64,000 nucleotides of DNA, taken from positions 1 through 64,000 of the forward strand of contig JAFQYO010000019.1 of assembly GCA_017406405.1 (NCBI GenBank), written 5' to 3'. Of the stretch, positions 1-64,000 are shown piece by piece. The notes under the pieces were generated by a model, which saw only the letters and a list, made by a program, of their open reading frames with translations, was not told the DNA's origin and did no database searches. The stretch comes from Candidatus Saccharimonadota bacterium (lineage in GTDB: Bacteria > Patescibacteriota > Saccharimonadia > Saccharimonadales > Saccharimonadaceae). Both the position numbers and the translations under genes were made by a program. Position 1 is the first letter of the stretch; every line of letters begins with the position of its first letter.

Positions 1-261
1 ATCTCTCAACGAAGAGTAGCTACTTTATGCTCTGAGGGGCGCATTATCGGTGCTATGTTCGTCGGAAATTCATGGGTAATTCCATGCGATGCCGTAAAGC
101 CAATGGACGCACGAACAAAAGCCGCAGTCCTATTCGACATCTTAAATAAGTACGAACTTCAAGAAGTTTATATTAGTGATATGAACGCAGAACTGCCAAA
201 CGTGCGCAATTCTAATGGGCGATACGCGGCAAAAAGGCCATGTAATTTCACTCAGCTTTAA
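1..261 (+). CDS. Helix-turn-helix DNA-binding protein, C-terminal part (cut by window edge)
   Basis: The reading frame is open from base 1, so the start lies outside the window. The visible part begins ISQRRVATLCSEGRI and continues with GNSWVIP and a KPMDART tail. This is the pattern of small MerR/excisionase-like HTH domains that often precede or regulate accessory genes in low-GC bacteria. The last 30 or so residues are not recognised and overlap, in another frame, a DNA-methyltransferase remnant, so the 3' end may be scrambled by a deletion. The region is clearly more AT-rich, with more A/T-ending codons, than the rest of the window. Function as a DNA-binding regulator is inferred from the domain only. 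Confidence 0.6.
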   Translation: MSQRRVATLCSEGRIIGAMFVGNSWVIPCDAVKPMDARTKAAVLFDILNKYELQEVYISDMNAELPNVRNSNGRYAAKRPCNFTQL

Positions 262-418
262 GACAATGCAAATATTTGAAGAAGCTGGTTTCAAATTAAA
301 AGAAATCATTATGAAAGAACAGCATAACTGCCGAGCGACCGGATATTGGAAAACTAATAGCATAAAGTACGACTTTCTTTTACTAGTGCACGAATATTTA
401 TTCGTATTTAAAAAGTAA
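200..418 (+). pseudogene. C-terminal remnant of a DNA methyltransferase
   Basis: The frame carries LMGDTRQKGHV, then EAGFKLKEIIMKEQHNC, then LLLVHEYLFVFKK. This is the typical C-terminal end of N4/N6-type DNA methyltransferases found in restriction or phage-defence loci and mobile elements. Only about 70 residues remain. The upstream part of the frame is closed by TGA at 182 and is occupied by the HTH frame, so the catalytic region is missing and no enzyme can be made. I infer a deletion relic of an accessory or mobile gene. Confidence 0.6.
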
Positions 419-433
419 TAAAAGGAGTAGGAT

Positions 434-958
434 ATGCCTACATATATTTGGATAATAATTTTAATAATAGCTTGCGCCGGAATCGCTTATATTGAAAAGA
501 AAATTGACGCAAAGATAGACGATAGCCAAATCAAGAAATCGCGTTACCGATATTATGCCAAGCCATATATTATGACAGCTCGCGAAAACGAGTGTTTCAA
601 GATGTTAAATGAAATATTCGGCACAAAATGGTTCGTAATTCCCCAAGTACATCTTTCTGCCTTACTGGACCACAAGGTCAAAGGTCAAAACTGGAAAGCC
701 GCATTTCACCATATCAATGGCAAATCGGTTGATTTTGTATTGGTTGGAAAAGAAAGTTATAGGATTATTTGTGCTATCGAATTGGACGATTCTACTCATA
801 ATAGAGCCGATCGCAAAGAACGTGATAATGAGATAGAACGCATATTCGACGAAGCTAAAATCCCTCTAGCCAGAATTGGCAAATTCGAAAATATGACGAA
901 ACAAGAAATAACCAAGTTAATTACGGATGTAGTGGGAATTAATACCACACAAAGATAA
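434..958 (+). CDS. Membrane-anchored DUF2726 protein
   Basis: The 174-residue protein starts with one membrane segment (about residues 5-20) and a charged linker. From about residue 50 a DUF2726-type domain follows (TARENECFKMLNEIFG, VPQVHLSALLD, SVDFVLV, ICAIELDDSTHN, RDNEIERIFDEAKIPLARI). DUF2726 resembles nuclease-fold (restriction-endonuclease-like) domains: D in VDFVL and the E-x-D in IELDD occupy positions expected of metal ligands. Function is unknown. An AGGAGT ribosome site precedes the ATG. It sits in the AT-rich island next to methylase debris and is probably horizontally acquired. Confidence 0.65.
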   Translation: MPTYIWIIILIIACAGIAYIEKKIDAKIDDSQIKKSRYRYYAKPYIMTARENECFKMLNEIFGTKWFVIPQVHLSALLDHKVKGQNWKAAFHHINGKSVDFVLVGKESYRIICAIELDDSTHNRADRKERDNEIERIFDEAKIPLARIGKFENMTKQEITKLITDVVGINTTQR

Positions 959-993
959 TCATATGCGAAAGCCTAACCATTGGATTTTTAAAA

Positions 994-1197
994 ATGACAC
1001 AAATCAACAAAATTCGGAGAAAACCAGGTGGCTACATTTCATATAAGTTTTATGGCAAAGAACCTTCGGCAGGATTTGACGTAAAGTTCATTATAGACAA
1101 CCGCAATATCCTAAAAGATACATTCACTCCTGTCCCCAAAATAGTCACAATGAAGCATTTAGACGAACTTAGACTATTCTTTCTGCACTACAAGTGA
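994..1197 (+). CDS. Small hypothetical protein, possibly a remnant
   Basis: A 67-residue frame begins MTQINKIRRKPGGYISYKF and ends LRLFFLHYK. I do not recognise it. It lies in the AT-rich island after the DUF2726 gene and has no convincing ribosome binding site. The composition (many Lys, Ile, Phe) matches the island rather than the host chromosome. It may be a fragment of a larger accessory gene rather than a working one. Confidence 0.3.
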   Translation: MTQINKIRRKPGGYISYKFYGKEPSAGFDVKFIIDNRNILKDTFTPVPKIVTMKHLDELRLFFLHYK

Positions 1198-1362
1198 TAC
1201 TTGCCGAACGGCAACACTTCGGGTGGAGAAAGAAAAGTATGTACCTTAAATGCAAAAGGAACAATTGGCCCGAAATCTATTTACGAACCTAGAAATTAAC
1301 AACAAAAATGAGGTCTCTTACAGATGGAAGAAACCTCTTGAACCATTGTTCGTTGGGCGTTT

Positions 1363-1380
1363 GACCGAGAAGTCTCGGTC
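1363..1380 (-). terminator. Hairpin directly after the tRNA-Lys 3' end
   Basis: A perfect 7-bp stem (GACCGAG / CTCGGTC) with a 4-nt loop lies immediately downstream of the CCA of tRNA-Lys on the minus strand. There is no clear U-tract after it, so it may be a processing or weak termination element. Confidence 0.35.
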
Positions 1381-1457
1381 TGGTGAGCCGGGAGAGGCTC
1401 GAACTCTCGACACCGGGCTTAAAAGGCCCGTGCTCTAACCAACTGAGCTACCGGCCC
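1381..1457 (-). tRNA. tRNA-Lys (anticodon TTT)
   Basis: On the minus strand the cloverleaf begins GGGCCGG and ends CCGGCTC-A-CCA, with one G-U pair in the acceptor stem. The anticodon stem is CGGGC/GCCCG around loop CTTTTAA, giving anticodon TTT. D-arm AGCTCAGTTGGTTAGAGC and T-loop GTTCGAGCC are present, and the CCA is encoded. An AT-rich accessory stretch starts just beyond its 3' end. Confidence 0.95.
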
Positions 1458-1470
1458 AGAACTTAATAAA

Positions 1471-1547
1471 TGGTGGACTCTAGAGGACTCGAACCTCTGA
1501 CCTTTTCTACGTCAAAGAAACGCTCTAGCCAACTGAGCTAAGAGTCC
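1471..1547 (-). tRNA. tRNA-Val (anticodon GAC)
   Basis: The minus strand gives a perfect acceptor stem GGACTCT/AGAGTCC with discriminator A and encoded CCA. The anticodon stem TTTCT/AGAAA encloses loop TTGACGT, so the anticodon is GAC. The T-arm is normal (AGAGG TTCGAGT CCTCT). It lies 13 bp upstream of tRNA-Lys on the same strand, so the two are probably co-transcribed. Confidence 0.95.
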
Positions 1548-1765
1548 ATCGGCCTAAAAAATATTCTAGCACACTTTTTGGTTTTATACAATACCAAATA
1601 GGAGTCATAAACGACGTAAAAGTGGACGAATTCCAAATGAGAACAAACGACGAAGAATACTTTAAGATAGCCGTCAATCGTTACGAAAGTATGCTCTCGG
1701 TCAACATTTCAATCTACAATTCAGAAGGGAAAAAATTAAAATAAAGCTTTTTTTCGAAAATCGCT

Positions 1766-1776
1766 TATGTTAAAAT
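1766..1776 (+). promoter_or_regulatory. Extended -10 promoter, leaderless
   Basis: TATGtTAAAAT ends 6 nt before the ATG at 1783. Transcription would start at or next to the start codon. Confidence 0.6.
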
Positions 1777-1782
1777 AAAACT

Positions 1783-2484
1783 ATGACTACTAAAAAATCT
1801 ACTTCAACTGCGAAAACAAAAACCCCTAAAACCACCACAAAATCAAAATCAGCTTCGAAAAAACCTACTAAATCCCCGAAAAACAGTCGCGTTGAGCCGT
1901 TCCACCCCGCTTTCGGGATTATTCTCTTGGTTGTCTGCATAATTATCGCTGCTTTTTTGATTGCCGGAGTCTGTTGTATGTACGTTAAGAACAGTATTCC
2001 CGACTCTAAACGCTTCTCCGCCGAATATACCGAAGTCCCTGAAGACAATGTCTTTGTCTATAAAACCGGCGAAGAAATTGTCGACATTCTCGATGATGGA
2101 ACCGGCGTCGTCTTTCTCGGTTTTCCTTCCTGCCCCTGGTGTCAAAGATACGCTTCGATGCTTAACGACCTCGCGAAAGAATACGGAATTAAAAAAATCT
2201 ACTATCACAACACATATGATGATTGGCAGAACAACACCGAAGCTTACCAAAAAATAACTGAAATTCTCGAAGACCACCTTCAATACGATAATGTCGGCAA
2301 TCATCATCTCTACGTTCCGGATTCCGCATTCGTAGTTGATGGAGAAATCATCGGAAACGATTGGGAAACTTCTAAAGACACGCTTGATGCCGAAACCCCA
2401 GACGATTATTGGACCGAAGAAAGAGTGACTGCGTGGAAAGAAAAGCTTGCTCCTCTCTTTGAAAAAGTTAAATCCGCCGAATAA
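1783..2484 (+). CDS. Membrane-anchored thioredoxin-fold protein (CPWC motif)
   Basis: The 233-residue protein has a Lys/Thr/Ser-rich cytoplasmic tail (residues 1-45), one membrane segment (about 48-70) and an extracytoplasmic thioredoxin-like domain. The redox motif is CPWC in FLGFPSCPWCQRYASML (about residues 112-128), followed by DLAKEYGIKKIYYHNTYDD. The layout resembles bacteriocin-transport-accessory/thioredoxin-like proteins of Gram-positive bacteria. The likely role is thiol-disulfide exchange on exported proteins, possibly the Cys-containing surface proteins encoded later in the window; that link is inference. The cis-Pro seems to be in the VPDSAFVVDGE segment. The gene stands alone behind its own leaderless promoter. 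Confidence 0.7.
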   Translation: MTTKKSTSTAKTKTPKTTTKSKSASKKPTKSPKNSRVEPFHPAFGIILLVVCIIIAAFLIAGVCCMYVKNSIPDSKRFSAEYTEVPEDNVFVYKTGEEIVDILDDGTGVVFLGFPSCPWCQRYASMLNDLAKEYGIKKIYYHNTYDDWQNNTEAYQKITEILEDHLQYDNVGNHHLYVPDSAFVVDGEIIGNDWETSKDTLDAETPDDYWTEERVTAWKEKLAPLFEKVKSAE

Positions 2485-2531
2485 TAGCCTTTTAGTCCAG
2501 CTTTTTATTTTGCTTGCTAAAACGCTTAAAA

Positions 2532-2542
2532 AGTGATAAAAT
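2532..2542 (+). promoter_or_regulatory. Extended -10 promoter of typA, leaderless
   Basis: AGTGaTAAAAT ends 8 nt before the ATG at 2551; no ribosome binding site lies between. Confidence 0.6.
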
Positions 2543-2550
2543 AAACAGTT

Positions 2551-4374
2551 ATGGACAAAGCTAAAATCAGAAATGTTGCAATCATCGCGCACGTCGACCA
2601 CGGAAAGACAACCCTTGTTGATGGACTTCTAAAACAGTCTCATACCTTCCGCGAGAACCAGGCCGAAATGTCCCAAACCTTGATTATGGACAGCATGGAT
2701 CAGGAACATGAGCGCGGAATCACAATCACCGCGAAACAAACCGCGGTTTTCTACGACGGTTATAAAATCAACATCATCGACACTCCGGGGCATGCTGATT
2801 TTTCTGGCGAAGTCGAGCGAACGCTAAATATGGCGGACGGCGTCCTTTTAATTGTTGATGCGCAAGAAGGTCCGATGCCTCAGACGAAGTTTGTTCTCCA
2901 AAAGGCTCTTAGTCTTAAGCTGAAACCTGTCGTCATTATCAATAAAATCGACAAACCTGCCGCTCGAATCGAAGAAGTCAAAGACGAAATTTCTGATTTG
3001 TTCTTAGAGCTTGCGACCGACGAGTCTCAGCTTAATTATCCGATTTATTACGCTGTCGCACGGGAAGGTCGTGCCGGAACTTCGACAGCCCTCGACGATG
3101 ATCTTCATGTTATTTTTGACTCCATTATCAACGATATTCCCGCCCCTCGAATTGACGAGAACGAAGGAAAAGGAGCACAACTCCTTGTCGCCGCTCTTGC
3201 CGCCGATAACTATCTCGGAAAATACGCTATCGGAAAAATCGTTCGTGGAAAGCTTAAAAAAGGCGAAAACATCCGCCTTCTCCAGAAAGAATCGTCTCTC
3301 CCCGCTAAAATCGACCGTATCTTCACATATCGCGGTCTAGGCAAGGAGGAAGTACCAGAAGCAGCCGCAGGCGACATTATCGCTATCACCGGAGTTGAAA
3401 AAGCCAATATAGGAGACACTATCGCGACTGGCGAAAAGCCTGAAGCTCTTCCGACGATTGAGCTCGAACCGCCGACTCTCTCTATCTACATCGGCCCAAA
3501 CACCTCCCCACTGAAAGGGAAAGAGGGCGAATTTACAACTTCGCGCCAAATCGCCGAGCGCCTCGAACGCGAACTCGAGACAAATATTGCTTTAAAAATC
3601 GTTCCTGATGGACTTGGCTACAAAGTTTCTGGCCGTGGTGAGCTACATCTTTCTGTTCTTATCGAAACAATGCGTCGTGAAGGTTATGAACTTGAAGCGG
3701 GTCGCCCAGAAGTCGTTTATAAAACAATCGACGGGATAAAGTCTGAACCCGTTGAATCTCTGACGGTTGAAGTTGAGTCCGAATACGTCGGAGCCGTCTC
3801 TCAAGAACTCGGGATTCGAAAAGCCGAACTAAAATCAACCGAAATCACCTCTGTCGGCACAAACCGTTTTACTTACGAAATTACTACCGCAGCTTTGATT
3901 GGCCTTCGCAATAACCTTCTCACCGCGACAAAAGGAACGGTTTTGATGTCTTCTATCCCGAAAGGTTATAAGCCCGTCGAATCGAAATACAAACCCGAAC
4001 GGAACGGTGCCTTAATTTCCTTTGAATCTGGGGTTTCGACCGCCTACGCTCTCGATGCTGCGCAAGCTCGCGGAACTCTCTTTATTCCTCCTCAAGTTCC
4101 AGTCTATCAAGGCATGATTGTTGGACTTTCTAATAAAAAAGAAGATATCGACATTAACATTTGTCGCGAAAAACAACTTACAAACATGCGCACTCACGCC
4201 TCTGATGGCGCAATCCAGCTCACCCCTTATACACAACTTTCCCTTGAACAATGTCTCGATTTTCTTCTTGATGACGAACTTCTCGAAGTTACTCCGAAAT
4301 CTCTCCGCCTCCGCAAGCGCCAACTAGACCCGATTAAGCGCAAACGCGAAAACCGAGAGCATATTCATGACTAA
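2551..4374 (+). CDS. typA: Ribosome-associated GTPase TypA/BipA
   Basis: The 607-residue protein is a full-length translational GTPase of the EF-G family. It binds the ribosome and helps 50S assembly and stress adaptation. G-motifs are clear: AHVDHGKTT (residues 13-21), RGIT (55-58), DTPGH (77-81) and NKID (about 131-134). Domain II ([15 protein letters not shown]), the EF-G-like domains III and V ([18 protein letters not shown]) and the TypA-specific C-terminal domain ([21 protein letters not shown]) follow in order. The length fits the family. Its last 8 bases overlap tatD (shared ATGACTAA), implying translational coupling. Confidence 0.97.
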
Positions 4375-5149
4375 TTATCTTGTCGATTCTCATTGTCATT
4401 TACACGACCGCGAGTTTTTCTCAAACGACGAAGCGGAAAAAATGCTAAAAACAGCATTATCTCGAGACGTGAAACAGATTATTTGTATCGGCACGTCTCA
4501 TGACGATTCGCTTGCCGCAGAAAAGTTCGCAAACTCACATGCCGACACGTTTTGGACTTACGGAATTCACCCCGAAAGCGCCAAAGAAGCTGTTTTCCAT
4601 GAATTCAGTGTCGAAACTCGAGAAAAATTGGTCGCTATCGGCGAAATTGGTCTCGATTATCATTATCCCGGTTTTGATAAATCCGCACAAATCCGTCTTC
4701 TCGAGGAGATGATTAGTTTCAGTATCTCGAAAAATCTCCCCTGTTCATTTCATGTTCGCGATGCTCTCCCGGATTTTTTCGCGGTTCTCGACAACTTCCC
4801 AAAACTAAAACCGTCCGTCCTTCATTCTTTTTCTGACTCGAAGAAAAATCTCGAAATCGCCCTAGGAAAAGGACTTTTTATCGGCATAAACGGTCTGATA
4901 ACCTTTGCGAATTTAGATTGTTATAAAGGGATTGACTCCTCAATTCTCGATCGAGTTGTTCTCGAGACCGACGCACCTTTCTTGACTCCGACCCCGAATC
5001 GTGGTAAAATAAACGAGCCTGGCAATATAAAGGATATTGCCTCATATTTGTCAACTAAATTGGGAGTCTCGGAAGAAATAATTGCCGAGAAAACCACAAA
5101 AAATGTTCGGAAAATCTTCAACCTTCCAAATCCCGGGGGCGAAATCTAA
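4367..5149 (+). CDS. tatD: TatD-family metal-dependent hydrolase
   Basis: The 260-residue TIM-barrel hydrolase carries the family's metal ligands: DSHCHLHD near the N-terminus, IGEIGLDYH around residue 90, HVRDA, HSFSDS and the terminal LETDAPFLTP. TatD enzymes act as Mg-dependent 3'-5' exonucleases or D-aminoacyl hydrolases in the cytoplasm; the exact substrate here is unknown. The start overlaps the typA stop, so no separate ribosome site is needed. In the C-terminal half HSF replaces the more usual HCF, a minor change. Confidence 0.93.
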   Translation: MTNYLVDSHCHLHDREFFSNDEAEKMLKTALSRDVKQIICIGTSHDDSLAAEKFANSHADTFWTYGIHPESAKEAVFHEFSVETREKLVAIGEIGLDYHYPGFDKSAQIRLLEEMISFSISKNLPCSFHVRDALPDFFAVLDNFPKLKPSVLHSFSDSKKNLEIALGKGLFIGINGLITFANLDCYKGIDSSILDRVVLETDAPFLTPTPNRGKINEPGNIKDIASYLSTKLGVSEEIIAEKTTKNVRKIFNLPNPGGEI

Positions 5150-5249
5150 CGAGCGCGAACTTGCTTTCTCCGAAGCGAGAGATTTTGAGATTTATAACGA
5201 ACTAAACCAAATCGCCGAGGAGATAGAGAGATGTCGTTCCTCAATCTAA
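5103..5249 (+). CDS. Possible small coiled-coil protein overlapping both neighbours
   Basis: A 48-codon frame starts ATG inside the last 47 bases of tatD and stops 19 bases inside the next gene. Its middle fills the otherwise empty 82-bp gap. The product would read SNERELAFSEARDFEIYNEL, then NQIAEEIERC, a charged helix-rich sequence. No homology is recognised. Overlap on both sides fits the dense gene packing here, but chance cannot be excluded. Confidence 0.35.
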   Translation: MFGKSSTFQIPGAKSNERELAFSEARDFEIYNELNQIAEEIERCRSSI

Positions 5250-5590
5250 AACCACTTGCTTCTGTCTCGGCTTTTCGCCGTCCGCGCACCCTCGAAGACA
5301 AAATAAACGCTGAATCCGAACTCGGGCGTACAATTTTTGGTCCTATTCCGGCCGGCCATCAACGCGAATTCTTCGAACATCGAAAAAACCTTTGGATTTG
5401 GCATGAATCTTGGTCTGAGTTGGGGAACGATTATCGCGTTACTCTTCGCTACGAAGTGCGCCCGAACGGCGTTTTTAAGATGTATAATAGCTCGCCTTAT
5501 GTAAAGGTCGAGGGGAAAGAACTTGACAATTTTCGCGCCGCCACAAAAAAATACCTTGAACTCATAAAAACCAATCTTTACGCAGCATAA
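5231..5590 (+). CDS. Conserved-looking hypothetical protein, 119 aa
   Basis: The protein has no signal peptide or membrane segment. It is rich in aromatic and basic residues (FFEHRKNLWIWHESWSELG, YRVTLRYEVRPNGVFKMY) and ends in a helical stretch (ELDNFRAATKKYLELIKTN). I do not recognise a family; the alternating hydrophobic pattern suggests a small beta-sheet domain. The ATG follows GAGGAGATAGAGAG, a plausible ribosome binding site. It follows tatD and may share its transcript. Confidence 0.6.
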   Translation: MSFLNLKPLASVSAFRRPRTLEDKINAESELGRTIFGPIPAGHQREFFEHRKNLWIWHESWSELGNDYRVTLRYEVRPNGVFKMYNSSPYVKVEGKELDNFRAATKKYLELIKTNLYAA

Positions 5591-5591
5591 G

Positions 5592-5602
5592 CGTGATATA
5601 AT
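5592..5602 (+). promoter_or_regulatory. Extended -10 promoter, leaderless
   Basis: CGTGaTATAAT ends 6 nt before the ATG at 5609. Confidence 0.65.
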
Positions 5603-5608
5603 GGTTCT

Positions 5609-6079
5609 ATGGAACCAGAACAATTAGAAAAAAAGCTCAAGAAAAAGAAGTCAAAAAAGCCGTTGATTATTTCCCTCATCGTCATCGCAGTTTTGGCCGC
5701 TGGTGGGCTTGTTTATTATTTCTTTTTCTTTAAAAAACCGCCCGAAATTTTTCTTAGCGATTCGGATTATCTAATAAAAACACAATCTTGGGAAAAAGTT
5801 GATGCCCCGACAGTCATCTGGGTTTTTAACGTGAACGGAAAAGGCGAATTGACGACTAATAAGTCAAATTACTACAACACAATTTGGTCTCTTAAAGATG
5901 GCGAACTAAAAATCTCGACCGACTGGCTCTATGAACTGAGCGATTCTTTCAGTATCACAATCGACCGCGAAAACAACAGTTTCACTGTTCGAAACTTGTC
6001 TGATGAAACCGAATCAACGTTCGTCCCGCTCGGGACACAGGCCGAACCCTCCGAAGAAACCCCCGAACCCGCCGAATAA
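5609..6079 (+). CDS. Single-pass membrane protein, unknown extracytoplasmic domain
   Basis: The 156-residue protein has a very basic N-terminus (KKLKKKKSKKP), a membrane segment (about residues 22-45) and an outside domain predicted mostly beta (WVFNVNGKGELTT, WSLKDGELKISTDWLYELS, NSFTVRN). It closes with a Glu/Pro-rich tail (EPSEETPEPAE). The pattern resembles small lipocalin-like or DUF-type exported domains, but no family is identified. It is transcribed from its own leaderless promoter just upstream of the cysteine desulfurase; the two may not be related in function. Confidence 0.6.
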   Translation: MEPEQLEKKLKKKKSKKPLIISLIVIAVLAAGGLVYYFFFFKKPPEIFLSDSDYLIKTQSWEKVDAPTVIWVFNVNGKGELTTNKSNYYNTIWSLKDGELKISTDWLYELSDSFSITIDRENNSFTVRNLSDETESTFVPLGTQAEPSEETPEPAE

Positions 6080-6106
6080 TAAATATTATACCATATTTTC
6101 CGAAAA

Positions 6107-6117
6107 TATGCTATAAT
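6107..6117 (+). promoter_or_regulatory. Extended -10 promoter, leaderless
   Basis: TATGcTATAAT ends 7 nt before the ATG at 6125. Confidence 0.65.
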
Positions 6118-6124
6118 AAGAATT

Positions 6125-7324
6125 ATGATTTATCTCGATCATGCTGCGGCGACGCCCGTCTCGAAAAAAGTCTTGTCTTCTATGCTCCCGTTTTTTACGG
6201 AGGAGTTTTTCAATCCTTCGGCCGCCTATCTCCCCGCGAACCAAGTTCGCGAAAAATTCGAATCCTCAAAGTCAACAATCGCAAATTTCATTGGCGCAAA
6301 AGCGAGCGACCTCATTATTACCTCCGGCGCGACTGAAGCTAACGCTCTCGCCTTCACTGTCGTCAAGAATTTTGAGCGCGGTACAAATCTCCGAAAAAAA
6401 GACGTCTCCGCCTCTGTTATTTCACCAAAAGTCCTCGTCCTCGAAACCGAGCACGCTTCTGTTCTTGAAGCGGCTAAAACCTATCCTTTCGAAACTATAA
6501 AAGTCGACAAAACCGGTCTTATCGACCTTCCTGACTTAAAGAAAAAATTGTCTGACGAAGTCGTTCTTGTTTCTGTCTCTCTCGCGAACAACGAACTAGG
6601 AACAATCCAACCTCTCTCGGAAATCTCTCAGATTTTAAGACAAGAACGTCTCTCTCGGCTAGAAAAGGGAATTACTACCCCTATTTTTCTCCATTCTGAC
6701 GCATCCCAGGGGCTTTCGCTTCTCGATATAAATGTTTCTCGCCTCGGCGTTGACCTCCTTACTCTAAACGCAGCTAAAGTTTCCGGCCCGAAAGGCGTCG
6801 GCGCGCTTTATGCTTCTCATGACGTCCGCCTTTCTCCTCTTTATCGTGGTGGCGGTCAAGAGCGCGGTCTTCGTGGCGGAACCGAAAACGTCCCCGGGGT
6901 CGTCGGATTTGCGACTGCTCTCGAATCGCTTAAAAATCACTCCGCCGCCCAACGTAAAAAATACACGCATCTTGTGGAAAACCTAAAAACCGAGTTAGAA
7001 AAATCAAAAATCCCCCCGGTTTTCCTTGGAAATAAAAAATCTCGTCTCTCGAATTTTCTTCCAGTTTGTTTTCCGGGACTCGATGCAGAACGAATTATTT
7101 TTAAGCTCGAAGACCGCGGTGTTTATGTTTCGACCGGAGCCGCTTGCGCTGCTTCAAAAGGCGAACCGTCTCATGTCCTCCGCGCTATTGGTCTCTCTCC
7201 CGAAGAAATCGCTGGTTCTCTTCGCATATCTCTCGGGGTTCTAAATAACGAAAAAAACATTTCCGAGGCCGGCCGAATTATCCGCGAAGTTGTTAATGAA
7301 GAATATGAGAGGGTATATGGCTAA
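6125..7324 (+). CDS. Cysteine desulfurase (NifS/IscS family)
   Basis: The 399-residue fold-type I PLP enzyme frees sulfur from cysteine as a persulfide. It begins MIYLDHAAATPVS as the family does. The PLP lysine lies in NAAKVSGPKGVG (about residue 220) and the catalytic cysteine in STGAACAASKGEPSHVL (about residue 341). No Isc or Suf scaffold gene is near. The next gene, overlapping by 8 bases, is mnmA, so the main job inferred here is delivering sulfur for tRNA 2-thiouridine. It is shorter in the active-site loop than IscS, like NifS-type desulfurases of Gram-positive bacteria. Confidence 0.95.
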   Translation: MIYLDHAAATPVSKKVLSSMLPFFTEEFFNPSAAYLPANQVREKFESSKSTIANFIGAKASDLIITSGATEANALAFTVVKNFERGTNLRKKDVSASVISPKVLVLETEHASVLEAAKTYPFETIKVDKTGLIDLPDLKKKLSDEVVLVSVSLANNELGTIQPLSEISQILRQERLSRLEKGITTPIFLHSDASQGLSLLDINVSRLGVDLLTLNAAKVSGPKGVGALYASHDVRLSPLYRGGGQERGLRGGTENVPGVVGFATALESLKNHSAAQRKKYTHLVENLKTELEKSKIPPVFLGNKKSRLSNFLPVCFPGLDAERIIFKLEDRGVYVSTGAACAASKGEPSHVLRAIGLSPEEIAGSLRISLGVLNNEKNISEAGRIIREVVNEEYERVYG

Positions 7325-8366
7325 AACTGTTTTCCTCGGCATGTCTGGCGGCGTCGATTCATCGCTCTCGGCGGTTCTGCTCAAGGAAGCTGGCTATCAC
7401 GTCGTCGGTGTTTATATGAAAAATTGGTCAAAAGACCTCCCTGGTATGAAATGTCCTTGGGCCGAAGATCTCGCCGACGCTAAGCGCGTCGCGACAAAGC
7501 TCGATATAGATTTTCTCGTCTTTGACTTCGAAGAAGCATACAAGAAAAAAGTCGTTGATTATATGCTTGCCGAATTCAAAGCCGGTCGCACTCCGAATCC
7601 TGACATCATGTGCAACGAAGAAATAAAATTCAAACTCTTTTTTGAAGAATCGTTGAAACGTGGTGCCGATTTTATCGCGACTGGACACTACGCTAAATCC
7701 GAGAATGACCAACTTAAACTCGCCACCGACGAAAACAAAGACCAAACCTATTTTCTCTATCGCATTTCAAAACAAGCCGTAGAAAAGACTATCTTTCCGC
7801 TTTCAAACCTAAGAAAACCCGAAGTAAAACGCCTCGCCTCAGAAAAAGGCCTTAAAAATGCCTACAAAAAGGAGTCAATGGGGGTTTGCTTTGTTGGCGA
7901 TGTCGGCATGAAAGACTTTTTAAGAGAATACATCGATCTTAAACCCGGAGAAATTCGAGAGCTCGAAACGGAAAAAGTTCTCGGAGTTCACGATGGCGCG
8001 GTTTTCTATACCGTCGGCCAACGCCACGGTCTCTATATCGGCGGCGGCCTCCCCTACTATGTCGTCAAAAAAGACTTGAGAAAAAATATCGTCTATGTTT
8101 CAAAAAACCTCAACGAAAAAAATCTCTGGACAAAAGAAATTAAATTAGAAAACATTTTTTTCCGCGAAACAACCGAACAAACCGAACAATCTCTTCGCGT
8201 CCGTCTTCGCCACCGCGCTCCGCTCCTCCCCGCCAGTCTAAAAATGACCGGAGAAAAAACCGGCCTAATCTCTCTTAAAGACGAGACAAAACGGATTGCT
8301 CCCGGCCAAAGCGTTGTTTTTTATAAAGACGACGTCTGCCTTGGAGGAGGCATAGTCAAAGACTAA
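7317..8366 (+). CDS. mnmA: tRNA-specific 2-thiouridylase MnmA
   Basis: The enzyme adenylates U34 and inserts sulfur in tRNA Lys, Glu and Gln. The start chosen is ATG at 7317 (MAKTVFLGMSGGVDSS), sharing ATGGCTAA with the desulfurase stop; an upstream in-frame ATG at 7290 would add nine residues with no family match. The PP-loop SGGVDSS is at the N-terminus. The two catalytic cysteines are in NPDIMCNEEIKF and SMGVCFVGD. At 349 residues it is full length. The tRNA-Lys (TTT) at the window's left end is one expected substrate. Confidence 0.96.
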   Translation: MAKTVFLGMSGGVDSSLSAVLLKEAGYHVVGVYMKNWSKDLPGMKCPWAEDLADAKRVATKLDIDFLVFDFEEAYKKKVVDYMLAEFKAGRTPNPDIMCNEEIKFKLFFEESLKRGADFIATGHYAKSENDQLKLATDENKDQTYFLYRISKQAVEKTIFPLSNLRKPEVKRLASEKGLKNAYKKESMGVCFVGDVGMKDFLREYIDLKPGEIRELETEKVLGVHDGAVFYTVGQRHGLYIGGGLPYYVVKKDLRKNIVYVSKNLNEKNLWTKEIKLENIFFRETTEQTEQSLRVRLRHRAPLLPASLKMTGEKTGLISLKDETKRIAPGQSVVFYKDDVCLGGGIVKD

Positions 8367-8383
8367 TTTTAAGTCAAGAAAAA

Positions 8384-8402
8384 GGCCGCCTTTCTGGCGG
8401 CC
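8384..8402 (-). terminator. Terminator of the secreted-protein gene
   Basis: Perfect 7-bp GC-rich stem GGCCGCC/GGCGGCC with a 5-nt loop. Read on the minus strand it is followed by TTTTTCTT. It lies between two converging genes and may also slow transcription coming out of mnmA. Confidence 0.85.
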
Positions 8403-8416
8403 CATTTGTAGAGGTG

Positions 8417-9010
8417 TTATTTCTTGTAATACTTCGCGGGATTTTTGATTAGGCCCGTGATATGTTTCTTCAAAATGGTTTTTCCGTTCCACTGGTAGAT
8501 TACTCTTCCTGTTTTGTGATAACAGTGCCGGAACGAAAACGTCCATTTTTTCGCAACAAGCTTGACGTCTGTAATTACCCACAGCTTCGCGTTTGCTTTC
8601 GAGAGCTTCTCGCGAGTATAGGTTCTCTTGACCGTCCAGCCATATTTCTTGGCCAGATTTTCGATCGTCTTCAGACTGCTATAAGCCTTCTTCTCCATTT
8701 TCGTCTTTCTCCTCAGCGATTTAAAATTGCTGACAGAACTCGAAGTTGAAGCCGAAGCAGCGGTTGTTGCCTTTCCAGTGCCGGTTCCGCCCGTCTTGGC
8801 CGCTACGTCGGATGAAGGATTGTTGTAGTTATTGTTACTAGTGTTGGTAGTAACAGTATGTTCCTTCGTGACTGTAGTGGTCGTCTTAACGGTGTCTACT
8901 GTAGTAGTAGTCGACACAGTCGTTGTTGTCGCCGCAAAACTCGGGACACAAAGACAAAAAACAGCAGCTACGAGTGCGATAAACGCACAAACTTTTTCTC
9001 TTGTGGTCAT
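8417..9010 (-). CDS. Secreted Thr-rich protein with basic C-terminal domain
   Basis: The 197-residue protein has a clean signal peptide (FIALVAAVFCLCVPSFA, cleavage before ATTTT). A Thr/Val/Ser/Asn low-complexity region (about 27-100) follows, then a very basic domain (about 100-197) rich in Lys, Arg, Trp and Tyr (KAYSSLKTIENLAKKYGW, KKWTFSFRHCYHKTGRVIYQW). No family is recognised. The Thr-rich part looks like a cell-wall spacer and the cationic part could bind wall polymers, nucleic acid or host surface; this is inference. The gene has a GAGGTGG ribosome site and its own terminator, so it is monocistronic. Confidence 0.7.
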   Translation of the reverse strand: MTTREKVCAFIALVAAVFCLCVPSFAATTTTVSTTTTVDTVKTTTTVTKEHTVTTNTSNNNYNNPSSDVAAKTGGTGTGKATTAASASTSSSVSNFKSLRRKTKMEKKAYSSLKTIENLAKKYGWTVKRTYTREKLSKANAKLWVITDVKLVAKKWTFSFRHCYHKTGRVIYQWNGKTILKKHITGLIKNPAKYYKK

Positions 9011-9132
9011 TTTTCCACCTCTTTCTGAATGTACTTGTCAAAGGGAAACCTCTACAATGCCTTCATTATAGCACACTTAATAAAAAAAGTCAAGCGTTTT
9101 AGCATAATCATCTAATTTATTCCAGTAAAAAA

Positions 9133-9143
9133 TATGGTATAAT
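9133..9143 (+). promoter_or_regulatory. Extended -10 promoter of alaS, leaderless
   Basis: TATGgTATAAT ends 7 nt before the ATG at 9151. Confidence 0.65.
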
Positions 9144-9150
9144 TATCATC

Positions 9151-11031
9151 ATGAACGCAAACGAAATCCGAAAAAAATACCTAGATTTTCAAGTCTCAAA
9201 AGGCCACAAGGTTATTTCTCCCGCTCCTCTTGTCCTCGAGAACGACCCGACCACTCTCTTTACCGGCTCCGGAATGCAACCTCTCCTTCGTTATCTTTTA
9301 GGGGAGAAACACCCTGACGGAACTCGCCTGACCGATTCTCAGCCTTGCCTTCGTCTCCAAGACATCGAAGATGTTGGCGACCCTCGCCACACGACCGTTT
9401 TCGAGATGCTTGGGAACTGGTCGCTCGGTGATTATTTCAAAGAAGAACAGATAAGAAACTATTTTGAGTTTTTAACAAAAATAATTGGGCTCGACCCAGA
9501 AAAGATTTTTGTCACCTGTTTTATCGGGAGCGAAAAATACGGTATTCCTCGAGACGACGAAGCTGCGCAAATCTGGCAATCTGTTTTTAAAGAGGCTGGA
9601 ATTGAAGCAAAAATCGTTGAGCTCGATACTGCTGAAAATGGCGACAAACGCGGTATAAACTCAGGTGAACGTATTTTCTTCTATAACGATAAGGAAAACT
9701 GGTGGTCTCGCGGCGGCGGAATCGAAACGACCCCTGTTGGCGACCCCTGTGGCCCAGATTCTGAAGTGTTTTATGATTTCGGCGAAGATAAACAAGACGT
9801 CGAAAAATACGGCAAGTCCCACCCCGCCTCTGATGGCGCGCGGTTTATGGAAATCGGCAACCAAGTTTTTATGCAATATCGCCGAAACGAAGATGGGTCT
9901 TTCTCCGAGCTAAAGCACAAAAACGTTGATTTTGGTGGTGGCCTCGAACGCCTTGCGGCGGCTTCGATGGGCAGTTTCGACGTCTTTCAGATTTCGCTCA
10001 TGCGTCCAATTATCGAGAAACTCGAGAAACTCTCGAACAAGTCTTACGAAAACAACACCGACGAAATGCGGATTATCGCTGACCATCTTCGCGGCGCTTA
10101 TCTCCTCTCCGCACAAGGGCTCGCCCCGTCGAATAAGGCTCAAGGATACGCTCTCCGTCGTCTGATTCGCCGAGCTATTTTGAAGGCGCTCGACCTCGGG
10201 ATTGCTCAAGATTTTCTTCGAGAAACTATCTCTCCGATTGAAAAAGAATACGAAACTCTTCCGGATTCGATTCTCACAAACCGCGACCGCGCTCTTGAAA
10301 CTCTCGAGAAAGAGGAACGTGCCTTCCGCCGAACTTTAACGAAAGGTCTCAGAGAGCTTAAAAAACTTGCAGATAAAAACGAATTTCTTTCTGGTCGCGA
10401 CCTCTTTACCCTTCAAGACACATACGGGTTCCCGTTTGAAATCTCCGTCGAAGAAGCTTTTCGCCAGGGAATTAAACTTTCGAAAAACTACCAAGCCGAA
10501 TTCGAAGCGGCTCTCGAAGAACAGCGAAACCGTTCGAAGACCGCCTCAAAAGGAATGTTTAAGGGCGGTCTTGCCGACCACGGCGAGATGACCACAAAAT
10601 ACCATACCGCCACTCATCTTCTTCTCGCCGCCCTCCAGAAACACTTCGACCCTTCCGTTTCTCAAAAAGGTTCAAACATCACCCCCGAGCGAATCCGTTT
10701 TGATTTTAATCTCGACCATAAAATGACCCCCGAGGAAATCAAAACCGTCGAAAACCAAGTCAACTCCTGGATTTCCGACGACCTCCCAGTTGTCTTTGAT
10801 GAATACGAAAAGAATTATGCGAAAGACGTCTTAAAGGCGCACGGCCAGTTCTGGGAAAAATATCCAGAAAAGCTAAAGGTATACACTATCGGAGATTTCA
10901 AAAACCCGATTTCTCGCGAAGTTTGTGGCGGGCCTCACGTCGAGCATACAGGGGTTCTCGGAAAATTCAAAATTAAAAAAGAAGAATCCTCCTCTGCTGG
11001 CGTTCGCCGCATTAAAGCCGTTCTCGAATAG
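9151..11031 (+). CDS. alaS: Alanyl-tRNA synthetase, short form
   Basis: The class II enzyme charges tRNA-Ala (a tRNA-Ala with anticodon CGC is at 61676). Catalytic motifs are clear: HTTVFEMLGNWSLGDYFKE (motif 2 area), GGGIETTPVGDPCGPDSE and GGGLERLAAA (motif 3). The editing domain is present, with HTATHLL and the CGGPHVEHT metal site. At 626 residues it stops right after the editing domain (KIKKEESSSAGVRRI). It lacks the rest of the oligomerisation region and the C-Ala domain of the usual ~870-residue enzyme. No C-terminal piece follows, so this looks like a natural short form rather than a frameshift. Confidence 0.95.
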   Translation: MNANEIRKKYLDFQVSKGHKVISPAPLVLENDPTTLFTGSGMQPLLRYLLGEKHPDGTRLTDSQPCLRLQDIEDVGDPRHTTVFEMLGNWSLGDYFKEEQIRNYFEFLTKIIGLDPEKIFVTCFIGSEKYGIPRDDEAAQIWQSVFKEAGIEAKIVELDTAENGDKRGINSGERIFFYNDKENWWSRGGGIETTPVGDPCGPDSEVFYDFGEDKQDVEKYGKSHPASDGARFMEIGNQVFMQYRRNEDGSFSELKHKNVDFGGGLERLAAASMGSFDVFQISLMRPIIEKLEKLSNKSYENNTDEMRIIADHLRGAYLLSAQGLAPSNKAQGYALRRLIRRAILKALDLGIAQDFLRETISPIEKEYETLPDSILTNRDRALETLEKEERAFRRTLTKGLRELKKLADKNEFLSGRDLFTLQDTYGFPFEISVEEAFRQGIKLSKNYQAEFEAALEEQRNRSKTASKGMFKGGLADHGEMTTKYHTATHLLLAALQKHFDPSVSQKGSNITPERIRFDFNLDHKMTPEEIKTVENQVNSWISDDLPVVFDEYEKNYAKDVLKAHGQFWEKYPEKLKVYTIGDFKNPISREVCGGPHVEHTGVLGKFKIKKEESSSAGVRRIKAVLE

Positions 11032-11050
11032 TTTCTGGTTTTTTTCGAAA

Positions 11051-11061
11051 TGTGATATAAT
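11051..11061 (+). promoter_or_regulatory. Extended -10 promoter, leaderless
   Basis: TGTGaTATAAT ends 6 nt before the ATG at 11068. Confidence 0.65.
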
Positions 11062-11067
11062 TTAGCC

Positions 11068-12390
11068 ATGAGCTTTATTAAATCCCTGAACTCTCCGAAA
11101 AGCTCACCTCCCCGCGAGCTTAAATCTACTCTTCTCGCCCTTGACATCGGGACCGAGTTTGTTAAATGTGCCTTAGCGACGCCTGCCGAAGAGTCCTCGA
11201 AGTTCAAATCCGGCCTGACTTCCGGGAAACTGAACGTTCTCGGTTTTTCAAAAACAAAACAAGCTTCTGGAAACATGCAAAACGGCACCATCTCAAACAT
11301 CAAAGGTGTCGTGAAATCCTGCGAAGAAGCCATTTCGATTGTTGAAGAAAAAACTTCTCGTCACGCGAAAGCTGTTGTTGTCGGCATTTCTGGCGAACTC
11401 GTCAAAGGCGACACCACAACAATCCGCTATCGCCGCGACAACCCTAATAAACCTATTACTGACGCCGAACTGAAAGAACTTCTCGAAAAAATCGAATCAC
11501 GCGCCGAAAAAAAAGTAAAAAAAGAACTCGCGCTCGAGACCGACAACCCCGAAATCAACCTTAGCTTAATAAACTCCGCTCTTGTCTCCCTCTCTATTGA
11601 CGGCTACCGCATAAACAACCCCGTCGGGTTTAAAGGTGCGGAAGTTATGATAGAATACTATACCGCCTTTGCACCCTCCCTTGCGACTTCCGCAATAGAA
11701 AAGGTCTGTGTCGAACTCGAGTTAGACCTTCTTGCGATTGTGGTCGAGCCTTTTGCGGTTTGTCGAGCTTGTCTTGGCGATGAGGCCGATGCCGACTTCT
11801 CTGCGGTTTTGATTGATATTGGTGGCGGAACGACCGACGTTGCCGTTGTCGATTCCGGAGGAATTTGTGGAACAAAAATGTTTAACATCGCCGGTCAGAG
11901 TTTCACGCGGGGTGTCTCAGAATCCCTCGGTGTAAAACTCCCGACTGCCGAAAAATACAAAACAAACCTCGAAGAAGAAGATATCCTCTCTGATTCCATC
12001 ATAAACAAAACCACAGGCGCTCTTTTTGGCCCGCTCTCGATTTGGCTCGCCGGGGTTACGATTGCTCTCGAAGAGTTCAAAAACATTTCGCCCCTTCCTC
12101 CTGACATTTTTATCTCTGGCGGAAGTGCGAAGCTCCTCCCCCTCGAAGAAGCGCTCGCGACGAGCGACTGGTTCGAATCTGCTGATTTCGAACGTCGTCC
12201 CTTGATTCATGTTCTTGACCCGTTTTCGCTCCCTGATTTTTCCTTCCCAGACGACCCGTCCTCCCTTGAAGACCTCGACTGCTCGTTTATTACCGCGCTG
12301 GGACTCCTTCGGGTCGCCGTCGATACGCTCCTCGTTTCCCCCGAGAAACAAGGACTTCGCGCTAAAATCTCAAAGTTACTTACGCACTAA
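11068..12390 (+). CDS. ftsA: FtsA-like actin-family ATPase
   Basis: The 440-residue protein has the actin/Hsp70 ATPase core: phosphate-1 LALDIGTEFVKCA, phosphate-2 VLIDIGGGTTDVAVV (about residues 250-264) and the adenosine motif FISGGSAKL. A long insertion (about 95-190) takes the place of the FtsA 1C domain. FtsA tethers FtsZ to the membrane in cell division; the related PilM works in type IV pili. The 1C-like insertion and length favour FtsA. No clear amphipathic C-terminal helix beyond QGLRAKISKLLTH is seen, and ftsZ is not in the window. The gene ends 11 bases inside the converging pseudouridine synthase. Confidence 0.8.
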   Translation: MSFIKSLNSPKSSPPRELKSTLLALDIGTEFVKCALATPAEESSKFKSGLTSGKLNVLGFSKTKQASGNMQNGTISNIKGVVKSCEEAISIVEEKTSRHAKAVVVGISGELVKGDTTTIRYRRDNPNKPITDAELKELLEKIESRAEKKVKKELALETDNPEINLSLINSALVSLSIDGYRINNPVGFKGAEVMIEYYTAFAPSLATSAIEKVCVELELDLLAIVVEPFAVCRACLGDEADADFSAVLIDIGGGTTDVAVVDSGGICGTKMFNIAGQSFTRGVSESLGVKLPTAEKYKTNLEEEDILSDSIINKTTGALFGPLSIWLAGVTIALEEFKNISPLPPDIFISGGSAKLLPLEEALATSDWFESADFERRPLIHVLDPFSLPDFSFPDDPSSLEDLDCSFITALGLLRVAVDTLLVSPEKQGLRAKISKLLTH

Positions 12391-13126
12391 TTTCGCGAAC
12401 TTCCCCGGTTTTTAACCCCTTAAGACTATAGTCTCCAAAATTCGTGCGATGCAGTTTCCTGACCGTGTATCCGAGCGCCCCAAAAGTCCGTCGGATTTGG
12501 CGGTTTCGACCTTCGCTCATTGTCACCTCAAACTTTTTTCTCGTTTCCGATTCTGGCGGGTCAAGGCGCATCAGCATAAAACGCGACTTTCCGTCGCTCA
12601 GTTCGACCCCGAAATCAGAAATCATCTGTTGATGAAGCGGTTCAAGATTTTTATCGAGCTCGACGATATAAATCTTCGTCTTTTTGAACTTCGGGTGAGT
12701 CATTCTGAATGCAAAATCACCATCATTCGTCAATAAAATCAACCCAGAAGAATCTTTATCGAGACGCCCGACTGTCTTTAAGGTTTTGTATTTCTCGGGC
12801 AAAAGCTCATAAATCGTTGGGTTTTCTCCCTGTTGCCCTTTCGAACATACATATCCAACCGGCTTATTCATCTCTAAATACAAGAATTTTTCCTCAAAGG
12901 GAATTACTTTATCATTATAGCACACTTTATTACTTTTGTCAATTTTGGCCCCTATAATGGCCGGCTCATCATCAACAAAAACCTTCCCGCCATCTATCAA
13001 CTCGTCCGCTTCTCGACGAGAAATCCCTAATCTCTCCGCAAGAAACTTATTTAGGCGGATTTTATTGTTGGACGGGTTGGTTGGGTTGGGTTGGTTGCTG
13101 GACAGACTGTGGGGTTGGCTGGACAT
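12380..13126 (-). CDS. 16S/23S rRNA pseudouridine synthase (RsuA/RluB family)
   Basis: An S4 RNA-binding domain (RLNKFLAERLGISRREADEL, about residues 23-43) is followed by the RsuA/RluB catalytic domain. The active-site Asp is in VGRLDKDSSGLILLTND. The C-terminal part GRNRQIRRTFGALGYTV is typical. The start at 13126 is supported by AAGGAG seven bases upstream. The first 20 residues (Ser/Gln/Asn/Pro) are read from DNA that in another frame encodes the Gln/Pro tail of the response regulator: the genes overlap by 65 bases and should be translationally coupled. Rsu versus Rlu specificity cannot be told here. Confidence 0.92.
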   Translation of the reverse strand: MSSQPHSLSSNQPNPTNPSNNKIRLNKFLAERLGISRREADELIDGGKVFVDDEPAIIGAKIDKSNKVCYNDKVIPFEEKFLYLEMNKPVGYVCSKGQQGENPTIYELLPEKYKTLKTVGRLDKDSSGLILLTNDGDFAFRMTHPKFKKTKIYIVELDKNLEPLHQQMISDFGVELSDGKSRFMLMRLDPPESETRKKFEVTMSEGRNRQIRRTFGALGYTVRKLHRTNFGDYSLKGLKTGEVREISA

Positions 13127-13760
13127 TTTCTACTCCTTGAACTGGATTCATCATAGGCTGAGAGACAGGCTGAGCTGGCTGAACCGCCGGTTGTGCAGCT
13201 ACAGGCATAGGTTGCGCTCCGGGCATCTGCGTCTCAGGCATTGGTTGAACTGGCGTAGGCTGTGCGACTGGAGCCCCTCCTGCTGGCTGCTCCGGCGCAG
13301 GCTGCGCCACGGACGGAGCTGCGACCATTGGAACCGGCTGTCCCGCACTAGGCTGAGCCGTTCCTACAGCCTGGGCCGCTGCCTCTGCTGGCGTTCCGTC
13401 TAAAACCTCATGAACCGCCGCGATTACATCTTCGATTCCGACTTGCGACTTTACTAGGTATTTATCTGCTCCAAGTCCTTCTCCGCGCTTTCGCTGGTCG
13501 TCGGAACTCAACGCTGTCATCATAATCACCTTGATATTCTTCGTTTCAGGAGTTTGTCGCAAAATATCGAGCATATCAAACCCAGATATTTTCGGCATCA
13601 TCACGTCCGACAAAATCAAATCTGGTTTTTCTTTGACCGCAAGTGCCAGAGCTTCTTCTCCGTCGCCGGCCGAAACTATTTCATAACCCTCCGCCGTCAA
13701 CCTAATCGAGTAAATCTCTCGCAAGCTTTGGTCATCTTCGACTACCATTATCTTTGTCAT
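13062..13760 (-). CDS. CheY-like response regulator with Pro/Gln-rich tail
   Basis: Residues 1-120 form a receiver domain. The acidic pocket is VVEDD, the phosphoacceptor Asp is in LILSDVMMPKISGFDML (about residue 52) and the switch Lys is in GADKYLVKSQ. There is no DNA-binding or enzymatic output domain. Residues 130-232 are low complexity, rich in Pro, Gln, Ala and Met (QPVPMVAAPSVAQPAPEQPA). It lies 21 bp downstream of the histidine kinase, which carries a tail of the same type. I infer a cognate pair acting by protein-protein contact, perhaps on pili or cell division; the target is unknown. Confidence 0.9.
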   Translation of the reverse strand: MTKIMVVEDDQSLREIYSIRLTAEGYEIVSAGDGEEALALAVKEKPDLILSDVMMPKISGFDMLDILRQTPETKNIKVIMMTALSSDDQRKRGEGLGADKYLVKSQVGIEDVIAAVHEVLDGTPAEAAAQAVGTAQPSAGQPVPMVAAPSVAQPAPEQPAGGAPVAQPTPVQPMPETQMPGAQPMPVAAQPAVQPAQPVSQPMMNPVQGVENVQPTPQSVQQPTQPNQPVQQ

Positions 13761-13781
13761 TTTCTGGTTCCTCCATTTTCC

Positions 13782-15371
13782 TTATTGTATTATATTTTGA
13801 GGGTTTTGAACAGGGTTCTGAACCTGAGGCTGAAGCGGATTTATAGAAGCACTCGCGCTATAACCTCTCGCCGGGGCCTGAGTTGGGGCATAAACAGGCT
13901 GTTGGACTCTTTGAACAGGTTGCGCCATGGACACAGATTGAACCGGCTGAACGTGTTGCATGGGCTGAACCTGTTGTGCAGGCTGGAATTGTTGCGCCGG
14001 AGCCTGGTTCAGAACACTCGGGTTAAAACTCGGTCCTTGAGCAACAACAGCTTGAGGAACGGTAGTTAGACCCGCCGCATTTTCGGAGATATTCTCGGCC
14101 AAAGGTTGTTCAGCGAACATCTGAACTGCTCTCTGGTTATTGAAGGCAATCTGGCGTTTCTCATATTCCTCAGTCGAAAGTCTCGGAAGACTGACATAAA
14201 AGGTCGAGCCCTCCCCGAAAGCGCTCTCTGCCCAAACTTTTCCTTCCATGGCTTCCGTTCTTTGCTTGACAAGATAAAGCCCTAAGCCAGTTCCGCCGAC
14301 TGTACGGGTTTGAGAGTTGTCTGCACGGTAAAATTTCTGGAAGATATGTTGTAAATCTTCTGCCGCAATCCCGATCCCAGTGTCAGTCACGTTTATCAGT
14401 GCACGGTCTCCGTCTCCCTGCACATTCACCCAAACTGCCCCGCCGACCGGAGTGTATTTTATTGCGTTTTCGATTAAATTCGCCAGTATCTCTCCGAGAA
14501 AACCGACATCAGCGGCGACATAAACCATCTGATCGATCTTTTTTATTCCGGTCGCAAATCTTCCGCTTCCAGAAGATTCTGTCCCAAAGGTATAAGTAAT
14601 ATTTTTTTCTTGGAACTTCGGCAGATATTCATCGGCAAACTTTTTTACGAACCCAGTCAACTCAATCGGGACTAATTTCGCGCGGATTCGTTTATCGTCG
14701 AGTTTCGTAACGTCCAAAAGGTCCTTAAATAAAGTTCCGAGCCGTTTACTGGCGTTATGAGCAGATTCGATGTATTGACGAGCGCGCGCGTCGAGCGTCG
14801 CCGTCTGAGGGTTCAAAGCAAGACTAAGATAACCTTCTATCGAAGCGACCGGCGTTCGCATCTCATGACTTGCCGTCGAAACAAACTCGGCCTGGGCCCC
14901 TTCTTCTTCAAGCTCTTTCGCGATATCCCGAAAGGTAATAATGCGGTCGCTTCCCATGCTTCCAGTCGGGGTTAAAATAATCTTCACGGGAGTCTTTTTG
15001 TCGCTCAGGGTTGCAACTAAAACATAATCCTTTGTCTCGAAAGCAGAATTCGACTTTGCTGCCTTTAATAATTCGTTTCCAGCTGGCTCAACCGGCGTTC
15101 CGTCTAAAAATTCGAACTTCATCACTGCGGAAAAATCGAGATTGAGCGCATTTTCGGCCTTTTCGACCCCGGTCATAGCGATTCCGGCCGGGTTTATGAA
15201 TTTTATCAGTCCATCTTTGTTAATAATGATGACGCCGTCTTGAATCGACTTCAAAGCGAGCTCTGCCATTCTCCCGGCATCGACTTCTGTCTGCGGAGCA
15301 ACAGCAACGGGCTTCTCCGTGCCTTTGCCTTTTGACTTCGCCTTGTTTTTTATAGCGTCAAACAAACTCAT
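13782..15371 (-). CDS. Soluble PAS-containing sensor histidine kinase with Pro/Gln-rich tail
   Basis: The protein has no membrane segment. A PAS-like domain (ALKSIQDGVIIINKDGLIKF, about 35-130) is followed by HisKA (EFVSTASHEMRTPVASIEGY, His near 175) and HATPase (NLIENAIKYTPVGGAVWV, DTGIGI, GTGLGLYLVKQ). After about residue 410 comes a 120-residue Gln/Pro/Val tail (PAQQFQPAQQVQPMQHVQPV). Two adjacent ATG codons exist; I prefer the second (15371) because it sits 7 nt from the TAAAAT box, as in other leaderless genes here. The signal is presumably intracellular. Confidence 0.92.
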   Translation of the reverse strand: MSLFDAIKNKAKSKGKGTEKPVAVAPQTEVDAGRMAELALKSIQDGVIIINKDGLIKFINPAGIAMTGVEKAENALNLDFSAVMKFEFLDGTPVEPAGNELLKAAKSNSAFETKDYVLVATLSDKKTPVKIILTPTGSMGSDRIITFRDIAKELEEEGAQAEFVSTASHEMRTPVASIEGYLSLALNPQTATLDARARQYIESAHNASKRLGTLFKDLLDVTKLDDKRIRAKLVPIELTGFVKKFADEYLPKFQEKNITYTFGTESSGSGRFATGIKKIDQMVYVAADVGFLGEILANLIENAIKYTPVGGAVWVNVQGDGDRALINVTDTGIGIAAEDLQHIFQKFYRADNSQTRTVGGTGLGLYLVKQRTEAMEGKVWAESAFGEGSTFYVSLPRLSTEEYEKRQIAFNNQRAVQMFAEQPLAENISENAAGLTTVPQAVVAQGPSFNPSVLNQAPAQQFQPAQQVQPMQHVQPVQSVSMAQPVQRVQQPVYAPTQAPARGYSASASINPLQPQVQNPVQNPQNIIQ

Positions 15372-15378
15372 CATATTT

Positions 15379-15389
15379 ATTTTAACACA
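15379..15389 (-). promoter_or_regulatory. Extended -10 promoter of the histidine kinase, leaderless
   Basis: On the minus strand TGTGtTAAAAT ends 7 nt before the second ATG (15371). It is divergent from, and only about 20 bp away from, the promoter at 15402. Confidence 0.6.
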
Positions 15390-15401
15390 AGCATTAAAAA
15401 A

Positions 15402-15412
15402 TGTGCTATATT
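15402..15412 (+). promoter_or_regulatory. Extended -10 promoter, leaderless
   Basis: TGTGcTATATT ends 8 nt before the ATG at 15421. Confidence 0.55.
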
Positions 15413-15420
15413 TATTTTAT

Positions 15421-17229
15421 ATGAACAAAGAAACTATTTATATTGAGCCTAGTGACGACATCACGACAATCCTTTCGAAGATAAAGTCCTCCGAAAAGAA
15501 GATTATTGCGCTTGTCCCCCCTAAAAAACCGAGCGTCCTTCTTAGTTCCGTCAATATAAAACTCATTGCTCGCGCCGCCCGTGCCGAGAAAAAAGCCGTT
15601 GTTCTTGTTACGACTGATGATTCCTTAACAAAGCTCGCCATGGCCGCTAAACTCCCTGTTGCTCCCTCCTTAAAATCCCGCCCGGTTCTTCCGACGGAAG
15701 ATTCCGAACCTGCCGAACCTGAGCCGGAAGAAGACCTCTCCCCTAAAACCTCCCCTGACGATTTTATCGACGAACCTGAGCCTTCGAAACTTGCCTCTGA
15801 CGATTCCGAATCTGAAGAATTCGAAGACGAAGACCCCGAAGAGGGAGAGACTGAAGAGGAAGAGCCTGAAGAACCGCTTCCAAAAAAGTCCTCAACCCCC
15901 CGAAAGTCCGAGCCAGAGGACGCCGAAGACGATTCCGAAGAAACCGATGACGAAGATGACGAAGACGAAAAAGAAAAAAAGTCAAAAACCGCCTCAAAAA
16001 AGGCGAAGAAATCCTCAAAAAAGTCAAAAACCGCCTTTGGCGCCTGGATTATTGCGCATAAACCCTGGGCAATTTTCGGCGCTGTTCTTATTGTCGGGCT
16101 GGCTGGTTTCCTTATCTGGGCCTTTACTTTTGCTCCCCGCGTCGAAGTTTCGATTAAAGTCCGCACGACCACAGGAAACTTTGCCGAAAATATCACCTTA
16201 ACAAAGCTCGCCGCCGACGAAAAAGCCAAAGAAGGTATCCTCTACGTCCATCAAGAACAAAAAACCGACGAACAGTCCATAAAATTCACCGCAACAGGCC
16301 AAAAAGACCTCGGCGAATCCGCCTCCGGCTCTCTTGTTGTCTATTATCAGTCTCCGAACGCCTATGATTTTACTATCGGAAACGGCTCGACCTTCACGAT
16401 TAACGGACTCCAGTACGTAGCGACCTCTTCCGCCACATTAGCCTGGGACGGCGACAAAATCACCTCCTGCGACAACAAAGACGACTACTCCGCCTCAAAG
16501 GGATGCCAAATGTCCGCTACGGTTTCGGTTAAAGCTTCCGCTCCTGGCGACAAATACAACATCAGCGACCGCCAGACCGGTTGGAAATCAAGCGAATACC
16601 CTGCGCTTAGCGTCTATAACTCATCCGATATGACCGGCGGAACCTCGAAAATCGTCACTATCGTTCAACAGTCCGACGTTGATCTCGCCCTCGACAAATT
16701 AAAGTCCGAAAACCAAGACGCCGGGAAAAACTCTCTCATGAAAGACCTTTCCGAAAGCGTCCTTCCTATTGACGCCAGCTTCAAAGTTGAGACCACCGAC
16801 CCCGTCGTCTCTCCGAAAGTTGGCGAAGAAGTCCCCGAAGGAACGACTCCCAGCGTCAGTTCAAAAACCACATATTCCATTTTGACCGTCGAACGCGCAA
16901 AAGTCGAAGAATTCATCAAAGAAAAGGTCGACCTCGAGGAAGGCAGAGAACTTTACTCTTATGGTGATCCCTTTATTGAATATTTCTCTCAAACCGACGA
17001 AAACACCTATAGCGCAAAACTGAAAACCACCTATAAATACGGCCCTGCCCTTAACGAGTCCGAAATCCTTGACAAAATTCACGGCAAAAAAATCGGCCGA
17101 GTTGAACCCGATTTGAAGAGCGATTATCCCGGTATCGCCTCTGTTTCGACCGAGCGCTCCTTCTTCTGGGTCAACACTATCCCGAAAAATCCAAACAAAG
17201 TTACTCTTAAACTCGAGGTAGAAGAATAA
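15421..17229 (+). CDS. Large membrane protein with acidic linker, baseplate-J-like type
   Basis: The 602-residue product starts at 15421; the longer in-frame version lacks promoter support. Domains: a small alpha/beta N-terminal domain (DDITTILSKIKSSEKKIIAL, about 1-85), a very acidic Ser/Glu/Pro linker (about 90-185), a Lys-rich stop-transfer (SKKAKKSSKKSK), one membrane segment (about 215-240) and a large beta-rich extracytoplasmic domain (245-602). Proteins of this layout are often annotated baseplate J-like in CPR genomes; I cannot confirm a structural link to contractile systems. The stop overlaps the RuvX-MltG start (TAATG), suggesting co-expression with wall-remodelling enzymes. Confidence 0.65.
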   Translation: MNKETIYIEPSDDITTILSKIKSSEKKIIALVPPKKPSVLLSSVNIKLIARAARAEKKAVVLVTTDDSLTKLAMAAKLPVAPSLKSRPVLPTEDSEPAEPEPEEDLSPKTSPDDFIDEPEPSKLASDDSESEEFEDEDPEEGETEEEEPEEPLPKKSSTPRKSEPEDAEDDSEETDDEDDEDEKEKKSKTASKKAKKSSKKSKTAFGAWIIAHKPWAIFGAVLIVGLAGFLIWAFTFAPRVEVSIKVRTTTGNFAENITLTKLAADEKAKEGILYVHQEQKTDEQSIKFTATGQKDLGESASGSLVVYYQSPNAYDFTIGNGSTFTINGLQYVATSSATLAWDGDKITSCDNKDDYSASKGCQMSATVSVKASAPGDKYNISDRQTGWKSSEYPALSVYNSSDMTGGTSKIVTIVQQSDVDLALDKLKSENQDAGKNSLMKDLSESVLPIDASFKVETTDPVVSPKVGEEVPEGTTPSVSSKTTYSILTVERAKVEEFIKEKVDLEEGRELYSYGDPFIEYFSQTDENTYSAKLKTTYKYGPALNESEILDKIHGKKIGRVEPDLKSDYPGIASVSTERSFFWVNTIPKNPNKVTLKLEVEE

Positions 17230-18857
17230 TGAAGTTAATTGCCCTCGATGTCGGAGAAAAGCGAATTGGGGTCGCGAAGTGCGACACCTCTGTCCGGATT
17301 GCCGTTCCGGTCGGGATGCTTGCTGTTGACGGCAAAGAAATCGAAAATCTCATTAAACTCGTTACCGCATACAACACCGACGTTATAGTTGTCGGCATGC
17401 CCAGAAACCTCAAGGGCGAGCAAACTCAACAAAGCGAAAACATAAAAAACTTTGTCAAAACCTTAAACAAAACCCTTGTCCTTAAAAAACCAAACCATAA
17501 AACCATTAAAATTTTCTTCCAAGATGAGTCTTTGACCTCTGTTGAGGCTAAAAATCGCTTCAAGAACAAACCAGTCAATAAACAATCCGGCGAGATAGAC
17601 GCCGAAGCAGCCGCGATTATCCTTCAAGATTTTGTCGAAAACCTCGCAAGGCGCACTAAAGCCCCCGAACCCCCACAACCTTCCTCGGACCCTACTCCGC
17701 CCCAAACCCCCTCAGAACCCTCAAAAAAGCCCCAATTTGAGCCATATCATAAAAATTCGACTAAAAAATGGACAATTTTACGCACAATCCTAATCATTCT
17801 TATTCTTGTGGGCGGAATTTCTTTTGGCCTTTTCGCTTTTTACAAGAAAATCACCTCTCCGGCAGTCGACCCCGACCTCTGTACTGGCGCCGCTCTAAAC
17901 AACAACGCTGAAACCTGCTCCACGAAAGAAGTTTCGATTCCTGAAGGGTCAACCGTCTCAGATATCGCCTCTATTCTTGAGCAGTCCGGCATGATAAAAA
18001 GTTCCCTCGGGTTTAAACTCTTTGCAAAACTCAAAGGCGACACAAACGACCTCAAGGCTGGAAATTATCGCATGACCCCTTATCTCTCTCTTGAAGAAAT
18101 CCTCGCCACCCTTAAAGAAGGTTCGAGCGAAGACATCGTTTTTCGCTTCACTGCCCTCCCTGGCGAAACCATGAAAGACATAAAAAAGCGCCTCATGGCA
18201 ATTGGTTATGAAGAATCAGAAATTGACGCCGCCTTTTCTAAAAACTATGATCATCCTGTTCTCGCTGACAAACCTGCCGATGCCTCTCTAGAAGGCTATC
18301 TCTTCGGAGAAACCTATGAGTTCTATACGACCGACTCCCCAGAAACAATTGTTATTCGTATGCTTGACGAGCTCTACTCAGTTGTCCAGAAAAACAATTT
18401 AAAACAAAAGTTCAACAATCTTGGTTTGACTCTTCATGAAGGAATCATTCTGTCTAGCATTGTCCAAAAAGAAGCTGGAACCCTCTCTAAGGAAGATATG
18501 GCGACTGTTGCCCAGGTCTTCCTGAGCCGCCTAAATGCAGGAATCCCTCTTGGGAGCGACGTTACCGTCAAATACGCTGTTGACCAAGTTGACCCCAACA
18601 GAGAAACTTATACCGATAACGCTACCGCCCTCTCTATCGACTCTTGCTATAATACCCGTATCCATGCCGGTCTCCCCTGCGGGGCTATCTCTAATCCTAG
18701 CGCCCTAACGCTGATTTCGACCGCAAATCCCGCCAACACCTCTTATCTTTATTTCTTGACAGGAGACGATGGTATGATGTATTATAGTAACACAGAGTCC
18801 GAACATAATCAGAACGCGGCCGAACACTGTCGGGAGCTCTGTAACGTTTCATTATGA
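17229..18857 (+). CDS. RuvX/YqgF - MltG fusion: nuclease-fold domain joined to endolytic transglycosylase
   Basis: The 542-residue protein has two recognisable proteins in one frame. Residues 1-140 are a YqgF/RuvX RNase H-fold domain (LIALDVGEKRIGVA, VVGMPRNLKGE, FQDESLTSVEA, IDAEAAAIILQDF), known for pre-16S rRNA 5' processing. A Pro-rich linker (about 142-175) and a membrane segment (about 180-203) follow. Residues 210-542 are a YceG/MltG domain with a LysM-like region (IPEGSTVSDIASILEQSG) and catalytic Glu in SSIVQKEAGTL. MltG cuts nascent glycan strands outside the membrane, so topology is consistent. In Bacillus the two genes are neighbours. The stop overlaps the LysM-CHAP start (ATGA). 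Confidence 0.92.
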   Translation: MKLIALDVGEKRIGVAKCDTSVRIAVPVGMLAVDGKEIENLIKLVTAYNTDVIVVGMPRNLKGEQTQQSENIKNFVKTLNKTLVLKKPNHKTIKIFFQDESLTSVEAKNRFKNKPVNKQSGEIDAEAAAIILQDFVENLARRTKAPEPPQPSSDPTPPQTPSEPSKKPQFEPYHKNSTKKWTILRTILIILILVGGISFGLFAFYKKITSPAVDPDLCTGAALNNNAETCSTKEVSIPEGSTVSDIASILEQSGMIKSSLGFKLFAKLKGDTNDLKAGNYRMTPYLSLEEILATLKEGSSEDIVFRFTALPGETMKDIKKRLMAIGYEESEIDAAFSKNYDHPVLADKPADASLEGYLFGETYEFYTTDSPETIVIRMLDELYSVVQKNNLKQKFNNLGLTLHEGIILSSIVQKEAGTLSKEDMATVAQVFLSRLNAGIPLGSDVTVKYAVDQVDPNRETYTDNATALSIDSCYNTRIHAGLPCGAISNPSALTLISTANPANTSYLYFLTGDDGMMYYSNTESEHNQNAAEHCRELCNVSL

Positions 18858-19936
18858 CAACTAGAAAGCTAAATCAAGAAAAAGAAAACCCGATAAAACG
18901 GATTATTTGTTATATCTTAGCGAGCGCCTTAATTATAGGGACGGCTTATTTTGGCTCAAGAAATAAAAATTCCGAAGAAAACGGTATGCCGACCATGCTC
19001 GCCATCTCCGACAACAACTATTCCGTCTCTGTTGACCAGCTCTCAGAACTCTATATTGTCGCCGAAACCGCGAACAATTTATCCCTGAGCTCTTCGAATT
19101 ATCTCAATATGGATTATATTTCCGCCGTCACCCAATACTCTATTAACCAAACCGCTTCAACGAAGATAGAAAAAACCAATATCGTTGACACCTCTTCTCT
19201 TGCGAAGGGCGTCATCGAATACGAAGTTGGTGATGGTGAGTCTATGGAAAGTATCGCCGCCTCTTTCGGCTTGACGACCGACCAAATTCGCTGGTCAAAC
19301 GGCATGAAAGAGACCGCCCTCAACCCCGGCCAAATCATCTATCTCCCGAGCGTCAGCGGAATCGTCTATACCGTTAAAGAAGGCGACACTATTGCCTCTA
19401 TTGCGCAAAAATACAGTTCCTCCGCCGAAGAAATCGAAGAAAGAAACAACTTAACAACCCGAGGGCTTTCTGCTGGCATTAAAATCGTTCTCCCGAACGG
19501 AGCTCTCCCGGAAACCGAGCGCCCCGAATATGTCGCCCCGGTCCAGCCGACCTATGTCGCGTCCAATTCATATTCCTATGTCCCGACAACAACGCTTTAT
19601 TCGACATCATCAAACCCGATGCCGTATGGTTGGTGCACCTGGTATGCCTGGCAATGGCGTGCCGACAACGGTCGTACACTCCCGGGCGGCCTTGGGAACG
19701 CTCGCTACTGGGCTGGTCAGCTCGCCTCAAAGGGCTATGCTGTCGACCGTAATCCCTCTTATGGCGACGTTTTCGTTAGCCAAGCCGGCTATTATGGCCA
19801 CGTCGGAATTGTGACAGGAGTAAACTCGGACGGAACGATTGAGATTACTGATATGAATGGTGTTTCTGGCTGGGGTCGAGTCGGGACAAAAACCGTTGAT
19901 GCTTCCGAATGGGGCAGCTGGCAGTTTGTCCATTAG
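18854..19936 (+). CDS. LysM-LysM-CHAP peptidoglycan hydrolase
   Basis: The 360-residue exported protein has an N-terminal signal anchor (IICYILASALIIGTAYFG, about 18-35). A Ser/Asn-rich region is followed by two LysM repeats (EYEVGDGESMESIAASFGLT, about 124; YTVKEGDTIASIAQKYSSS, about 172) and a C-terminal CHAP amidase/endopeptidase domain. The catalytic Cys is in PYGWCTWYAWQW and the His in AGYYGHVGIVTG. It would cut stem peptides or cross-bridges of the cell's own wall, or of a host's if released. It overlaps the MltG stop by 4 bases, so glycan-strand and peptide-cutting activities are co-translated. Confidence 0.93.
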   Translation: MTTRKLNQEKENPIKRIICYILASALIIGTAYFGSRNKNSEENGMPTMLAISDNNYSVSVDQLSELYIVAETANNLSLSSSNYLNMDYISAVTQYSINQTASTKIEKTNIVDTSSLAKGVIEYEVGDGESMESIAASFGLTTDQIRWSNGMKETALNPGQIIYLPSVSGIVYTVKEGDTIASIAQKYSSSAEEIEERNNLTTRGLSAGIKIVLPNGALPETERPEYVAPVQPTYVASNSYSYVPTTTLYSTSSNPMPYGWCTWYAWQWRADNGRTLPGGLGNARYWAGQLASKGYAVDRNPSYGDVFVSQAGYYGHVGIVTGVNSDGTIEITDMNGVSGWGRVGTKTVDASEWGSWQFVH

Positions 19937-21271
<1,335 letters not shown>

Positions 21272-21285
21272 TAATCTTAACATCC

Positions 21286-21492
21286 CCGCAAACCCGTACC
21301 CGCGAGTGCTGTAGTACTGAGGGTTTAAGTACGACGAGAGGAAGCGCAGGTTGTCGGAGTACGTAGTATTGTTAGAACGAAGCGACCAATAGTAGCCGAG
21401 CGAACCTCTGCTGCTGAGCTCCGTAGAGCTCCAGTAGTAGCCGCCACTTCTCACATACGATAATGGAGCGCTAAGAAGGCCGTAGTCGCGGG
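21286..21492 (-). repeat. Cassette C1: start-less FISUMP-like C-terminal variable domain
   Basis: On the minus strand it opens with the shared block encoding RDYGLLSAPLSYVRSG, then GYYWSSTELSSRGSLGYYW and a variable stretch to RGYGFA. Similarity breaks off within GFAV, at the obgE end. There is no start codon or ribosome site; it follows C2 in the same frame. Variable codons are almost all NNC (GGC, AGC, CTC, GAC, CGC, TAC). Confidence 0.8.
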
Positions 21493-21720
21493 TGGAGAGA
21501 GGCGATACGCAACGCATCGCAAGACCGTAACCGTGATTATTAACACTTATAGGGTTTAGATAATTTGATCGATGAGTTTGATTCCAAGATGACGTATCGG
21601 ATCGAGAGGCACGCGACCAATAGTAGCCATCGGTGCCTCTATTGTTAAGCGAAGAAGCCCAGTAGTAATCTCCACTTCTCACATACAATAATGGAGCGCT
21701 AAGAAGGCCGTAGTCGCGGG
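21493..21720 (-). repeat. Cassette C2: same 5' block, diverged interior
   Basis: It has the same opening block as its neighbours (two or so base differences), then a distinct interior reading DYYWASSLNNRGTDGYYW, and an end HGYGLAMRCVSPLST that runs straight into C1. The interior uses T- and A-ending codons (GAT, AAT, CGA, CAA, CAT) instead of the NNC set of C1, C3 and C4. It has no start codon of its own. Confidence 0.75.
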
Positions 21721-21943
21721 AGGTTCTTGTGTCGCACCGCAAACCCGTTTCCGCGATAGTTGTAGTACTGAGGGCCCAAGCTTGATGAGTTGAAGTTCAG
21801 GTAGCTGGAGTACGTAGTATTGTAGGAACGAAGCGACCAATAGTAGCCGTTCGAACCTCTGTAGTTAAGCCCTGTAGAACCCCAGTCATAGTAGCCACTT
21901 CTCACATACGATAACGGGGCGCTGAGAAGGCCGTAGTCGCGGG
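21721..21943 (-). repeat. Cassette C3: start-less FISUMP-like C-terminal variable domain
   Basis: It opens with the block RDYGLLSAPLSYVRSG and continues YYDWGSTGLNYRGSNGYYW, SLRSYNTTYSSYLNFNSSS and RGNGFAVRHKN. It is out of frame with C2 downstream. No start codon or ribosome site precedes it; a transcription terminator lies just upstream. Its interior aligns codon for codon with C1 and C4. Confidence 0.8.
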
Positions 21944-21953
21944 AAAGAAGAAA

Positions 21954-21978
21954 CCGCCTCTTTCTAGAAAAGAGGCGG
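21954..21978 (-). terminator. Terminator of the small minus-strand unit
   Basis: Stem CCGCCTCTTT with AAAGAGGCGG around a short loop; on the minus strand it is followed by TTTCTTCTTT. It separates the small transcription unit (22213-22028) from cassette C3, so the cassettes are probably not transcribed from it. Confidence 0.75.
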
Positions 21979-22005
21979 ATATCCAGTCGGGTTTATAACT
22001 CATGG

Positions 22006-22034
22006 TTGACTTTTAGTCTGCTTTACGTTAATAT
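22006..22034 (+). promoter_or_regulatory. Promoter opposing the small minus-strand unit
   Basis: TTGACT, a 17-nt spacer and TAATAT form a near-consensus sigma70-type promoter. The RNA would start near 22041 and begins with a hairpin (22048-22061 pairing with 22075-22086). It is antisense to the small ORF on the other strand. Confidence 0.5.
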
Positions 22035-22135
22035 AAGTGTGGAATTATTGAAATTATCGCCTTCGTCTTATGAGGGCGATTTTCAAATTTAACGCTAGAC
22101 GTAACCGCCCCAGACGAATTTGAATTTTCATCCAA
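22028..22135 (-). CDS. Small ORF (35 aa from TTG, or 25 aa from ATG in another frame)
   Basis: A strong AGGAGG (22142-22147) sits 6 nt before a TTG that opens a 35-codon frame (MDENSNSSGAVTSSVKFENR and 15 more residues). It also sits 10 nt before an ATG (22131) opening a 25-codon, very basic frame (MKIQIRLGRLRLALNLKIAL then IRRRR). No homology is recognised. The ribosome site, upstream promoter and downstream terminator suggest that one of them is translated. Confidence 0.4.
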   Translation of the reverse strand: MDENSNSSGAVTSSVKFENRPHKTKAIISIIPHLY

Positions 22136-22207
22136 TTGTATTCCTCCTTCTACCGACCAGATTATTAGTCTACTAACCCTTTCTTTAGCCGTGAGTTATC
22201 TGGACTG

Positions 22208-22219
22208 ATTTTAACATAA
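22208..22219 (-). promoter_or_regulatory. Extended -10 promoter of the small minus-strand unit
   Basis: TTATGtTAAAAT on the minus strand matches the window's extended -10 consensus. Unlike the leaderless genes it is followed by a leader of about 65 nt that can fold (CCAGAT with ATCTGG, and TTAGT with ACTAA inside) before AGGAGG. Confidence 0.5.
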
Positions 22220-22220
22220 G

Positions 22221-22447
22221 TTATTTCGATAAACAACGCACCGCAAACCCGAATCCGCGACTGGTGCTGCCCCGAGGGTTTAAGCTCGATGAGCTGAAGT
22301 ACAGGCTGTTGGAGGCCGTGGTACTGTTGGAACGAAGCGACCAATAGTTGCCGCCCGAACCTCTGTCGTTAAGCCCCGTAGAGGCCCAGTAGTAGTAACC
22401 ACTCCTCACATACGATAATGGAGCGCTAAGGAGGCCGTAGTCGCGGG
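22221..22447 (-). repeat. Cassette C4: FISUMP-like C-terminal variable domain with its own stop
   Basis: It opens with the same block (RDYGLLSAPLSYVRSG), continues YYYWASTGLNDRGSGGNYW, SLRSNSTTASNSLYFSSSS and RGFGFAVRCLSK, and ends at TAA. It has no ribosome site; the only initiators in frame are internal. It is the copy whose C-terminus looks natural. It is separated from C3 by the small transcription unit. Confidence 0.8.
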
Positions 22448-22500
22448 AAAGAAAAGCTTCCTATAATGTAAAAATTACAACATATTTTTCTGAAAAATCC

Positions 22501-22529
22501 TTGACAAACTACTAAGAGTTTTTTAGAAT
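22501..22529 (+). promoter_or_regulatory. Consensus promoter of the structured RNA
   Basis: TTGACA, exactly 17 nt, then TAGAAT. Start expected near 22536. It is one of the few full -35/-10 promoters in the window and would drive strong constitutive transcription. Confidence 0.75.
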
Positions 22530-22535
22530 AAACAT

Positions 22536-22680
22536 AAGCTGATACGCTTCACAGGGTTCCACTGAAAACTTAGTGGAGTGTGGAGACTACATTAAAAACA
22601 AAAACAGCGGATTAAAACAAAACAATGTGCCCTAGGGTGGGCGCGCATCAGCAAGTCGGGTCGAAAGGCCCGACTTTTAT
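22536..22680 (+). ncRNA. Free-standing structured RNA, about 140 nt, unassigned family
   Basis: The RNA lies between a consensus promoter and a U-tailed terminator hairpin (AAGTCGGG / CCCGACTT at 22653-22676). Its ends pair (GCTGATACGC at 22538-22547 with GCGCATCAGC at 22643-22652, one mismatch). Inside are hairpin TCCACT/AGTGGA (22558-22577), stem ACATT/AATGT enclosing an A-rich unpaired stretch (22594-22623) and hairpin GCCC/GGGC (22629-22642). CAGGG near 22551 could also pair with CCCTA near 22630. There is no open frame of note. It lacks the hallmarks of tmRNA, SRP RNA and RNase P RNA. A 6S-type or lineage-specific regulatory RNA, or an orphan riboswitch with an intrinsic terminator, are possible. 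Confidence 0.75.
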
Positions 22681-22692
22681 GTCGCAAGTTCT

Positions 22693-22703
22693 TATGTTAT
22701 AAT
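22693..22703 (+). promoter_or_regulatory. Extended -10 promoter of uvrB, leaderless
   Basis: TATGtTATAAT starts about 13 bases after the RNA terminator and ends 6 nt before the ATG at 22710. Confidence 0.65.
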
Positions 22704-22709
22704 TCCTTT

Positions 22710-24716
22710 ATGAAATTTCAACTCGTCTCGAAGTATAAACCAACCGGAGACCAACCCGCCGCAATCGCCCAACTCACAAAGGGCTTAAAAGAGGGAATCA
22801 AGGAACAAACTCTTCTTGGGGTGACCGGCTCTGGAAAAACCTTCACTATGGCGAACTTGATTCAAAATTTTGGAAAACCAACCCTTGTCTTGGCTCACAA
22901 TAAAACCCTCGCCGCCCAGCTTTATTCCGAATTTCGCGAATTTTTCCCGAAAAACGAAGTTCACTATTTTGTTTCATATTTTGATTATTACCAGCCTGAG
23001 GCTTATATTGCTTCGACCGACACATATATCGAAAAAGACTCCGCGATAAACGAAGAAATCGACCGCTTAAGACACGGCGCGACCGAAGCCCTCCTTACGA
23101 GAGATGATGTTATTATTATCGCCTCGGTTTCGTGTATTTATGGTATCGGCTCTCCTGAAAATTACCAAGAAATGTCTTACCCGCTCTGGAAACATCCGAC
23201 CGGTTGGGTGACGACGAACGAAACACCCGTCCCGGACCAACTCTCGTTTATTCGCTCTCTTGTCTCTATGCAATACCACCGCAACGACCTCGCCTTTGAA
23301 CGCGGCAATTTTCGAGTTATGGGCGACACTGTCGATCTTTTTCCTGCTTCAGGCGAATGGGCGTATCGGTTTGAATTTGGCTTCGATAACCTCGAAGCAA
23401 TAAAAATCATCGACCCTCTAACTGGTGAAGTGCGTGAGAAACCAGACCACATTCATATCTTCCCAAACACCCACTATGCCACTCCCGAATCCGACCTACT
23501 CCGCGCCCTCAGCTTAATCAAAAAAGAATATAAAGAACGTCTCGCATTTTTTGAGCGACATGGAAAATACCTTGAGGCACAACGCTTGACACAAAGAATA
23601 AAATATGATTTAGAAATGCTGAAAGAAACTGGCTTTGTGAAGGGAATCGAAAACTATTCTCGTCATCTCGAAGGAAGAAAAGCGGGCGAGCCCCCTTCGA
23701 CTCTCCTTGACTTTTTCCCGAAAGATTTTCTATTATTGGTTGACGAGTCTCACATGACTCTCCCTCAAGTTCGCGGTATGTATAATGGCGACCATGCCCG
23801 AAAACTGAACCTTGTCGACTATGGATTCCGCCTTCCTTCCGCGCTCGACAATCGTCCTCTCACTTTCTCTGAGTTTTATCGCCATATTTCTCACGCTATC
23901 TACGTCTCTGCGACCCCTGGCGAATACGAGCTCTCAAATTGCCCGAAACCCGCCGAACAAGTCATTCGTCCGACTGGACTTCTCGACCCGAAAGTCGAAG
24001 TCCGTCCTTCCGAACACCAAATCGACGACCTGATGGAAGAAATTGACCGTCGTATCGCAAAAGGCCAGAGAACTCTCGTCACGACTCTCACAAAGCGCAT
24101 GGCGGAAGATTTGACCGACCATCTGAAAGAACGCGGAATAAAAACCGCCTATATTCATTCCGATATTGACACTCTCGAGCGTGGCGATATTTTACGCGAC
24201 CTCCGGGCGGGCGTGTATGACGTTTTAGTCGGAATAAACCTGCTCCGTGAAGGTCTTGACCTTCCCGAAGTGTCGCTTGTTGCAATTATCGACGCCGACA
24301 AAGAAGGATTTTTGCGTTCCGAATCAGCTTTAATCCAAACAATCGGCCGAGCTGCTCGTCACGTCGAAGGCTCGGTGATTATGTACGCCGATATGATTAC
24401 CGAAAGCATGGAAAAAGCCATTTCAGAAACCAGCCGTCGTCGCGAAATCCAAGAGAAATACAATCTCGACCACGGCATTGTTCCGAAGTCGGTCAGCAAA
24501 GAGATTTCAGCCGGCCTTCGCGCAATCATCCCCGAAAAAGAAACCGAATCAAAACTCGACATTAAAAGAATCCCGAAAGAAGAACTCCCTGCTCTCGTCA
24601 AAGAACTTACCGCTCAAATGCAACTCGCCGCCGCGAATCTCGAATTCGAGCGCGCCGCGCTTTTACGTGACCAAATATCCGAAATAGAGTCAAAAAATCC
24701 CACTAAAAAGTCTTAA
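22710..24716 (+). CDS. uvrB: Excinuclease ABC subunit B
   Basis: The 668-residue DNA-damage-verification helicase of nucleotide excision repair works with UvrA and UvrC, which are not in the window. Walker A is [13 protein letters not shown] (about residue 38). The beta-hairpin region ([18 protein letters not shown]) and the DESH-type helicase motif ([13 protein letters not shown]) are present. Motifs V/VI are [15 protein letters not shown] and [11 protein letters not shown]-terminal UVR motif ([13 protein letters not shown]) binds UvrC. Length is normal for the family. Confidence 0.98.
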
Positions 24717-24730
24717 AAAACTGATTGGTT

Positions 24731-24741
24731 TATGCTAAAAT
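24731..24741 (+). promoter_or_regulatory. Extended -10 promoter, leaderless
   Basis: TATGcTAAAAT ends 7 nt before the ATG at 24749; this spacing decides that start over the upstream TTG. Confidence 0.6.
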
Positions 24742-24748
24742 AAAGTTA

Positions 24749-25075
24749 ATGAGTGAAGAAACGAAAAAACCTGTCCGTCCGCGAGAACGCCGGACTGCGT
24801 CTTCGGAAAAGCATGTTTCTCTCGAACGTCTAAATTCCGAACCGCCTGCGTCGCATTATTCCTCAATTATGTCCGCTCCCGCCGAAAAACATTTCCCGAC
24901 CCTTCCTGTCGTCTGCGTCGCTCTCGTTATTAGCGTGATTTTAAACTTCGTCGCGCTTGCGGTGATACTCGCCAAGTCCGAAACCATCTCCGTCCTACGA
25001 GACCAAGTCTCGAGCGACCGTCGAAATATCGAAGAACTAAAAGAAGAACTAAACTCTTCGGCCAAAAATTCCTAA
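24749..25075 (+). CDS. Small single-pass membrane protein with coiled coil
   Basis: The 108-residue product has a charged cytoplasmic N-terminus (ETKKPVRPRERRTASSEK), a membrane segment (about 52-76: VVCVALVISVILNFVALAVI) and a C-terminal coiled-coil stretch (ISVLRDQVSSDRRNIEELKE). The plan resembles FtsL/DivIC-like division proteins, but no diagnostic motif is seen and the match is only in layout. It sits between uvrB and gatC behind its own promoter. Confidence 0.6.
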   Translation: MSEETKKPVRPRERRTASSEKHVSLERLNSEPPASHYSSIMSAPAEKHFPTLPVVCVALVISVILNFVALAVILAKSETISVLRDQVSSDRRNIEELKEELNSSAKNS

Positions 25076-25086
25076 ACCCGAAAAAA

Positions 25087-25097
25087 AGTGATATAAT
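25087..25097 (+). promoter_or_regulatory. Extended -10 promoter of the gat operon, leaderless
   Basis: AGTGaTATAAT ends 7 nt before the gatC ATG at 25105. Confidence 0.65.
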
Positions 25098-25104
25098 TAT
25101 CACA

Positions 25105-25392
25105 ATGGAAATTACTGAAAAAGAAATAAATCATTTAGCTGATTTGTCAAATTTCTCCCTTGACGAGAAGGAAAAATCTGCCCTTAAGACCGATTTACAA
25201 AACATTTTTAAATATATCTCGAAACTGAACGAACTCGACACAGAAAACGTCGAGCCCACATACCAAGTCTTCGAAATGGAAAATGTTTGGCGCCCAGACG
25301 AAATCATCCCTCAAGATGCCGACCGCGAAGCACTTCTTGCTCTCTCGGCGGAACAAGAAGACCATCAAATTAAAGTCCCGAAAGTTCTATAA
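25105..25392 (+). CDS. gatC: Asp/Glu-tRNA amidotransferase subunit C
   Basis: The 95-residue GatC stabilises GatA in the enzyme that converts Glu-tRNA(Gln), and often Asp-tRNA(Asn), to the amide form. Typical sequence: HLADLSNFSLDEKEK, LQNIFKYISKLNELDTENVE, and the Arg-Pro-Asp motif in VWRPDEI. First gene of gatC-gatA-x-gatB, 2 bp from gatA. Confidence 0.93.
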   Translation: MEITEKEINHLADLSNFSLDEKEKSALKTDLQNIFKYISKLNELDTENVEPTYQVFEMENVWRPDEIIPQDADREALLALSAEQEDHQIKVPKVL

Positions 25393-25394
25393 TC

Positions 25395-26825
25395 ATGAGA
25401 ATAGCTAACAAATCTACCTCAGCAGTCTCGCTTATTAAGGCCTCGCTCGAAAAAATCGAGAAACATAAAGATAAGAACATTTTTACCTTTATAAACGCCG
25501 AGCCCGCCCTAAAAAAAGCCGAAGAAATCGACAAAAAAATCAAAAAAGGCGAGCCTGTCGGCCGTCTCGCTGGCGTCCCCTATGCCCTAAAAGATAATTT
25601 CCTCTCAAAGGAAGGAGAAACAACGGCTTCTGCACGCATTTTGACCGGTTTAGAAAGCCCAATCGACGCGACCTGTGTCGAAAAACTTGAGGCGGAGGGA
25701 GCGATTATGGTCGGTCGGACCAATCTCGACGCGTTCGCACATGGTTCATCGACAGAAAATTCATATTTCGGCCCAACAAAAAACGCTTTCGATTCCGAGC
25801 GCGTGGCTGGCGGCTCCTCCGGCGGTTCCGCCGTCGCTGTCGCTCTCGACTGCGTCGAGTTCGCGACTGGAACCGACACAGGCGGTTCCATCCGCCAACC
25901 CGCTTCCTTTAACGGCGTCTTCGGGATAAAACCGACCTACGGAACTATCTCCCGTTACGGCGTTGTTGCTATGGCGTCCTCGACCGACGTCCTTGGCTTT
26001 TTTGCCAAGTCCGCCGCCGACCTCGACTTGCTCATGGAAATCGCTTCCGGCCATGACGAAAAAGACATGACCTCCCTCCCAGATTTTTACGGTTCTGCCG
26101 ACGTCGAGCTCGGAAAGAAAAAAATCGGTTTCGTTAAAGAATTCGTCGAATCTCCCGCTCTCGCCCCCGAACTAAAAACCGCTCTTGAAGAAAAGCTTTC
26201 CCTCGCAAAGTCGAAGGGTTACGAAATCATCGAACTAACTCTCCCTGCTCTAGAATACGCCCTTGCCGCTTATTACATTATTCAGCCCGCCGAGGTCGCC
26301 TCTAACCTCTCTCGTTATGATGGCATTCGCTACGCTTACCGAACAAAAACCCTAAAATCCCCGAAAATTTCGAGCGCGGACAAAAGTTCCGAAAAAACCG
26401 CCCTCGAAAACCTCTTTTTAAACACTCGCTCCGAAGGCTTTATGCGCGAAAACAAACGCCGTATTATGATTGGGAACTTTGTTTTGTCCTCCGGTTTTTA
26501 TGATGCTTACTTCTTAAAAGCCGCAAAAGCCCGAACTTTAATTATCCAAGAATTCGAAAAAGCTTTTAAATCCGTCGACGCTATCTTGAGCCCTGTCGCC
26601 CCGAACCCCGCCTTTAAACTCGGAGAAAAGGTCAACGACCCGGTTTCCATGTATCTCGAAGACGTTATGAGCGTCCCAGTAAACCTCGCTGGCCTTCCTG
26701 CTGTTGCTTTCCCGGCCGGCTCTACAACTTCCGAAAAAACTCCTCATCTCCCGCTCGGCCTTCAACTTATCGGCCCGCGCCGAAGCGACAAAAATCTTCT
26801 TAAACTAGTGGAGGAATTAGTATAA
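25395..26825 (+). CDS. gatA: Asp/Glu-tRNA amidotransferase subunit A
   Basis: The 476-residue amidase frees ammonia from glutamine. The Ser-cisSer-Lys triad is visible: Lys in GVPYALKDNFL (about residue 66), the cis-Ser in GGSSGGSAVAVAL and the nucleophile Ser in TGTDTGGSIRQPAS. The rest of the amidase-signature fold is intact to GLQLIGPRRSDKNLL. The stop shares a base with the next ATG (TAATG), so the HEPN-like gene is translated with it. Confidence 0.96.
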   Translation: MRIANKSTSAVSLIKASLEKIEKHKDKNIFTFINAEPALKKAEEIDKKIKKGEPVGRLAGVPYALKDNFLSKEGETTASARILTGLESPIDATCVEKLEAEGAIMVGRTNLDAFAHGSSTENSYFGPTKNAFDSERVAGGSSGGSAVAVALDCVEFATGTDTGGSIRQPASFNGVFGIKPTYGTISRYGVVAMASSTDVLGFFAKSAADLDLLMEIASGHDEKDMTSLPDFYGSADVELGKKKIGFVKEFVESPALAPELKTALEEKLSLAKSKGYEIIELTLPALEYALAAYYIIQPAEVASNLSRYDGIRYAYRTKTLKSPKISSADKSSEKTALENLFLNTRSEGFMRENKRRIMIGNFVLSSGFYDAYFLKAAKARTLIIQEFEKAFKSVDAILSPVAPNPAFKLGEKVNDPVSMYLEDVMSVPVNLAGLPAVAFPAGSTTSEKTPHLPLGLQLIGPRRSDKNLLKLVEELV

Positions 26826-27250
26826 TGGGAACATCTGCAATCACTCTTTTTGCGGCTATTTTCGTCGTTGGCGTTCTTGTCTTTGTCGCTATTCTCCTCA
26901 CCTCTCATAGAAACTACACTTTTAATAAACTAGAATACCAGTCTGATTTTTTAGCGATTGAAAATTCCCTCGTAAAAGAAAACCCCGCGACATACAACAT
27001 GGCCGTCGTTGAGGCCGACAAACTCCTCGACAAAGCTATGCACGAAATGGGGGTTTCTGGAAGGACGATGGGAGAGCGACTAAAACGTTGCGGAAAAGAA
27101 AAATTCGGCACTCATCTAAATTCCGTCTGGCGCGTCCATAAACTTCGAAACCAAATCGCTCACGAATCTCGTTTTTCTCTCGAATATCTGGAGTCGAAGC
27201 GCGCTCTCGCAGTTTATCGCCAAGCTTTAAAAGACCTAGGAGCCATCTAA
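26825..27250 (+). CDS. Membrane-anchored HEPN-like domain protein inside the gat operon
   Basis: The 141-residue protein has one N-terminal membrane segment (about residues 5-27). A helical cytoplasmic domain follows (EADKLLDKAMHEMGVSG, FGTHLNSVWRVHKLRNQIAH, SLEYLESKRALAVYRQALKD). RNQIAH fits the R-x4-H motif of HEPN domains, many of which are RNases, although some only bind nucleotides or RNA. It is joined by one-base overlaps to gatA before it and gatB after it, so it is expressed with the amidotransferase. The family call rests on the motif and helical pattern only. A link to tRNA or translation control at the membrane is speculation. Confidence 0.6.
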   Translation: MGTSAITLFAAIFVVGVLVFVAILLTSHRNYTFNKLEYQSDFLAIENSLVKENPATYNMAVVEADKLLDKAMHEMGVSGRTMGERLKRCGKEKFGTHLNSVWRVHKLRNQIAHESRFSLEYLESKRALAVYRQALKDLGAI

Positions 27251-28701
27251 TGTCAGAAAAATCTTCAAATCCCTATGAAATCACAATCGGAATCGAGACT
27301 CACGTCCAGCTAAAAACAAAAACAAAGCTCTTCTCTGAAGTTGATAATGATGCTCGCGGAAAAGAACCGAACTCTTGCGTTTCTCCGGTCGATTATGCTC
27401 TCCCGGGTATGTTGCCGCGCTTAAATGGCGAAGCGATTCGTCTTGCGATTGTCGCTGGCGCCGCCATGAACGCAAAAATAAACCCATCCTCGCGTTTTGA
27501 CCGTAAACACTATTTTTATCCAGATTCCCCAAAGGGTTATCAAATCACTCAGTTTTTCTCCCCGATTATCGGCGAAGGCTTTATTACCCTCCCCTCGGGG
27601 AAAAAAGTTCGGATTGAACATGCTCACCTCGAGGGAGATGCCGGAAAACTTTCTCATTTTGGCGATTATTCTCTCGTCGATCTTAATCGCGTCGACACGC
27701 CTCTTATAGAAATCGTTTCCATGCCTGATATTTCTTCAGCTGTCGAGGCTCGCGACTATTGTAAGGAGCTTTGGCGAAACATGGTTTATGCCGGCGTCAC
27801 AAACGGCGACCTTTATAACGGCAATATGCGTTTCGACGTCAACATCTCCCTTAAAAAACCCGGCGATAAAAAACTCGGAACACGCGCCGAAATCAAAAAC
27901 CTAAATTCCTTCCGCAGTATCGAACGTGCCGTCGAATACGAATATTCCCGCCAGTCCAAACTCCTTGACAAAGGCGAAAGAATTGTCCAAGAAACTCGCG
28001 GCTGGTCCGATGCGACCGGGAAAACGACTTCCCAACGCTCGAAAGAAAACGCCCAAGATTATCGCTATATGCCCGAGCCGGATCTTCCTCCGCTTCGTCT
28101 TTCCGAACAATTTATTGACGAAAACTATAAATCCTGCCCTCTTCTTCCTGATGATTATCGAAACCGTTTTTCGGATTCTATCCCGTCCGACACCCTCGAA
28201 GTCCTGCTTGATTATCCCGAACTTGTTCGCCGTCTTGCTGAGGTTGAAGAAAAATCCAAGAACCCTAGCGAAAAACCAGTCGGCGCCGTCGCAAATCTCT
28301 TTGCTTCTGTTCTTCTTGCCGAAGAAAACACGAGCCTACTAAACGACAACCTCCCCGACGCCGAGAAACTTATCGAGCTAGTCGAAATGAAGTCGAAAAA
28401 AGAGCTTTCCTCGACCGCCATGAAAGAACTCTTTCTTCATATGTTCGAAGAAAAACATATTGAAAAAACCGCCCGCGAGCTCGCAAAAGAGTTTAATCTT
28501 ATCCAAGAAAACGATTCTGCGACTCTCGAGAAAATCGTTGACGCTGTCCTTGAAAACCCCGCGACAAAAAAGGCCCAAGAAGACTATAAGTCCGGTCAAG
28601 AAAAAGTTCTCGGTTTCCTCGTCGGCCAAGTCATGAAAGAATCTCGCGGAAAAGCAAACCCTTCGGCCGTTTCTAAAATCTTGAAAGAAAAATTAAAATA
28701 G
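27250..28701 (+). CDS. gatB: Asp/Glu-tRNA amidotransferase subunit B
   Basis: The 483-residue protein has the GatB/GatE kinase-like core (IGIETHVQLKTKTKLFSEV, LPGMLPRLN, FDRKHYFYPDSPKGYQIT, RGWSDATGKT, YRYMPEPDLPPL), followed by the linker and the C-terminal YqeY-like tail domain that contacts tRNA. It phosphorylates the misacylated Glu or Asp before amidation. It starts on the stop of the HEPN-like gene (TAATG). Confidence 0.97.
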   Translation: MSEKSSNPYEITIGIETHVQLKTKTKLFSEVDNDARGKEPNSCVSPVDYALPGMLPRLNGEAIRLAIVAGAAMNAKINPSSRFDRKHYFYPDSPKGYQITQFFSPIIGEGFITLPSGKKVRIEHAHLEGDAGKLSHFGDYSLVDLNRVDTPLIEIVSMPDISSAVEARDYCKELWRNMVYAGVTNGDLYNGNMRFDVNISLKKPGDKKLGTRAEIKNLNSFRSIERAVEYEYSRQSKLLDKGERIVQETRGWSDATGKTTSQRSKENAQDYRYMPEPDLPPLRLSEQFIDENYKSCPLLPDDYRNRFSDSIPSDTLEVLLDYPELVRRLAEVEEKSKNPSEKPVGAVANLFASVLLAEENTSLLNDNLPDAEKLIELVEMKSKKELSSTAMKELFLHMFEEKHIEKTARELAKEFNLIQENDSATLEKIVDAVLENPATKKAQEDYKSGQEKVLGFLVGQVMKESRGKANPSAVSKILKEKLK

Positions 28702-28727
28702 TATAAAATAGAGCCATAAGGAGTATT

Positions 28728-29909
28728 ATGGCAAAAAAATCAACAATCATCTCTCAAGTTTGTCTTGCTGTTTTGACGGCTTTGACGCTTGGCTATGCTT
28801 CTAGTTATAGCCCCGTTTATGCCTGCGGAGAATCAGGCGCCGACTCTGAGATAGTCGAGGACTGCGAAGAAGCAATTATCGAAGAAGTCGAAGAAGATTC
28901 TAAAAAAGAGGACGATTATGCCGCCGCTGGCGGAGTAGTAGATTCCGACGCGTCCGTTTCTCATTCTCGTTTCCTAGCCGGGAACGAAATAAATTCCGCC
29001 GATCGCGTAAAGGGGCTTAAATTTGCCGCCGGGAACATTGTCCGTGATTCTGGGAGTTCAGAATATGCTCTCCTTGCTGGAAACTCGATTTCTGTAACCG
29101 GAGAAATAAAAAACGATCTCTTCGCTGCGGGAAACTCTATCGAAATAACCGACGAAGCTAGTATCGGTCGCGATATCTACCTTGCCGCGGAAACCATCCT
29201 AATAAAAACAAATTTGTTCGGGAACGCATTCGTTGGTGGCCAAAGAGTCGTCCTTAAAGACATAACAATCGACGGCGACCTTAACGTTAGCGCCGAAGAA
29301 ATCGTCATTTTAGGGAAAGTTGCGGTTTCTGGAAAATTCACTTATAACGAAGACGCTCGCTTCTCTGGGAAAGAGAACCTTGAAGCTGGCTCGTTCTCGA
29401 CTTACACAGCAAATGAATCGATTCGCTCCGCTGAATATAGCGAAAAAATCATCTCGACGATTCTCTCTATTGTCGGTCGCGTTATTGTCACGCTTGTTCT
29501 TGTCGCCTTAACGAAGAAATTCAGTGAAAGATTGCTTTCTGATTTCGAGCTAAAGAATTCCTGGAAAGACCTTGCGCTCGGTCTCGGACTTCTGCTCGGT
29601 ATTCCTCTTGCTGTGATTTTTGCGGTGGTGACAATCGTCGGTCTTCCGCTCGGAATTATCGCTCTCGTTTTCTACTGCGTCTTCGCCTATCTATCGAAGT
29701 CCGTAACTGGCGGTGTTGTCGGCGACCTTCTCGCGAAAAACCTCTTCAAGAAAGAAAAAATGAACACGCTCGCAAAATATGCGCTCGGTACTGTCGTAGT
29801 TGTCCTCGTCGGTATGGTCCCGTATGTCGGCGGCCTAATCAGTGCGATTTCTGTCTGCTTCGGCTTTGGCTACCTTATCCATAGCTTATTCAGAAAAGAA
29901 AAACGTTAA
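28728..29909 (+). CDS. Exported bactofilin-like beta-helix protein with C-terminal membrane domain
   Basis: The 393-residue protein has a signal peptide (about 1-31, ending PVYACG), an acidic Glu-rich stretch (35-65) and a repetitive beta-helix (about 75-215) of turns such as LLAGNSISVTGEIKNDLFAA and GNSIEITDEASIGRDIYLAA. This is the pattern of polymer-forming bactofilins, but placed outside the membrane. A membrane domain of several segments (about 235-385) closes it. Similar secreted polymer-forming proteins occur in other CPR genomes. The role may be in the envelope scaffold. A TAAGGAG ribosome site precedes the ATG. Confidence 0.75.
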   Translation: MAKKSTIISQVCLAVLTALTLGYASSYSPVYACGESGADSEIVEDCEEAIIEEVEEDSKKEDDYAAAGGVVDSDASVSHSRFLAGNEINSADRVKGLKFAAGNIVRDSGSSEYALLAGNSISVTGEIKNDLFAAGNSIEITDEASIGRDIYLAAETILIKTNLFGNAFVGGQRVVLKDITIDGDLNVSAEEIVILGKVAVSGKFTYNEDARFSGKENLEAGSFSTYTANESIRSAEYSEKIISTILSIVGRVIVTLVLVALTKKFSERLLSDFELKNSWKDLALGLGLLLGIPLAVIFAVVTIVGLPLGIIALVFYCVFAYLSKSVTGGVVGDLLAKNLFKKEKMNTLAKYALGTVVVVLVGMVPYVGGLISAISVCFGFGYLIHSLFRKEKR

Positions 29910-29914
29910 AACCT

Positions 29915-30622
29915 ATGCACGATTCCTGGAAGCCGTTTTTAGAAGCTGAATTCAAAAAACCATACTTCCAGGAACTATCTGCGTTTCTAGCTCGCGCTTA
30001 TGCGGAGAAAACAGTTTTTCCTCCGAAACAACTTGTTTTCTCCGCTTTTTCGACCGACTTAAACAACATAAAGGTAGTTATTCTTGGACAAGACCCCTAT
30101 CACACCCCCGGAGCGGCTCATGGTCTTGCCTTTTCCGTCCCCTCGACCGAAAAAATCCCGCCTTCTCTCGTTAACATCTATAAAGAAATTGACTCAGACC
30201 TCGGAATTCTTTATAAAGACCTTCTCACGATGAACCCAAGCCTAAAGCTAAATCTCGATGATTATAGACACAAAAACCCGACCGGGAACCTCGAATCTTG
30301 GGCTAAACAAGGAGTTTTGCTCTTAAACAACGTCCTGACCGTCGAAGCCCATCTCGCCGGCTCCCACCGTGGCAAGGGCTGGGAAATATTCACTGAAAAC
30401 GTAATAAAATACCTAAACAAAACCCGCCCGCATCTCGTCTTTATTTTGTGGGGGCGGGACGCTCGCGCAAAGAAGCCTCTCCTCGACTTAGAAAAACACG
30501 CCGTGATTGAATCCGCTCACCCTTCGCCTCTCTCCGCCCACGCCGGCTTCTTTGGCTCGCGTCCCTTCACCCGCACGAACGATTATCTAAAATCCTGGGG
30601 CTACGAAAAAATCATTTGGTAA
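29915..30622 (+). CDS. ung: Uracil-DNA glycosylase, family 1
   Basis: The 235-residue enzyme removes uracil from DNA in base-excision repair. The family 1 motifs are intact: catalytic water-activating loop VVILGQDPYHTPGAAHGL (Asp near residue 57) and the Leu-intercalation loop ESAHPSPLSAH. NNVLTVEAHLAGSHRGKGW is also family-typical. It starts 5 bp after the preceding gene. It is apt beside dNTP-metabolism genes in a cell that makes dTMP from dUMP. Confidence 0.97.
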   Translation: MHDSWKPFLEAEFKKPYFQELSAFLARAYAEKTVFPPKQLVFSAFSTDLNNIKVVILGQDPYHTPGAAHGLAFSVPSTEKIPPSLVNIYKEIDSDLGILYKDLLTMNPSLKLNLDDYRHKNPTGNLESWAKQGVLLLNNVLTVEAHLAGSHRGKGWEIFTENVIKYLNKTRPHLVFILWGRDARAKKPLLDLEKHAVIESAHPSPLSAHAGFFGSRPFTRTNDYLKSWGYEKIIW

Positions 30623-30642
30623 GCGCGCCGACGCCTCGACTC

Positions 30643-31257
30643 TTAAACCCACTTCAATAATCTCTCTCGTTCTTTACTCCCCGGCTGATATTGAGATAAA
30701 ATATCTTCCGTATAATTTTTTCCGTTCGAGAGATTAAGCGTTTCTACGTCCGGACAAGCCGCTAAAAGACGGATTACGGCCTCGTCCGTGTCAATATTTG
30801 TCATCGACTTCTTGTCATTGTTGTGTGAGTGAACTCTGAGTTCTTCATATACGAACCGTTTTATCCCCGCCTGGAGACAGTATTTAAGACAGTTTTCACA
30901 AGTCGCGATTTTATTATAAAGCGTGCACCCGGTCAAATCTCGCCCCGCAAACAACACAGCGTTCATTTCCGAATGAATCGAAAAATAGTACTTCATCGGG
31001 CGTTCCGTTAAAGTCATTTTTGACTCGTTCGCTCCCTGAATTGTCCCATTATATCCGAAAGAAACCGGCCTCCTTCTCTCGTCAACAATCACGCAACCAT
31101 TCTTCGAGCTCGGGTCTTTTGATTTTTTTGCAACCTCGTTCGCAATCCCCATAAAATACTCGTCCCATTTTTTTTGACTACTCTCGCTCAATTTTTCCGA
31201 TATGCGCGGAAATCCTCGATAACTTTTATCTGTTTCTGATTTGCTAGAATCGCTCAT
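30643..31257 (-). CDS. dCMP/cytidine deaminase family protein (ComEB-like)
   Basis: The 204-residue zinc enzyme is most like deoxycytidylate deaminase, which supplies dUMP for ThyA. The zinc site is HSEMNAVLFAG (His and catalytic Glu) with TCENCLKYCLQAGI; the usual Pro before the first Cys is Thr. The start at 31257 is chosen because GAGGAGG precedes it; an in-frame ATG at 31308 would lie upstream of both ribosome site and a likely TATACT box. It is longer than minimal dCMP deaminases, with extra N- and C-terminal helices. The substrate could be another cytidine derivative. Confidence 0.8.
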   Translation of the reverse strand: MSDSSKSETDKSYRGFPRISEKLSESSQKKWDEYFMGIANEVAKKSKDPSSKNGCVIVDERRRPVSFGYNGTIQGANESKMTLTERPMKYYFSIHSEMNAVLFAGRDLTGCTLYNKIATCENCLKYCLQAGIKRFVYEELRVHSHNNDKKSMTNIDTDEAVIRLLAACPDVETLNLSNGKNYTEDILSQYQPGSKERERLLKWV

Positions 31258-31357
31258 TTTCCTCCTCTTTCGTAAAGTATAACACACGACATCTCTTATG
31301 CTTGCCATTTTTTTCGCCCTTTAGTATCTTTAGCTTAATTTAAGGAGGTATTTTCGT

Positions 31358-33136
31358 ATGCGTTTGCATCGTTTTCGTTTTAAAAAGTTTAACTTAAAAC
31401 CGCTCGCGTTCGTTTTAATCTTAGCTTTCTCAAATTTATCTACTATCGGTTCAGCCGCTTTTGCGACGAGCGAATCTTTTTTGACCGACTCAAACTTCGC
31501 ATGCACAAATATAAAAGTCGTTTACGCCCGTGAATCTGGTGCCGAGCTCGGTTCCTTGAATTATGAACGTTTCACGGAAGCATTTTTTGGAGTCTTCGGC
31601 GACGACGAACCCTCGATTAGCGTTTATGAACTCGGGACACATCCCGGCGGATATGACGGCAGTTCTTATCCCTCTCCAGGAATCGGTATCGAGACCTGGG
31701 CGCGCTTCAAAACTACCATCGGCGCCTATGTCTCCGCAGGCGAAACATACTCTTATGGCGAATCCGTAAAAGAAGGTGCACGCGAAGCTGTCTATTTTGT
31801 CAAAAACTATAAAAAAGTTTGTCCAAACTCAAAAGTCGTCATGGCTGGTTACTCCCAGGGCGCCCAGGTCGTCTCGCTTTCGCTTCAAAGCCTCGACCCG
31901 TCGTTAGTTTTTTCCGCTTTGACTTTTGGCGACCCAAAGCTTTTCCTCCCAGAAGGGAGGTTTAATGCCTTCACCGCTTCGACACCGGCCTGTGATCAAG
32001 GTCGCGCAGTTTATTCTCCGTATCGCGCAAATGTCCCCGATTGTTTCGCCTATCAAGGTATTCTCGGTGGCTATGTCCCCTATCAGCCGTCTAGCGGATA
32101 CGACGGGAAACTAAAGGCATACTGTCAGTACCACGATGTGATATGTAGCGCCTATGTCGATCCAGCTCGTTGGTATTCTGGCCACGCTTCGTACAAAGAA
32201 AGCGGTGCTTATGTCGCCGCCTCAAAAGACGTTTATAATCAGTATTTCGGAATAGAAAATAGCGTTCCCGAAAGAAATGTCGCGATTTTATTTGATGTTT
32301 CTTCTTCAATGACCTCAATGATTGGAAAGTTTAAAAACGACGCTATAAAAACCGCCGAAAAAGTGTTTTCTCAAGGAGGCAAAGTCGCCCTTTATACCTA
32401 TTCTGATTTACGCGAACGTGATGTCGAAAAGCTTTGTGACTTTTCGACTTGCACCGCCGAGAGCGTTTCTGATTTAATCAACGCTATCACCCTCGAAGGT
32501 GGTGGTGATGACCCCGAATCTATGCTTTCCGCCTCGTATAAACTCATGAAAGAACTAAGGTGGTCTGCTGGCGCAAACAAATCAGTTTTTGTTATCACCG
32601 ACGCAGGATTCCACGACCCGGATCACGACGGAATTACTTCCGAAGATGTTTTGAATCTTAGTTACGAAATCGACCCGGTAAGTATCTTTGTTTTGACCGA
32701 GCCCGAATCCGCCGGCTCATATGCCGAGCTAACATCTCGAACAAACGGGGCGGTTTATACTTCTGTTGATGACGATGCAGTTTTAAATTTCGACGTCGCT
32801 TCCGAATCTGCCGACCCAACAACCGCGATTAACTCCGGGACTCCAACCATTTCCGAAGTCTCAAATCTTCTTCTCGAGCCGTCCGGCCCTTCCTCTCTTA
32901 AACTTTCGTTTGAAAATTCTGGTCCATACGCGATTTTGACAATAAACGAAGATGTCGTCGGCGTTATGGATACAAACTTTCTCGAAATTGCCGATGTCGA
33001 TTTCTCTCGTGACACTACTGTTTGCCTTGCTCCCGTTTCTGATACAAATTTCCGCGGCGAAACGATTTGTTCGACATATTCTCGAAACCCTGAAAGTATC
33101 GTTATACCGAAAGCCCCAAACACCGGTCGCCACTAG
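31358..33136 (+). CDS. Secreted cutinase-like hydrolase fused to a von Willebrand A domain
   Basis: The 592-residue protein has a signal peptide (about 1-36, ending AAFATS). An alpha/beta-hydrolase domain of cutinase type (about 48-290) follows: nucleophile Ser in VVMAGYSQGAQV (about residue 166), Asp in CQYHDVICSAY and His in YSGHASY, with the paired cysteines of cutinases. A VWA domain (about 300-490) has MIDAS sequence AILFDVSSSMTSM and ITDAGFHDPDHDG. A beta-rich tail follows. Cutinases hydrolyse ester bonds of polyesters and lipids and are common in mycolic-acid actinobacteria. VWA domains bind proteins through a metal. Attack on or attachment to a host envelope is inferred. A perfect AAGGAGG precedes the ATG. 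Confidence 0.85.
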   Translation: MRLHRFRFKKFNLKPLAFVLILAFSNLSTIGSAAFATSESFLTDSNFACTNIKVVYARESGAELGSLNYERFTEAFFGVFGDDEPSISVYELGTHPGGYDGSSYPSPGIGIETWARFKTTIGAYVSAGETYSYGESVKEGAREAVYFVKNYKKVCPNSKVVMAGYSQGAQVVSLSLQSLDPSLVFSALTFGDPKLFLPEGRFNAFTASTPACDQGRAVYSPYRANVPDCFAYQGILGGYVPYQPSSGYDGKLKAYCQYHDVICSAYVDPARWYSGHASYKESGAYVAASKDVYNQYFGIENSVPERNVAILFDVSSSMTSMIGKFKNDAIKTAEKVFSQGGKVALYTYSDLRERDVEKLCDFSTCTAESVSDLINAITLEGGGDDPESMLSASYKLMKELRWSAGANKSVFVITDAGFHDPDHDGITSEDVLNLSYEIDPVSIFVLTEPESAGSYAELTSRTNGAVYTSVDDDAVLNFDVASESADPTTAINSGTPTISEVSNLLLEPSGPSSLKLSFENSGPYAILTINEDVVGVMDTNFLEIADVDFSRDTTVCLAPVSDTNFRGETICSTYSRNPESIVIPKAPNTGRH

Positions 33137-33156
33137 CGTTTTTGTCCCAGACGTAG

Positions 33157-33162
33157 TATAAT
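33157..33162 (+). promoter_or_regulatory. -10 promoter, leaderless
   Basis: TATAAT ends 7 nt before the ATG at 33170; no TG extension. Confidence 0.55.
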
Positions 33163-33169
33163 AATATAT

Positions 33170-35827
33170 ATGTCTGACGAAGTCCGCGAAGCTAGAAAAA
33201 GGGAAGAAAGCTTTGTTTCTCATGTTGAAGGACTTCCAAAATCCGCTTCAAGAAAGAAAAAATTCTCCTTTAAAAAACATTTGCCGGTTCTTGTGATTGT
33301 TGGCTTGCTCTTTCTTGGTGTTGGCTTAATTTTCATCTCTCAGTCTTTGATGCCCTTTGCGATTGTGAACCGCTTCCGCGAAGAGTTTAATACTCTCGGG
33401 ATTTCCTCGACTCTCCGCTCCGACAACATCCTCGATTATCAGCTAGAAAACCCAGCTTCCGCTCTTAGGCTTTCTGAAACTCAGCGCACGTCGCTATCCG
33501 CCTCCGAAATTTACCCGGTCGATGCCTCGCTCGATGGGATTCCGTTCACGGCGCTTGTCTTCGCGGGGTCGCGCGGAGTTTATTCTGCCGTCGTCCCAAA
33601 TTCCGTTTTAGAAAAAGCAGATTCCTCCGCTATTAACTCCGCCATAAATTCCTCAATAACGGATTCTAGAATTCTTGTCTCTGGGACTCCGCTCTCGACT
33701 TCTTCCGCGAAGTCCGTCGCTGCGTTCGAAGACAAATATTCTTCCGCCTCAAAGCTCTGGCGTGGTGGCAGTTCCGGGTGGTATGATTCTTTCACAAATT
33801 TGACCGAGGCGCGTCTTGCTATTTCCCGAAGTCGCTATGCAAACTGGGCGACGCTCGCGCTTAATTCCGGGACAAAAGAAGCCTGGAAAAAACTCGCAAG
33901 CGGAACGACGAAAATCTCCGACGACGGCATTTCTAGCTACGGGACTATTGTCGAAACAAACGACGCCGGTGAAGAAGTCGCAGTCACAACTTCCGGAGCG
34001 ATTGACTCTGACTCTCTGACGTCTCAAACGACCGTCGACGGAATCGAGCAGGCCCTAAACTCAAAAATAACAAGTTTAACAAAGGTGCTCGCGACGGCCG
34101 GTTGTGCCGGAGTAGAAATTGGAACCGCGATTTATACCGTCATGTCCGCTCAACAGTCCCTACAATACCTAAATCTGACGACGGGGTATTTTGAAGCGAC
34201 TCAATCCGTCCAAGCCGGCCTGAACGACGGAACCCCTATGAACGAATACACCGAACGACTAACAAAAAAAGACCCAGAAACCGGAAAAAGCGCTATGGAA
34301 TCTGCCGGAATGACCGCTCTCTTTTCCGGGACAAAAATCAGTTCTTCCGATGAAAGCGTAAAACACACAAATTTCGAAAACCTTATTTCTTCGCTCGGTT
34401 CGCTCTCCGGGAACGTAGTTTTCACGACCCAAGCTTTCCAGGCGTGTTCGTATGTTCGCATGGGCGTCGCCGCGACAAATTTCGCAACAACCATGATGGC
34501 CTTCGTCCCGGTTCTCGGCCAGGCCACTACCGCGATTCATATTGTCGCTAAAGTCGTCGGGAAAATTGCAATCGGCGTTGCCGTCGGAACAATTGTCTCG
34601 TTTATTGTCCCGAAAATCGTCGAAAGCGTCGCCGAAAACATTATAAAAAACACCGCGACCGAATGGCTCGGAGAAGATCTCGGAAACGCTCTCTCTTCCG
34701 GAGCAAACAAATATCTCGGTGGGAATTTCCAAACCGGCGGCGGTATGGCCGCTTCAACAGAATCTCTCGCGGCTTATTTCCGTGCTAAAGAAGCCGTCCT
34801 TGCCGAAGAAGCGGAGATTGAACGTCGAACCCTCAGCCCCTTCGACGTTACGTCGAAAAACACTTTCTTCGGAAAACTCGCCTACGACTTAATCCCTCTT
34901 GCGACGACGACAAGCCTCGGCTCGACTCTAAAATCCTTCGGCAATCTCGTGACAAAGTCCACAACGTCTATTCTCCCGTCCGCCTCCGCTATCTCCGAAA
35001 CCGAACTTATGGACTCGATTGGCGAATGTCCGATTCTTGAATCTATCGGTCTCGTCGGCGACGCTTATTGTAACCCTTATTATATTACCGACACTTCCAC
35101 AATCTCCGCCTCGCCCGCCGAAATTGAAGAAAAAGTTGCCTCCCTCGACCCGTCAAACTTCTCGGGCGTCGATAAAAACGGCCAAAAAATCATCAACCCG
35201 GATTCAACCCTCGGAAAAAAGATTACAATTTGCGACCAACGCGTTGCGAGCCTCGGCATGGCAGATGCAACCGCCGCGAACATCCTTGTCTCGAGGCCTT
35301 CGACTCTTGTCGCAAACTTACCGCTTATAGGCGATGTTGCTGAAATTGTCTCCGCTTCTCAACAAGCCGCGAACATGCCATGGATTTCTGGCCAAGCTTG
35401 CGCAGATTCTCCCGAAAACCCTTATCGCGAAGAAATGCAAATCTACCAGCGTTACATCGAAGACCAACGTCTCTACGAATCCGCCGGGATTGTTGAAGAA
35501 TCTTCCGTTACGGCTTTCCTAAAAAACTACTACGGCGAAAACCCCCTCGACAACTCTTATGAAGGAATTTTAGCTCGATATTCCGGAATGGAAAAGTCCG
35601 AGGTTATCGCGGCTCTTGACTACATAGACGCTCTGACCTTCTTAGCAAATTATGACCCCTCTGAACGGAAAATTTTGAGCGCGGACGAAACCTCCGAAAA
35701 TACACCAATTTCTCTCTCGAATTTTATATCCACTTATGCTAAAATAAAAGACGATGGACAACAGTTCGGACTATTTGAGAAACGCCGAGACTTCTTCGTC
35801 AGGCGAAACGCCGAATTCGCCGTTTGA
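33170..35827 (+). CDS. Giant membrane/exported protein, paralogue 1 of a tandem pair
   Basis: The 885-residue protein has a basic cytoplasmic tail (1-40), a signal anchor (about 41-63: VLVIVGLLFLGVGLIFISQ) and a long extracytoplasmic part. Ser/Thr/Ala-rich segments surround a hydrophobic Gly/Ala/Val region (about 420-495: MMAFVPVLGQATTAI, VVGKIAIGVAVGTIVSFIV). It closes with a Cys-containing, helix-rich domain. Motifs shared with the next gene include FNTLGISSTLRSDNILD, WRGGSSGWYDS, EWLGEDLGNAL and IPLATTTSLGSTLKSFGNLV. No family is known to me. The hydrophobic stretch could insert into a membrane, so a secretion component or a surface or pore protein are options. Confidence 0.7.
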   Translation: MSDEVREARKREESFVSHVEGLPKSASRKKKFSFKKHLPVLVIVGLLFLGVGLIFISQSLMPFAIVNRFREEFNTLGISSTLRSDNILDYQLENPASALRLSETQRTSLSASEIYPVDASLDGIPFTALVFAGSRGVYSAVVPNSVLEKADSSAINSAINSSITDSRILVSGTPLSTSSAKSVAAFEDKYSSASKLWRGGSSGWYDSFTNLTEARLAISRSRYANWATLALNSGTKEAWKKLASGTTKISDDGISSYGTIVETNDAGEEVAVTTSGAIDSDSLTSQTTVDGIEQALNSKITSLTKVLATAGCAGVEIGTAIYTVMSAQQSLQYLNLTTGYFEATQSVQAGLNDGTPMNEYTERLTKKDPETGKSAMESAGMTALFSGTKISSSDESVKHTNFENLISSLGSLSGNVVFTTQAFQACSYVRMGVAATNFATTMMAFVPVLGQATTAIHIVAKVVGKIAIGVAVGTIVSFIVPKIVESVAENIIKNTATEWLGEDLGNALSSGANKYLGGNFQTGGGMAASTESLAAYFRAKEAVLAEEAEIERRTLSPFDVTSKNTFFGKLAYDLIPLATTTSLGSTLKSFGNLVTKSTTSILPSASAISETELMDSIGECPILESIGLVGDAYCNPYYITDTSTISASPAEIEEKVASLDPSNFSGVDKNGQKIINPDSTLGKKITICDQRVASLGMADATAANILVSRPSTLVANLPLIGDVAEIVSASQQAANMPWISGQACADSPENPYREEMQIYQRYIEDQRLYESAGIVEESSVTAFLKNYYGENPLDNSYEGILARYSGMEKSEVIAALDYIDALTFLANYDPSERKILSADETSENTPISLSNFISTYAKIKDDGQQFGLFEKRRDFFVRRNAEFAV
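35735..35745 (+). promoter_or_regulatory. Extended -10 promoter inside the preceding gene, leaderless
   Basis: TATGcTAAAAT lies within the last 95 bases of paralogue 1 and ends 8 nt before the ATG at 35754. Confidence 0.55.
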
Positions 35828-38579
35828 TGGCGGAGTTGATGACGCTCGTTCCGCCGAATCTGGAGGAGAGTCTAACTTCCTAAATTCCGTCATGGGCTCT
35901 CCGCAAAAGAAAAAAACCATCTTCCGCGGAAAGCTCTCGTTAAAGAAAAACGCTCCGCTTCTTGTCATAATCCTCTTGTTATTTGTGTTCGGAGGGCTTA
36001 TGTTCGCCGCCCAGGCGATGATGCCCTTTGCGATTGTGAATCGTTTTATCGAAGAGTTTAATACCGTCGGAATTTCCTCGACTCTCCGTTCCGATAATAT
36101 CCTCGATCTTCAGCTCTCGAGCTCGAGCGACATGTTCGGCCTGACCGATTATCAGAAGTCCAGTCTCTCCGGAGAAGGAATCCTGAACGTCGAATATGGC
36201 GGCGGCACAATCCTCGCTTATAAAAATAAGAAAAAAGAATGGGTTGCCGTCGCTGGCGAAAGCCAAATTAACGCAAACGCGACTCAAATCGCCGAACTTT
36301 TCGCGAACGTTTCGGACGATTTTTCTGTCGATGCGACCGCGAGCCCTTTTATTATTTCCACGTCTGACGCACTGTCCGACATCTCCTTTAAAAATCCTTA
36401 CACGACTGCCTCGAAAACCTGGCGCGGAGGCAGTTCCGGCTGGTACGACACCCTCATGGCCATGAACGAACAAGTTCGTGACCTCGAACGGAGTCGTTTT
36501 TATTACACAGGGACCCGAGCCGCCAGCCTCGCCGTCTCGAACGGCGCGGAGCTTATGGGGTATCGCACGAGCATAAAAACCCGAGTCTATAATAAAATCA
36601 CCCACCGTCGAACCATAAACCAATACATCTACGACAAAATGTCCGGTACGAAACTCGGCGAAATGATAAAAGCAAACTCAAACATAAATTCTCCTTCCGC
36701 TCTAGAAACCGCCGGGCTTAACGCCGCCGCCTTACTCGGCAGCGTCTCCTCGGCGTTAAACGTCGGTTGCCAAGCTCTCCAACTCGTCGCAAAGGCCCAA
36801 ACCTTGATTGCTGGCTACCAAAGCATCCAACAAATGAATCTCACTTCCGGCTATCTAGAGGCCGTCCAAATGGTCCAAGATGGTTCCTCGGACGACGGTG
36901 CCGCGATGAACGAATACAACGAAAACCTACTAGAAAAAGACCCAGAGACCGGAAAAAGCGCTATGGAATCCGCCGGAATTGGTGGTCTGACTTCCGGAAG
37001 CGAGATTAGCGGTTCTGACCCGAGTGTCCAAAGCGCGAGCTCTCAGACCGCAATCGCTAATTTAGGCAGCACTCCCTCCGGCAACGCCGTCTCGCGCGCT
37101 TTGATGTCTGCCGCTGGCCAAATTAACGATATTATGGCGAAAATCACCGCCTGCAACAACCTCAGCTCGACCCTTAATATTATCTCCACCGCTATTACCG
37201 TCGGCGTTGCCGCTTTCACGGGCGGAATTGGTGCCATCGTGGAGCTTACTACCGCCTCGATTGTCTCCTCGGTTCTCGGTGCCCTAGCGGGCCCGGCCAT
37301 GACCGCCCTAGCAAATTCCGTTATCCAATGGATTTGGGAAGATTTCGGGAAAAACCTCGCCGAAAACGCCGCGACGGATTGGCTCGGCGAAGACCTCGGG
37401 AATGCCCTTGTTGCCGGAGGCGACCGATATATCGGTTCGAACGGCCTGACCGGCGGTCAAACAGTCGGTTCAAAGAGCGTTCTTCAGGCCTTTAAACGCG
37501 CCCAAGAAACCGTTATCGCCGAGGAAGCCGAATACCAGCGCTCGATTCGCTCTCCGTTTGATACGTCGTCCCAATACACCTTCCTTGGGAGCATAGTCTA
37601 TAATCTCGTTCCTCTTGCGACGACGACAAGTCTCGGTTCGACCATAAAAACCTTCGGGAATCTCGTGGCGAAGTCCGCGACCAATCTCCTTCCGACCGCC
37701 TCAGCTATCGCCGAAACAAGTTTGATTGATTCTGTCGGCGATTGCGCGAACCTTTCGACTATCGACGGAAGCGGCGACCCTTACTGCGTCGGTTACATGG
37801 TGAGTGACATCAGCACCATGAACTACACCCCCCAAGCAATCATCGACGCGGTCTATGAACTCGGCGGGATTTACGAAAAAACTCCTGACTCTTCGACCGG
37901 AACTTTCGAAATTGTCGAAAACAGTCACCTCGACAAATACATCACCTTCTGTGGTCAGCGCGCCTCCGACTGGGGCATGGCCGACGCCGGCATCTCGGAA
38001 GCAATTCAGTCCCAAAAGTCAAAACAATGGTGGCGTAAAATCCCTCTTCTCGGGAGCGCAATTGGCGCAATCGCCGACATCATGACCTCCGGGGAAAACG
38101 CCGCCTGGATTACCGGAGAAATGTGTGTCGCTCACGAACCTATATCTTCCTGTAATAAATGCGACGGCGTTACAAACAACAAAACCGAATGTTTCTGGCA
38201 AAACGAAGGAAAATACTACCAGCGTTTTATCGAGGACCAACGTCTCCTCGAGAACAACGGCGCAATCAAAAAATCTTCCGTTACGCTTGCCCTTGAAAAA
38301 CATTACGAAGAAAATCCTCTCGACAATTCCGACGAAGGAATTCTCGCTCGGTATTCTGGCCTTTCTAAAGACGACGTCATAACAACCCTTGCCTTTATCG
38401 GTGGTCTCGAATATATAGCGAGCTACGACCCTTCGACTCGCCTTGCTTTCGGAAAAGAAAACAACTCTAAAGAATTCTTCTTCGAAGATACCGAAGAAAC
38501 TTATAAAGGTGATTATCTCGCTCTCGAGCTTAAATATATCCTCTATAACGACATCAGAAATCGCGCGCAGGTGGTATAA
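35754..38579 (+). CDS. Giant membrane/exported protein, paralogue 2 of a tandem pair
   Basis: The 941-residue protein has the same plan as paralogue 1: acidic/Ser N-terminus, signal anchor (about 65-88), the FNTVGISSTLRSDNILD block, WRGGSSGWYDT, a central hydrophobic Gly/Ala region (about 470-525), DWLGEDLGNALV, VPLATTTSLGSTIKTFGNLV and a C-terminal domain ending in LDNSDEGILARYSGL. It differs by an extra Cys-rich loop (SSCNKCDGVTNNKTECFW). It overlaps the previous gene by 74 bases in another frame, yet has its own promoter. The pair arose by tandem duplication and has diverged considerably. Function unknown. Confidence 0.7.
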   Translation: MDNSSDYLRNAETSSSGETPNSPFDGGVDDARSAESGGESNFLNSVMGSPQKKKTIFRGKLSLKKNAPLLVIILLLFVFGGLMFAAQAMMPFAIVNRFIEEFNTVGISSTLRSDNILDLQLSSSSDMFGLTDYQKSSLSGEGILNVEYGGGTILAYKNKKKEWVAVAGESQINANATQIAELFANVSDDFSVDATASPFIISTSDALSDISFKNPYTTASKTWRGGSSGWYDTLMAMNEQVRDLERSRFYYTGTRAASLAVSNGAELMGYRTSIKTRVYNKITHRRTINQYIYDKMSGTKLGEMIKANSNINSPSALETAGLNAAALLGSVSSALNVGCQALQLVAKAQTLIAGYQSIQQMNLTSGYLEAVQMVQDGSSDDGAAMNEYNENLLEKDPETGKSAMESAGIGGLTSGSEISGSDPSVQSASSQTAIANLGSTPSGNAVSRALMSAAGQINDIMAKITACNNLSSTLNIISTAITVGVAAFTGGIGAIVELTTASIVSSVLGALAGPAMTALANSVIQWIWEDFGKNLAENAATDWLGEDLGNALVAGGDRYIGSNGLTGGQTVGSKSVLQAFKRAQETVIAEEAEYQRSIRSPFDTSSQYTFLGSIVYNLVPLATTTSLGSTIKTFGNLVAKSATNLLPTASAIAETSLIDSVGDCANLSTIDGSGDPYCVGYMVSDISTMNYTPQAIIDAVYELGGIYEKTPDSSTGTFEIVENSHLDKYITFCGQRASDWGMADAGISEAIQSQKSKQWWRKIPLLGSAIGAIADIMTSGENAAWITGEMCVAHEPISSCNKCDGVTNNKTECFWQNEGKYYQRFIEDQRLLENNGAIKKSSVTLALEKHYEENPLDNSDEGILARYSGLSKDDVITTLAFIGGLEYIASYDPSTRLAFGKENNSKEFFFEDTEETYKGDYLALELKYILYNDIRNRAQVV

Positions 38580-38580
38580 T
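38575..38580 (+). promoter_or_regulatory. -10 promoter containing the stop codon of the preceding gene
   Basis: TATAAT with upstream TGG; its TAA (38577-38579) is the stop of paralogue 2. It ends 6 nt before the ATG at 38587. Confidence 0.55.
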
Positions 38581-38586
38581 TAACTT

Positions 38587-41112
38587 ATGCTAAACTACTA
38601 TAATCGCTCCGCAAAAGACGTCTCGATAGATTTTCGTTCGAGCCTCGAAACCGGTCTTTCTTCGAAGGAAGTCTTAAAACGCCGGAAAAAATACGGCGAA
38701 AACATCTTAAACATAAAAACCACCCCCCTCTGGAGAAAGCTTCTCGAGCCGTTCATGGATTTATTCATGGTGATTCTTGTTTTTGCGCTCATTCTCTCGA
38801 TTCTTCAACAAGCCTGGATGGAAGTCATCGTTATCGCGATAAACATCGCTCTTGATGTCGCCGTTTTCTATATCCAACGTTTTTCGACCGAACGCATTTT
38901 AAATTCCCTGAAAGAAAAAACCGTCCAAAAAATCACCGTCCTTCGAGACGGAAAAGAAATCGAATGTGATGCGAGCGAACTCGTTCCGGGCGATGTAGTT
39001 ATTCTCCATGAAGGCGACCGCGTTCCCGCCGACGGCCGTATTTTATCCGAATCTGGGCTCTTGACAAACGAAGCGATGTTGACCGGCGAGTCCGAAGCAA
39101 TCGCAAAAGACGCGAAAGCTATTTCCGGAAAGAAAAAAGTCTACGAACAACGAAACATGGTTTTTTCCGGCTCTTTCGTTATTACTGGCTCCTCAAAAAT
39201 CCTCGTGACCGCGACAGGAAACGAAACCGAATACGGAAAAATCGCCTCTCTCGCCTCGGGAACAAACACTACTTCCCCGATTCAAGAAAAAATCAACAAA
39301 CTCGTCGTTCGTATAGCGACCGTAATCCTCATTATCGCCGCCGCTGTCCTCGTTATCCAGCTCATCGACGGAATCCCGTTTTACGATGCGACCCAATACA
39401 CTCTTGCGCTCATCGTTTCTGCGGTTCCTGAAGACCTTCCGATTGTAACCGCGATTATCCTTGCGATTGGCGCCGTCCGCCTTGCCAAGAAAAACGCTTT
39501 AATAAAGGAACTCCGCGCGATTCAGTCTATCGGAATTGTCTCCACGATTGCAAGCGATAAGACCGGCACCTTGACCGAAAACCGTCTTTCTCTCCGTGAC
39601 TACTGGGACCCTTCTAGCGAAAAGTCGAAGAAAGTGTCCGAAAAATTCCTGAAAGCTGTCGCCGAGTCTGCGATTCCTCCCGAATCCGCGACCGACCCGC
39701 TCGACCTCGCGATTTGGAACTACATAAAGTCCCAAAGTCCATACCTTTCTGATTTCTCCCCCCTAAAAACCTACGCCTTTGACCAAACTCTAAAGACTTC
39801 CGGAAACTTGTTCGAAGACAAATCCGGCCGTCTTCGTCTCGTTTTGAAAGGCGCGCCCGAAACCGTCCTCGAAAAGTGCGGTCTAAAAAAAGTCGACCGC
39901 GAAACCGCCGAATGTAAGCTAAAAGAGTTTTCTGACCGCGGTTATAAAGTCATCGCCCTAGCGACAACAAAAATCTCCCACGAAATCAACGAGCTGAACC
40001 GTCTCCCGAAAGACGCAAAATTCACATTTCTCGGCTTCATCGCCATCGCCGATACGGTTCGAAGTGGAGTTAAAAACGCCATCCTCCAAGCCGACACTGC
40101 TGGCGTAAAAGTAAAAATGGTGACTGGCGATCATGCGCGAACAGCCTACGCAATTGGTCGTGAACTTGGTCTCTGTAAAGACTTTGCCGAAGTTCTCGAC
40201 TGCTCGAAAATTGGCGACGTCCCCGATTCTGACCTTGAGGAACGCGTAAAATCCGCGACTATTTTCGCTCGTGTTACACCTGAGGATAAATTCCGAATCT
40301 TAACACTCATTAAAAAATCCGAAATCGTCGCTATGACGGGTGACGGCGTGAACGACGTCCCCGCTTTGACGAATGCTCACGTCGGGATTGCGATGGGCGA
40401 CGCCCCCTCCATCGTCCAAGACGCCGGTGATATTGTTCTTGTCGACAATAACTTCTCGAATATCGTCTCCGCTATGAAAGAAGGTCGCGTCATTATCGCG
40501 AACATCCGTCGAATGTTGATTTATCTCCTCGCGACAAACGCTGGAGAAGTCCTGATTGCGATTGGGGCCTTGCTCGCTTCCGGAATCCAAATCCTCCTCC
40601 CGATTCAAATTCTTTGGATAAACATGGTGACAGATACCTTAATGGTTATTCCGATTGGTCTCGAACCTCCCGAACGAGCTTTCATGTCTCAAAAACCCGA
40701 GCCAAAAAACGCCCCGATTCTCTCGAAAGTTCTCGTTTCGCGAATGGTTGTTATGTCGCTCACGATGGCCGCGATTAGTCTCGCCGTTTATTATATATCT
40801 TCAACTCGCTTCTCTCACGACGAATCAAACACTCTTGCATTTACTGCCATGGTCGTGACTCAATGGGCAAATGCTCTCTGTGTTCGCGGAACTTACGAAT
40901 CGTTCTTAAAACGCTTGAAGGTTCGCAACCCGCTCTTTATTCTTGCCTTTATTGCCGCAATCACTCTCCAGGCTCTCGTCATGTTTGGGCCGCTTTCCGT
41001 CCTGACGAAAACCGTCGCCGTCGAGCCGCTTGCGCTTACAATAACCATAGCGATTTCCTTCATCCTTCCGCTTCTGGTTACTGAAGTTCATAAAAAACTT
41101 GTCAAATCTTAA
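38587..41112 (+). CDS. P-type cation ATPase, calcium-transporter type
   Basis: The 841-residue type II P-ATPase is complete. It has the N-terminal cation-ATPase domain (FRSSLETGLSSKEVLKRRK), actuator motif LTGESEAIAK, the M4 ion-binding motif as PEDLPIVTA (PEGLP in most Ca pumps), the phosphorylation site SDKTGTLTEN (about residue 329), hinge VAMTGDGVNDVPAL and about ten membrane segments. It probably exports Ca2+ or a similar cation; the Asp in the M4 motif makes the ion uncertain. No regulator or chaperone gene adjoins. Confidence 0.92.
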   Translation: MLNYYNRSAKDVSIDFRSSLETGLSSKEVLKRRKKYGENILNIKTTPLWRKLLEPFMDLFMVILVFALILSILQQAWMEVIVIAINIALDVAVFYIQRFSTERILNSLKEKTVQKITVLRDGKEIECDASELVPGDVVILHEGDRVPADGRILSESGLLTNEAMLTGESEAIAKDAKAISGKKKVYEQRNMVFSGSFVITGSSKILVTATGNETEYGKIASLASGTNTTSPIQEKINKLVVRIATVILIIAAAVLVIQLIDGIPFYDATQYTLALIVSAVPEDLPIVTAIILAIGAVRLAKKNALIKELRAIQSIGIVSTIASDKTGTLTENRLSLRDYWDPSSEKSKKVSEKFLKAVAESAIPPESATDPLDLAIWNYIKSQSPYLSDFSPLKTYAFDQTLKTSGNLFEDKSGRLRLVLKGAPETVLEKCGLKKVDRETAECKLKEFSDRGYKVIALATTKISHEINELNRLPKDAKFTFLGFIAIADTVRSGVKNAILQADTAGVKVKMVTGDHARTAYAIGRELGLCKDFAEVLDCSKIGDVPDSDLEERVKSATIFARVTPEDKFRILTLIKKSEIVAMTGDGVNDVPALTNAHVGIAMGDAPSIVQDAGDIVLVDNNFSNIVSAMKEGRVIIANIRRMLIYLLATNAGEVLIAIGALLASGIQILLPIQILWINMVTDTLMVIPIGLEPPERAFMSQKPEPKNAPILSKVLVSRMVVMSLTMAAISLAVYYISSTRFSHDESNTLAFTAMVVTQWANALCVRGTYESFLKRLKVRNPLFILAFIAAITLQALVMFGPLSVLTKTVAVEPLALTITIAISFILPLLVTEVHKKLVKS

Positions 41113-41155
41113 GTTTTCCGCTAAAATTCCTCCAACAATTTATGTGGAGGTACAA

Positions 41156-42211
41156 ATGAAGAAAAACTTAATGCTAATTTTGGCTTTTTTGGCGGTTCTC
41201 GGGAACTCGCTCATGCCTTTAAAAAGCGTTTTTGCGACCGGCGAAACCGAAACGCGCACCGAATATGTTTTCGAAACAACGAAAGATTTTTGCACCTTTC
41301 TTTATTCGAGAATATTAGGCGACCAAGCTGAACCCGTGATTGCCGACAAATGCGAACGCGCAACCGACGAAACCGGCTTCGCTTTCGAAGCGTCTATCAC
41401 TATCCCGGATGACGAAATCTGGGTCCTAAAAAACGTAAGACTGGACATGAACTATGTCGCTTCGAGGTTTCTAGTTAAAAAAGGGAAACTAATCATCGAA
41501 GACGATAGCTATATAAAAAAATATGACGGTTGTTTCTTCCTTGTCACTCCCGAAACAACAATCGAAAATCTCGAACTTCGTGGTGGAACTTTTGAATCAG
41601 GCGACGGAACAGCCTCTCCGCTTTGCTACGACACAGGTGAGCTGAATGGAAACCCGACCGAAGAATCGCTTGGTTCGGCTACCGACGTCTATGACCTTCT
41701 AAAAAGCTTCATTCCGAACGGCTATGCCTACATAAATTTAATAACGCCCGAAGAAGAGGAGCTAACTGAGGTTATCTCGATTACAAAATGGGTCAGAAAA
41801 ATGAACCCAAGTTGGGTTTATGGCTTTAAAACCTGGAAATTCAAAGTCGCAAAAAAGCCAGAAACACCCAAAGAAGAAGTCCCAGACGAAAAAACTCCCG
41901 AAAATCCAGAAACTGGAGATACTCCCGAAACGCCTGCCGAGACAACTCCGGAAAACTCTGTCGTCCCGTCCACAAAAACCGCGCCAACCTTAAAAGCTCC
42001 GGACACTTCCGCTCCGTCGTCGTCCGTCTCGTCAGTTGCCAATGTCTCCGACTCGGTTCTTTCTACTCCCGCTACGCTCTCGGAAAATACTCTGAAAAAA
42101 TCCGAATCCGTAAAGCTAACTCTCCTTCTCCCGATGATTTTATCGATTGTGGTATTTTTTACATTATTTGCTTACGGAAAATACAGAGGTAAATTCACGA
42201 ATAACAGATAA
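41156..42211 (+). CDS. Surface protein: signal peptide, beta domain, Pro/Glu stalk, C-terminal anchor
   Basis: The 351-residue protein starts at 41156, where GGAGGT precedes ATG; the longer frame from 41099 lacks one. Signal peptide about 1-27 (LMLILAFLAVLGNSLMPLKS). The folded part (about 30-235) contains repeats of hydrophobic beta strands (EIWVLKNVRLDMNY, RFLVKKGKLIIEDDSYI), like a small beta-helix. A Pro/Glu/Thr stalk (about 236-310, PETGDTPETPAETTPEN) and a membrane segment with a basic tail (KYRGKFTNNR) follow. It probably displays its domain away from the cell. No enzymatic motif. Confidence 0.7.
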   Translation: MKKNLMLILAFLAVLGNSLMPLKSVFATGETETRTEYVFETTKDFCTFLYSRILGDQAEPVIADKCERATDETGFAFEASITIPDDEIWVLKNVRLDMNYVASRFLVKKGKLIIEDDSYIKKYDGCFFLVTPETTIENLELRGGTFESGDGTASPLCYDTGELNGNPTEESLGSATDVYDLLKSFIPNGYAYINLITPEEEELTEVISITKWVRKMNPSWVYGFKTWKFKVAKKPETPKEEVPDEKTPENPETGDTPETPAETTPENSVVPSTKTAPTLKAPDTSAPSSSVSSVANVSDSVLSTPATLSENTLKKSESVKLTLLLPMILSIVVFFTLFAYGKYRGKFTNNR

Positions 42212-42231
42212 GAAAAGCACGAACATAATTG

Positions 42232-42284
42232 TTGACACGCTATATATAGTGTCCTAAAATAGTCCTAGACACTAGATATAGCGT
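42232..42284 (+). promoter_or_regulatory. nrdDG promoter with two NrdR boxes
   Basis: TTGACA (42232-42237), 17 nt, TAAAAT (42255-42260). Two 16-bp sequences match the NrdR box (acaCwAtATaTwGtgt): ACGCTATATATAGTGT (42237-42252) and ACACTAGATATAGCGT (42269-42284). They lie 32 bp apart, on one helix face, and flank the -10 box. NrdR with bound ATP/dATP should repress here when dNTP levels are high. Confidence 0.85.
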
Positions 42285-42353
42285 TCACCCCACCCTAAAT
42301 CAAACATAAATTGAAAAATCACATTTGAAATACAACAGGAGGTATTATTTCTT

Positions 42354-44699
42354 ATGTTCAAAAAAATTATCAAACGCGACGGAAAAATCGTCGACTTTAA
42401 TATAGAAAAAATCGAAGGCGCTCTCGAAAAAGCCGGCAACGCCACTGGCGAGTACGATAAAGAACGAGCAAAAGAACTTGCTGTTGAATTTGAAACAACT
42501 TCAAAAAAGATTATAAAATCTCGTATCCCCACGGTCGAACAAGTCCAAGACGCTGTTGAAAAAGTTTTAACAGACGCCGGTTTCCGCAAGACCGCCCGCG
42601 CCTATGCCGATTATCGTGCCCATCGCTCCGATATCCGCATCGCAAAATCCGATTTAATGCAGATTTATAAAACAATTGCGATTGCTGATGCTTCCGAAGA
42701 TTCCGACGTAAAGCGCGGGAATGCAAACGTCGACGGAAACTCCGCGATGGGAAAGATGCTCCAATTCGGCGCCGAAGGCTCAAAAGTTTTTGCAAAAACG
42801 ACCTTGATGCGCCCCGAATACGCCTACGCTCATAACAACGGCGATATTCATATCCACGACCTAGATTTCTACGCAACCGGAACTTTGACCTGTTGCCAAA
42901 CCGACCCTCTGCGACTTTTTAAACACGGATTTAACACCGGCCACGGTCATCTCCGCACCCCTCAAAGTATCGGTTCTTATGCTGCGCTTGCTGCGATTAT
43001 TCTCCAAGCGAACCAAAACGAACAGCACGGGGGTCAGTCGATTCCGAACTTTGATTATGCTATGGCGCCCGGCGTCGACAAAACCTTCCGAAAAGCCTTA
43101 AAACGAAATCTCGAAAAATACAACTCCTTTGTTGGCGACAAGAAAAAGATTTCTGTCGAAATTGGCGACTACATAGAATTCGGCGACGACCAAAAACTCG
43201 AGCGTATGAAAATCCCTAAATCCGTAATCCAAGCTTCGACCGAAGATACCGAAGTAGAGACCCAACAAGCTATGGAAGGCTTCATTCATAATTTGAACAC
43301 CATGCACTCCCGCGCCGGCGCTCAAGTCCCCTTCACCTCGATAAACTTCGGAACTGATACTTCTCCGGCTGGCCGACTTGTCTCGAAAATGCTCCTCGAA
43401 GCGACCGATAAGGGTCTCGGAAAGGGCGAAACCCCGATCTTCCCGATTTCTATCTTCAAGGTAAAAGACGGCCTGAATTATAATCCCGGCGACCCGAATT
43501 ATGACCTCTTCAAACGCAGTATGGAAGTCTCTGCGAAGCGTCTCTTCCCGAACTTCACTTTTATCGACGCTCCCTTTAACCTCCAATATTACAAACCCGG
43601 CGATTATCGCACAGAAATCGCCACCATGGGTTGTCGCACCCGCGTCTTTAGTTCAGTTTTTCCTGAATCTGACGGAATCATTACTGGTCGCGGGAACATC
43701 AGTTTCACAACCATCAACCTCGTCCGCATCGGCATAAAACACGGTATCGCGACGGGTGAACGCGACGAAGCTGATTGGACCGGCTTCTTTAACGACCTCG
43801 ACAAGATGCTTGAACTCTGCGAAGGCGAGCTTTACGAACGCTTCGAATTCCAAGCGAACCAACACGTCCGAAACTTCCCGTTCCTTATGGGTCAAGGCAA
43901 CTGGTTCGGGTCTGAAAAGCTTTCCCCGAACGACACTCTCCGTGACGTCATAAAACACGGGACGCTCTCGATTGGTTTTATCGGCCTTGCCGAAACTCTT
44001 GTTGCGATGACTGGGAAACATCACGGCGAGTCCGAAGAGTCTCAAGAACTCGGTCTCGACATCGTCGCCCATATGCGCGAAAAATGTGACGAATTCTCAA
44101 GAAAGCACCACCTAAATTATTCCTTACTCGCTACTCCTGCCGAAGGTCTTGCTGGCCGCTTCACAAAAATCGACCGAAAAGAATATGGAGAACTGAAAGG
44201 TGTGACCGATCGCGATTTCTATACAAACTCCTTCCACGTCCCCGTCTATTATCCTATTTCCGCTTTCCGAAAGATTGAAATCGAAGCCCCATATCACGCT
44301 CTCTGTAACGCTGGCCATATTTCCTATATCGAGCTCGATGGCGACCCGACACAAAACATCGAGGCCTTCGAAGCCGTGATTAGAAAAATGCACGATTGCG
44401 GGATTGGTTATGGCTCCGTAAACCATCCTGTCGACCGCGATCCGGTTTGTGGCTTCTCGGGGATAATTTCCGGAAATGTCTGCCCAAGTTGCGGACGCGA
44501 AGAAGGAGATATGCCTTTTGAACGCCTCCGCCGAATCACCGGTTATCTCGTCGGTACTCTCGATCGCTGGAATGATGGAAAGAAAGCTGAAGAGCGCGAA
44601 CGCGTAAAACACAATGTTGATGGCGTATACTCAGTAGACGAAAAAACTAAAAGGGAGGTAGCGAAAATCTATGAGAACCGAGCCCTCGGCAAAGAATAA
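42354..44699 (+). CDS. nrdD: Anaerobic ribonucleoside-triphosphate reductase
   Basis: The 781-residue class III reductase makes dNTPs by glycyl-radical chemistry and needs formate or thiols and no oxygen. An N-terminal ATP-cone (KKIIKRDGKIVDFNIEKIEG, 1-95) gives allosteric control. The barrel includes HNNGDIHIHDLDFY, MGCRTRV and GRGNISFTTINL. The C-terminal radical loop is RRITGYLVGTLDRWNDG. The zinc site reads CGFSGIISGNVCPSCG, so only three of the usual four cysteines are seen. AGGAGGT precedes the ATG by 10 nt. The only reductase in the window, it implies an anaerobic or microaerobic habitat. Confidence 0.96.
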   Translation: MFKKIIKRDGKIVDFNIEKIEGALEKAGNATGEYDKERAKELAVEFETTSKKIIKSRIPTVEQVQDAVEKVLTDAGFRKTARAYADYRAHRSDIRIAKSDLMQIYKTIAIADASEDSDVKRGNANVDGNSAMGKMLQFGAEGSKVFAKTTLMRPEYAYAHNNGDIHIHDLDFYATGTLTCCQTDPLRLFKHGFNTGHGHLRTPQSIGSYAALAAIILQANQNEQHGGQSIPNFDYAMAPGVDKTFRKALKRNLEKYNSFVGDKKKISVEIGDYIEFGDDQKLERMKIPKSVIQASTEDTEVETQQAMEGFIHNLNTMHSRAGAQVPFTSINFGTDTSPAGRLVSKMLLEATDKGLGKGETPIFPISIFKVKDGLNYNPGDPNYDLFKRSMEVSAKRLFPNFTFIDAPFNLQYYKPGDYRTEIATMGCRTRVFSSVFPESDGIITGRGNISFTTINLVRIGIKHGIATGERDEADWTGFFNDLDKMLELCEGELYERFEFQANQHVRNFPFLMGQGNWFGSEKLSPNDTLRDVIKHGTLSIGFIGLAETLVAMTGKHHGESEESQELGLDIVAHMREKCDEFSRKHHLNYSLLATPAEGLAGRFTKIDRKEYGELKGVTDRDFYTNSFHVPVYYPISAFRKIEIEAPYHALCNAGHISYIELDGDPTQNIEAFEAVIRKMHDCGIGYGSVNHPVDRDPVCGFSGIISGNVCPSCGREEGDMPFERLRRITGYLVGTLDRWNDGKKAEERERVKHNVDGVYSVDEKTKREVAKIYENRALGKE

Positions 44700-45195
44700 A
44701 GAAAAAACTATCCGTCTCTCGGGCCCAATTGAACGCGATTCGATTGTAAACGGGTACGGCCTTCGGGCCGTGCTCTGGACCCAAGGATGTTTGTCTCATT
44801 GTAAGGGTTGCCAAAACCCGGAAACCTGGGACCTTGACGGCGGTTTCGAACTCCCAATCGAAGAAATAAAAGACCGCCTGAAAAAACTGGACGGCCAAGC
44901 CGGAATCACTTTCTGTGGTGGTGAGCCCTTCCTTCAGCCCGAAGCCTGCAAGGAAATTGCTGATTTCTGCCGCAACGAACTCGGATGGAACGTCTGGAGC
45001 TTCTCTGGTTACACATACGAAAAAATAAAGGAGCGCGGTGGTGCCGCCTGGGAGTTTTTGAAGTCTCTCGACGCGTTAATCGACGGCCCGTTTATTTTGG
45101 AACAACGCGACTTGACTTGCAAATTCCGCGGCTCCCGGAACCAACGCCTTCTTCATCTTGAACCTGGAACCGGAAAAATCAAAAATATCGAATAA
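44671..45195 (+). CDS. nrdG: NrdD-activating radical SAM enzyme
   Basis: The 174-residue activase makes the glycyl radical in NrdD. The cluster motif C-x3-C-x2-C is in TQGCLSHCKGCQNPETWDL (about residues 35-42), and the SAM-binding ITFCGGEPFLQP follows. The start overlaps nrdD by 29 bases and is preceded by GGGAGGT inside nrdD, so the two subunits are co-translated. Confidence 0.95.
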   Translation: MRTEPSAKNKEKTIRLSGPIERDSIVNGYGLRAVLWTQGCLSHCKGCQNPETWDLDGGFELPIEEIKDRLKKLDGQAGITFCGGEPFLQPEACKEIADFCRNELGWNVWSFSGYTYEKIKERGGAAWEFLKSLDALIDGPFILEQRDLTCKFRGSRNQRLLHLEPGTGKIKNIE

Positions 45196-45204
45196 TTTTC
45201 GGTT

Positions 45205-45215
45205 TATGTTATAAT
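45205..45215 (+). promoter_or_regulatory. Extended -10 promoter of trmD, leaderless
   Basis: TATGtTATAAT ends 6 nt before the ATG at 45222. Confidence 0.65.
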
Positions 45216-45221
45216 TTCTCT

Positions 45222-45878
45222 ATGAAATTCACGATAATAACGCTTTTTGAAGACGCTTTAAAACCCTATCTTGCTTCTTCGATGATGTGGAAAGCAAGCG
45301 AAAAGGGAATCGCTAAATTTGAGTTTGTAAACCTGCGCGATTTTGGGCTCGGCCCTCATAAATCTGTTGACGACACGCCCTATGGTGGCGGAGACGGCAT
45401 GTTGCTCCGCTGTGAGCCGGTTTTTTCCGCGATTGAATCCATCAAGAAAAAAGACCCGTCCGCAAAGGTTATCCTCCCGACTCCCGTCGGAGAAACCTGG
45501 TCTCAAGTCCTCGCCCGAAAATTTGCGAGCGAGGAGTCGTCTCATTACATAATCCTCTGTCCTCACTACGAGGGTTATGACGAACGGATTTTGTCGCTCG
45601 TAGATTATAAAATATCCTTAGGAAAATACATATTGACGGGAGGAGAACTTCCTGCTCTAATTATCATTGACAGTGTCGTTCGATTATTGCCTGGCGTATT
45701 AGGCGGAGAAACCTCGGCCGAAATCGAAAGTTTTTCGGACGGCGATAATCTCGAATACCCTCAATACACAAAACCAGCTGATTTTCGTGGCATGAAAGTT
45801 CCCGACGTCCTTCTCTCCGGAAACCACGGCGAGATTAAGAAGTGGAGAGACGAACATGCCTCTAAACATGTTCTCTAA
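45222..45878 (+). CDS. trmD: tRNA (guanine-N1)-methyltransferase TrmD
   Basis: The 218-residue SPOUT enzyme makes m1G37 in tRNAs reading CNN, CGG and CCN codons. The knot motifs are LCPHYEGYDERILSLVDYKI and SLGKYILTGGELPALIIIDS; the N-terminal MKFTIITLFEDALKPYL and SVDDTPYGGGDGMLLRCEP are typical. It overlaps recG by 23 bases. Confidence 0.97.
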   Translation: MKFTIITLFEDALKPYLASSMMWKASEKGIAKFEFVNLRDFGLGPHKSVDDTPYGGGDGMLLRCEPVFSAIESIKKKDPSAKVILPTPVGETWSQVLARKFASEESSHYIILCPHYEGYDERILSLVDYKISLGKYILTGGELPALIIIDSVVRLLPGVLGGETSAEIESFSDGDNLEYPQYTKPADFRGMKVPDVLLSGNHGEIKKWRDEHASKHVL

Positions 45879-47994
45879 AGTCGAAGATATTAAGGGCGTC
45901 GGCCCAAAAACTAGAGAAATAATGGAAAAATCCGGAATCGTGACCGTCCGGGACCTTCTTTATTATCTCCCTCGAACATACGAAAATTTCACAAACGTCA
46001 CCACGCTTTCCGAAATCCGTCCCGGGAAAGTCGTTATTCGCGGAAAGATTTCTGAGCTCCGAATCATAAAAACAAAGCGTCGTAACTTCACGATTACCGA
46101 AGGCGTAATCCACGATAAAACAGACGCGATTCGCGTTATCTGGTTTAACCAGCCTTACCGCGTAAAACAGTTTGACAAAGATAAGGATTATTATTTCACC
46201 GGGACTTATGATTATAAGGGGGGTCGTTATCAACTCACTTCTCCGCGCGCAGAACTTGCTTCCGAAGTCGACAAAGCGATAGAAAACGGATTTAAACCAA
46301 TCTACTCAGTAAAAGGGAGTTTTAAGTCAGAGAATTTTAAGCGAATCTTCGAGACCCTGCGCCCAGAATTTGCGTTTATTCCGGATTTATTGCCTGTTTC
46401 GAAATCATCACCAGATTTTGTCAAACCTGGTGCTCGCGCCGACGCTCTTTTTAAAGCTCACTTCGCTGAAGACGAAAAAGAAGTAAAAGAAGCCCGAAAA
46501 TACCTTGCTTACGAAGAACTGTTCGAACTTATTCTCGCTGCAAATTTGAACAAAAAAGAAAACCAGAAACTTCGCGCCTCTGTCATTCCGTTCGACGCCG
46601 AAAAAATCCGTCAAGTTGTCGAAAAACTCCCGTTTGATTTAACAAATGCCCAGCGCCGCGCCGCCTTCGAAATCTTCAAAGACCTCGAGAAAAACGTCCC
46701 GATGAATCGCCTTCTCCAGGGCGATGTCGGTTCCGGAAAAACCGCCGTCGCGGCGCTGGCCGCGTTCGCTGCCGCGAACGCGGGGTACCAAGTCGCCTTC
46801 CTCGCCCCGACCGCTATTCTTGCCTCCCAGCACGCCGACTCCTTAAACAATCTCCTCGCTCCGCTCGGTGTTTCCGTCGCCCTTTTAACCGGTGCGACAA
46901 AAAACAAACCCGCCCTAAAGGCCCGGATTAAATCCGGCGCGGTTGACCTCGTTGTTGGTACGCACGCTCTCATCACCGACGACACCGAGTTTAAAAAACT
47001 CGCTCTCTGTATTATTGACGAACAACACCGTTTCGGCGTAAATCAACGCCAAAAACTCCTTGCAAAAACCGTCACCTCCGCGACCGCGTCAGTAATTTCT
47101 CGTGTCGCTAAAACTGCCGACCTAGAAAACCCAGATTTTGCCTCCATAAAAAAGCCCCTCGCCCCGCATCTTTTGATGATGACCGCGACTCCGATTCCGC
47201 GCTCGCTCCAGCTCGCTATTTTTGGCGACCTCGACGTCTCAACCTTGAACGAACTCCCGAAAGGGCGCCAGCCGGTCGTGACAAAAATAATTAACGAAAT
47301 AAACTTCACCGACGACCTTTATCCGAAGGTCCGCGAATATCTCGCGTCCGGCCAACAAGTCTATTGGATTTGTCGAACCATCGAAGATAGTTCTCGCTCC
47401 GAAACAATTTCCGTAAAAAAGCAAGCCGAAAAACTAAAAAACATTTTTAAAGACCGAACCGTGACTTTTCTTCACGGTCGCATGAAAACCGAAGAAAAAG
47501 ACAAAATCATGTCCGATTTCTCATCTGGAAAAATCGACATTCTTGTCTCGACGACTGTCGTCGAAGTCGGCGTAAACGTTCCAAATGCAAATTTAATGGT
47601 AATAATGGATGCCGACGGTTATGGTCTCGCTCAGCTCCATCAGCTCCGCGGACGCGTTGGGCGCGGAAAAAACTCTGCGATTTGCTACCTTGTCTCGCCC
47701 GATGATGCCGAACCCGCTCGTCGCCTCAAGGTTCTCGAAAAATCAAACGACGGTTTTTATCTCGCCGAAGCCGACCTAAAACTCCGTGGGCCTGGAGAAA
47801 TCTATGGCTCTCTTCAGCATGGTGCCATGTCTCTCCAGTTCGCGAGCTTGACAAATTCGAAGCTCATTTCCGCCGCCTCGAATGAAGCAAAAAAGTCGGC
47901 CGAAGAGTTCGCAAAACACCCGGAGGAGCTCCAAAATTACCCAGAATTAGCCTTCTCAATAAAAAAGTACCAACAACTAACAACTCTAAACTAG
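45856..47994 (+). CDS. recG: ATP-dependent DNA helicase RecG
   Basis: The 712-residue branch-migration helicase rescues stalled forks. The wedge/OB domain occupies about 1-200 (VGPKTREIMEKSGIVTVRDL, REIRPG-type turn). The helicase motifs are GDVGSGKTAVAALAAF (Walker A), IIDEQHRFGVNQR (DExH type), MTATPIPRSLQL and a C-terminal half with VSTTVVEVGVNVPNANLMVI and HQLRGRVGRG. An insertion of about 20 residues (TSATASVISRVAKTADLENP) after the DEQH motif is unusual. The ATG at 45868 is an alternative start; 45856 is kept for the overlap with trmD. Confidence 0.96.
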   Translation: MPLNMFSKVEDIKGVGPKTREIMEKSGIVTVRDLLYYLPRTYENFTNVTTLSEIRPGKVVIRGKISELRIIKTKRRNFTITEGVIHDKTDAIRVIWFNQPYRVKQFDKDKDYYFTGTYDYKGGRYQLTSPRAELASEVDKAIENGFKPIYSVKGSFKSENFKRIFETLRPEFAFIPDLLPVSKSSPDFVKPGARADALFKAHFAEDEKEVKEARKYLAYEELFELILAANLNKKENQKLRASVIPFDAEKIRQVVEKLPFDLTNAQRRAAFEIFKDLEKNVPMNRLLQGDVGSGKTAVAALAAFAAANAGYQVAFLAPTAILASQHADSLNNLLAPLGVSVALLTGATKNKPALKARIKSGAVDLVVGTHALITDDTEFKKLALCIIDEQHRFGVNQRQKLLAKTVTSATASVISRVAKTADLENPDFASIKKPLAPHLLMMTATPIPRSLQLAIFGDLDVSTLNELPKGRQPVVTKIINEINFTDDLYPKVREYLASGQQVYWICRTIEDSSRSETISVKKQAEKLKNIFKDRTVTFLHGRMKTEEKDKIMSDFSSGKIDILVSTTVVEVGVNVPNANLMVIMDADGYGLAQLHQLRGRVGRGKNSAICYLVSPDDAEPARRLKVLEKSNDGFYLAEADLKLRGPGEIYGSLQHGAMSLQFASLTNSKLISAASNEAKKSAEEFAKHPEELQNYPELAFSIKKYQQLTTLN

Positions 47995-48005
47995 AAAGGG
48001 AACTA

Positions 48006-48524
48006 ATGCGTATTATCTCTGGAATATACAAAAACAAAGAAATCCTCACCCCTGGGGATAGTCTTACGCATCCCATGGGAAACCGCGAAAAAATCGCCCT
48101 ATTTAACATGCTTTTACCGTATTTCCCGCCTAAAACCGTCCTAGACGCGTTTTCAGGCTCGGGTGCGCTAGGACTCGAATCTTTATCGCGCGGCGCTAAG
48201 AGTGTCGTTTTTGTTGACAAAAACAAAAAAGCTTGTGAAATTATAGAAAAAAACCTTAAAAATCTCGGGCCCGACGCCGAAAGTCGTGGAAAAATTATAA
48301 AATCCGACGTTTCCTCTCTTAATTTTTCCGAGAAATTCGACCTTATCTTTGCCGACCCCCCATACGATAAATTTACCATAGAACAAATCACTCCTCTCGT
48401 CAACTTCCTCAATAGAGGAGCAGTTTTTGTACTTTCTTCGCCGATTCCGGTAGAAATCCCCGGTCTTACTCTGTTGAAAACACGAAAATATGCGGGTTGT
48501 AATATTTCTCTCTTTGTGGTATAA
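48006..48524 (+). CDS. rsmD: 16S rRNA (guanine966-N2)-methyltransferase RsmD
   Basis: The 172-residue Rossmann methyltransferase shows the RsmD pattern: MRIISGIYKNKEI, HPMGNREKIALFNML, LDAFSGSGALGLESLSRGA (SAM site) and catalytic FADPPYDKF. It begins 11 bp after recG. The last codons GTG GTA TAA overlap the -10 box of the next gene. Confidence 0.94.
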   Translation: MRIISGIYKNKEILTPGDSLTHPMGNREKIALFNMLLPYFPPKTVLDAFSGSGALGLESLSRGAKSVVFVDKNKKACEIIEKNLKNLGPDAESRGKIIKSDVSSLNFSEKFDLIFADPPYDKFTIEQITPLVNFLNRGAVFVLSSPIPVEIPGLTLLKTRKYAGCNISLFVV

Positions 48525-48525
48525 T
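48520..48525 (+). promoter_or_regulatory. -10 promoter containing the rsmD stop codon
   Basis: TATAAT with upstream TGG; its TAA (48522-48524) is the rsmD stop. It precedes a short leader with AAGGAG before the ATG at 48548. Confidence 0.5.
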
Positions 48526-48547
48526 TAATCCAAAGGAGTTTTATATT

Positions 48548-49075
48548 ATGTACGGATATGCCGACTCAACTGAGTCCCAAAAGAAAAAAATCATTATTGC
48601 CGCCCTTATCATGGGGATTATCATTGTTGTCTTGATTGGCGTTTTAATTAACGCAATTGTGAAGAAAAATCACCTGCCCCGCGGCGAGAATTCCCGCGTT
48701 GATGACACGAGTTATACTCCCGTCGCGGAAAAAGGAACTGCCGAGTCCGAGAACCCCGGACCGGTTTCGAACTCCGAATCCGGCTCTGCCTCTTTGAATT
48801 CCGAAGGAAGTTCTGCTTCTTCGACCTCCGAGGCTGATTCTTCATCGGTCGCGAGCAACGTCGTCGTAACTCCGTCTTCCGAGTCAAAGGAGACCGCCGT
48901 TGCGAACTCGTCGAGCTCCGCTTCCGCCTCGAGTTCCGCTTCGAACTCCACTTCCTCTAACTCCTCCACAATCCCGACGACGGGCCCAACCGAATCTCTT
49001 GTCGGTCTTGCGCTCATTCTCGGCGCCGTCTCCGCATATCTCCTCTCGAAAAACATCGTCCTTGTAAAACTCTAA
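48548..49075 (+). CDS. Ser-rich surface protein with LPxTG-like end
   Basis: The 175-residue protein has an N-terminal membrane segment (about 17-38: IAALIMGIIIVVLIGVLI). A long Ser/Ala/Thr/Glu-rich extracytoplasmic stalk (about 45-138) follows. The end STIPTTGPTESLVGLALILG plus SAYLLSKN resembles a sortase sorting signal (LPxTG with Ile for Leu) followed by a hydrophobic segment, but without a strong basic tail. Alternatively both ends are simply membrane anchored. The stalk would suit glycosylation. AAGGAG precedes the ATG. Confidence 0.65.
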   Translation: MYGYADSTESQKKKIIIAALIMGIIIVVLIGVLINAIVKKNHLPRGENSRVDDTSYTPVAEKGTAESENPGPVSNSESGSASLNSEGSSASSTSEADSSSVASNVVVTPSSESKETAVANSSSSASASSSASNSTSSNSSTIPTTGPTESLVGLALILGAVSAYLLSKNIVLVKL

Positions 49076-49084
49076 ATCTTCTGT

Positions 49085-49090
49085 TATACT
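49085..49090 (+). promoter_or_regulatory. -10 box of tRNA-Leu
   Basis: TATACT, 9 nt before the mature 5' end of the tRNA. Confidence 0.5.
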
Positions 49091-49099
49091 TTCTCTAGT

Positions 49100-49184
49100 G
49101 CCCGAGTGGTGAAATTGGTATACACGTATGCCTTAGGAGCATATGCCTTTCGGCGTGCTGGTTCAAGTCCAGTCTCGGGCACCA
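49100..49184 (+). tRNA. tRNA-Leu (anticodon TAG)
   Basis: Class II tRNA: acceptor GCCCGAG/CTCGGGC, discriminator A and encoded CCA. The anticodon stem TATGC/GCATA encloses CTTAGGA (anticodon TAG). The long variable arm is TGCCTTTCGGCG. The T-arm is CTGGTTCAAGTCCAG. Debris of an NYN-domain gene lies directly at its 3' end. Confidence 0.95.
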
Positions 49185-49224
49185 ATACGGAATATACTTC
49201 TGAATTTTACTGCTAGGGCTACTC

Positions 49225-49382
49225 ACGCCCAAAAACCATTTACTTTTTTAATTCTCATTAGTTCAGATACGGATTTAGTACCCGCTGTTCGTGTTGCGAA
49301 AGATGAAGGTGCTAGAATAGCTTATATATCTTATATATCTTTTGATAAAATGATTATTCGTTCTTTTTTATTTTTTCTTTAA
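49225..49382 (+). pseudogene. NYN-domain (LabA/DUF88-like) gene remnant
   Basis: One frame reads FTFLILISSDTDLVPAVRVA and then KDEGARIAYISYISFD, the acidic-site core of NYN ribonuclease domains. The upstream continuation runs into the tRNA and the downstream part is AT-rich and ends quickly, so most of the gene, including the first catalytic Asp, is missing. The local AT content differs from the neighbours. I infer a relic of an element that entered at the tRNA-Leu 3' end. Confidence 0.55.
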
Positions 49383-49452
49383 AAAAACACTTGCATAATC
49401 ATTTCGCTCCTGCTAATATAAAAACAAGTATAAACGAAAGGAATCTAATTCT

Positions 49453-49938
49453 ATGAATACAAAACCTAAAAAAGGCTTCACAATTATCGAGGTTGTCCTC
49501 GTCCTTGCGATTGCTGGCCTTATCTTTTTGATGGTCTTTATCGCCCTCCCGAACATGCAGCGTTCTCAGCGTGACACCCAACGCCGAAACGACTATTCCG
49601 CCCTCTCGGCAAACATGACCCAGTACATGACGAACAACAACGGATCTTTGCCTTCCGCCCTCACCTCGGCCGACAGCATAAAATACATCAACACCACAGG
49701 AAACGACCCGAACGGCTTGACCTACGAACTAAAAGCGAAATCCTGTAAAAACGATAGCAGCGCAAAGTGCGGGATAACCCTCACTCCTGCTGACAAGGAA
49801 AACGCCTCGACAGTCTACGTTATCACGAACGCGCAGTGCGAAGCTGGCGAGCCGAAAACCAGCAAATCTTCTCGTGCCTTCGCCATCTACGGGAACCTCG
49901 AGACCGGCTCCGGAACTTACTGCCAGTCTAACTCTTAA
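49453..49938 (+). CDS. Type IV pilin-like protein
   Basis: The 161-residue protein has a short basic leader and prepilin peptidase site KKGF-TIIEVVLVL (cleavage after Gly), with Glu at +5. The N-terminal helix (to about residue 60) and a small C-terminal domain with three Cys residues (SCKNDSSAKCGIT, GTYCQSNS, plus AQCEAGE) follow. It is a major or minor pilin. Assembly genes (pilB, pilC, pilT) are not in the window. GAAAGGA precedes the ATG and a terminator follows, so it is monocistronic. Confidence 0.88.
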   Translation: MNTKPKKGFTIIEVVLVLAIAGLIFLMVFIALPNMQRSQRDTQRRNDYSALSANMTQYMTNNNGSLPSALTSADSIKYINTTGNDPNGLTYELKAKSCKNDSSAKCGITLTPADKENASTVYVITNAQCEAGEPKTSKSSRAFAIYGNLETGSGTYCQSNS

Positions 49939-49945
49939 CCTTCCC

Positions 49946-49985
49946 ATTATCCTGTCGGAAACCCTCCGACAGGATAATTATTATT
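49946..49985 (+). terminator. Terminator of the pilin gene
   Basis: Long perfect stem ATTATCCTGTCGGA / TCCGACAGGATAAT with loop AACCC, followed by TATTATTTT. Confidence 0.9.
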
Positions 49986-49994
49986 TTGTTCGTC

Positions 49995-51704
49995 ATGAAA
50001 AAGAAGTCTCTAAAAAACTGGATAAAAAATCATAAAGTCCAGTTAATTATTTTTTTCATCTATCTTGTCGTTACATTCGTAACGATAGTTTTTCATGAAG
50101 CCTGGGAAGACGAGGCACAAGCCTGGCTCACCGTGCGCGACTGTTCGCTTTTCGAGCTCATCGGCCGCATGAAAGTCGAGGGGCATTTTCTCCCCTGGTA
50201 TTTAATCATAATGCCTTTCGCAAAGCTCGGCTTCCCATATATTACCCAAAACCTCCTTAGCTGGCTGATTTGCTCAGTCTCTGCCTGGCTGTTTCTCGAA
50301 CATCTCCCGACAAAGCTTTTTAAGCGTGCTATTTTTATTTTTACTCTCCCGATGATTTATCTTTTTCCGGTTATTTCCAGGTGTTACTGTCTGATTCCTC
50401 TCGCGACGATTTTTCTTATCATGTCCTATAAAAATCGCTTTTCACACCCCTTTCGCTATGCTCTCTCGATTGTTCTGATGTCCGTCACTCACATCTCTTG
50501 TTTTATGTTTTCTTTTATTCTCGGAATAGAATTTTTCCTAGAGTGGATAAAACTTCATAAATCATTCCCGAAAGGGAAGAACAGAAGAATCGTCGCTTCC
50601 TTCTGCCTCGCGATTATTCTCGTTATTCTATCATTCTTGCCGCTTTTCGGGAGTTTAAACGGCGCCTCGGGAATTTACCTCGATGCTTCATCTTTCGATA
50701 TAAAACACTTCTTGTTTGGAAACGTCATTTTTTATCTCGGAAAATTCTCTTCCTTCGTCCCGATTCAAATCACCTTTCTCCTCGCCGGCTTTTATGCCGC
50801 CTATCTCCTAAATTCTGATAAAAAACTTTTCCTTCTCTTCTGTCTTTGTGTACTTTGGCAATTTTCTCTCTCGGAATTTCTTTTCCCCATCACCATTATT
50901 CAGCGCGTCTTCATTCCCGTTTTCTATTTAGTATTCTTCCTATCTCGTCGAGAAAAAGCAACCCCCTCCCCTCGGACCCTCTCTCCGGTCGGTTTTACGC
51001 TTGTTATGCTGTTGCTACTTTACATAATATTTGAGACCGGAAATCTTTTCTATTCATCCGTCTGTTTCTCGCTTGTTGTCCTATATTGTCTTCCGAAAGT
51101 CTCGAAAAAACTCTGGAACCGAGATTATACTCCCGTCTTTAAAAGGCTAGGCTCGCTTGCTCTCTTGTCGCTAGCGCTTATTTCTGTCACCGAAGGAATC
51201 TTCTATATTTATAACGATATAAACTATACTTTTACCGATTCAAAAACGACCGCGAACTACATCGAATCCGAACTCATAAAGCCCGATACCCCTATGCCGA
51301 TTTTTCTCACCGACCTCGAATCTTCGATTATCTTTTCTTCCATCATTGCTCATGTAAAAAATCCAAGTTTCCGAATGTATGATATGAATATCGAAAAATA
51401 CTATACCTATTCAATCCAGCTTATTTTTCCCGAAGATTTCAAATCCGAAGAGAAAGACCTCGCCTCGGTCTGTGAGAGTCTCGACAAAGAAGCGGATTGT
51501 TATTATATCGTATTTTTTAACGACACAAGAGACGTTCTCGCGGAATTCCTTTCCGACGATTCATCGCTTTTCCAAACCCAGCTAGCCTCAGGAAAGATTA
51601 ACAAAATTTTCGACAGCTCTATATATGAAGATGGTTGGGACAACACCGCAAACGAACACTATCGTATTTATAAAGTCTCGACCGCTGAATCCGCCCAGAC
51701 ATAA
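49995..51704 (+). CDS. Polytopic GT-C-type glycosyltransferase-like membrane protein
   Basis: About 569 residues from the ATG at 49995 (an in-frame ATG at 49986 adds three). Ten or so membrane segments occupy residues 12-420, with a soluble C-terminal domain. The first outer loop carries EAWEDEAQAWLTVRD, an acidic pattern like the catalytic loop of GT-C enzymes that use lipid-linked sugars. HFLPWYLIIMPFAKLGFPY continues this resemblance. The likely role is glycosylation of surface protein or polymer; acceptor and sugar are unknown. The pilin and Ser-rich proteins nearby are candidate acceptors (inference). Confidence 0.7.
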   Translation: MKKKSLKNWIKNHKVQLIIFFIYLVVTFVTIVFHEAWEDEAQAWLTVRDCSLFELIGRMKVEGHFLPWYLIIMPFAKLGFPYITQNLLSWLICSVSAWLFLEHLPTKLFKRAIFIFTLPMIYLFPVISRCYCLIPLATIFLIMSYKNRFSHPFRYALSIVLMSVTHISCFMFSFILGIEFFLEWIKLHKSFPKGKNRRIVASFCLAIILVILSFLPLFGSLNGASGIYLDASSFDIKHFLFGNVIFYLGKFSSFVPIQITFLLAGFYAAYLLNSDKKLFLLFCLCVLWQFSLSEFLFPITIIQRVFIPVFYLVFFLSRREKATPSPRTLSPVGFTLVMLLLLYIIFETGNLFYSSVCFSLVVLYCLPKVSKKLWNRDYTPVFKRLGSLALLSLALISVTEGIFYIYNDINYTFTDSKTTANYIESELIKPDTPMPIFLTDLESSIIFSSIIAHVKNPSFRMYDMNIEKYYTYSIQLIFPEDFKSEEKDLASVCESLDKEADCYYIVFFNDTRDVLAEFLSDDSSLFQTQLASGKINKIFDSSIYEDGWDNTANEHYRIYKVSTAESAQT

Positions 51705-51730
51705 AAATCCCCCTCCTAAGAGGGGAATTT
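51703..51730. terminator. Bidirectional terminator between converging genes
   Basis: Stem AAAATCCCCCTC / GAGGGGAATTTT with loop CTAA and one mismatch; A and T runs on the two sides serve both strands. Confidence 0.8.
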
Positions 51731-51739
51731 TGCGAGAAG

Positions 51740-51759
51740 TTATATATATATATATATAT
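51740..51759. repeat. TA dinucleotide tract
   Basis: Ten TA units in a row next to the stop codon of the InlB-repeat gene; a possible slippage site at the gene's 3' border. Confidence 0.85.
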
Positions 51760-54083
51760 TAAGCAGTTCTTTTGCTAAAGATAATTGCTCCGAGCATCAT
51801 GAGCGAGAAGATAAATGTCATTCCATAAATGCCGATATAATCGCCCGTAACCGGGTTTTCTACTTCAGAAGTCGCCTCGACGGGTTCTTCTTCAGTAATT
51901 TCTTCCCAGATTGCATAGAGCTCATTCCAGTTTTCGTCTGAAAGTGCGACGAGTTCTCCAGGTTGATACATGACGCCACTCCCGTCCTCTTCTGTATTCC
52001 ATCCGACAAACTTAAAGCCAGATTTCTCAAACATGATTCCGAGAATCTCATAATCGCCATTTTTCTTAATACCGTCGACATACTCATAATCTTCCGTGTC
52101 ATTGTTCGCGAAATAAACGATATCAACAGTCGGCTCAGGAAGGTCAAGGACTGCGAGAAGTTCAACAACGCCGTCTCGAGCATAATTAGCAAGTTCGATA
52201 AGGCCATTTGGCTGGAAGAGGTTTCCGCCTGTCAAACCGCGTGTAGCGGGAGTTCCTTTCCATCCGACAAAGCTCGCATAAAAACCGCCATCATAATTTC
52301 CGGCGTACTCTCGAACTACTGCCGTTCCATTCTCTGTGTAAAGAAGTTCGTCATAAACTTCGCTTCCGTCCGCGTCAACATAACAAACTCTGACAACTTC
52401 CGTAACGGGAACCCAAACTGCGACAAGTTCCGTGTCGCGGGTGATAGCGACTTTCCCAAAATCAAAGGCCGTTTCGCTATCTTTATCCTTCCATCCCCCG
52501 AAAACATAGTTTTCTTTCACCGGGTCAGCTGACGGAGCTGTTGCGTACTCTCCGTCCGAAACAGTCTGGGCAGGAAAATCATTTTCCGAACTACCACCAT
52601 CAAGGTCAAAGCTGACCGAAAAAGTCGGTGTATCCGGAGTTTCGGGTTGAGTCGGCTCCGAAACTTCTGCTGATGGGGTCCAGCTCGAAGGTCGTGTCTG
52701 ATACGGAGTATCGAGTATGGAACCAATCACTAATCTAAAATGAATCGTGGTCGCCGTCGCCGAAAGAACTTCTGGCGTAATCGTTCTGAGATTCCCCCCG
52801 AAATACGGTCTCGACGGAAGATTTGTTGCTTCCCAAGCATAGAAATACTCGCGTAGTCCGAGCATACCTCGAATGTTCCCGACGCTCTTCGCCCAAACCT
52901 GAGAAACATCATCGCCTAGCTTCGCTTTAATAATATAGTTTCCTTTGTCTTGATTCCAGTGTGTGTTTGAACCATAGGTAACATATCTTGCCCCCTGTAG
53001 AAATCCGTTGCTTCCGAATTCAAATTCGAAGGTATATTCTTTTCTCTCAAAGTCAACATAAATAATTGTCGAACCGTCTCCGGCGATTGTCCCCGAGAAA
53101 CTCGTTGCGGTCGGCGCATAATAATCTATGTCAGAAAAACTGATTTCCGAATCCGTCGGCAAAATCGTGACGGTTTCGCCAGTTTTCTCTTTACGGTCAA
53201 GAATAACTTGAACGGCTTTCATTTCTCCGCTTGTTGGATTTTCACGACGAACGACAACGACATAAGAAACTTCGACTGCTTCCCATTCGGCGGTAATCGT
53301 CGTATCTTCGTTAATCGGCGTCGTAAAGTCAAACTTCGTTCCGTCTTTCTGCCACTCAACAAACCTATAACCGGGTCGTGACGGCTCCGAAGGCTTCGAA
53401 GCGGTTGCGCCCGGATTTAGAGCAACGGCCGGAACGACAGAAGCGCCTTCTCCGGTTTCATAGCTAACCCAGACTTTCTTTCCGACGACTGCCGTGAGGG
53501 TTTTGTTTTCAGAAATCGTGATTGTCTGGTCGGAACTAAGAGTCATTCCGTCCATTTCCCAACCTTTAAGGAATTCGTCGATAGCAAGATTGATGTTGAC
53601 GTCCTTCAAAGAAACTCTGCCTTCTTCGTCCGCGACACGAGTTTCAACGATAACGTCTTTTTTAACTTGTTCGCCGCTCTCATCATCAACGACCGTCGTA
53701 TTATAAACAAATTGTGCGACGATTTCGGCGTCCTCAAAGTTTGCATAGATTTTTTTCGTGTTTGTTTCTGATACTGATATCGATTCCCAGAAATCAATAT
53801 CAAAACTATTGCCGTCTTCATCAACCCATCCCGTGAAGACCTTTCCATCGACCGGCGCAACTTCCGGTTCGTACAAATAGTCGCCATCGACGACAAATTG
53901 TTCGCTCACCATTTCGTCGTTCACATAGAACTGATAAGTTTCGCGAACAGCTTCTTCTCTCGTCGGCAAATCATAAACCGGGAGTCCTTCCGCAGCGGCA
54001 GGAACAAGCCCAGCACCCGGAACTATCACCATAAGCGAAAGTCCCATCATGAGCCCAAGGAGAGATTTTGTTTGCTTTTTCAT
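51759..54083 (-). CDS. InlB B-repeat surface protein with sortase-like signal
   Basis: The 774-residue protein has a signal peptide (about 1-31, ending VPAAAEG). At least four InlB/Listeria-Bacteroides-type repeats are visible (KVFTGWVDEDGNSFDI; RFVEWQKDGTKFDFTT; FGGWKDKDSETAFDFG; FVGWNTEEDGSGVMY), with MucBP-like beta segments between. The C-terminus NPVTGDYIGIYGMTFIFSLM then ends KRTA: an NPxTG-like motif, hydrophobic segment and basic end, as in sortase substrates. Such proteins mediate adhesion. Its own promoter (TTGCAT-17-TATAAA on the minus strand near 54105-54133) and a GAGGAG ribosome site are visible. Confidence 0.88.
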   Translation of the reverse strand: MKKQTKSLLGLMMGLSLMVIVPGAGLVPAAAEGLPVYDLPTREEAVRETYQFYVNDEMVSEQFVVDGDYLYEPEVAPVDGKVFTGWVDEDGNSFDIDFWESISVSETNTKKIYANFEDAEIVAQFVYNTTVVDDESGEQVKKDVIVETRVADEEGRVSLKDVNINLAIDEFLKGWEMDGMTLSSDQTITISENKTLTAVVGKKVWVSYETGEGASVVPAVALNPGATASKPSEPSRPGYRFVEWQKDGTKFDFTTPINEDTTITAEWEAVEVSYVVVVRRENPTSGEMKAVQVILDRKEKTGETVTILPTDSEISFSDIDYYAPTATSFSGTIAGDGSTIIYVDFERKEYTFEFEFGSNGFLQGARYVTYGSNTHWNQDKGNYIIKAKLGDDVSQVWAKSVGNIRGMLGLREYFYAWEATNLPSRPYFGGNLRTITPEVLSATATTIHFRLVIGSILDTPYQTRPSSWTPSAEVSEPTQPETPDTPTFSVSFDLDGGSSENDFPAQTVSDGEYATAPSADPVKENYVFGGWKDKDSETAFDFGKVAITRDTELVAVWVPVTEVVRVCYVDADGSEVYDELLYTENGTAVVREYAGNYDGGFYASFVGWKGTPATRGLTGGNLFQPNGLIELANYARDGVVELLAVLDLPEPTVDIVYFANNDTEDYEYVDGIKKNGDYEILGIMFEKSGFKFVGWNTEEDGSGVMYQPGELVALSDENWNELYAIWEEITEEEPVEATSEVENPVTGDYIGIYGMTFIFSLMMLGAIIFSKRTA

Positions 54084-54104
54084 AGCACTCCTCGCTTAAT
54101 TTTT

Positions 54105-54133
54105 ATTAAGACCTTTATATCTGATGAAAATAA
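54105..54133 (-). promoter_or_regulatory. Promoter of the InlB-repeat protein
   Basis: On the minus strand TTGCAT, 17 nt and TATAAA, followed by a small hairpin (CTTAAT/ATTAAG) and GAGGAG before the ATG. Confidence 0.5.
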
Positions 54134-54196
54134 ATTATGCAAGCATAGCCGAAATCTTTCAGGTTTCGTGGTATAATAAATCCATCAGGAGGTAAA

Positions 54197-55084
54197 ATGG
54201 AAAAACCAAAAGTTTTTTATTCAAAAGAGATTTCCCCTAGAGCGCTGATAAAAGTCTATAAATCTCTCGGCGTCAAACTGCCCGGCAAGGTCGGCATAAA
54301 AGTTTCGACGGGCGAAGCTGGTGCGAAAGGTTTTTTAAAAGCAGATTTAATCGCTCCGCTCGTAAAAGAATTGAACGGAACTATTATCGAGTGCAACACG
54401 GCATACCCCGGAAAACGAAACAACATAAAAGACCATCTCGAAGTGGCCAAGGCTCATGGATTTACCGAGTTTGCCGAAGTCGATATTATGGACGCAAACG
54501 GAGACTTTAAAATCCCCGTAAAGAAAGGGAAACACCTCTCCTATACCCTCGTTGGAAAAAACTTTTCTAACTACGATTCAATTCTGAATCTCGCGCACGG
54601 AAAGGGTCATGCGATGGGTGGTTTTGGCGCGAACTTAAAGAACCAAAGCATCGGCATCGCCTCCCGAAATGGAAAGGCCTACATCCATTCTTGCGGCGCG
54701 ACGGAAGACCCCGACGAATGTTGGCATACGAATTACGCTCAAATCGAGTTTATTGAGTCGATGGCTGAAGCCGCGACCGCCGTTGCTGATTACTTGAAAG
54801 AAACTAAAAAACCAATCCTCTACATAACGGTCATGAACGCTCTTTCTGTTGATTGCGACTGCGATTCTCGACAAGGCGACCCGGTGATGGAAGACCTCGG
54901 GATAATCGGCTCTCTCGACCCCGTTGCAAACGACCAAGCTTTCCTCGATTTAATCTGGAACTCTGACGACCTCGGGAAAGAAAAACTCATTAAGCGCATC
55001 ACCTCCCGTGAAGGCGAAAAAATCACCGCTTACGCCGCTTCGCTCGGGCTCGGCTCGACTAAATACGAGCTTGTCGAAATATAA
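54197..55084 (+). CDS. DUF362 family protein
   Basis: The 295-residue protein matches DUF362: GKVGIKVSTGEAGAKGFL, AYPGKRNNIKDHLEVAKAHG, and a region with HSCGATEDPDECWHTNYAQ and VDCDCDSRQGDPVMEDLG. The conserved cysteines in the last two motifs may bind metal or an iron-sulfur cluster. Many DUF362 proteins carry a 4Fe-4S ferredoxin end; this one does not. Function is unknown. AGGAGGT precedes the ATG behind a TATAAT box. A downstream -10 gives the pot operon its own start, so a functional link is not implied. Confidence 0.85.
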   Translation: MEKPKVFYSKEISPRALIKVYKSLGVKLPGKVGIKVSTGEAGAKGFLKADLIAPLVKELNGTIIECNTAYPGKRNNIKDHLEVAKAHGFTEFAEVDIMDANGDFKIPVKKGKHLSYTLVGKNFSNYDSILNLAHGKGHAMGGFGANLKNQSIGIASRNGKAYIHSCGATEDPDECWHTNYAQIEFIESMAEAATAVADYLKETKKPILYITVMNALSVDCDCDSRQGDPVMEDLGIIGSLDPVANDQAFLDLIWNSDDLGKEKLIKRITSREGEKITAYAASLGLGSTKYELVEI

Positions 55085-55088
55085 TTCT

Positions 55089-55099
55089 TATGCTAAACT
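55089..55099 (+). promoter_or_regulatory. Extended -10 promoter of the pot operon, leaderless
   Basis: TATGcTAAACT ends 6 nt before the ATG at 55106. Confidence 0.5.
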
Positions 55100-55105
55100 A
55101 AAGAC

Positions 55106-55876
55106 ATGGAAGAAACGGGTGAGGCTTTAGTTCGTCTTGAGAACGTCGAAAAATCTTTCGGCGAAAAAACCATCATTAAAAACCTCTCTCTCGACGTTTT
55201 TGATGGAGAGTTTCTGACGCTTTTAGGCCCGTCAGGATGCGGGAAAACGACTGTTCTTCGGATGATTGCTGGTCTAGAATCCGTGACCGAAGGAAAGATT
55301 TTCCTCGAAGGGAAAGACGTTACTTCTCTTCCGGCTGCGAAACGCGATGTAAACACCATTTTTCAGAACTTCGCTCTCTTTCCTCATCTCACGGTCTGGG
55401 AAAACATCAACTTCGGCCTAAAGATGAACCGAATCGAAAAGTCCGAAGCCGAAAAACGCATTAAATCCGCTCTCCGTCTCGTGAAATTGACCGGCTTCGA
55501 AGACCGTTTTCCGTCCCAGCTTTCCGGAGGCCAACAACAGCGCGTTGCGATTGCCCGCGGAATCGTCATGAAACACAAACTCCTCCTTCTCGACGAAAGT
55601 CTCGCCTCCCTTGATTTGAAACTAAAACGCGATATGCAGGTCGAGCTCAAAGAATTCCAAGAAAAGCTAAAAATGACTTTCATTTATGTCACTCACGACC
55701 AAGACGAAGCCCTTACTATGTCCGACCGAATCGCCATCATGAACCTTGGCCACATTGTCCAGCTCGGAACCCCCGAAGAAATCTACAAAAACCCGAAAAA
55801 CGCCTTCGTAAAATCCTTTATTTCCGACATCGACCTTATAAATTTCAAAAAAACTCGGATGAACAGATATGCGTAA
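55106..55876 (+). CDS. potA: Spermidine/putrescine ABC transporter ATPase
   Basis: The 256-residue ATPase powers the importer. Walker [17 protein letters not shown] (about residue 40), Q-loop [17 protein letters not shown], signature [17 protein letters not shown] and Walker [14 protein letters not shown] are intact, as is the H-loop VTHDQDEA. It lacks the C-terminal TOBE domain of most PotA proteins (about 370 residues), so it is a short form. It overlaps potB by 8 bases. Confidence 0.94.
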
Positions 55877-56870
55877 AAACCATAAGCTACCTTTCTCGTC
55901 ATTATCCGAACGTGGTCGGAAGTCTCCGAGAAAATCTCCCTCTGTTTATAAAAACCATAAACTCCTCATCGCTCGTTCTTCCGAACATGACGAGAAAAGT
56001 CCTAACCCTGTCCGAGCTAAATCCGGATTTGACGGATTTAAACTTTTCGTTACGCTTCCGGTCATCATTTACTCCCTCCTGCTTATCTTCCTTCCGCTCG
56101 TTTATGTTTTCTTTCTCTCCTTTCAAACGAGCGATAACTACGGCGGCTACGATTTCAAACTGACCTTAAAAAACTATCTCGAAGCGTTCGACCCGTCCTT
56201 TTTGAAAATCTTTTTTGTTTCAATTGTTATTGGACTTTTGACGACCTTTATATGTCTTTTGATTTCTTATCCTTTTGCGATTTTTCTTCGCGACAAACCA
56301 GAAAAAACCCGAAGCTTGATTATAAAACTCGTCATGGTTCCATTTCTAACAAATTCTTTAATTCGAACTTACGGTTGGATTACTTTGCTCCGCAAAAATG
56401 GCGTAATAAATTCCGGATTGCTTTCGCTCGGAATCATAAACTCCCCGCTGAATTTAATGTACAACAACTTAGGCGTCATAATAGGCATGGTTTATACACT
56501 CCTTCCGTTTATGATTCTCCCTGTCGTTTCTGCTGTCTCGAAAGTTGATGAAAATCTTCTCGATGCCGCCGAAGATCTCGGCGCCTCGAAACTCGAAAAA
56601 TTCTTCAGAATCTATCTTCCGCTGACTCTCCCCGGCGCGTTTAATGGCTCGCTTATGGTCTTTATTCCTGCGATTGGTTATTTCTTCATCGCCGACATTC
56701 TCGGTGGCGGAAAAGCCATGATAATCGGCAACCTCGTTAAAAACCAATTCTTGATCGCCCGAAACTGGCCGCTTGGGGCTGCACTATCGATTTTGCTCCT
56801 TGTGATGACCTTTGGTCTCGTGAAACTTTATCAAAAGGTCGGTGGCGACCTAGACGAGCTAGGGGGCTAA
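55869..56870 (+). CDS. potB: Spermidine/putrescine ABC transporter permease with N-terminal extension
   Basis: The 333-residue permease has six membrane segments from residue 58 on and the EAA loop (EDLGASKLEKFFRIYLPLTL). The first 57 residues are an unusual basic extension that contains two copies of a KNHKL...S(E)...KSP unit ([20 protein letters not shown] and YKNHKLLIARSSEHDEKSP). This extension is not part of the family. It is followed directly by potC (adjacent codons). Confidence 0.93.
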   Translation: MRKNHKLPFSSLSERGRKSPRKSPSVYKNHKLLIARSSEHDEKSPNPVRAKSGFDGFKLFVTLPVIIYSLLLIFLPLVYVFFLSFQTSDNYGGYDFKLTLKNYLEAFDPSFLKIFFVSIVIGLLTTFICLLISYPFAIFLRDKPEKTRSLIIKLVMVPFLTNSLIRTYGWITLLRKNGVINSGLLSLGIINSPLNLMYNNLGVIIGMVYTLLPFMILPVVSAVSKVDENLLDAAEDLGASKLEKFFRIYLPLTLPGAFNGSLMVFIPAIGYFFIADILGGGKAMIIGNLVKNQFLIARNWPLGAALSILLLVMTFGLVKLYQKVGGDLDELGG

Positions 56871-57731
56871 ATGCCAAATCTTATCCTCTCTGACTACGAA
56901 TCCGTCCTCGACAAAATCGCCACTAAACGTCCGAGTCGTCGTTCTCATGAAAAATTCCTTCGGAATCTCTTTATATTCCTCGTCATGGTTTTTCTTTTCC
57001 TCCCGATTATGATTCTCGTCATGTTCAGTTTTAACGAGTCTAAAATGAACGTGATTTTTACCGGATTTACGTTCGAATGGTATGGCGAACTATTTAAAAA
57101 CCCTAATCTCCTCGAAGCTTTCCGAAACACGATTTTTATCGCCGTCCTGAGCACAACTATCTCGACCATAATCGGCACGATTTCCGCTGTCGGGCTGAAA
57201 AAATACAATTTTTTTGGCGAAAAGTTCATAGGCAAGCTGATTTACATCCCGATTGTTATCCCCGAAATCGTTCTCGGGATTTCTCTCCTCGCCATCTTCA
57301 CCCTCTTTAAGCTCGAACTTGGTTTTTGGACGGTTTTGCTCGCGCATATTTCCTTCTCGATTCCTTTCGTTATTACGAGCGTCCGCTCGACCCTCTATTC
57401 TTTCTCTCCCTCGATAGAAGAAGCCGCTGAAGACCTCGGTGCGTCTCGCCTCCAAACCCTCCTTTATGTCACTCTTCCGATTATAAAACCCGGGATTATT
57501 TCCGGCGCAATTCTCGCTTTTACGCTTAGTATGGACGACGTCGTGATTTCTTATTTTACCGCCGGCCCGGGGACAAACACCCTCCCGCTTTATATATACT
57601 CAAACATAAAAACCGGCATCAGTCCCGACGTAAACGCCTTAACTACTTTAATGCTCATCGCGACGATAACCCTTCTTGTCTTAAGTAACAAAATCGAAAC
57701 TCGTCGTCGCGAGAAAAGGGAACTAAGATGA
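56871..57731 (+). CDS. potC: Spermidine/putrescine ABC transporter permease
   Basis: The 286-residue second permease has six membrane segments and the EAA loop (EEAAEDLGASRLQTLLYVTL). FTGFTFEWYGELFKNPNLL and AFTLSMDDVVISYFTAGPG are typical of PotC. It overlaps potD by 4 bases (ATGA). Confidence 0.95.
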   Translation: MPNLILSDYESVLDKIATKRPSRRSHEKFLRNLFIFLVMVFLFLPIMILVMFSFNESKMNVIFTGFTFEWYGELFKNPNLLEAFRNTIFIAVLSTTISTIIGTISAVGLKKYNFFGEKFIGKLIYIPIVIPEIVLGISLLAIFTLFKLELGFWTVLLAHISFSIPFVITSVRSTLYSFSPSIEEAAEDLGASRLQTLLYVTLPIIKPGIISGAILAFTLSMDDVVISYFTAGPGTNTLPLYIYSNIKTGISPDVNALTTLMLIATITLLVLSNKIETRRREKRELR

Positions 57732-58768
57732 AAGTCTCAAAGCTAAAAACCTCGCTTGTCTTGATTTCGCTCGTTGTAGTTTTTTTCGGTTTTATTATCA
57801 TTATCCATAGCTTAAAGCCTGAACGCGCCGTCCCCGAAACAAAATCCCTTAACGTTCTTAACTGGACGAGCTATATCCCGGACGATGTGATTTCTGACTT
57901 CGAAAAAGAATCCGGGATAAAAGTAAACTACAGCACTTACTCATCGAACGAGGAACTCTTAGCGAAAATTTCTTCCGCCGCGCCCGGGACTTATGACGTG
58001 ATTTTTCCGAGTGATTATATGGTTGAGCTGATGATTTATCGCGATATGCTTGAACCGCTCGACTCTTCTCGCCTCTCGAATTTCGAGAACATAAACAAAA
58101 AATTCCTAAACCAGCCTTACGATTCGAAGAACGAATTTTCTCTCCCGTTTCTCCTTGCTACGTCCGTCCTTGCTTATGATTCTACAAAAGTCGAACGTAT
58201 CTCCAGCTATCGCGACCTCCTCGACAAAAACCTAAGAAACAACATTATCCTTCTTGACGACCAACGAATAGTCATCGGCGCCTTCCTAAACGCAGAAGGT
58301 TATAGCGCAAACGACACCGATGACGCTCATCTTGAAAAAGCCTACGATTTTTATCAAGAACTAAAACCAAACATAAAAGCTTTTGACTCTGACTCCCCTA
58401 AAACTTTCTTCATTACTGGCGAAGTTGACGTAGGCCTAGTTTGGAACGCCGAGGCGATTCTCGCTCAGGGCGAAAACAAAAACATAAAAATCTCCTATCC
58501 CGCCGAAGGTTTTACTCTTAGTATGGATAACTACACAATAGTAAAAGGCGCGAAAAACCCCGACGGTGCTTACGAATTTATAAACTACCTCCTCCGCGAT
58601 GACATTTGTGCTCGTATCGTCGAAGAATATCCATATATCTCGACCAACAAAAACATCGAATCTCTCCCTGAACCCGAGCTTGACGAAATACTTTCTCGCG
58701 GGACTTACATCGAAAACGTTGGCACCGATATAAAAAAATTTGACAAACTTTGGGCGCGCATAAAATAG
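57728..58768 (+). CDS. potD: Spermidine/putrescine-binding protein
   Basis: The 346-residue solute-binding protein is held by an uncleaved N-terminal anchor (about 8-28) rather than a lipobox. NVLNWTSYIPDDVISDFEKE, YDVIFPSDYMVELMI and VGLVWNAEAIL are typical of PotD, including the Trp/Asp residues that grip polyamines. It completes potABCD. The set suggests reliance on imported polyamines; no synthesis genes are seen in the window. Confidence 0.93.
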   Translation: MKVSKLKTSLVLISLVVVFFGFIIIIHSLKPERAVPETKSLNVLNWTSYIPDDVISDFEKESGIKVNYSTYSSNEELLAKISSAAPGTYDVIFPSDYMVELMIYRDMLEPLDSSRLSNFENINKKFLNQPYDSKNEFSLPFLLATSVLAYDSTKVERISSYRDLLDKNLRNNIILLDDQRIVIGAFLNAEGYSANDTDDAHLEKAYDFYQELKPNIKAFDSDSPKTFFITGEVDVGLVWNAEAILAQGENKNIKISYPAEGFTLSMDNYTIVKGAKNPDGAYEFINYLLRDDICARIVEEYPYISTNKNIESLPEPELDEILSRGTYIENVGTDIKKFDKLWARIK

Positions 58769-58818
58769 TTGAAAAAACTTTTCGCTTCCGCTAGAATAAA
58801 ACTATAAACGGAGGCAAA

Positions 58819-59784
58819 ATGAGTAAATTCGATGACCAGTACATCGCCCTCTGCCGGAATATTCTTTCTCATGGCGAAAAAATCACGAACTATAAAAAAA
58901 CCGACAACCGCTCCAGCGCGACCGCGTCGTCGATTCCTGACCATGTCGCCCAGGCTTCTTCTGCCGCTCGTACCGTTCGTCTTCCTCATCAAATCCTCCA
59001 ATTCGACCTCGGAGAAGAATTTCCAATTCTCGTTTCGAAAAAAGTCGGCTTTAAGACCGCTGTTCTCGAAATCCTCTGGATTTACCAGGCCGCTTCAAAC
59101 GACGTTCGCTGGCTTCAAGAGCGTGGCATAAAAATCTGGAACGAGTGGGAAATTTCCGAATCTGGCCTTTACCAGGGAAAGAACTTTAACGAGACTTTTG
59201 CCTCGCTCCACCCTTCCGAACCCCCCGAAGATTTCGCCCACACCATCGGCACTGCTTATGGGTGGATAGTAAAGAAATATCGCCTTATCGAAAACCTGAT
59301 AGAAACCTTAAAGAAAAATCCGGGGAACCGTCGCATGGTTCTCTCGCTTTGGCAAAACGAATGGCTTTCGACCGCCGCTCTTCCGAGCTGCGTCTGGAAC
59401 TCCCAATGGAATTTAATCGACGGCCGTTTGAACCTCCTCGTAACTTCCCGTTCGTCCGACGTCCCTCTCGGACTTCCGTTTAACGTCGTCCAATACGCGA
59501 CCCTCTGCTATCTTATCGCCGCATCTGTCGGTGCAAAACCCGGCCAATTTACTTTCATCACGAACGACGCCCATATCTACGAAAACCAAATCGACGGCAT
59601 AAAAGAACAAATCCGTCGTTACGACGAAGCAAAATCGTCCGGTTCGCTCCCGCCTGCCCCTAAGCTTGTCCTAAACCCCGAGATAAAAGACTTCTATAAA
59701 TTCGACAACTCAAAGTCTCTTCTCGACATCCGTCTCGAAAATTATCAACACCTCGGCGTGATAAAAATGCCAGTTACGGAGTAA
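58819..59784 (+). CDS. thyA: Thymidylate synthase
   Basis: The 321-residue ThyA makes dTMP from dUMP with methylene-tetrahydrofolate. The catalytic Cys is in TAALPSCVWNSQWNLIDGRL (usually PPCH; here PSCV). The folate and dUMP contacts SRSSDVPLGLPFNVVQYATL and FITNDAHIYENQID are present, as is the N-terminal loop RTVRLPHQILQFDLGEEFPI. GGAGGC precedes the ATG. The DHFR-SHMT gene starts 1 bp after the stop. Confidence 0.94.
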   Translation: MSKFDDQYIALCRNILSHGEKITNYKKTDNRSSATASSIPDHVAQASSAARTVRLPHQILQFDLGEEFPILVSKKVGFKTAVLEILWIYQAASNDVRWLQERGIKIWNEWEISESGLYQGKNFNETFASLHPSEPPEDFAHTIGTAYGWIVKKYRLIENLIETLKKNPGNRRMVLSLWQNEWLSTAALPSCVWNSQWNLIDGRLNLLVTSRSSDVPLGLPFNVVQYATLCYLIAASVGAKPGQFTFITNDAHIYENQIDGIKEQIRRYDEAKSSGSLPPAPKLVLNPEIKDFYKFDNSKSLLDIRLENYQHLGVIKMPVTE

Positions 59785-59785
59785 A

Positions 59786-61654
59786 ATGTCTTTTAGTCTT
59801 ATAGCTGCAATCGGAAAAAATAACGAGTTAGGAAAAAACAATGGTTTAATTTTTCATCTTAAAGCAGACATGAAATTTTTTAAAGAAACGACTCTGGGTC
59901 ATAAAATCGTTATGGGCCGAAAAACGTATGATTCGATCGGTCGTCCGCTTCCCGGGCGAAAAAACTACGTCGTTTCGAATTCGGATTTAGACCTTCCTCC
60001 TGGCGTGACCCAAATCCGCGATTTAGATTCCTTCATAAAAAAACATGAAGCCTCGCCCGAAGAGATTTTTATCATCGGTGGCGCAAAAATCTACGCAGAA
60101 TTTCTCCCCTTCGCGACGAGTCTTTATCTCACTGAAGTTGACGCCGAAGAACCCTCTGCGGACGCCTTCTTCCCGGATTTTAAAAAATATTTCAAGCGCG
60201 GAGATAATCTCCGAAAAATACTGCTTTCCACCTCTGAAAATTCATTAAATTTTAACATCATAAAATACACCAGAAAGGACAAGATGAAAGACAAAGTTTT
60301 TGACCTAATAAACTCCGAAAAAATCCGCCAAAGCGAAGGCCTCGAGCTTATCCCGAGCGAGAATTACGTTTCCGAAGACGTGCTTGCCGCCGCCGGCTCT
60401 GTCCTCACGAACAAATACTCCGAGGGCTACCCAAGTTTCAAAGGTATTGGCGAAGACGGCGAATTTTGGGATGAAGAAAAAATTGCCGAAGAAAAACTAG
60501 GGAACTTCCGCTACTATGGTGGCCAAGAAAACATCGACCGAATCGAACGTTTAGCTATCTCTCGCGCCTGCAAGCTTTTCCATGCCGACCACGCAAACGT
60601 CCAGCCTCATTCCGGTGCAAACGCCAACGAAGCTGTCTATTGGGCTTGGTGCGACCCGGGCGACACAATCCTCGCGATGACTCTTCCCGCCGGCGGCCAT
60701 CTTACGCACGGCGCAAAGGTGACTCGCTCCGCTCATATTTATAACTTTGTCGGATATGGCGTCGACGAAACTGGCGATATCGACTATGCTGAGCTCGAAC
60801 GAATCGCAAAAGAAGAGCAACCAAAAATCATCCTCGTCGGCTATTCTGCCTTTATGAAAATTCCTGATTTTGACCGCGTCGCTAAAATCGCGAAAAAAAT
60901 CCCTGGTTGTCTTCTTATGGCCGACATGGCGCATGTCGCTGGCCTTATTGCTGGCGGGGTTCATCCAAACCCTCTCGACCACGGCTTCCACGTTATGACC
61001 ACTACGACCCATAAAACCCTTCGTGGCCCCCGTGGCGGTCTAATCCTCTCGAAAGGGAACGTCGGCTCTCCGCTAAAAAAGCCCGAATCAACCCTCGAAA
61101 ACATCCCGATTCTGATTGACCGTGCCGTTTTCCCGGGAACTCAAGGCGGCCCGCTTGAACACATTATCGCCGCTAAAGCCGTTGCTTTCGGCGAAGCCTT
61201 AAAACCAGAGTTCAAGGATTATGCGAAGAAAATCGTAAAAAACGCAAAAACCCTCGCCTCGGCCTTAAAAAAGGAAGGCTTCGTTCTTCAAGGCGACGGA
61301 ACAGAAAACCATCTTGTCCTCGTAAATGTCAAACAAAGCTTCGGAATTGACGGAAAGTTCTTCGAAAGAGCTCTCGACCGAGTCGGCTTAAACCTGAACG
61401 CAAACGCGATTCCGACTGACAAAGGCACCGCTTTTCGTCCGTCTGGCGTTCGTCTCGGAACTCCGGCTATCACGACCCGCGGTCTTAAAGAGCCCGAAAT
61501 GAAAAAAATCGCTCTCTGGATGCGTCGTGTTGTCGATATTTGTGTTGGTCTTGGCGAAGAGTCTCGTCTCGACTCGGCTTCCGCCGAACTCGAAGAAATA
61601 AGAAAAGAGGTAAAAGCCCTTGCTCTGAAATTCCCAGTTCCTGGAACAAAATAA
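59786..61654 (+). CDS. Dihydrofolate reductase - serine hydroxymethyltransferase fusion
   Basis: One uninterrupted 622-codon frame joins DHFR (1-165: SLIAAIGKNNELGKNNGLIF, VMGRKTYDSIGRPLPGR, IFIIGGAKIYAEFLP) to a complete PLP-dependent SHMT (167-622: GLELIPSENYVSEDVL, HSGANANEAVYWA, PLP lysine in TTTTHKTLRGPRGG). With ThyA just upstream, these are the three steps of the thymidylate cycle. A Met codon at 60284 with AGAAAGGA four bases before it could start free SHMT from the same mRNA, so both a fusion and a separate SHMT are possible. SHMT has an insertion of about 20 residues (GIGEDGEFWDEEKIAEEKLG) in the YxEGYP loop. Confidence 0.93.
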   Translation: MSFSLIAAIGKNNELGKNNGLIFHLKADMKFFKETTLGHKIVMGRKTYDSIGRPLPGRKNYVVSNSDLDLPPGVTQIRDLDSFIKKHEASPEEIFIIGGAKIYAEFLPFATSLYLTEVDAEEPSADAFFPDFKKYFKRGDNLRKILLSTSENSLNFNIIKYTRKDKMKDKVFDLINSEKIRQSEGLELIPSENYVSEDVLAAAGSVLTNKYSEGYPSFKGIGEDGEFWDEEKIAEEKLGNFRYYGGQENIDRIERLAISRACKLFHADHANVQPHSGANANEAVYWAWCDPGDTILAMTLPAGGHLTHGAKVTRSAHIYNFVGYGVDETGDIDYAELERIAKEEQPKIILVGYSAFMKIPDFDRVAKIAKKIPGCLLMADMAHVAGLIAGGVHPNPLDHGFHVMTTTTHKTLRGPRGGLILSKGNVGSPLKKPESTLENIPILIDRAVFPGTQGGPLEHIIAAKAVAFGEALKPEFKDYAKKIVKNAKTLASALKKEGFVLQGDGTENHLVLVNVKQSFGIDGKFFERALDRVGLNLNANAIPTDKGTAFRPSGVRLGTPAITTRGLKEPEMKKIALWMRRVVDICVGLGEESRLDSASAELEEIRKEVKALALKFPVPGTK

Positions 61655-61655
61655 G

Positions 61656-61666
61656 TATGTTATAAT
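61656..61666 (+). promoter_or_regulatory. Extended -10 promoter of tRNA-Ala
   Basis: TATGtTATAAT, ending 9 nt before the mature tRNA 5' end, the same motif used by the leaderless genes. Confidence 0.6.
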
Positions 61667-61675
61667 AAAATGGTT

Positions 61676-61751
61676 GGGGCGTTAGCTCAGCTGATAGAGC
61701 GCGGCATTCGCATTGCCGAGGTCGCGGGTTTGATTCCCGCACGCTCCACCA
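61676..61751 (+). tRNA. tRNA-Ala (anticodon CGC)
   Basis: Acceptor GGGGCGT/ACGCTCC with one G-U pair, discriminator A and encoded CCA. Anticodon stem CGGCA/TGCCG with loop TTCGCAT (anticodon CGC). D-arm AGCTCAGCTGATAGAGC and T-loop GTTTGATTC are normal. A T-run follows the CCA. Confidence 0.94.
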
Positions 61752-61758
61752 TTTTTTA

Positions 61759-61787
61759 TTGACGAAATAATAGTTTCAGATTAAAAT
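61759..61787 (+). promoter_or_regulatory. Promoter and leader of the adenylate-forming enzyme
   Basis: TTGACG, 17 nt, TAAAAT. The RNA would start near 61794, leaving a leader of about 65 nt that contains an imperfect hairpin (GACCCCT...AGGGAGTC) and a long GGAGGGGG ribosome site before a TTG start. Confidence 0.6.
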
Positions 61788-61858
61788 ATGAGGGACCCCT
61801 ATATAAGGGAGTCGACCTTTAAAATGTTGAGATTTCTAAAAGAAAGGAGGGGGTGTGA

Positions 61859-63565
61859 TTGCGCAAGGAAAAAACAGGTTTTCCTTCGATTGACAAGACC
61901 CACCTCAAAGGGGTCAGTTTTTCGAAGCGTTACCCACTGATTCTTCCGCTCAATATGTTCGGAACATTTTTACTCGTAAACTCGAAACGTCTCGAAGAGA
62001 CCGCAGTCATCCAAGGCGATTCCTCTCATACAAAAGGAGAATTGAAAAACGATGTCTGGACAATGATAAAAGGCCTCGCGGGGATAAAGATTCACCCTGG
62101 CGACGTCATGGTTATCTCTGCTCCGAATTCGTATGAAGGAATCGTCCTAACATTAGCAGCCAACGCTTCTGGAATCAAAGTTGTTTACGAAAACAGTGTT
62201 GGAACCGAGGCCCAGCTCCACGAAACTTTAATGTCTCACGGAGCGAACGTTTTAGTGACGACGGATAAAACCGTGGCCTACGCGATAAATCTTTTCGAAA
62301 CAACTACCGAGCTCAGAGCCGTTATTGACTTATCTCGTAAAGGGGTAGGCAAAGGCATAAAATACGAGCTCGGCCGAAAGTACGTGACCTATGACTGGTT
62401 GAAAAATGTCGCAAACGCGTCGAAGTTGGATGTAACGTCGCTAGTCCGGCGGCATCTCTTCGGAAAAAAGGATGCGATTTTTCTCCAGACCAGCGGTTCG
62501 ACCGCCGGTGTTCCGAAATACCCTGTTTTTACGAACGAAAACGTCTTCGCGGCGCTTATGTACGCTAAAAACTCGACCGGAACAAACATGAACGACGCAG
62601 AAGTAAAAAAGGTACTTTGTATCTTGCCGTATCGGTTGCCTTATGGTTGGATGACGATTTTTGTCAACCTTCTCGGCGGGAACCCGGTCGAACTCGCGAC
62701 CGGCGCCTCTCCAGAAGACATCGGGAGATACTATCTCTCGAAACCCAGCTACATTTATGGAACTCCGTTGATTTTCCGAAACTTTATGGACAACACGCCT
62801 GGGGATGCTGACTTGTCGTTCCTGAAAGCCTTCTTCGTCTCGGGATTTTCGATTTCAGAAGAATGGTATAAAGAAGGAATTGATTATCTTCGTTCACATA
62901 ACTCAGACGCAGAAATCCGGAACAACTACGGAATCGGTGAAGCCCTTTGTATTGGCACCGCATCTGATGGTGTTCCGCACCGCGAAGGAACTTCCGGAAA
63001 ATTCTATGTCGGCCCAGAATGGGTCATTGTCGACGAGGATTTGAAAGAAGTTCCGTACGGCGTAAAAGGCGAAGCCTTGCTCAGGTCGAAGTCGCTTTTT
63101 AGTCATTATTTTAAAGACGAGGAAGCGACCAAAAACGCCTTTGTCGAATATCAGGGAAAAAAATACTATCGCACAGGAGACTATGTTTCTCTGAGCGAAG
63201 ACGGCTACGTAACTTTCTACGGCAGAAAAAAACGTTTCTATCAGCCCCTCGGCGCAACCGACAAGGTAAATTGCGAGACGATCGAAAAGGCTCTTTTGTC
63301 TTTCCCGAGTCTTGTTAAGGAATGTGCCGTGGTGATTTTCTCTCCTGATGACAGTCATGAAACAAGCCGAGCTTTTGTCGTAACTCAAAAGTTGTCAAAT
63401 GTTTCTCCGGAAGTGTTGATGAAATGCCTTCGCTCGAAACTCTTAGACTATCAACTTCCCGTGGGGATTACGCTTTTAGATAAGCTTCCTCTCATGGAAT
63501 CCGGGAAGGTTGACTACAAGAAACTCGAAACTATGTGTAAAACCTCAACAGAAAACCGCTCTTGA
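61859..63565 (+). CDS. Adenylate-forming (ANL superfamily) acyl/amino-acid ligase
   Basis: The 568-residue enzyme should start at TTG 61859, placed 7 nt after GGAGGGGG; the first ATG is far inside. Core motifs: P-loop FLQTSGSTAGVPKYPVFT (A3), NNYGIGEALC (A5), YRTGDYVSLSEDGYVTFYGR (A7/A8) and the catalytic Lys in LMESGKVDYKKL (A10). It activates a carboxylic acid as an acyl-adenylate. Substrate is unknown: fatty acid, aryl acid or amino acid are possible. No carrier protein or other synthase domain is nearby. In a CPR genome with little lipid metabolism this gene is unexpected and may be acquired. Confidence 0.85.
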   Translation: MRKEKTGFPSIDKTHLKGVSFSKRYPLILPLNMFGTFLLVNSKRLEETAVIQGDSSHTKGELKNDVWTMIKGLAGIKIHPGDVMVISAPNSYEGIVLTLAANASGIKVVYENSVGTEAQLHETLMSHGANVLVTTDKTVAYAINLFETTTELRAVIDLSRKGVGKGIKYELGRKYVTYDWLKNVANASKLDVTSLVRRHLFGKKDAIFLQTSGSTAGVPKYPVFTNENVFAALMYAKNSTGTNMNDAEVKKVLCILPYRLPYGWMTIFVNLLGGNPVELATGASPEDIGRYYLSKPSYIYGTPLIFRNFMDNTPGDADLSFLKAFFVSGFSISEEWYKEGIDYLRSHNSDAEIRNNYGIGEALCIGTASDGVPHREGTSGKFYVGPEWVIVDEDLKEVPYGVKGEALLRSKSLFSHYFKDEEATKNAFVEYQGKKYYRTGDYVSLSEDGYVTFYGRKKRFYQPLGATDKVNCETIEKALLSFPSLVKECAVVIFSPDDSHETSRAFVVTQKLSNVSPEVLMKCLRSKLLDYQLPVGITLLDKLPLMESGKVDYKKLETMCKTSTENRS

Positions 63566-63581
63566 AAAAGAGCGGTTTTTT
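63552..63581 (+). terminator. Terminator overlapping the ligase stop codon
   Basis: Perfect 12-bp stem AAAACCGCTCTT / AAGAGCGGTTTT with loop GAAA, then more T. The TGA stop lies at the top of the stem. Confidence 0.92.
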
Positions 63582-63642
63582 CTATCATTTTTTCTAAAAT
63601 TCATGATAAAATAAAAATAACCCTAATATCCGTGGAGGTTCT

Positions 63643-64000
63643 ATGCAACTAATCATTATTTTGCTTAACGCAGTCGCGCTTTTGACGATTTTGACTGGCG
63701 CCTCGATTATGTTCGGCGCAGCGAAACAATCTCGAACAAACGCCGTGTGGTTTTTCTTCGCGACTCTTGGCGCGGCGGTTTGGTCTGCTGCGATTGCCTC
63801 CTTCCTTAAACTCCCCGAGTCCTCCGCTAATCTCGCCCCGTTTATCGTCTCCGGAATTATCGCCGGAATCACTTTGACAGACATCTCGCTCCTCGGCTAT
63901 CTCGGTTGGGCCTCCGAAAAAAACGGAAAACTCGCCACCATCTTTTTTATAGTTTTTGGTGCAGTCATAATCGCTCTTCTCGTCCACAATCCCGCTCTTT
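63643..64000 (+). CDS. Polytopic membrane protein, N-terminal part (cut by window edge)
   Basis: The frame starts at ATG 63643 after GTGGAGG and is open to the window end (119 codons). It shows four hydrophobic segments (about 2-26, 34-53, 63-87, 99-115), with AVWFFFATLGAAVWSAAI and DISLLGYLGW between. The aromatic-rich helices resemble the multi-pass sensor region found at the front of some histidine kinases, but no catalytic domain is in view. A TGATAAAAT box lies near 63605. Confidence 0.6.
   Translation, partial: MQLIIILLNAVALLTILTGASIMFGAAKQSRTNAVWFFFATLGAAVWSAAIASFLKLPESSANLAPFIVSGIIAGITLTDISLLGYLGWASEKNGKLATIFFIVFGAVIIALLVHNPAL

Follow-up and report, generated by a model that had tools for sequence, protein, structure and literature searches.

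The stretch of DNA analysed here (the window) comprises positions 1 to 64,000 of contig C17 in a 697,629-bp genome of 20 contigs, which we designate G000. The genome belongs to Candidatus Saccharibacteria, a lineage that agrees with the CPR setting proposed in a preliminary description of the window. Between obgE (a GTPase gene; 19964-21271, plus strand) and uvrB (22710-24716, plus strand), both recognized from their own sequence, lie four minus-strand units that share a common opening arm starting CCCGCGACTACGGCC, at the positions given in that description, and the window holds no second family of such units. Cassette 1 spans 22224-22447 (5′ arm, 22413-22447; template-homologous body, 22237-22412), cassette 2 spans 21732-21943 (arm, 21909-21943; body, 21733-21908), cassette 3, an old copy with an open frame, spans 21503-21720 (arm, 21686-21720), and cassette 4 spans 21282-21492 (arm, 21458-21492; body, 21282-21457), only 11 nt separating its end from the stop codon of obgE. 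As first delimited, the cassette bodies covered 22224-22445, 21732-21941, 21503-21718, and 21287-21490. Cassettes 1, 2, and 4 were originally listed as units C4, C3, and C1. As first claimed, all four units lack an in-frame start and ribosome site near the 5′ end; the start-type codon that they share in the opening region is an internal one, the GTG within YVRSG. The IMH block is also missing from all four.

A linker, ACACAAGAACC(T/A), occupies 21721-21732 on the minus strand, and the minus-strand spacer between cassettes 1 and 2 (21944-22223) carries a terminator-like hairpin just before cassette 2, the function of which has not been shown. The same spacer also contains a ribosome-site-like AAGGAGG and a short open frame. 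Terminator-directed insertion of cassettes was considered and rejected, as a strong hairpin was present in only 1 of 10 upstream flanks. Elsewhere in the window, the reverse strand of the obgE interior encoding QEAVVAK (20291-20310, minus strand) reads TTCGCGACTACGGCTTCTTG, which resembles the opening of the cassettes, CCCGCGACTACGGCCTTCTT, probably by chance, and positions 33259-37764 hold paralogous tandem copies ~2.7 kb apart, with pieces 71-76% identical.

Neither a reverse transcriptase (RT) nor a template was found in the window, as had been observed. The preliminary description predicted a DGR RT, an AAC-rich template, and full-length genes ending in the cassette domain for the rest of the genome, and a search found all three, the last as one full-length gene start: the one RT is on contig C14 and the one template on contig C4. 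The template repeat (TR), VFYVRSGNYNWNSTGLNNRGSNGNYWSLRSNNTTNSNNLNFNSSNLNPQNNNNRGNGFAVRCVSQ, is located at contig C4:940-1131, has AAC at nearly all variable codons, and is the sole template found in the genome. Three variable repeats (VRs) with an IMH-like 3′ block are all situated at contig ends (C4:125, C8:50, and C14:97355), and the 72 nt after the TR are identical to the region after the VR in all three. Compared to the TR, these VRs are changed at 55 of 168 adenines and at 0 of 360 other bases (p = 4e-31); with no non-A changes, they seem freshly written by the RT. On contig C4, the 3′ block of the VR is followed by a hairpin, GGCTAGCG-TAACTCAT-CGCTAGCC, and a hairpin of such kind also follows the VR of the BPP-1 target. 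A third copy of the IMH-like block on this contig (L066:680-743) lies between VR and TR with no repeat before it, and is perhaps the remnant of an earlier VR or TR. A search for known structured RNAs at the TR and array loci found just one tRNA.

The RT (contig C14:38072-39187; 372 aa) is the only RVT_1 protein of the genome (E = 1e-12). Its best PDB match is 8ub7 (E = 9e-23), which we take to be the BPP-1 phage DGR RT, its PHROGs match is the RT family phrog_1423, and its motifs (GNLSSQLLSNIYL and YGRYVDDF; GNLSSQ, YVDD) are of DGR type. Judged by these motifs and best matches, without a DGR-specific tree, it is a DGR-type RT. A conserved ORF of 252-281 aa stands directly before the RT in five genomes (L061:3278-4072; also L128, L130, L131, and L135), with a shared FRSGAEWxKMGGNSLLIYYF. 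Searches of Pfam, NCBIfam, PADLOC, PHROGs, and PDB gave nothing significant for this ORF, a candidate DGR accessory protein.

The sole gene start leading into the domain is found at contig C9:35914-38826, in a gene that encodes 971 aa or more, including a hydrophobic segment in the N-terminal part. This gene runs off its contig, with overlaps of 115 nt with contig C4 and 40 nt with contig C8; because it is split at contig ends, the present VR of the full-length gene is assigned by overlap only. The other two 5′ ends of that type, at the end of C8 and the start of C16, both belong to start-less long copies. The FISUMP-type domain suggested from the window is recovered by PF09603, at E = 7e-10 in a complete target gene of a relative, G031, but only at E = 0.005, short of the family cut-off, in a VR copy. 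The target is one large secreted-type protein, probably at the cell surface. Collectively, these data demonstrate that G000 holds one DGR, comprising RT, TR, and IMH-bearing VRs, aimed at a C-terminal FISUMP domain, with RT and TR on separate contigs. Two AlphaFold models of the target C terminus, for which a C-type-lectin-like fold had been suggested, were too poor for use (pLDDT, 30-34), and the N terminus, present in 4 of 36 genomes, was discarded as a family marker as too variable. A separate protein of 1119 aa, encoded at L064:1643-5002 (contig C14, ~73.6-77.0 kb), contains two FISUMP domains and List_Bact repeats; it is a distant paralogue and not part of the cassette system.

Against this TR, cassette 1, the youngest of the window array, differs at 22/56 adenines and 1/120 other bases (Fisher p = 7e-12), cassette 2 at 17/56 and 6/120 (p = 1e-5), and cassette 4 (the copy at 21287) at 23/56 and 8/120 (p = 1e-7). 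The DGR adenine signature initially read in these three units is therefore upheld, and the unit left out of that reading, cassette 3 (21503-21718), has indeed lost it (26/56 adenines and 43/117 other bases; p = 0.25), its 5′ arm still being 34/35 conserved despite the diverged body. A search of the whole genome with one unit returned 30 strong copies, the TR among them, and two distant paralogues, while the opening block by itself, used as a DNA query, matched 29 places; the near agreement of the protein and DNA counts indicates that the protein search missed no class of frameshifted copies. Only one full-length gene start occurs among the ~29 domain copies, with the others start-less, and most cassettes lack the IMH block. 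As their differences from the TR fall mainly at its adenines, the start-less cassettes are copies of mutagenised VRs. They range in age from nearly pure A-only change (22224) to strongly diverged, and their A sites are nearly independent beyond one codon, as expected if every cassette stems from a separate mutagenesis event.

Several features point to exchange between the copies. The 35-nt opening arm is present in the target gene and the cassettes and absent from the TR, and hence cannot come from TR cDNA. Even where the cassette body has diverged by 20-38%, the arm retains ~96% conservation; for the seven oldest cassettes, divergence is 3.7% in the arm versus 28% in the body (p = 2e-19). Among old cassettes of a relative, G022, those of the short type show arm conservation likewise, while those of the long type do not. 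At 17 diagnostic sites, defined as non-A sites that differ between the TRs of G000 and G022, most cassettes compared match the TR of their own species at 15-17, including, at partly syntenic positions, those close to argS, ileS, and other neighbours that the genomes have in common; one older G022 cassette does so at 10. Sharing can also be segmental: C14_55113 and C14_27078 have their first 10 variable sites in common and then differ, beyond permutation, while in G022 the pair C11_851/C2_43021 shares all 43 variable sites and C8_54844/C7_25510 the 3′ half, with only a few such events reaching significance. A STELSSRGSLGYYWSLRS block is common to window cassette 4 and C14:26858, and silent arm sites only 3 nt apart show all four gametes. 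The linker at 21721-21732 recurs in the arrays at C14:27.1 kb and C8:51.7 kb; cassettes flanking shared linkers are no more alike at A sites than chance.

Concerted evolution, mosaics, and the four-gamete test all show that the copies exchange sequence, and RecA is present in the genome. Because the 5′ arm is not in the TR and the non-A sites are those of the cassettes' own species, it is well supported that the silent cassettes receive RT-diversified sequence through homologous exchange and not directly from TR cDNA. In no case was cassette sequence observed to have moved into the expressed gene; all sequence comes from single MAGs, without reads.

The cassettes also retain their reading frame. 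No stops were seen in G000 cassettes where 23 were expected, and 2 were seen in G022 against 70 expected, with expectations computed from the observed non-A-site changes and related changes treated as independent. Apart from one 1-nt gap in the alignment of an old cassette, all indels measure 3 or 9 nt, and there is an excess of synonymous changes. The expressed gene may have been where part of this constraint operated, with older cassettes sampling older TR versions. Return of cassette sequence to the expressed gene, itself not observed, would explain the conservation of frame. Taken together, the conserved 5′ arm, the own-TR sites, recombination, and the kept frame argue against passive cDNA insertions or a plain graveyard.

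The domain family is widespread in the genus. The cassette profile was matched in 35 of 36 genus genomes (G000 included), in copy numbers from 2-5 per genome, as for a plain DGR, up to 28-79, and the RT was found in 38 of 60. A scan of genome contigs with the cassette profile gave no match, and one with the RT gave five loci, three of them in Saccharibacteria; the named relatives are Candidatus Saccharibacteria, including UBA1788 and a goat duodenum genome. VR-TR-RT order is intact in G031, and VR, TR, the candidate accessory ORF, and RT stand together in G011, where seven copies have 0-4 non-A differences of 148. Both G011 and G022 repeat the G000 pattern. When G022 was queried with the domain plus its preceding stretch, 58 matches were obtained: one (contig C4:1-123) is inside a 940-aa frame that runs off its contig, giving again one full-length gene, a weak paralogous pair on its C14 accounts for two, the TR for one, and start-less copies for the remainder (>50). 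About 25 of the copies lie within ~10 kb of contig C7, in mixed orientation. G030 has 79 profile matches (loci L147-L160), and the loci fetched contain two interspersed cassette types. No RVT_1 protein and no AAC-rich template of such kind was found in this 97% complete genome, and its DGR has either been lost or is missing from the assembly. The archive may have outlived the retroelement in lineages like this one.

We consider it likely that the window array is one of several silent DGR archives, in which VR copies are laid down by homologous exchange and gene conversion back is inferred. Silent donors, displaced targets, and relics had all been entertained at the outset; silent donors fit best, with donation not demonstrated, and relics worst, given the conserved frame and concerted evolution. 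It seems improbable that the cassettes are partial VR-region duplications, inserted and now drifting without function. Such decay would be compatible with the absence of starts and of IMH, with the strong divergence of some copies (43/117 non-A at window 21503), and with the dozens of cassettes kept in G030 although no RT or TR was found there. Against drift stand stop counts far below expectation (0 versus 23; 2 versus 70), frame-preserving indels, and synonymous excess, cassettes at shared genomic sites that track their own species' TR, and the conservation of the 5′ arm next to a diverging body.

We give somewhat less credence still to the possibility that the cassettes are themselves direct targets, into which the RT machinery would write mutagenised cDNA. 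The IMH block is missing from most of them, and their homogenised 5′ arm, not being part of the TR, does not derive from TR cDNA, even if the youngest are nearly pure A-only (1/120 non-A at 22224; 0/148 for two in G011) and long IMH-bearing copies do exist (C4_15358 and those at the C8 and C14 ends), for which direct RT writing may still hold. Contigs of this 20-contig assembly break at VR copies, as they might if a metagenome assembler had misplaced strain variants of one VR; yet cassettes lie mid-contig, with unique flanks and linkers, and are found again at the same sites in genomes that were assembled independently, making an artefact of this kind very hard to credit.

If the array is a silent archive, as we favour, the DGR would write new randomised tips of the target's C-terminal domain, and the mutagenised VRs would be copied into start-less cassettes that exchange sequence with the gene carrying the VR or with long copies of it. 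RecA-type gene conversion, between the conserved 5′ arm and the 3′ end, is inferred to return cassette sequence to the single expressed gene. Diversity would then have two tiers, random variants made by reverse transcription and a heritable stored repertoire available for segmental recall. For this complete scheme, in which the DGR invents tips and a genome-wide start-less archive stores and returns them via gene conversion as a heritable memory, we see the case as evenly balanced. The combined retroelement and gene-conversion system first envisaged for this locus accordingly stands on the side of copying into cassettes, and donation to the expressed gene remains an inference.

Parts of this arrangement are familiar. 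Roux et al. (2021) report a DGR clade (clade 2) restricted to Patescibacteria (PMC8144416), and our system resembles these DGRs in its RT, TR, VR with adenine-specific changes, and IMH-like 3′ block, and has a candidate accessory ORF ahead of the RT, with compact order in the sister genomes G031 and G011. It departs from them in having dozens of start-less, mostly IMH-less VR copies dispersed in arrays and, in G000, RT and TR on separate contigs; we found no mention of silent VR cassettes in that paper (PMC8144416). The silent cassettes of Borrelia vls are likewise partial and start-less, with frame kept and indels in threes, and serve one expression site with many silent promoter- and start-less variable-region copies and segmental exchange (PMC11499132). 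Unlike vls, variation here arises by RT copying of a template with adenine-only changes, the arrays are dispersed over the chromosome (in G022 with alternating orientation), and conversion into the expressed gene is not shown. In Neisseria pilE/pilS and in Mycoplasma, silent partial copies around the chromosome form a donor pool for one surface protein, without a retroelement source and with an unrelated protein. G000 shows features of the vls/pilS type, namely a single long gene frame with start-less copies (as in G022), a conserved arm, a kept frame, and exchange of sequence between copies.

For the union of a DGR with a stored repertoire of start-less cassettes, no description was found in the literature searched, nor any report of silent DGR cassettes; the scope of that literature excluded most subscription papers and all preprints. 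The usual picture of a DGR is one of its target being overwritten, with each variant erasing its predecessor. Start-less VR copies escape the pipelines that annotate DGRs and genes, and retention of DGR variants now becomes testable. The bacterium is tiny and host-dependent. If the archive is real, such a small epibiont could keep and recall earlier variants, uniting two systems that are known separately.
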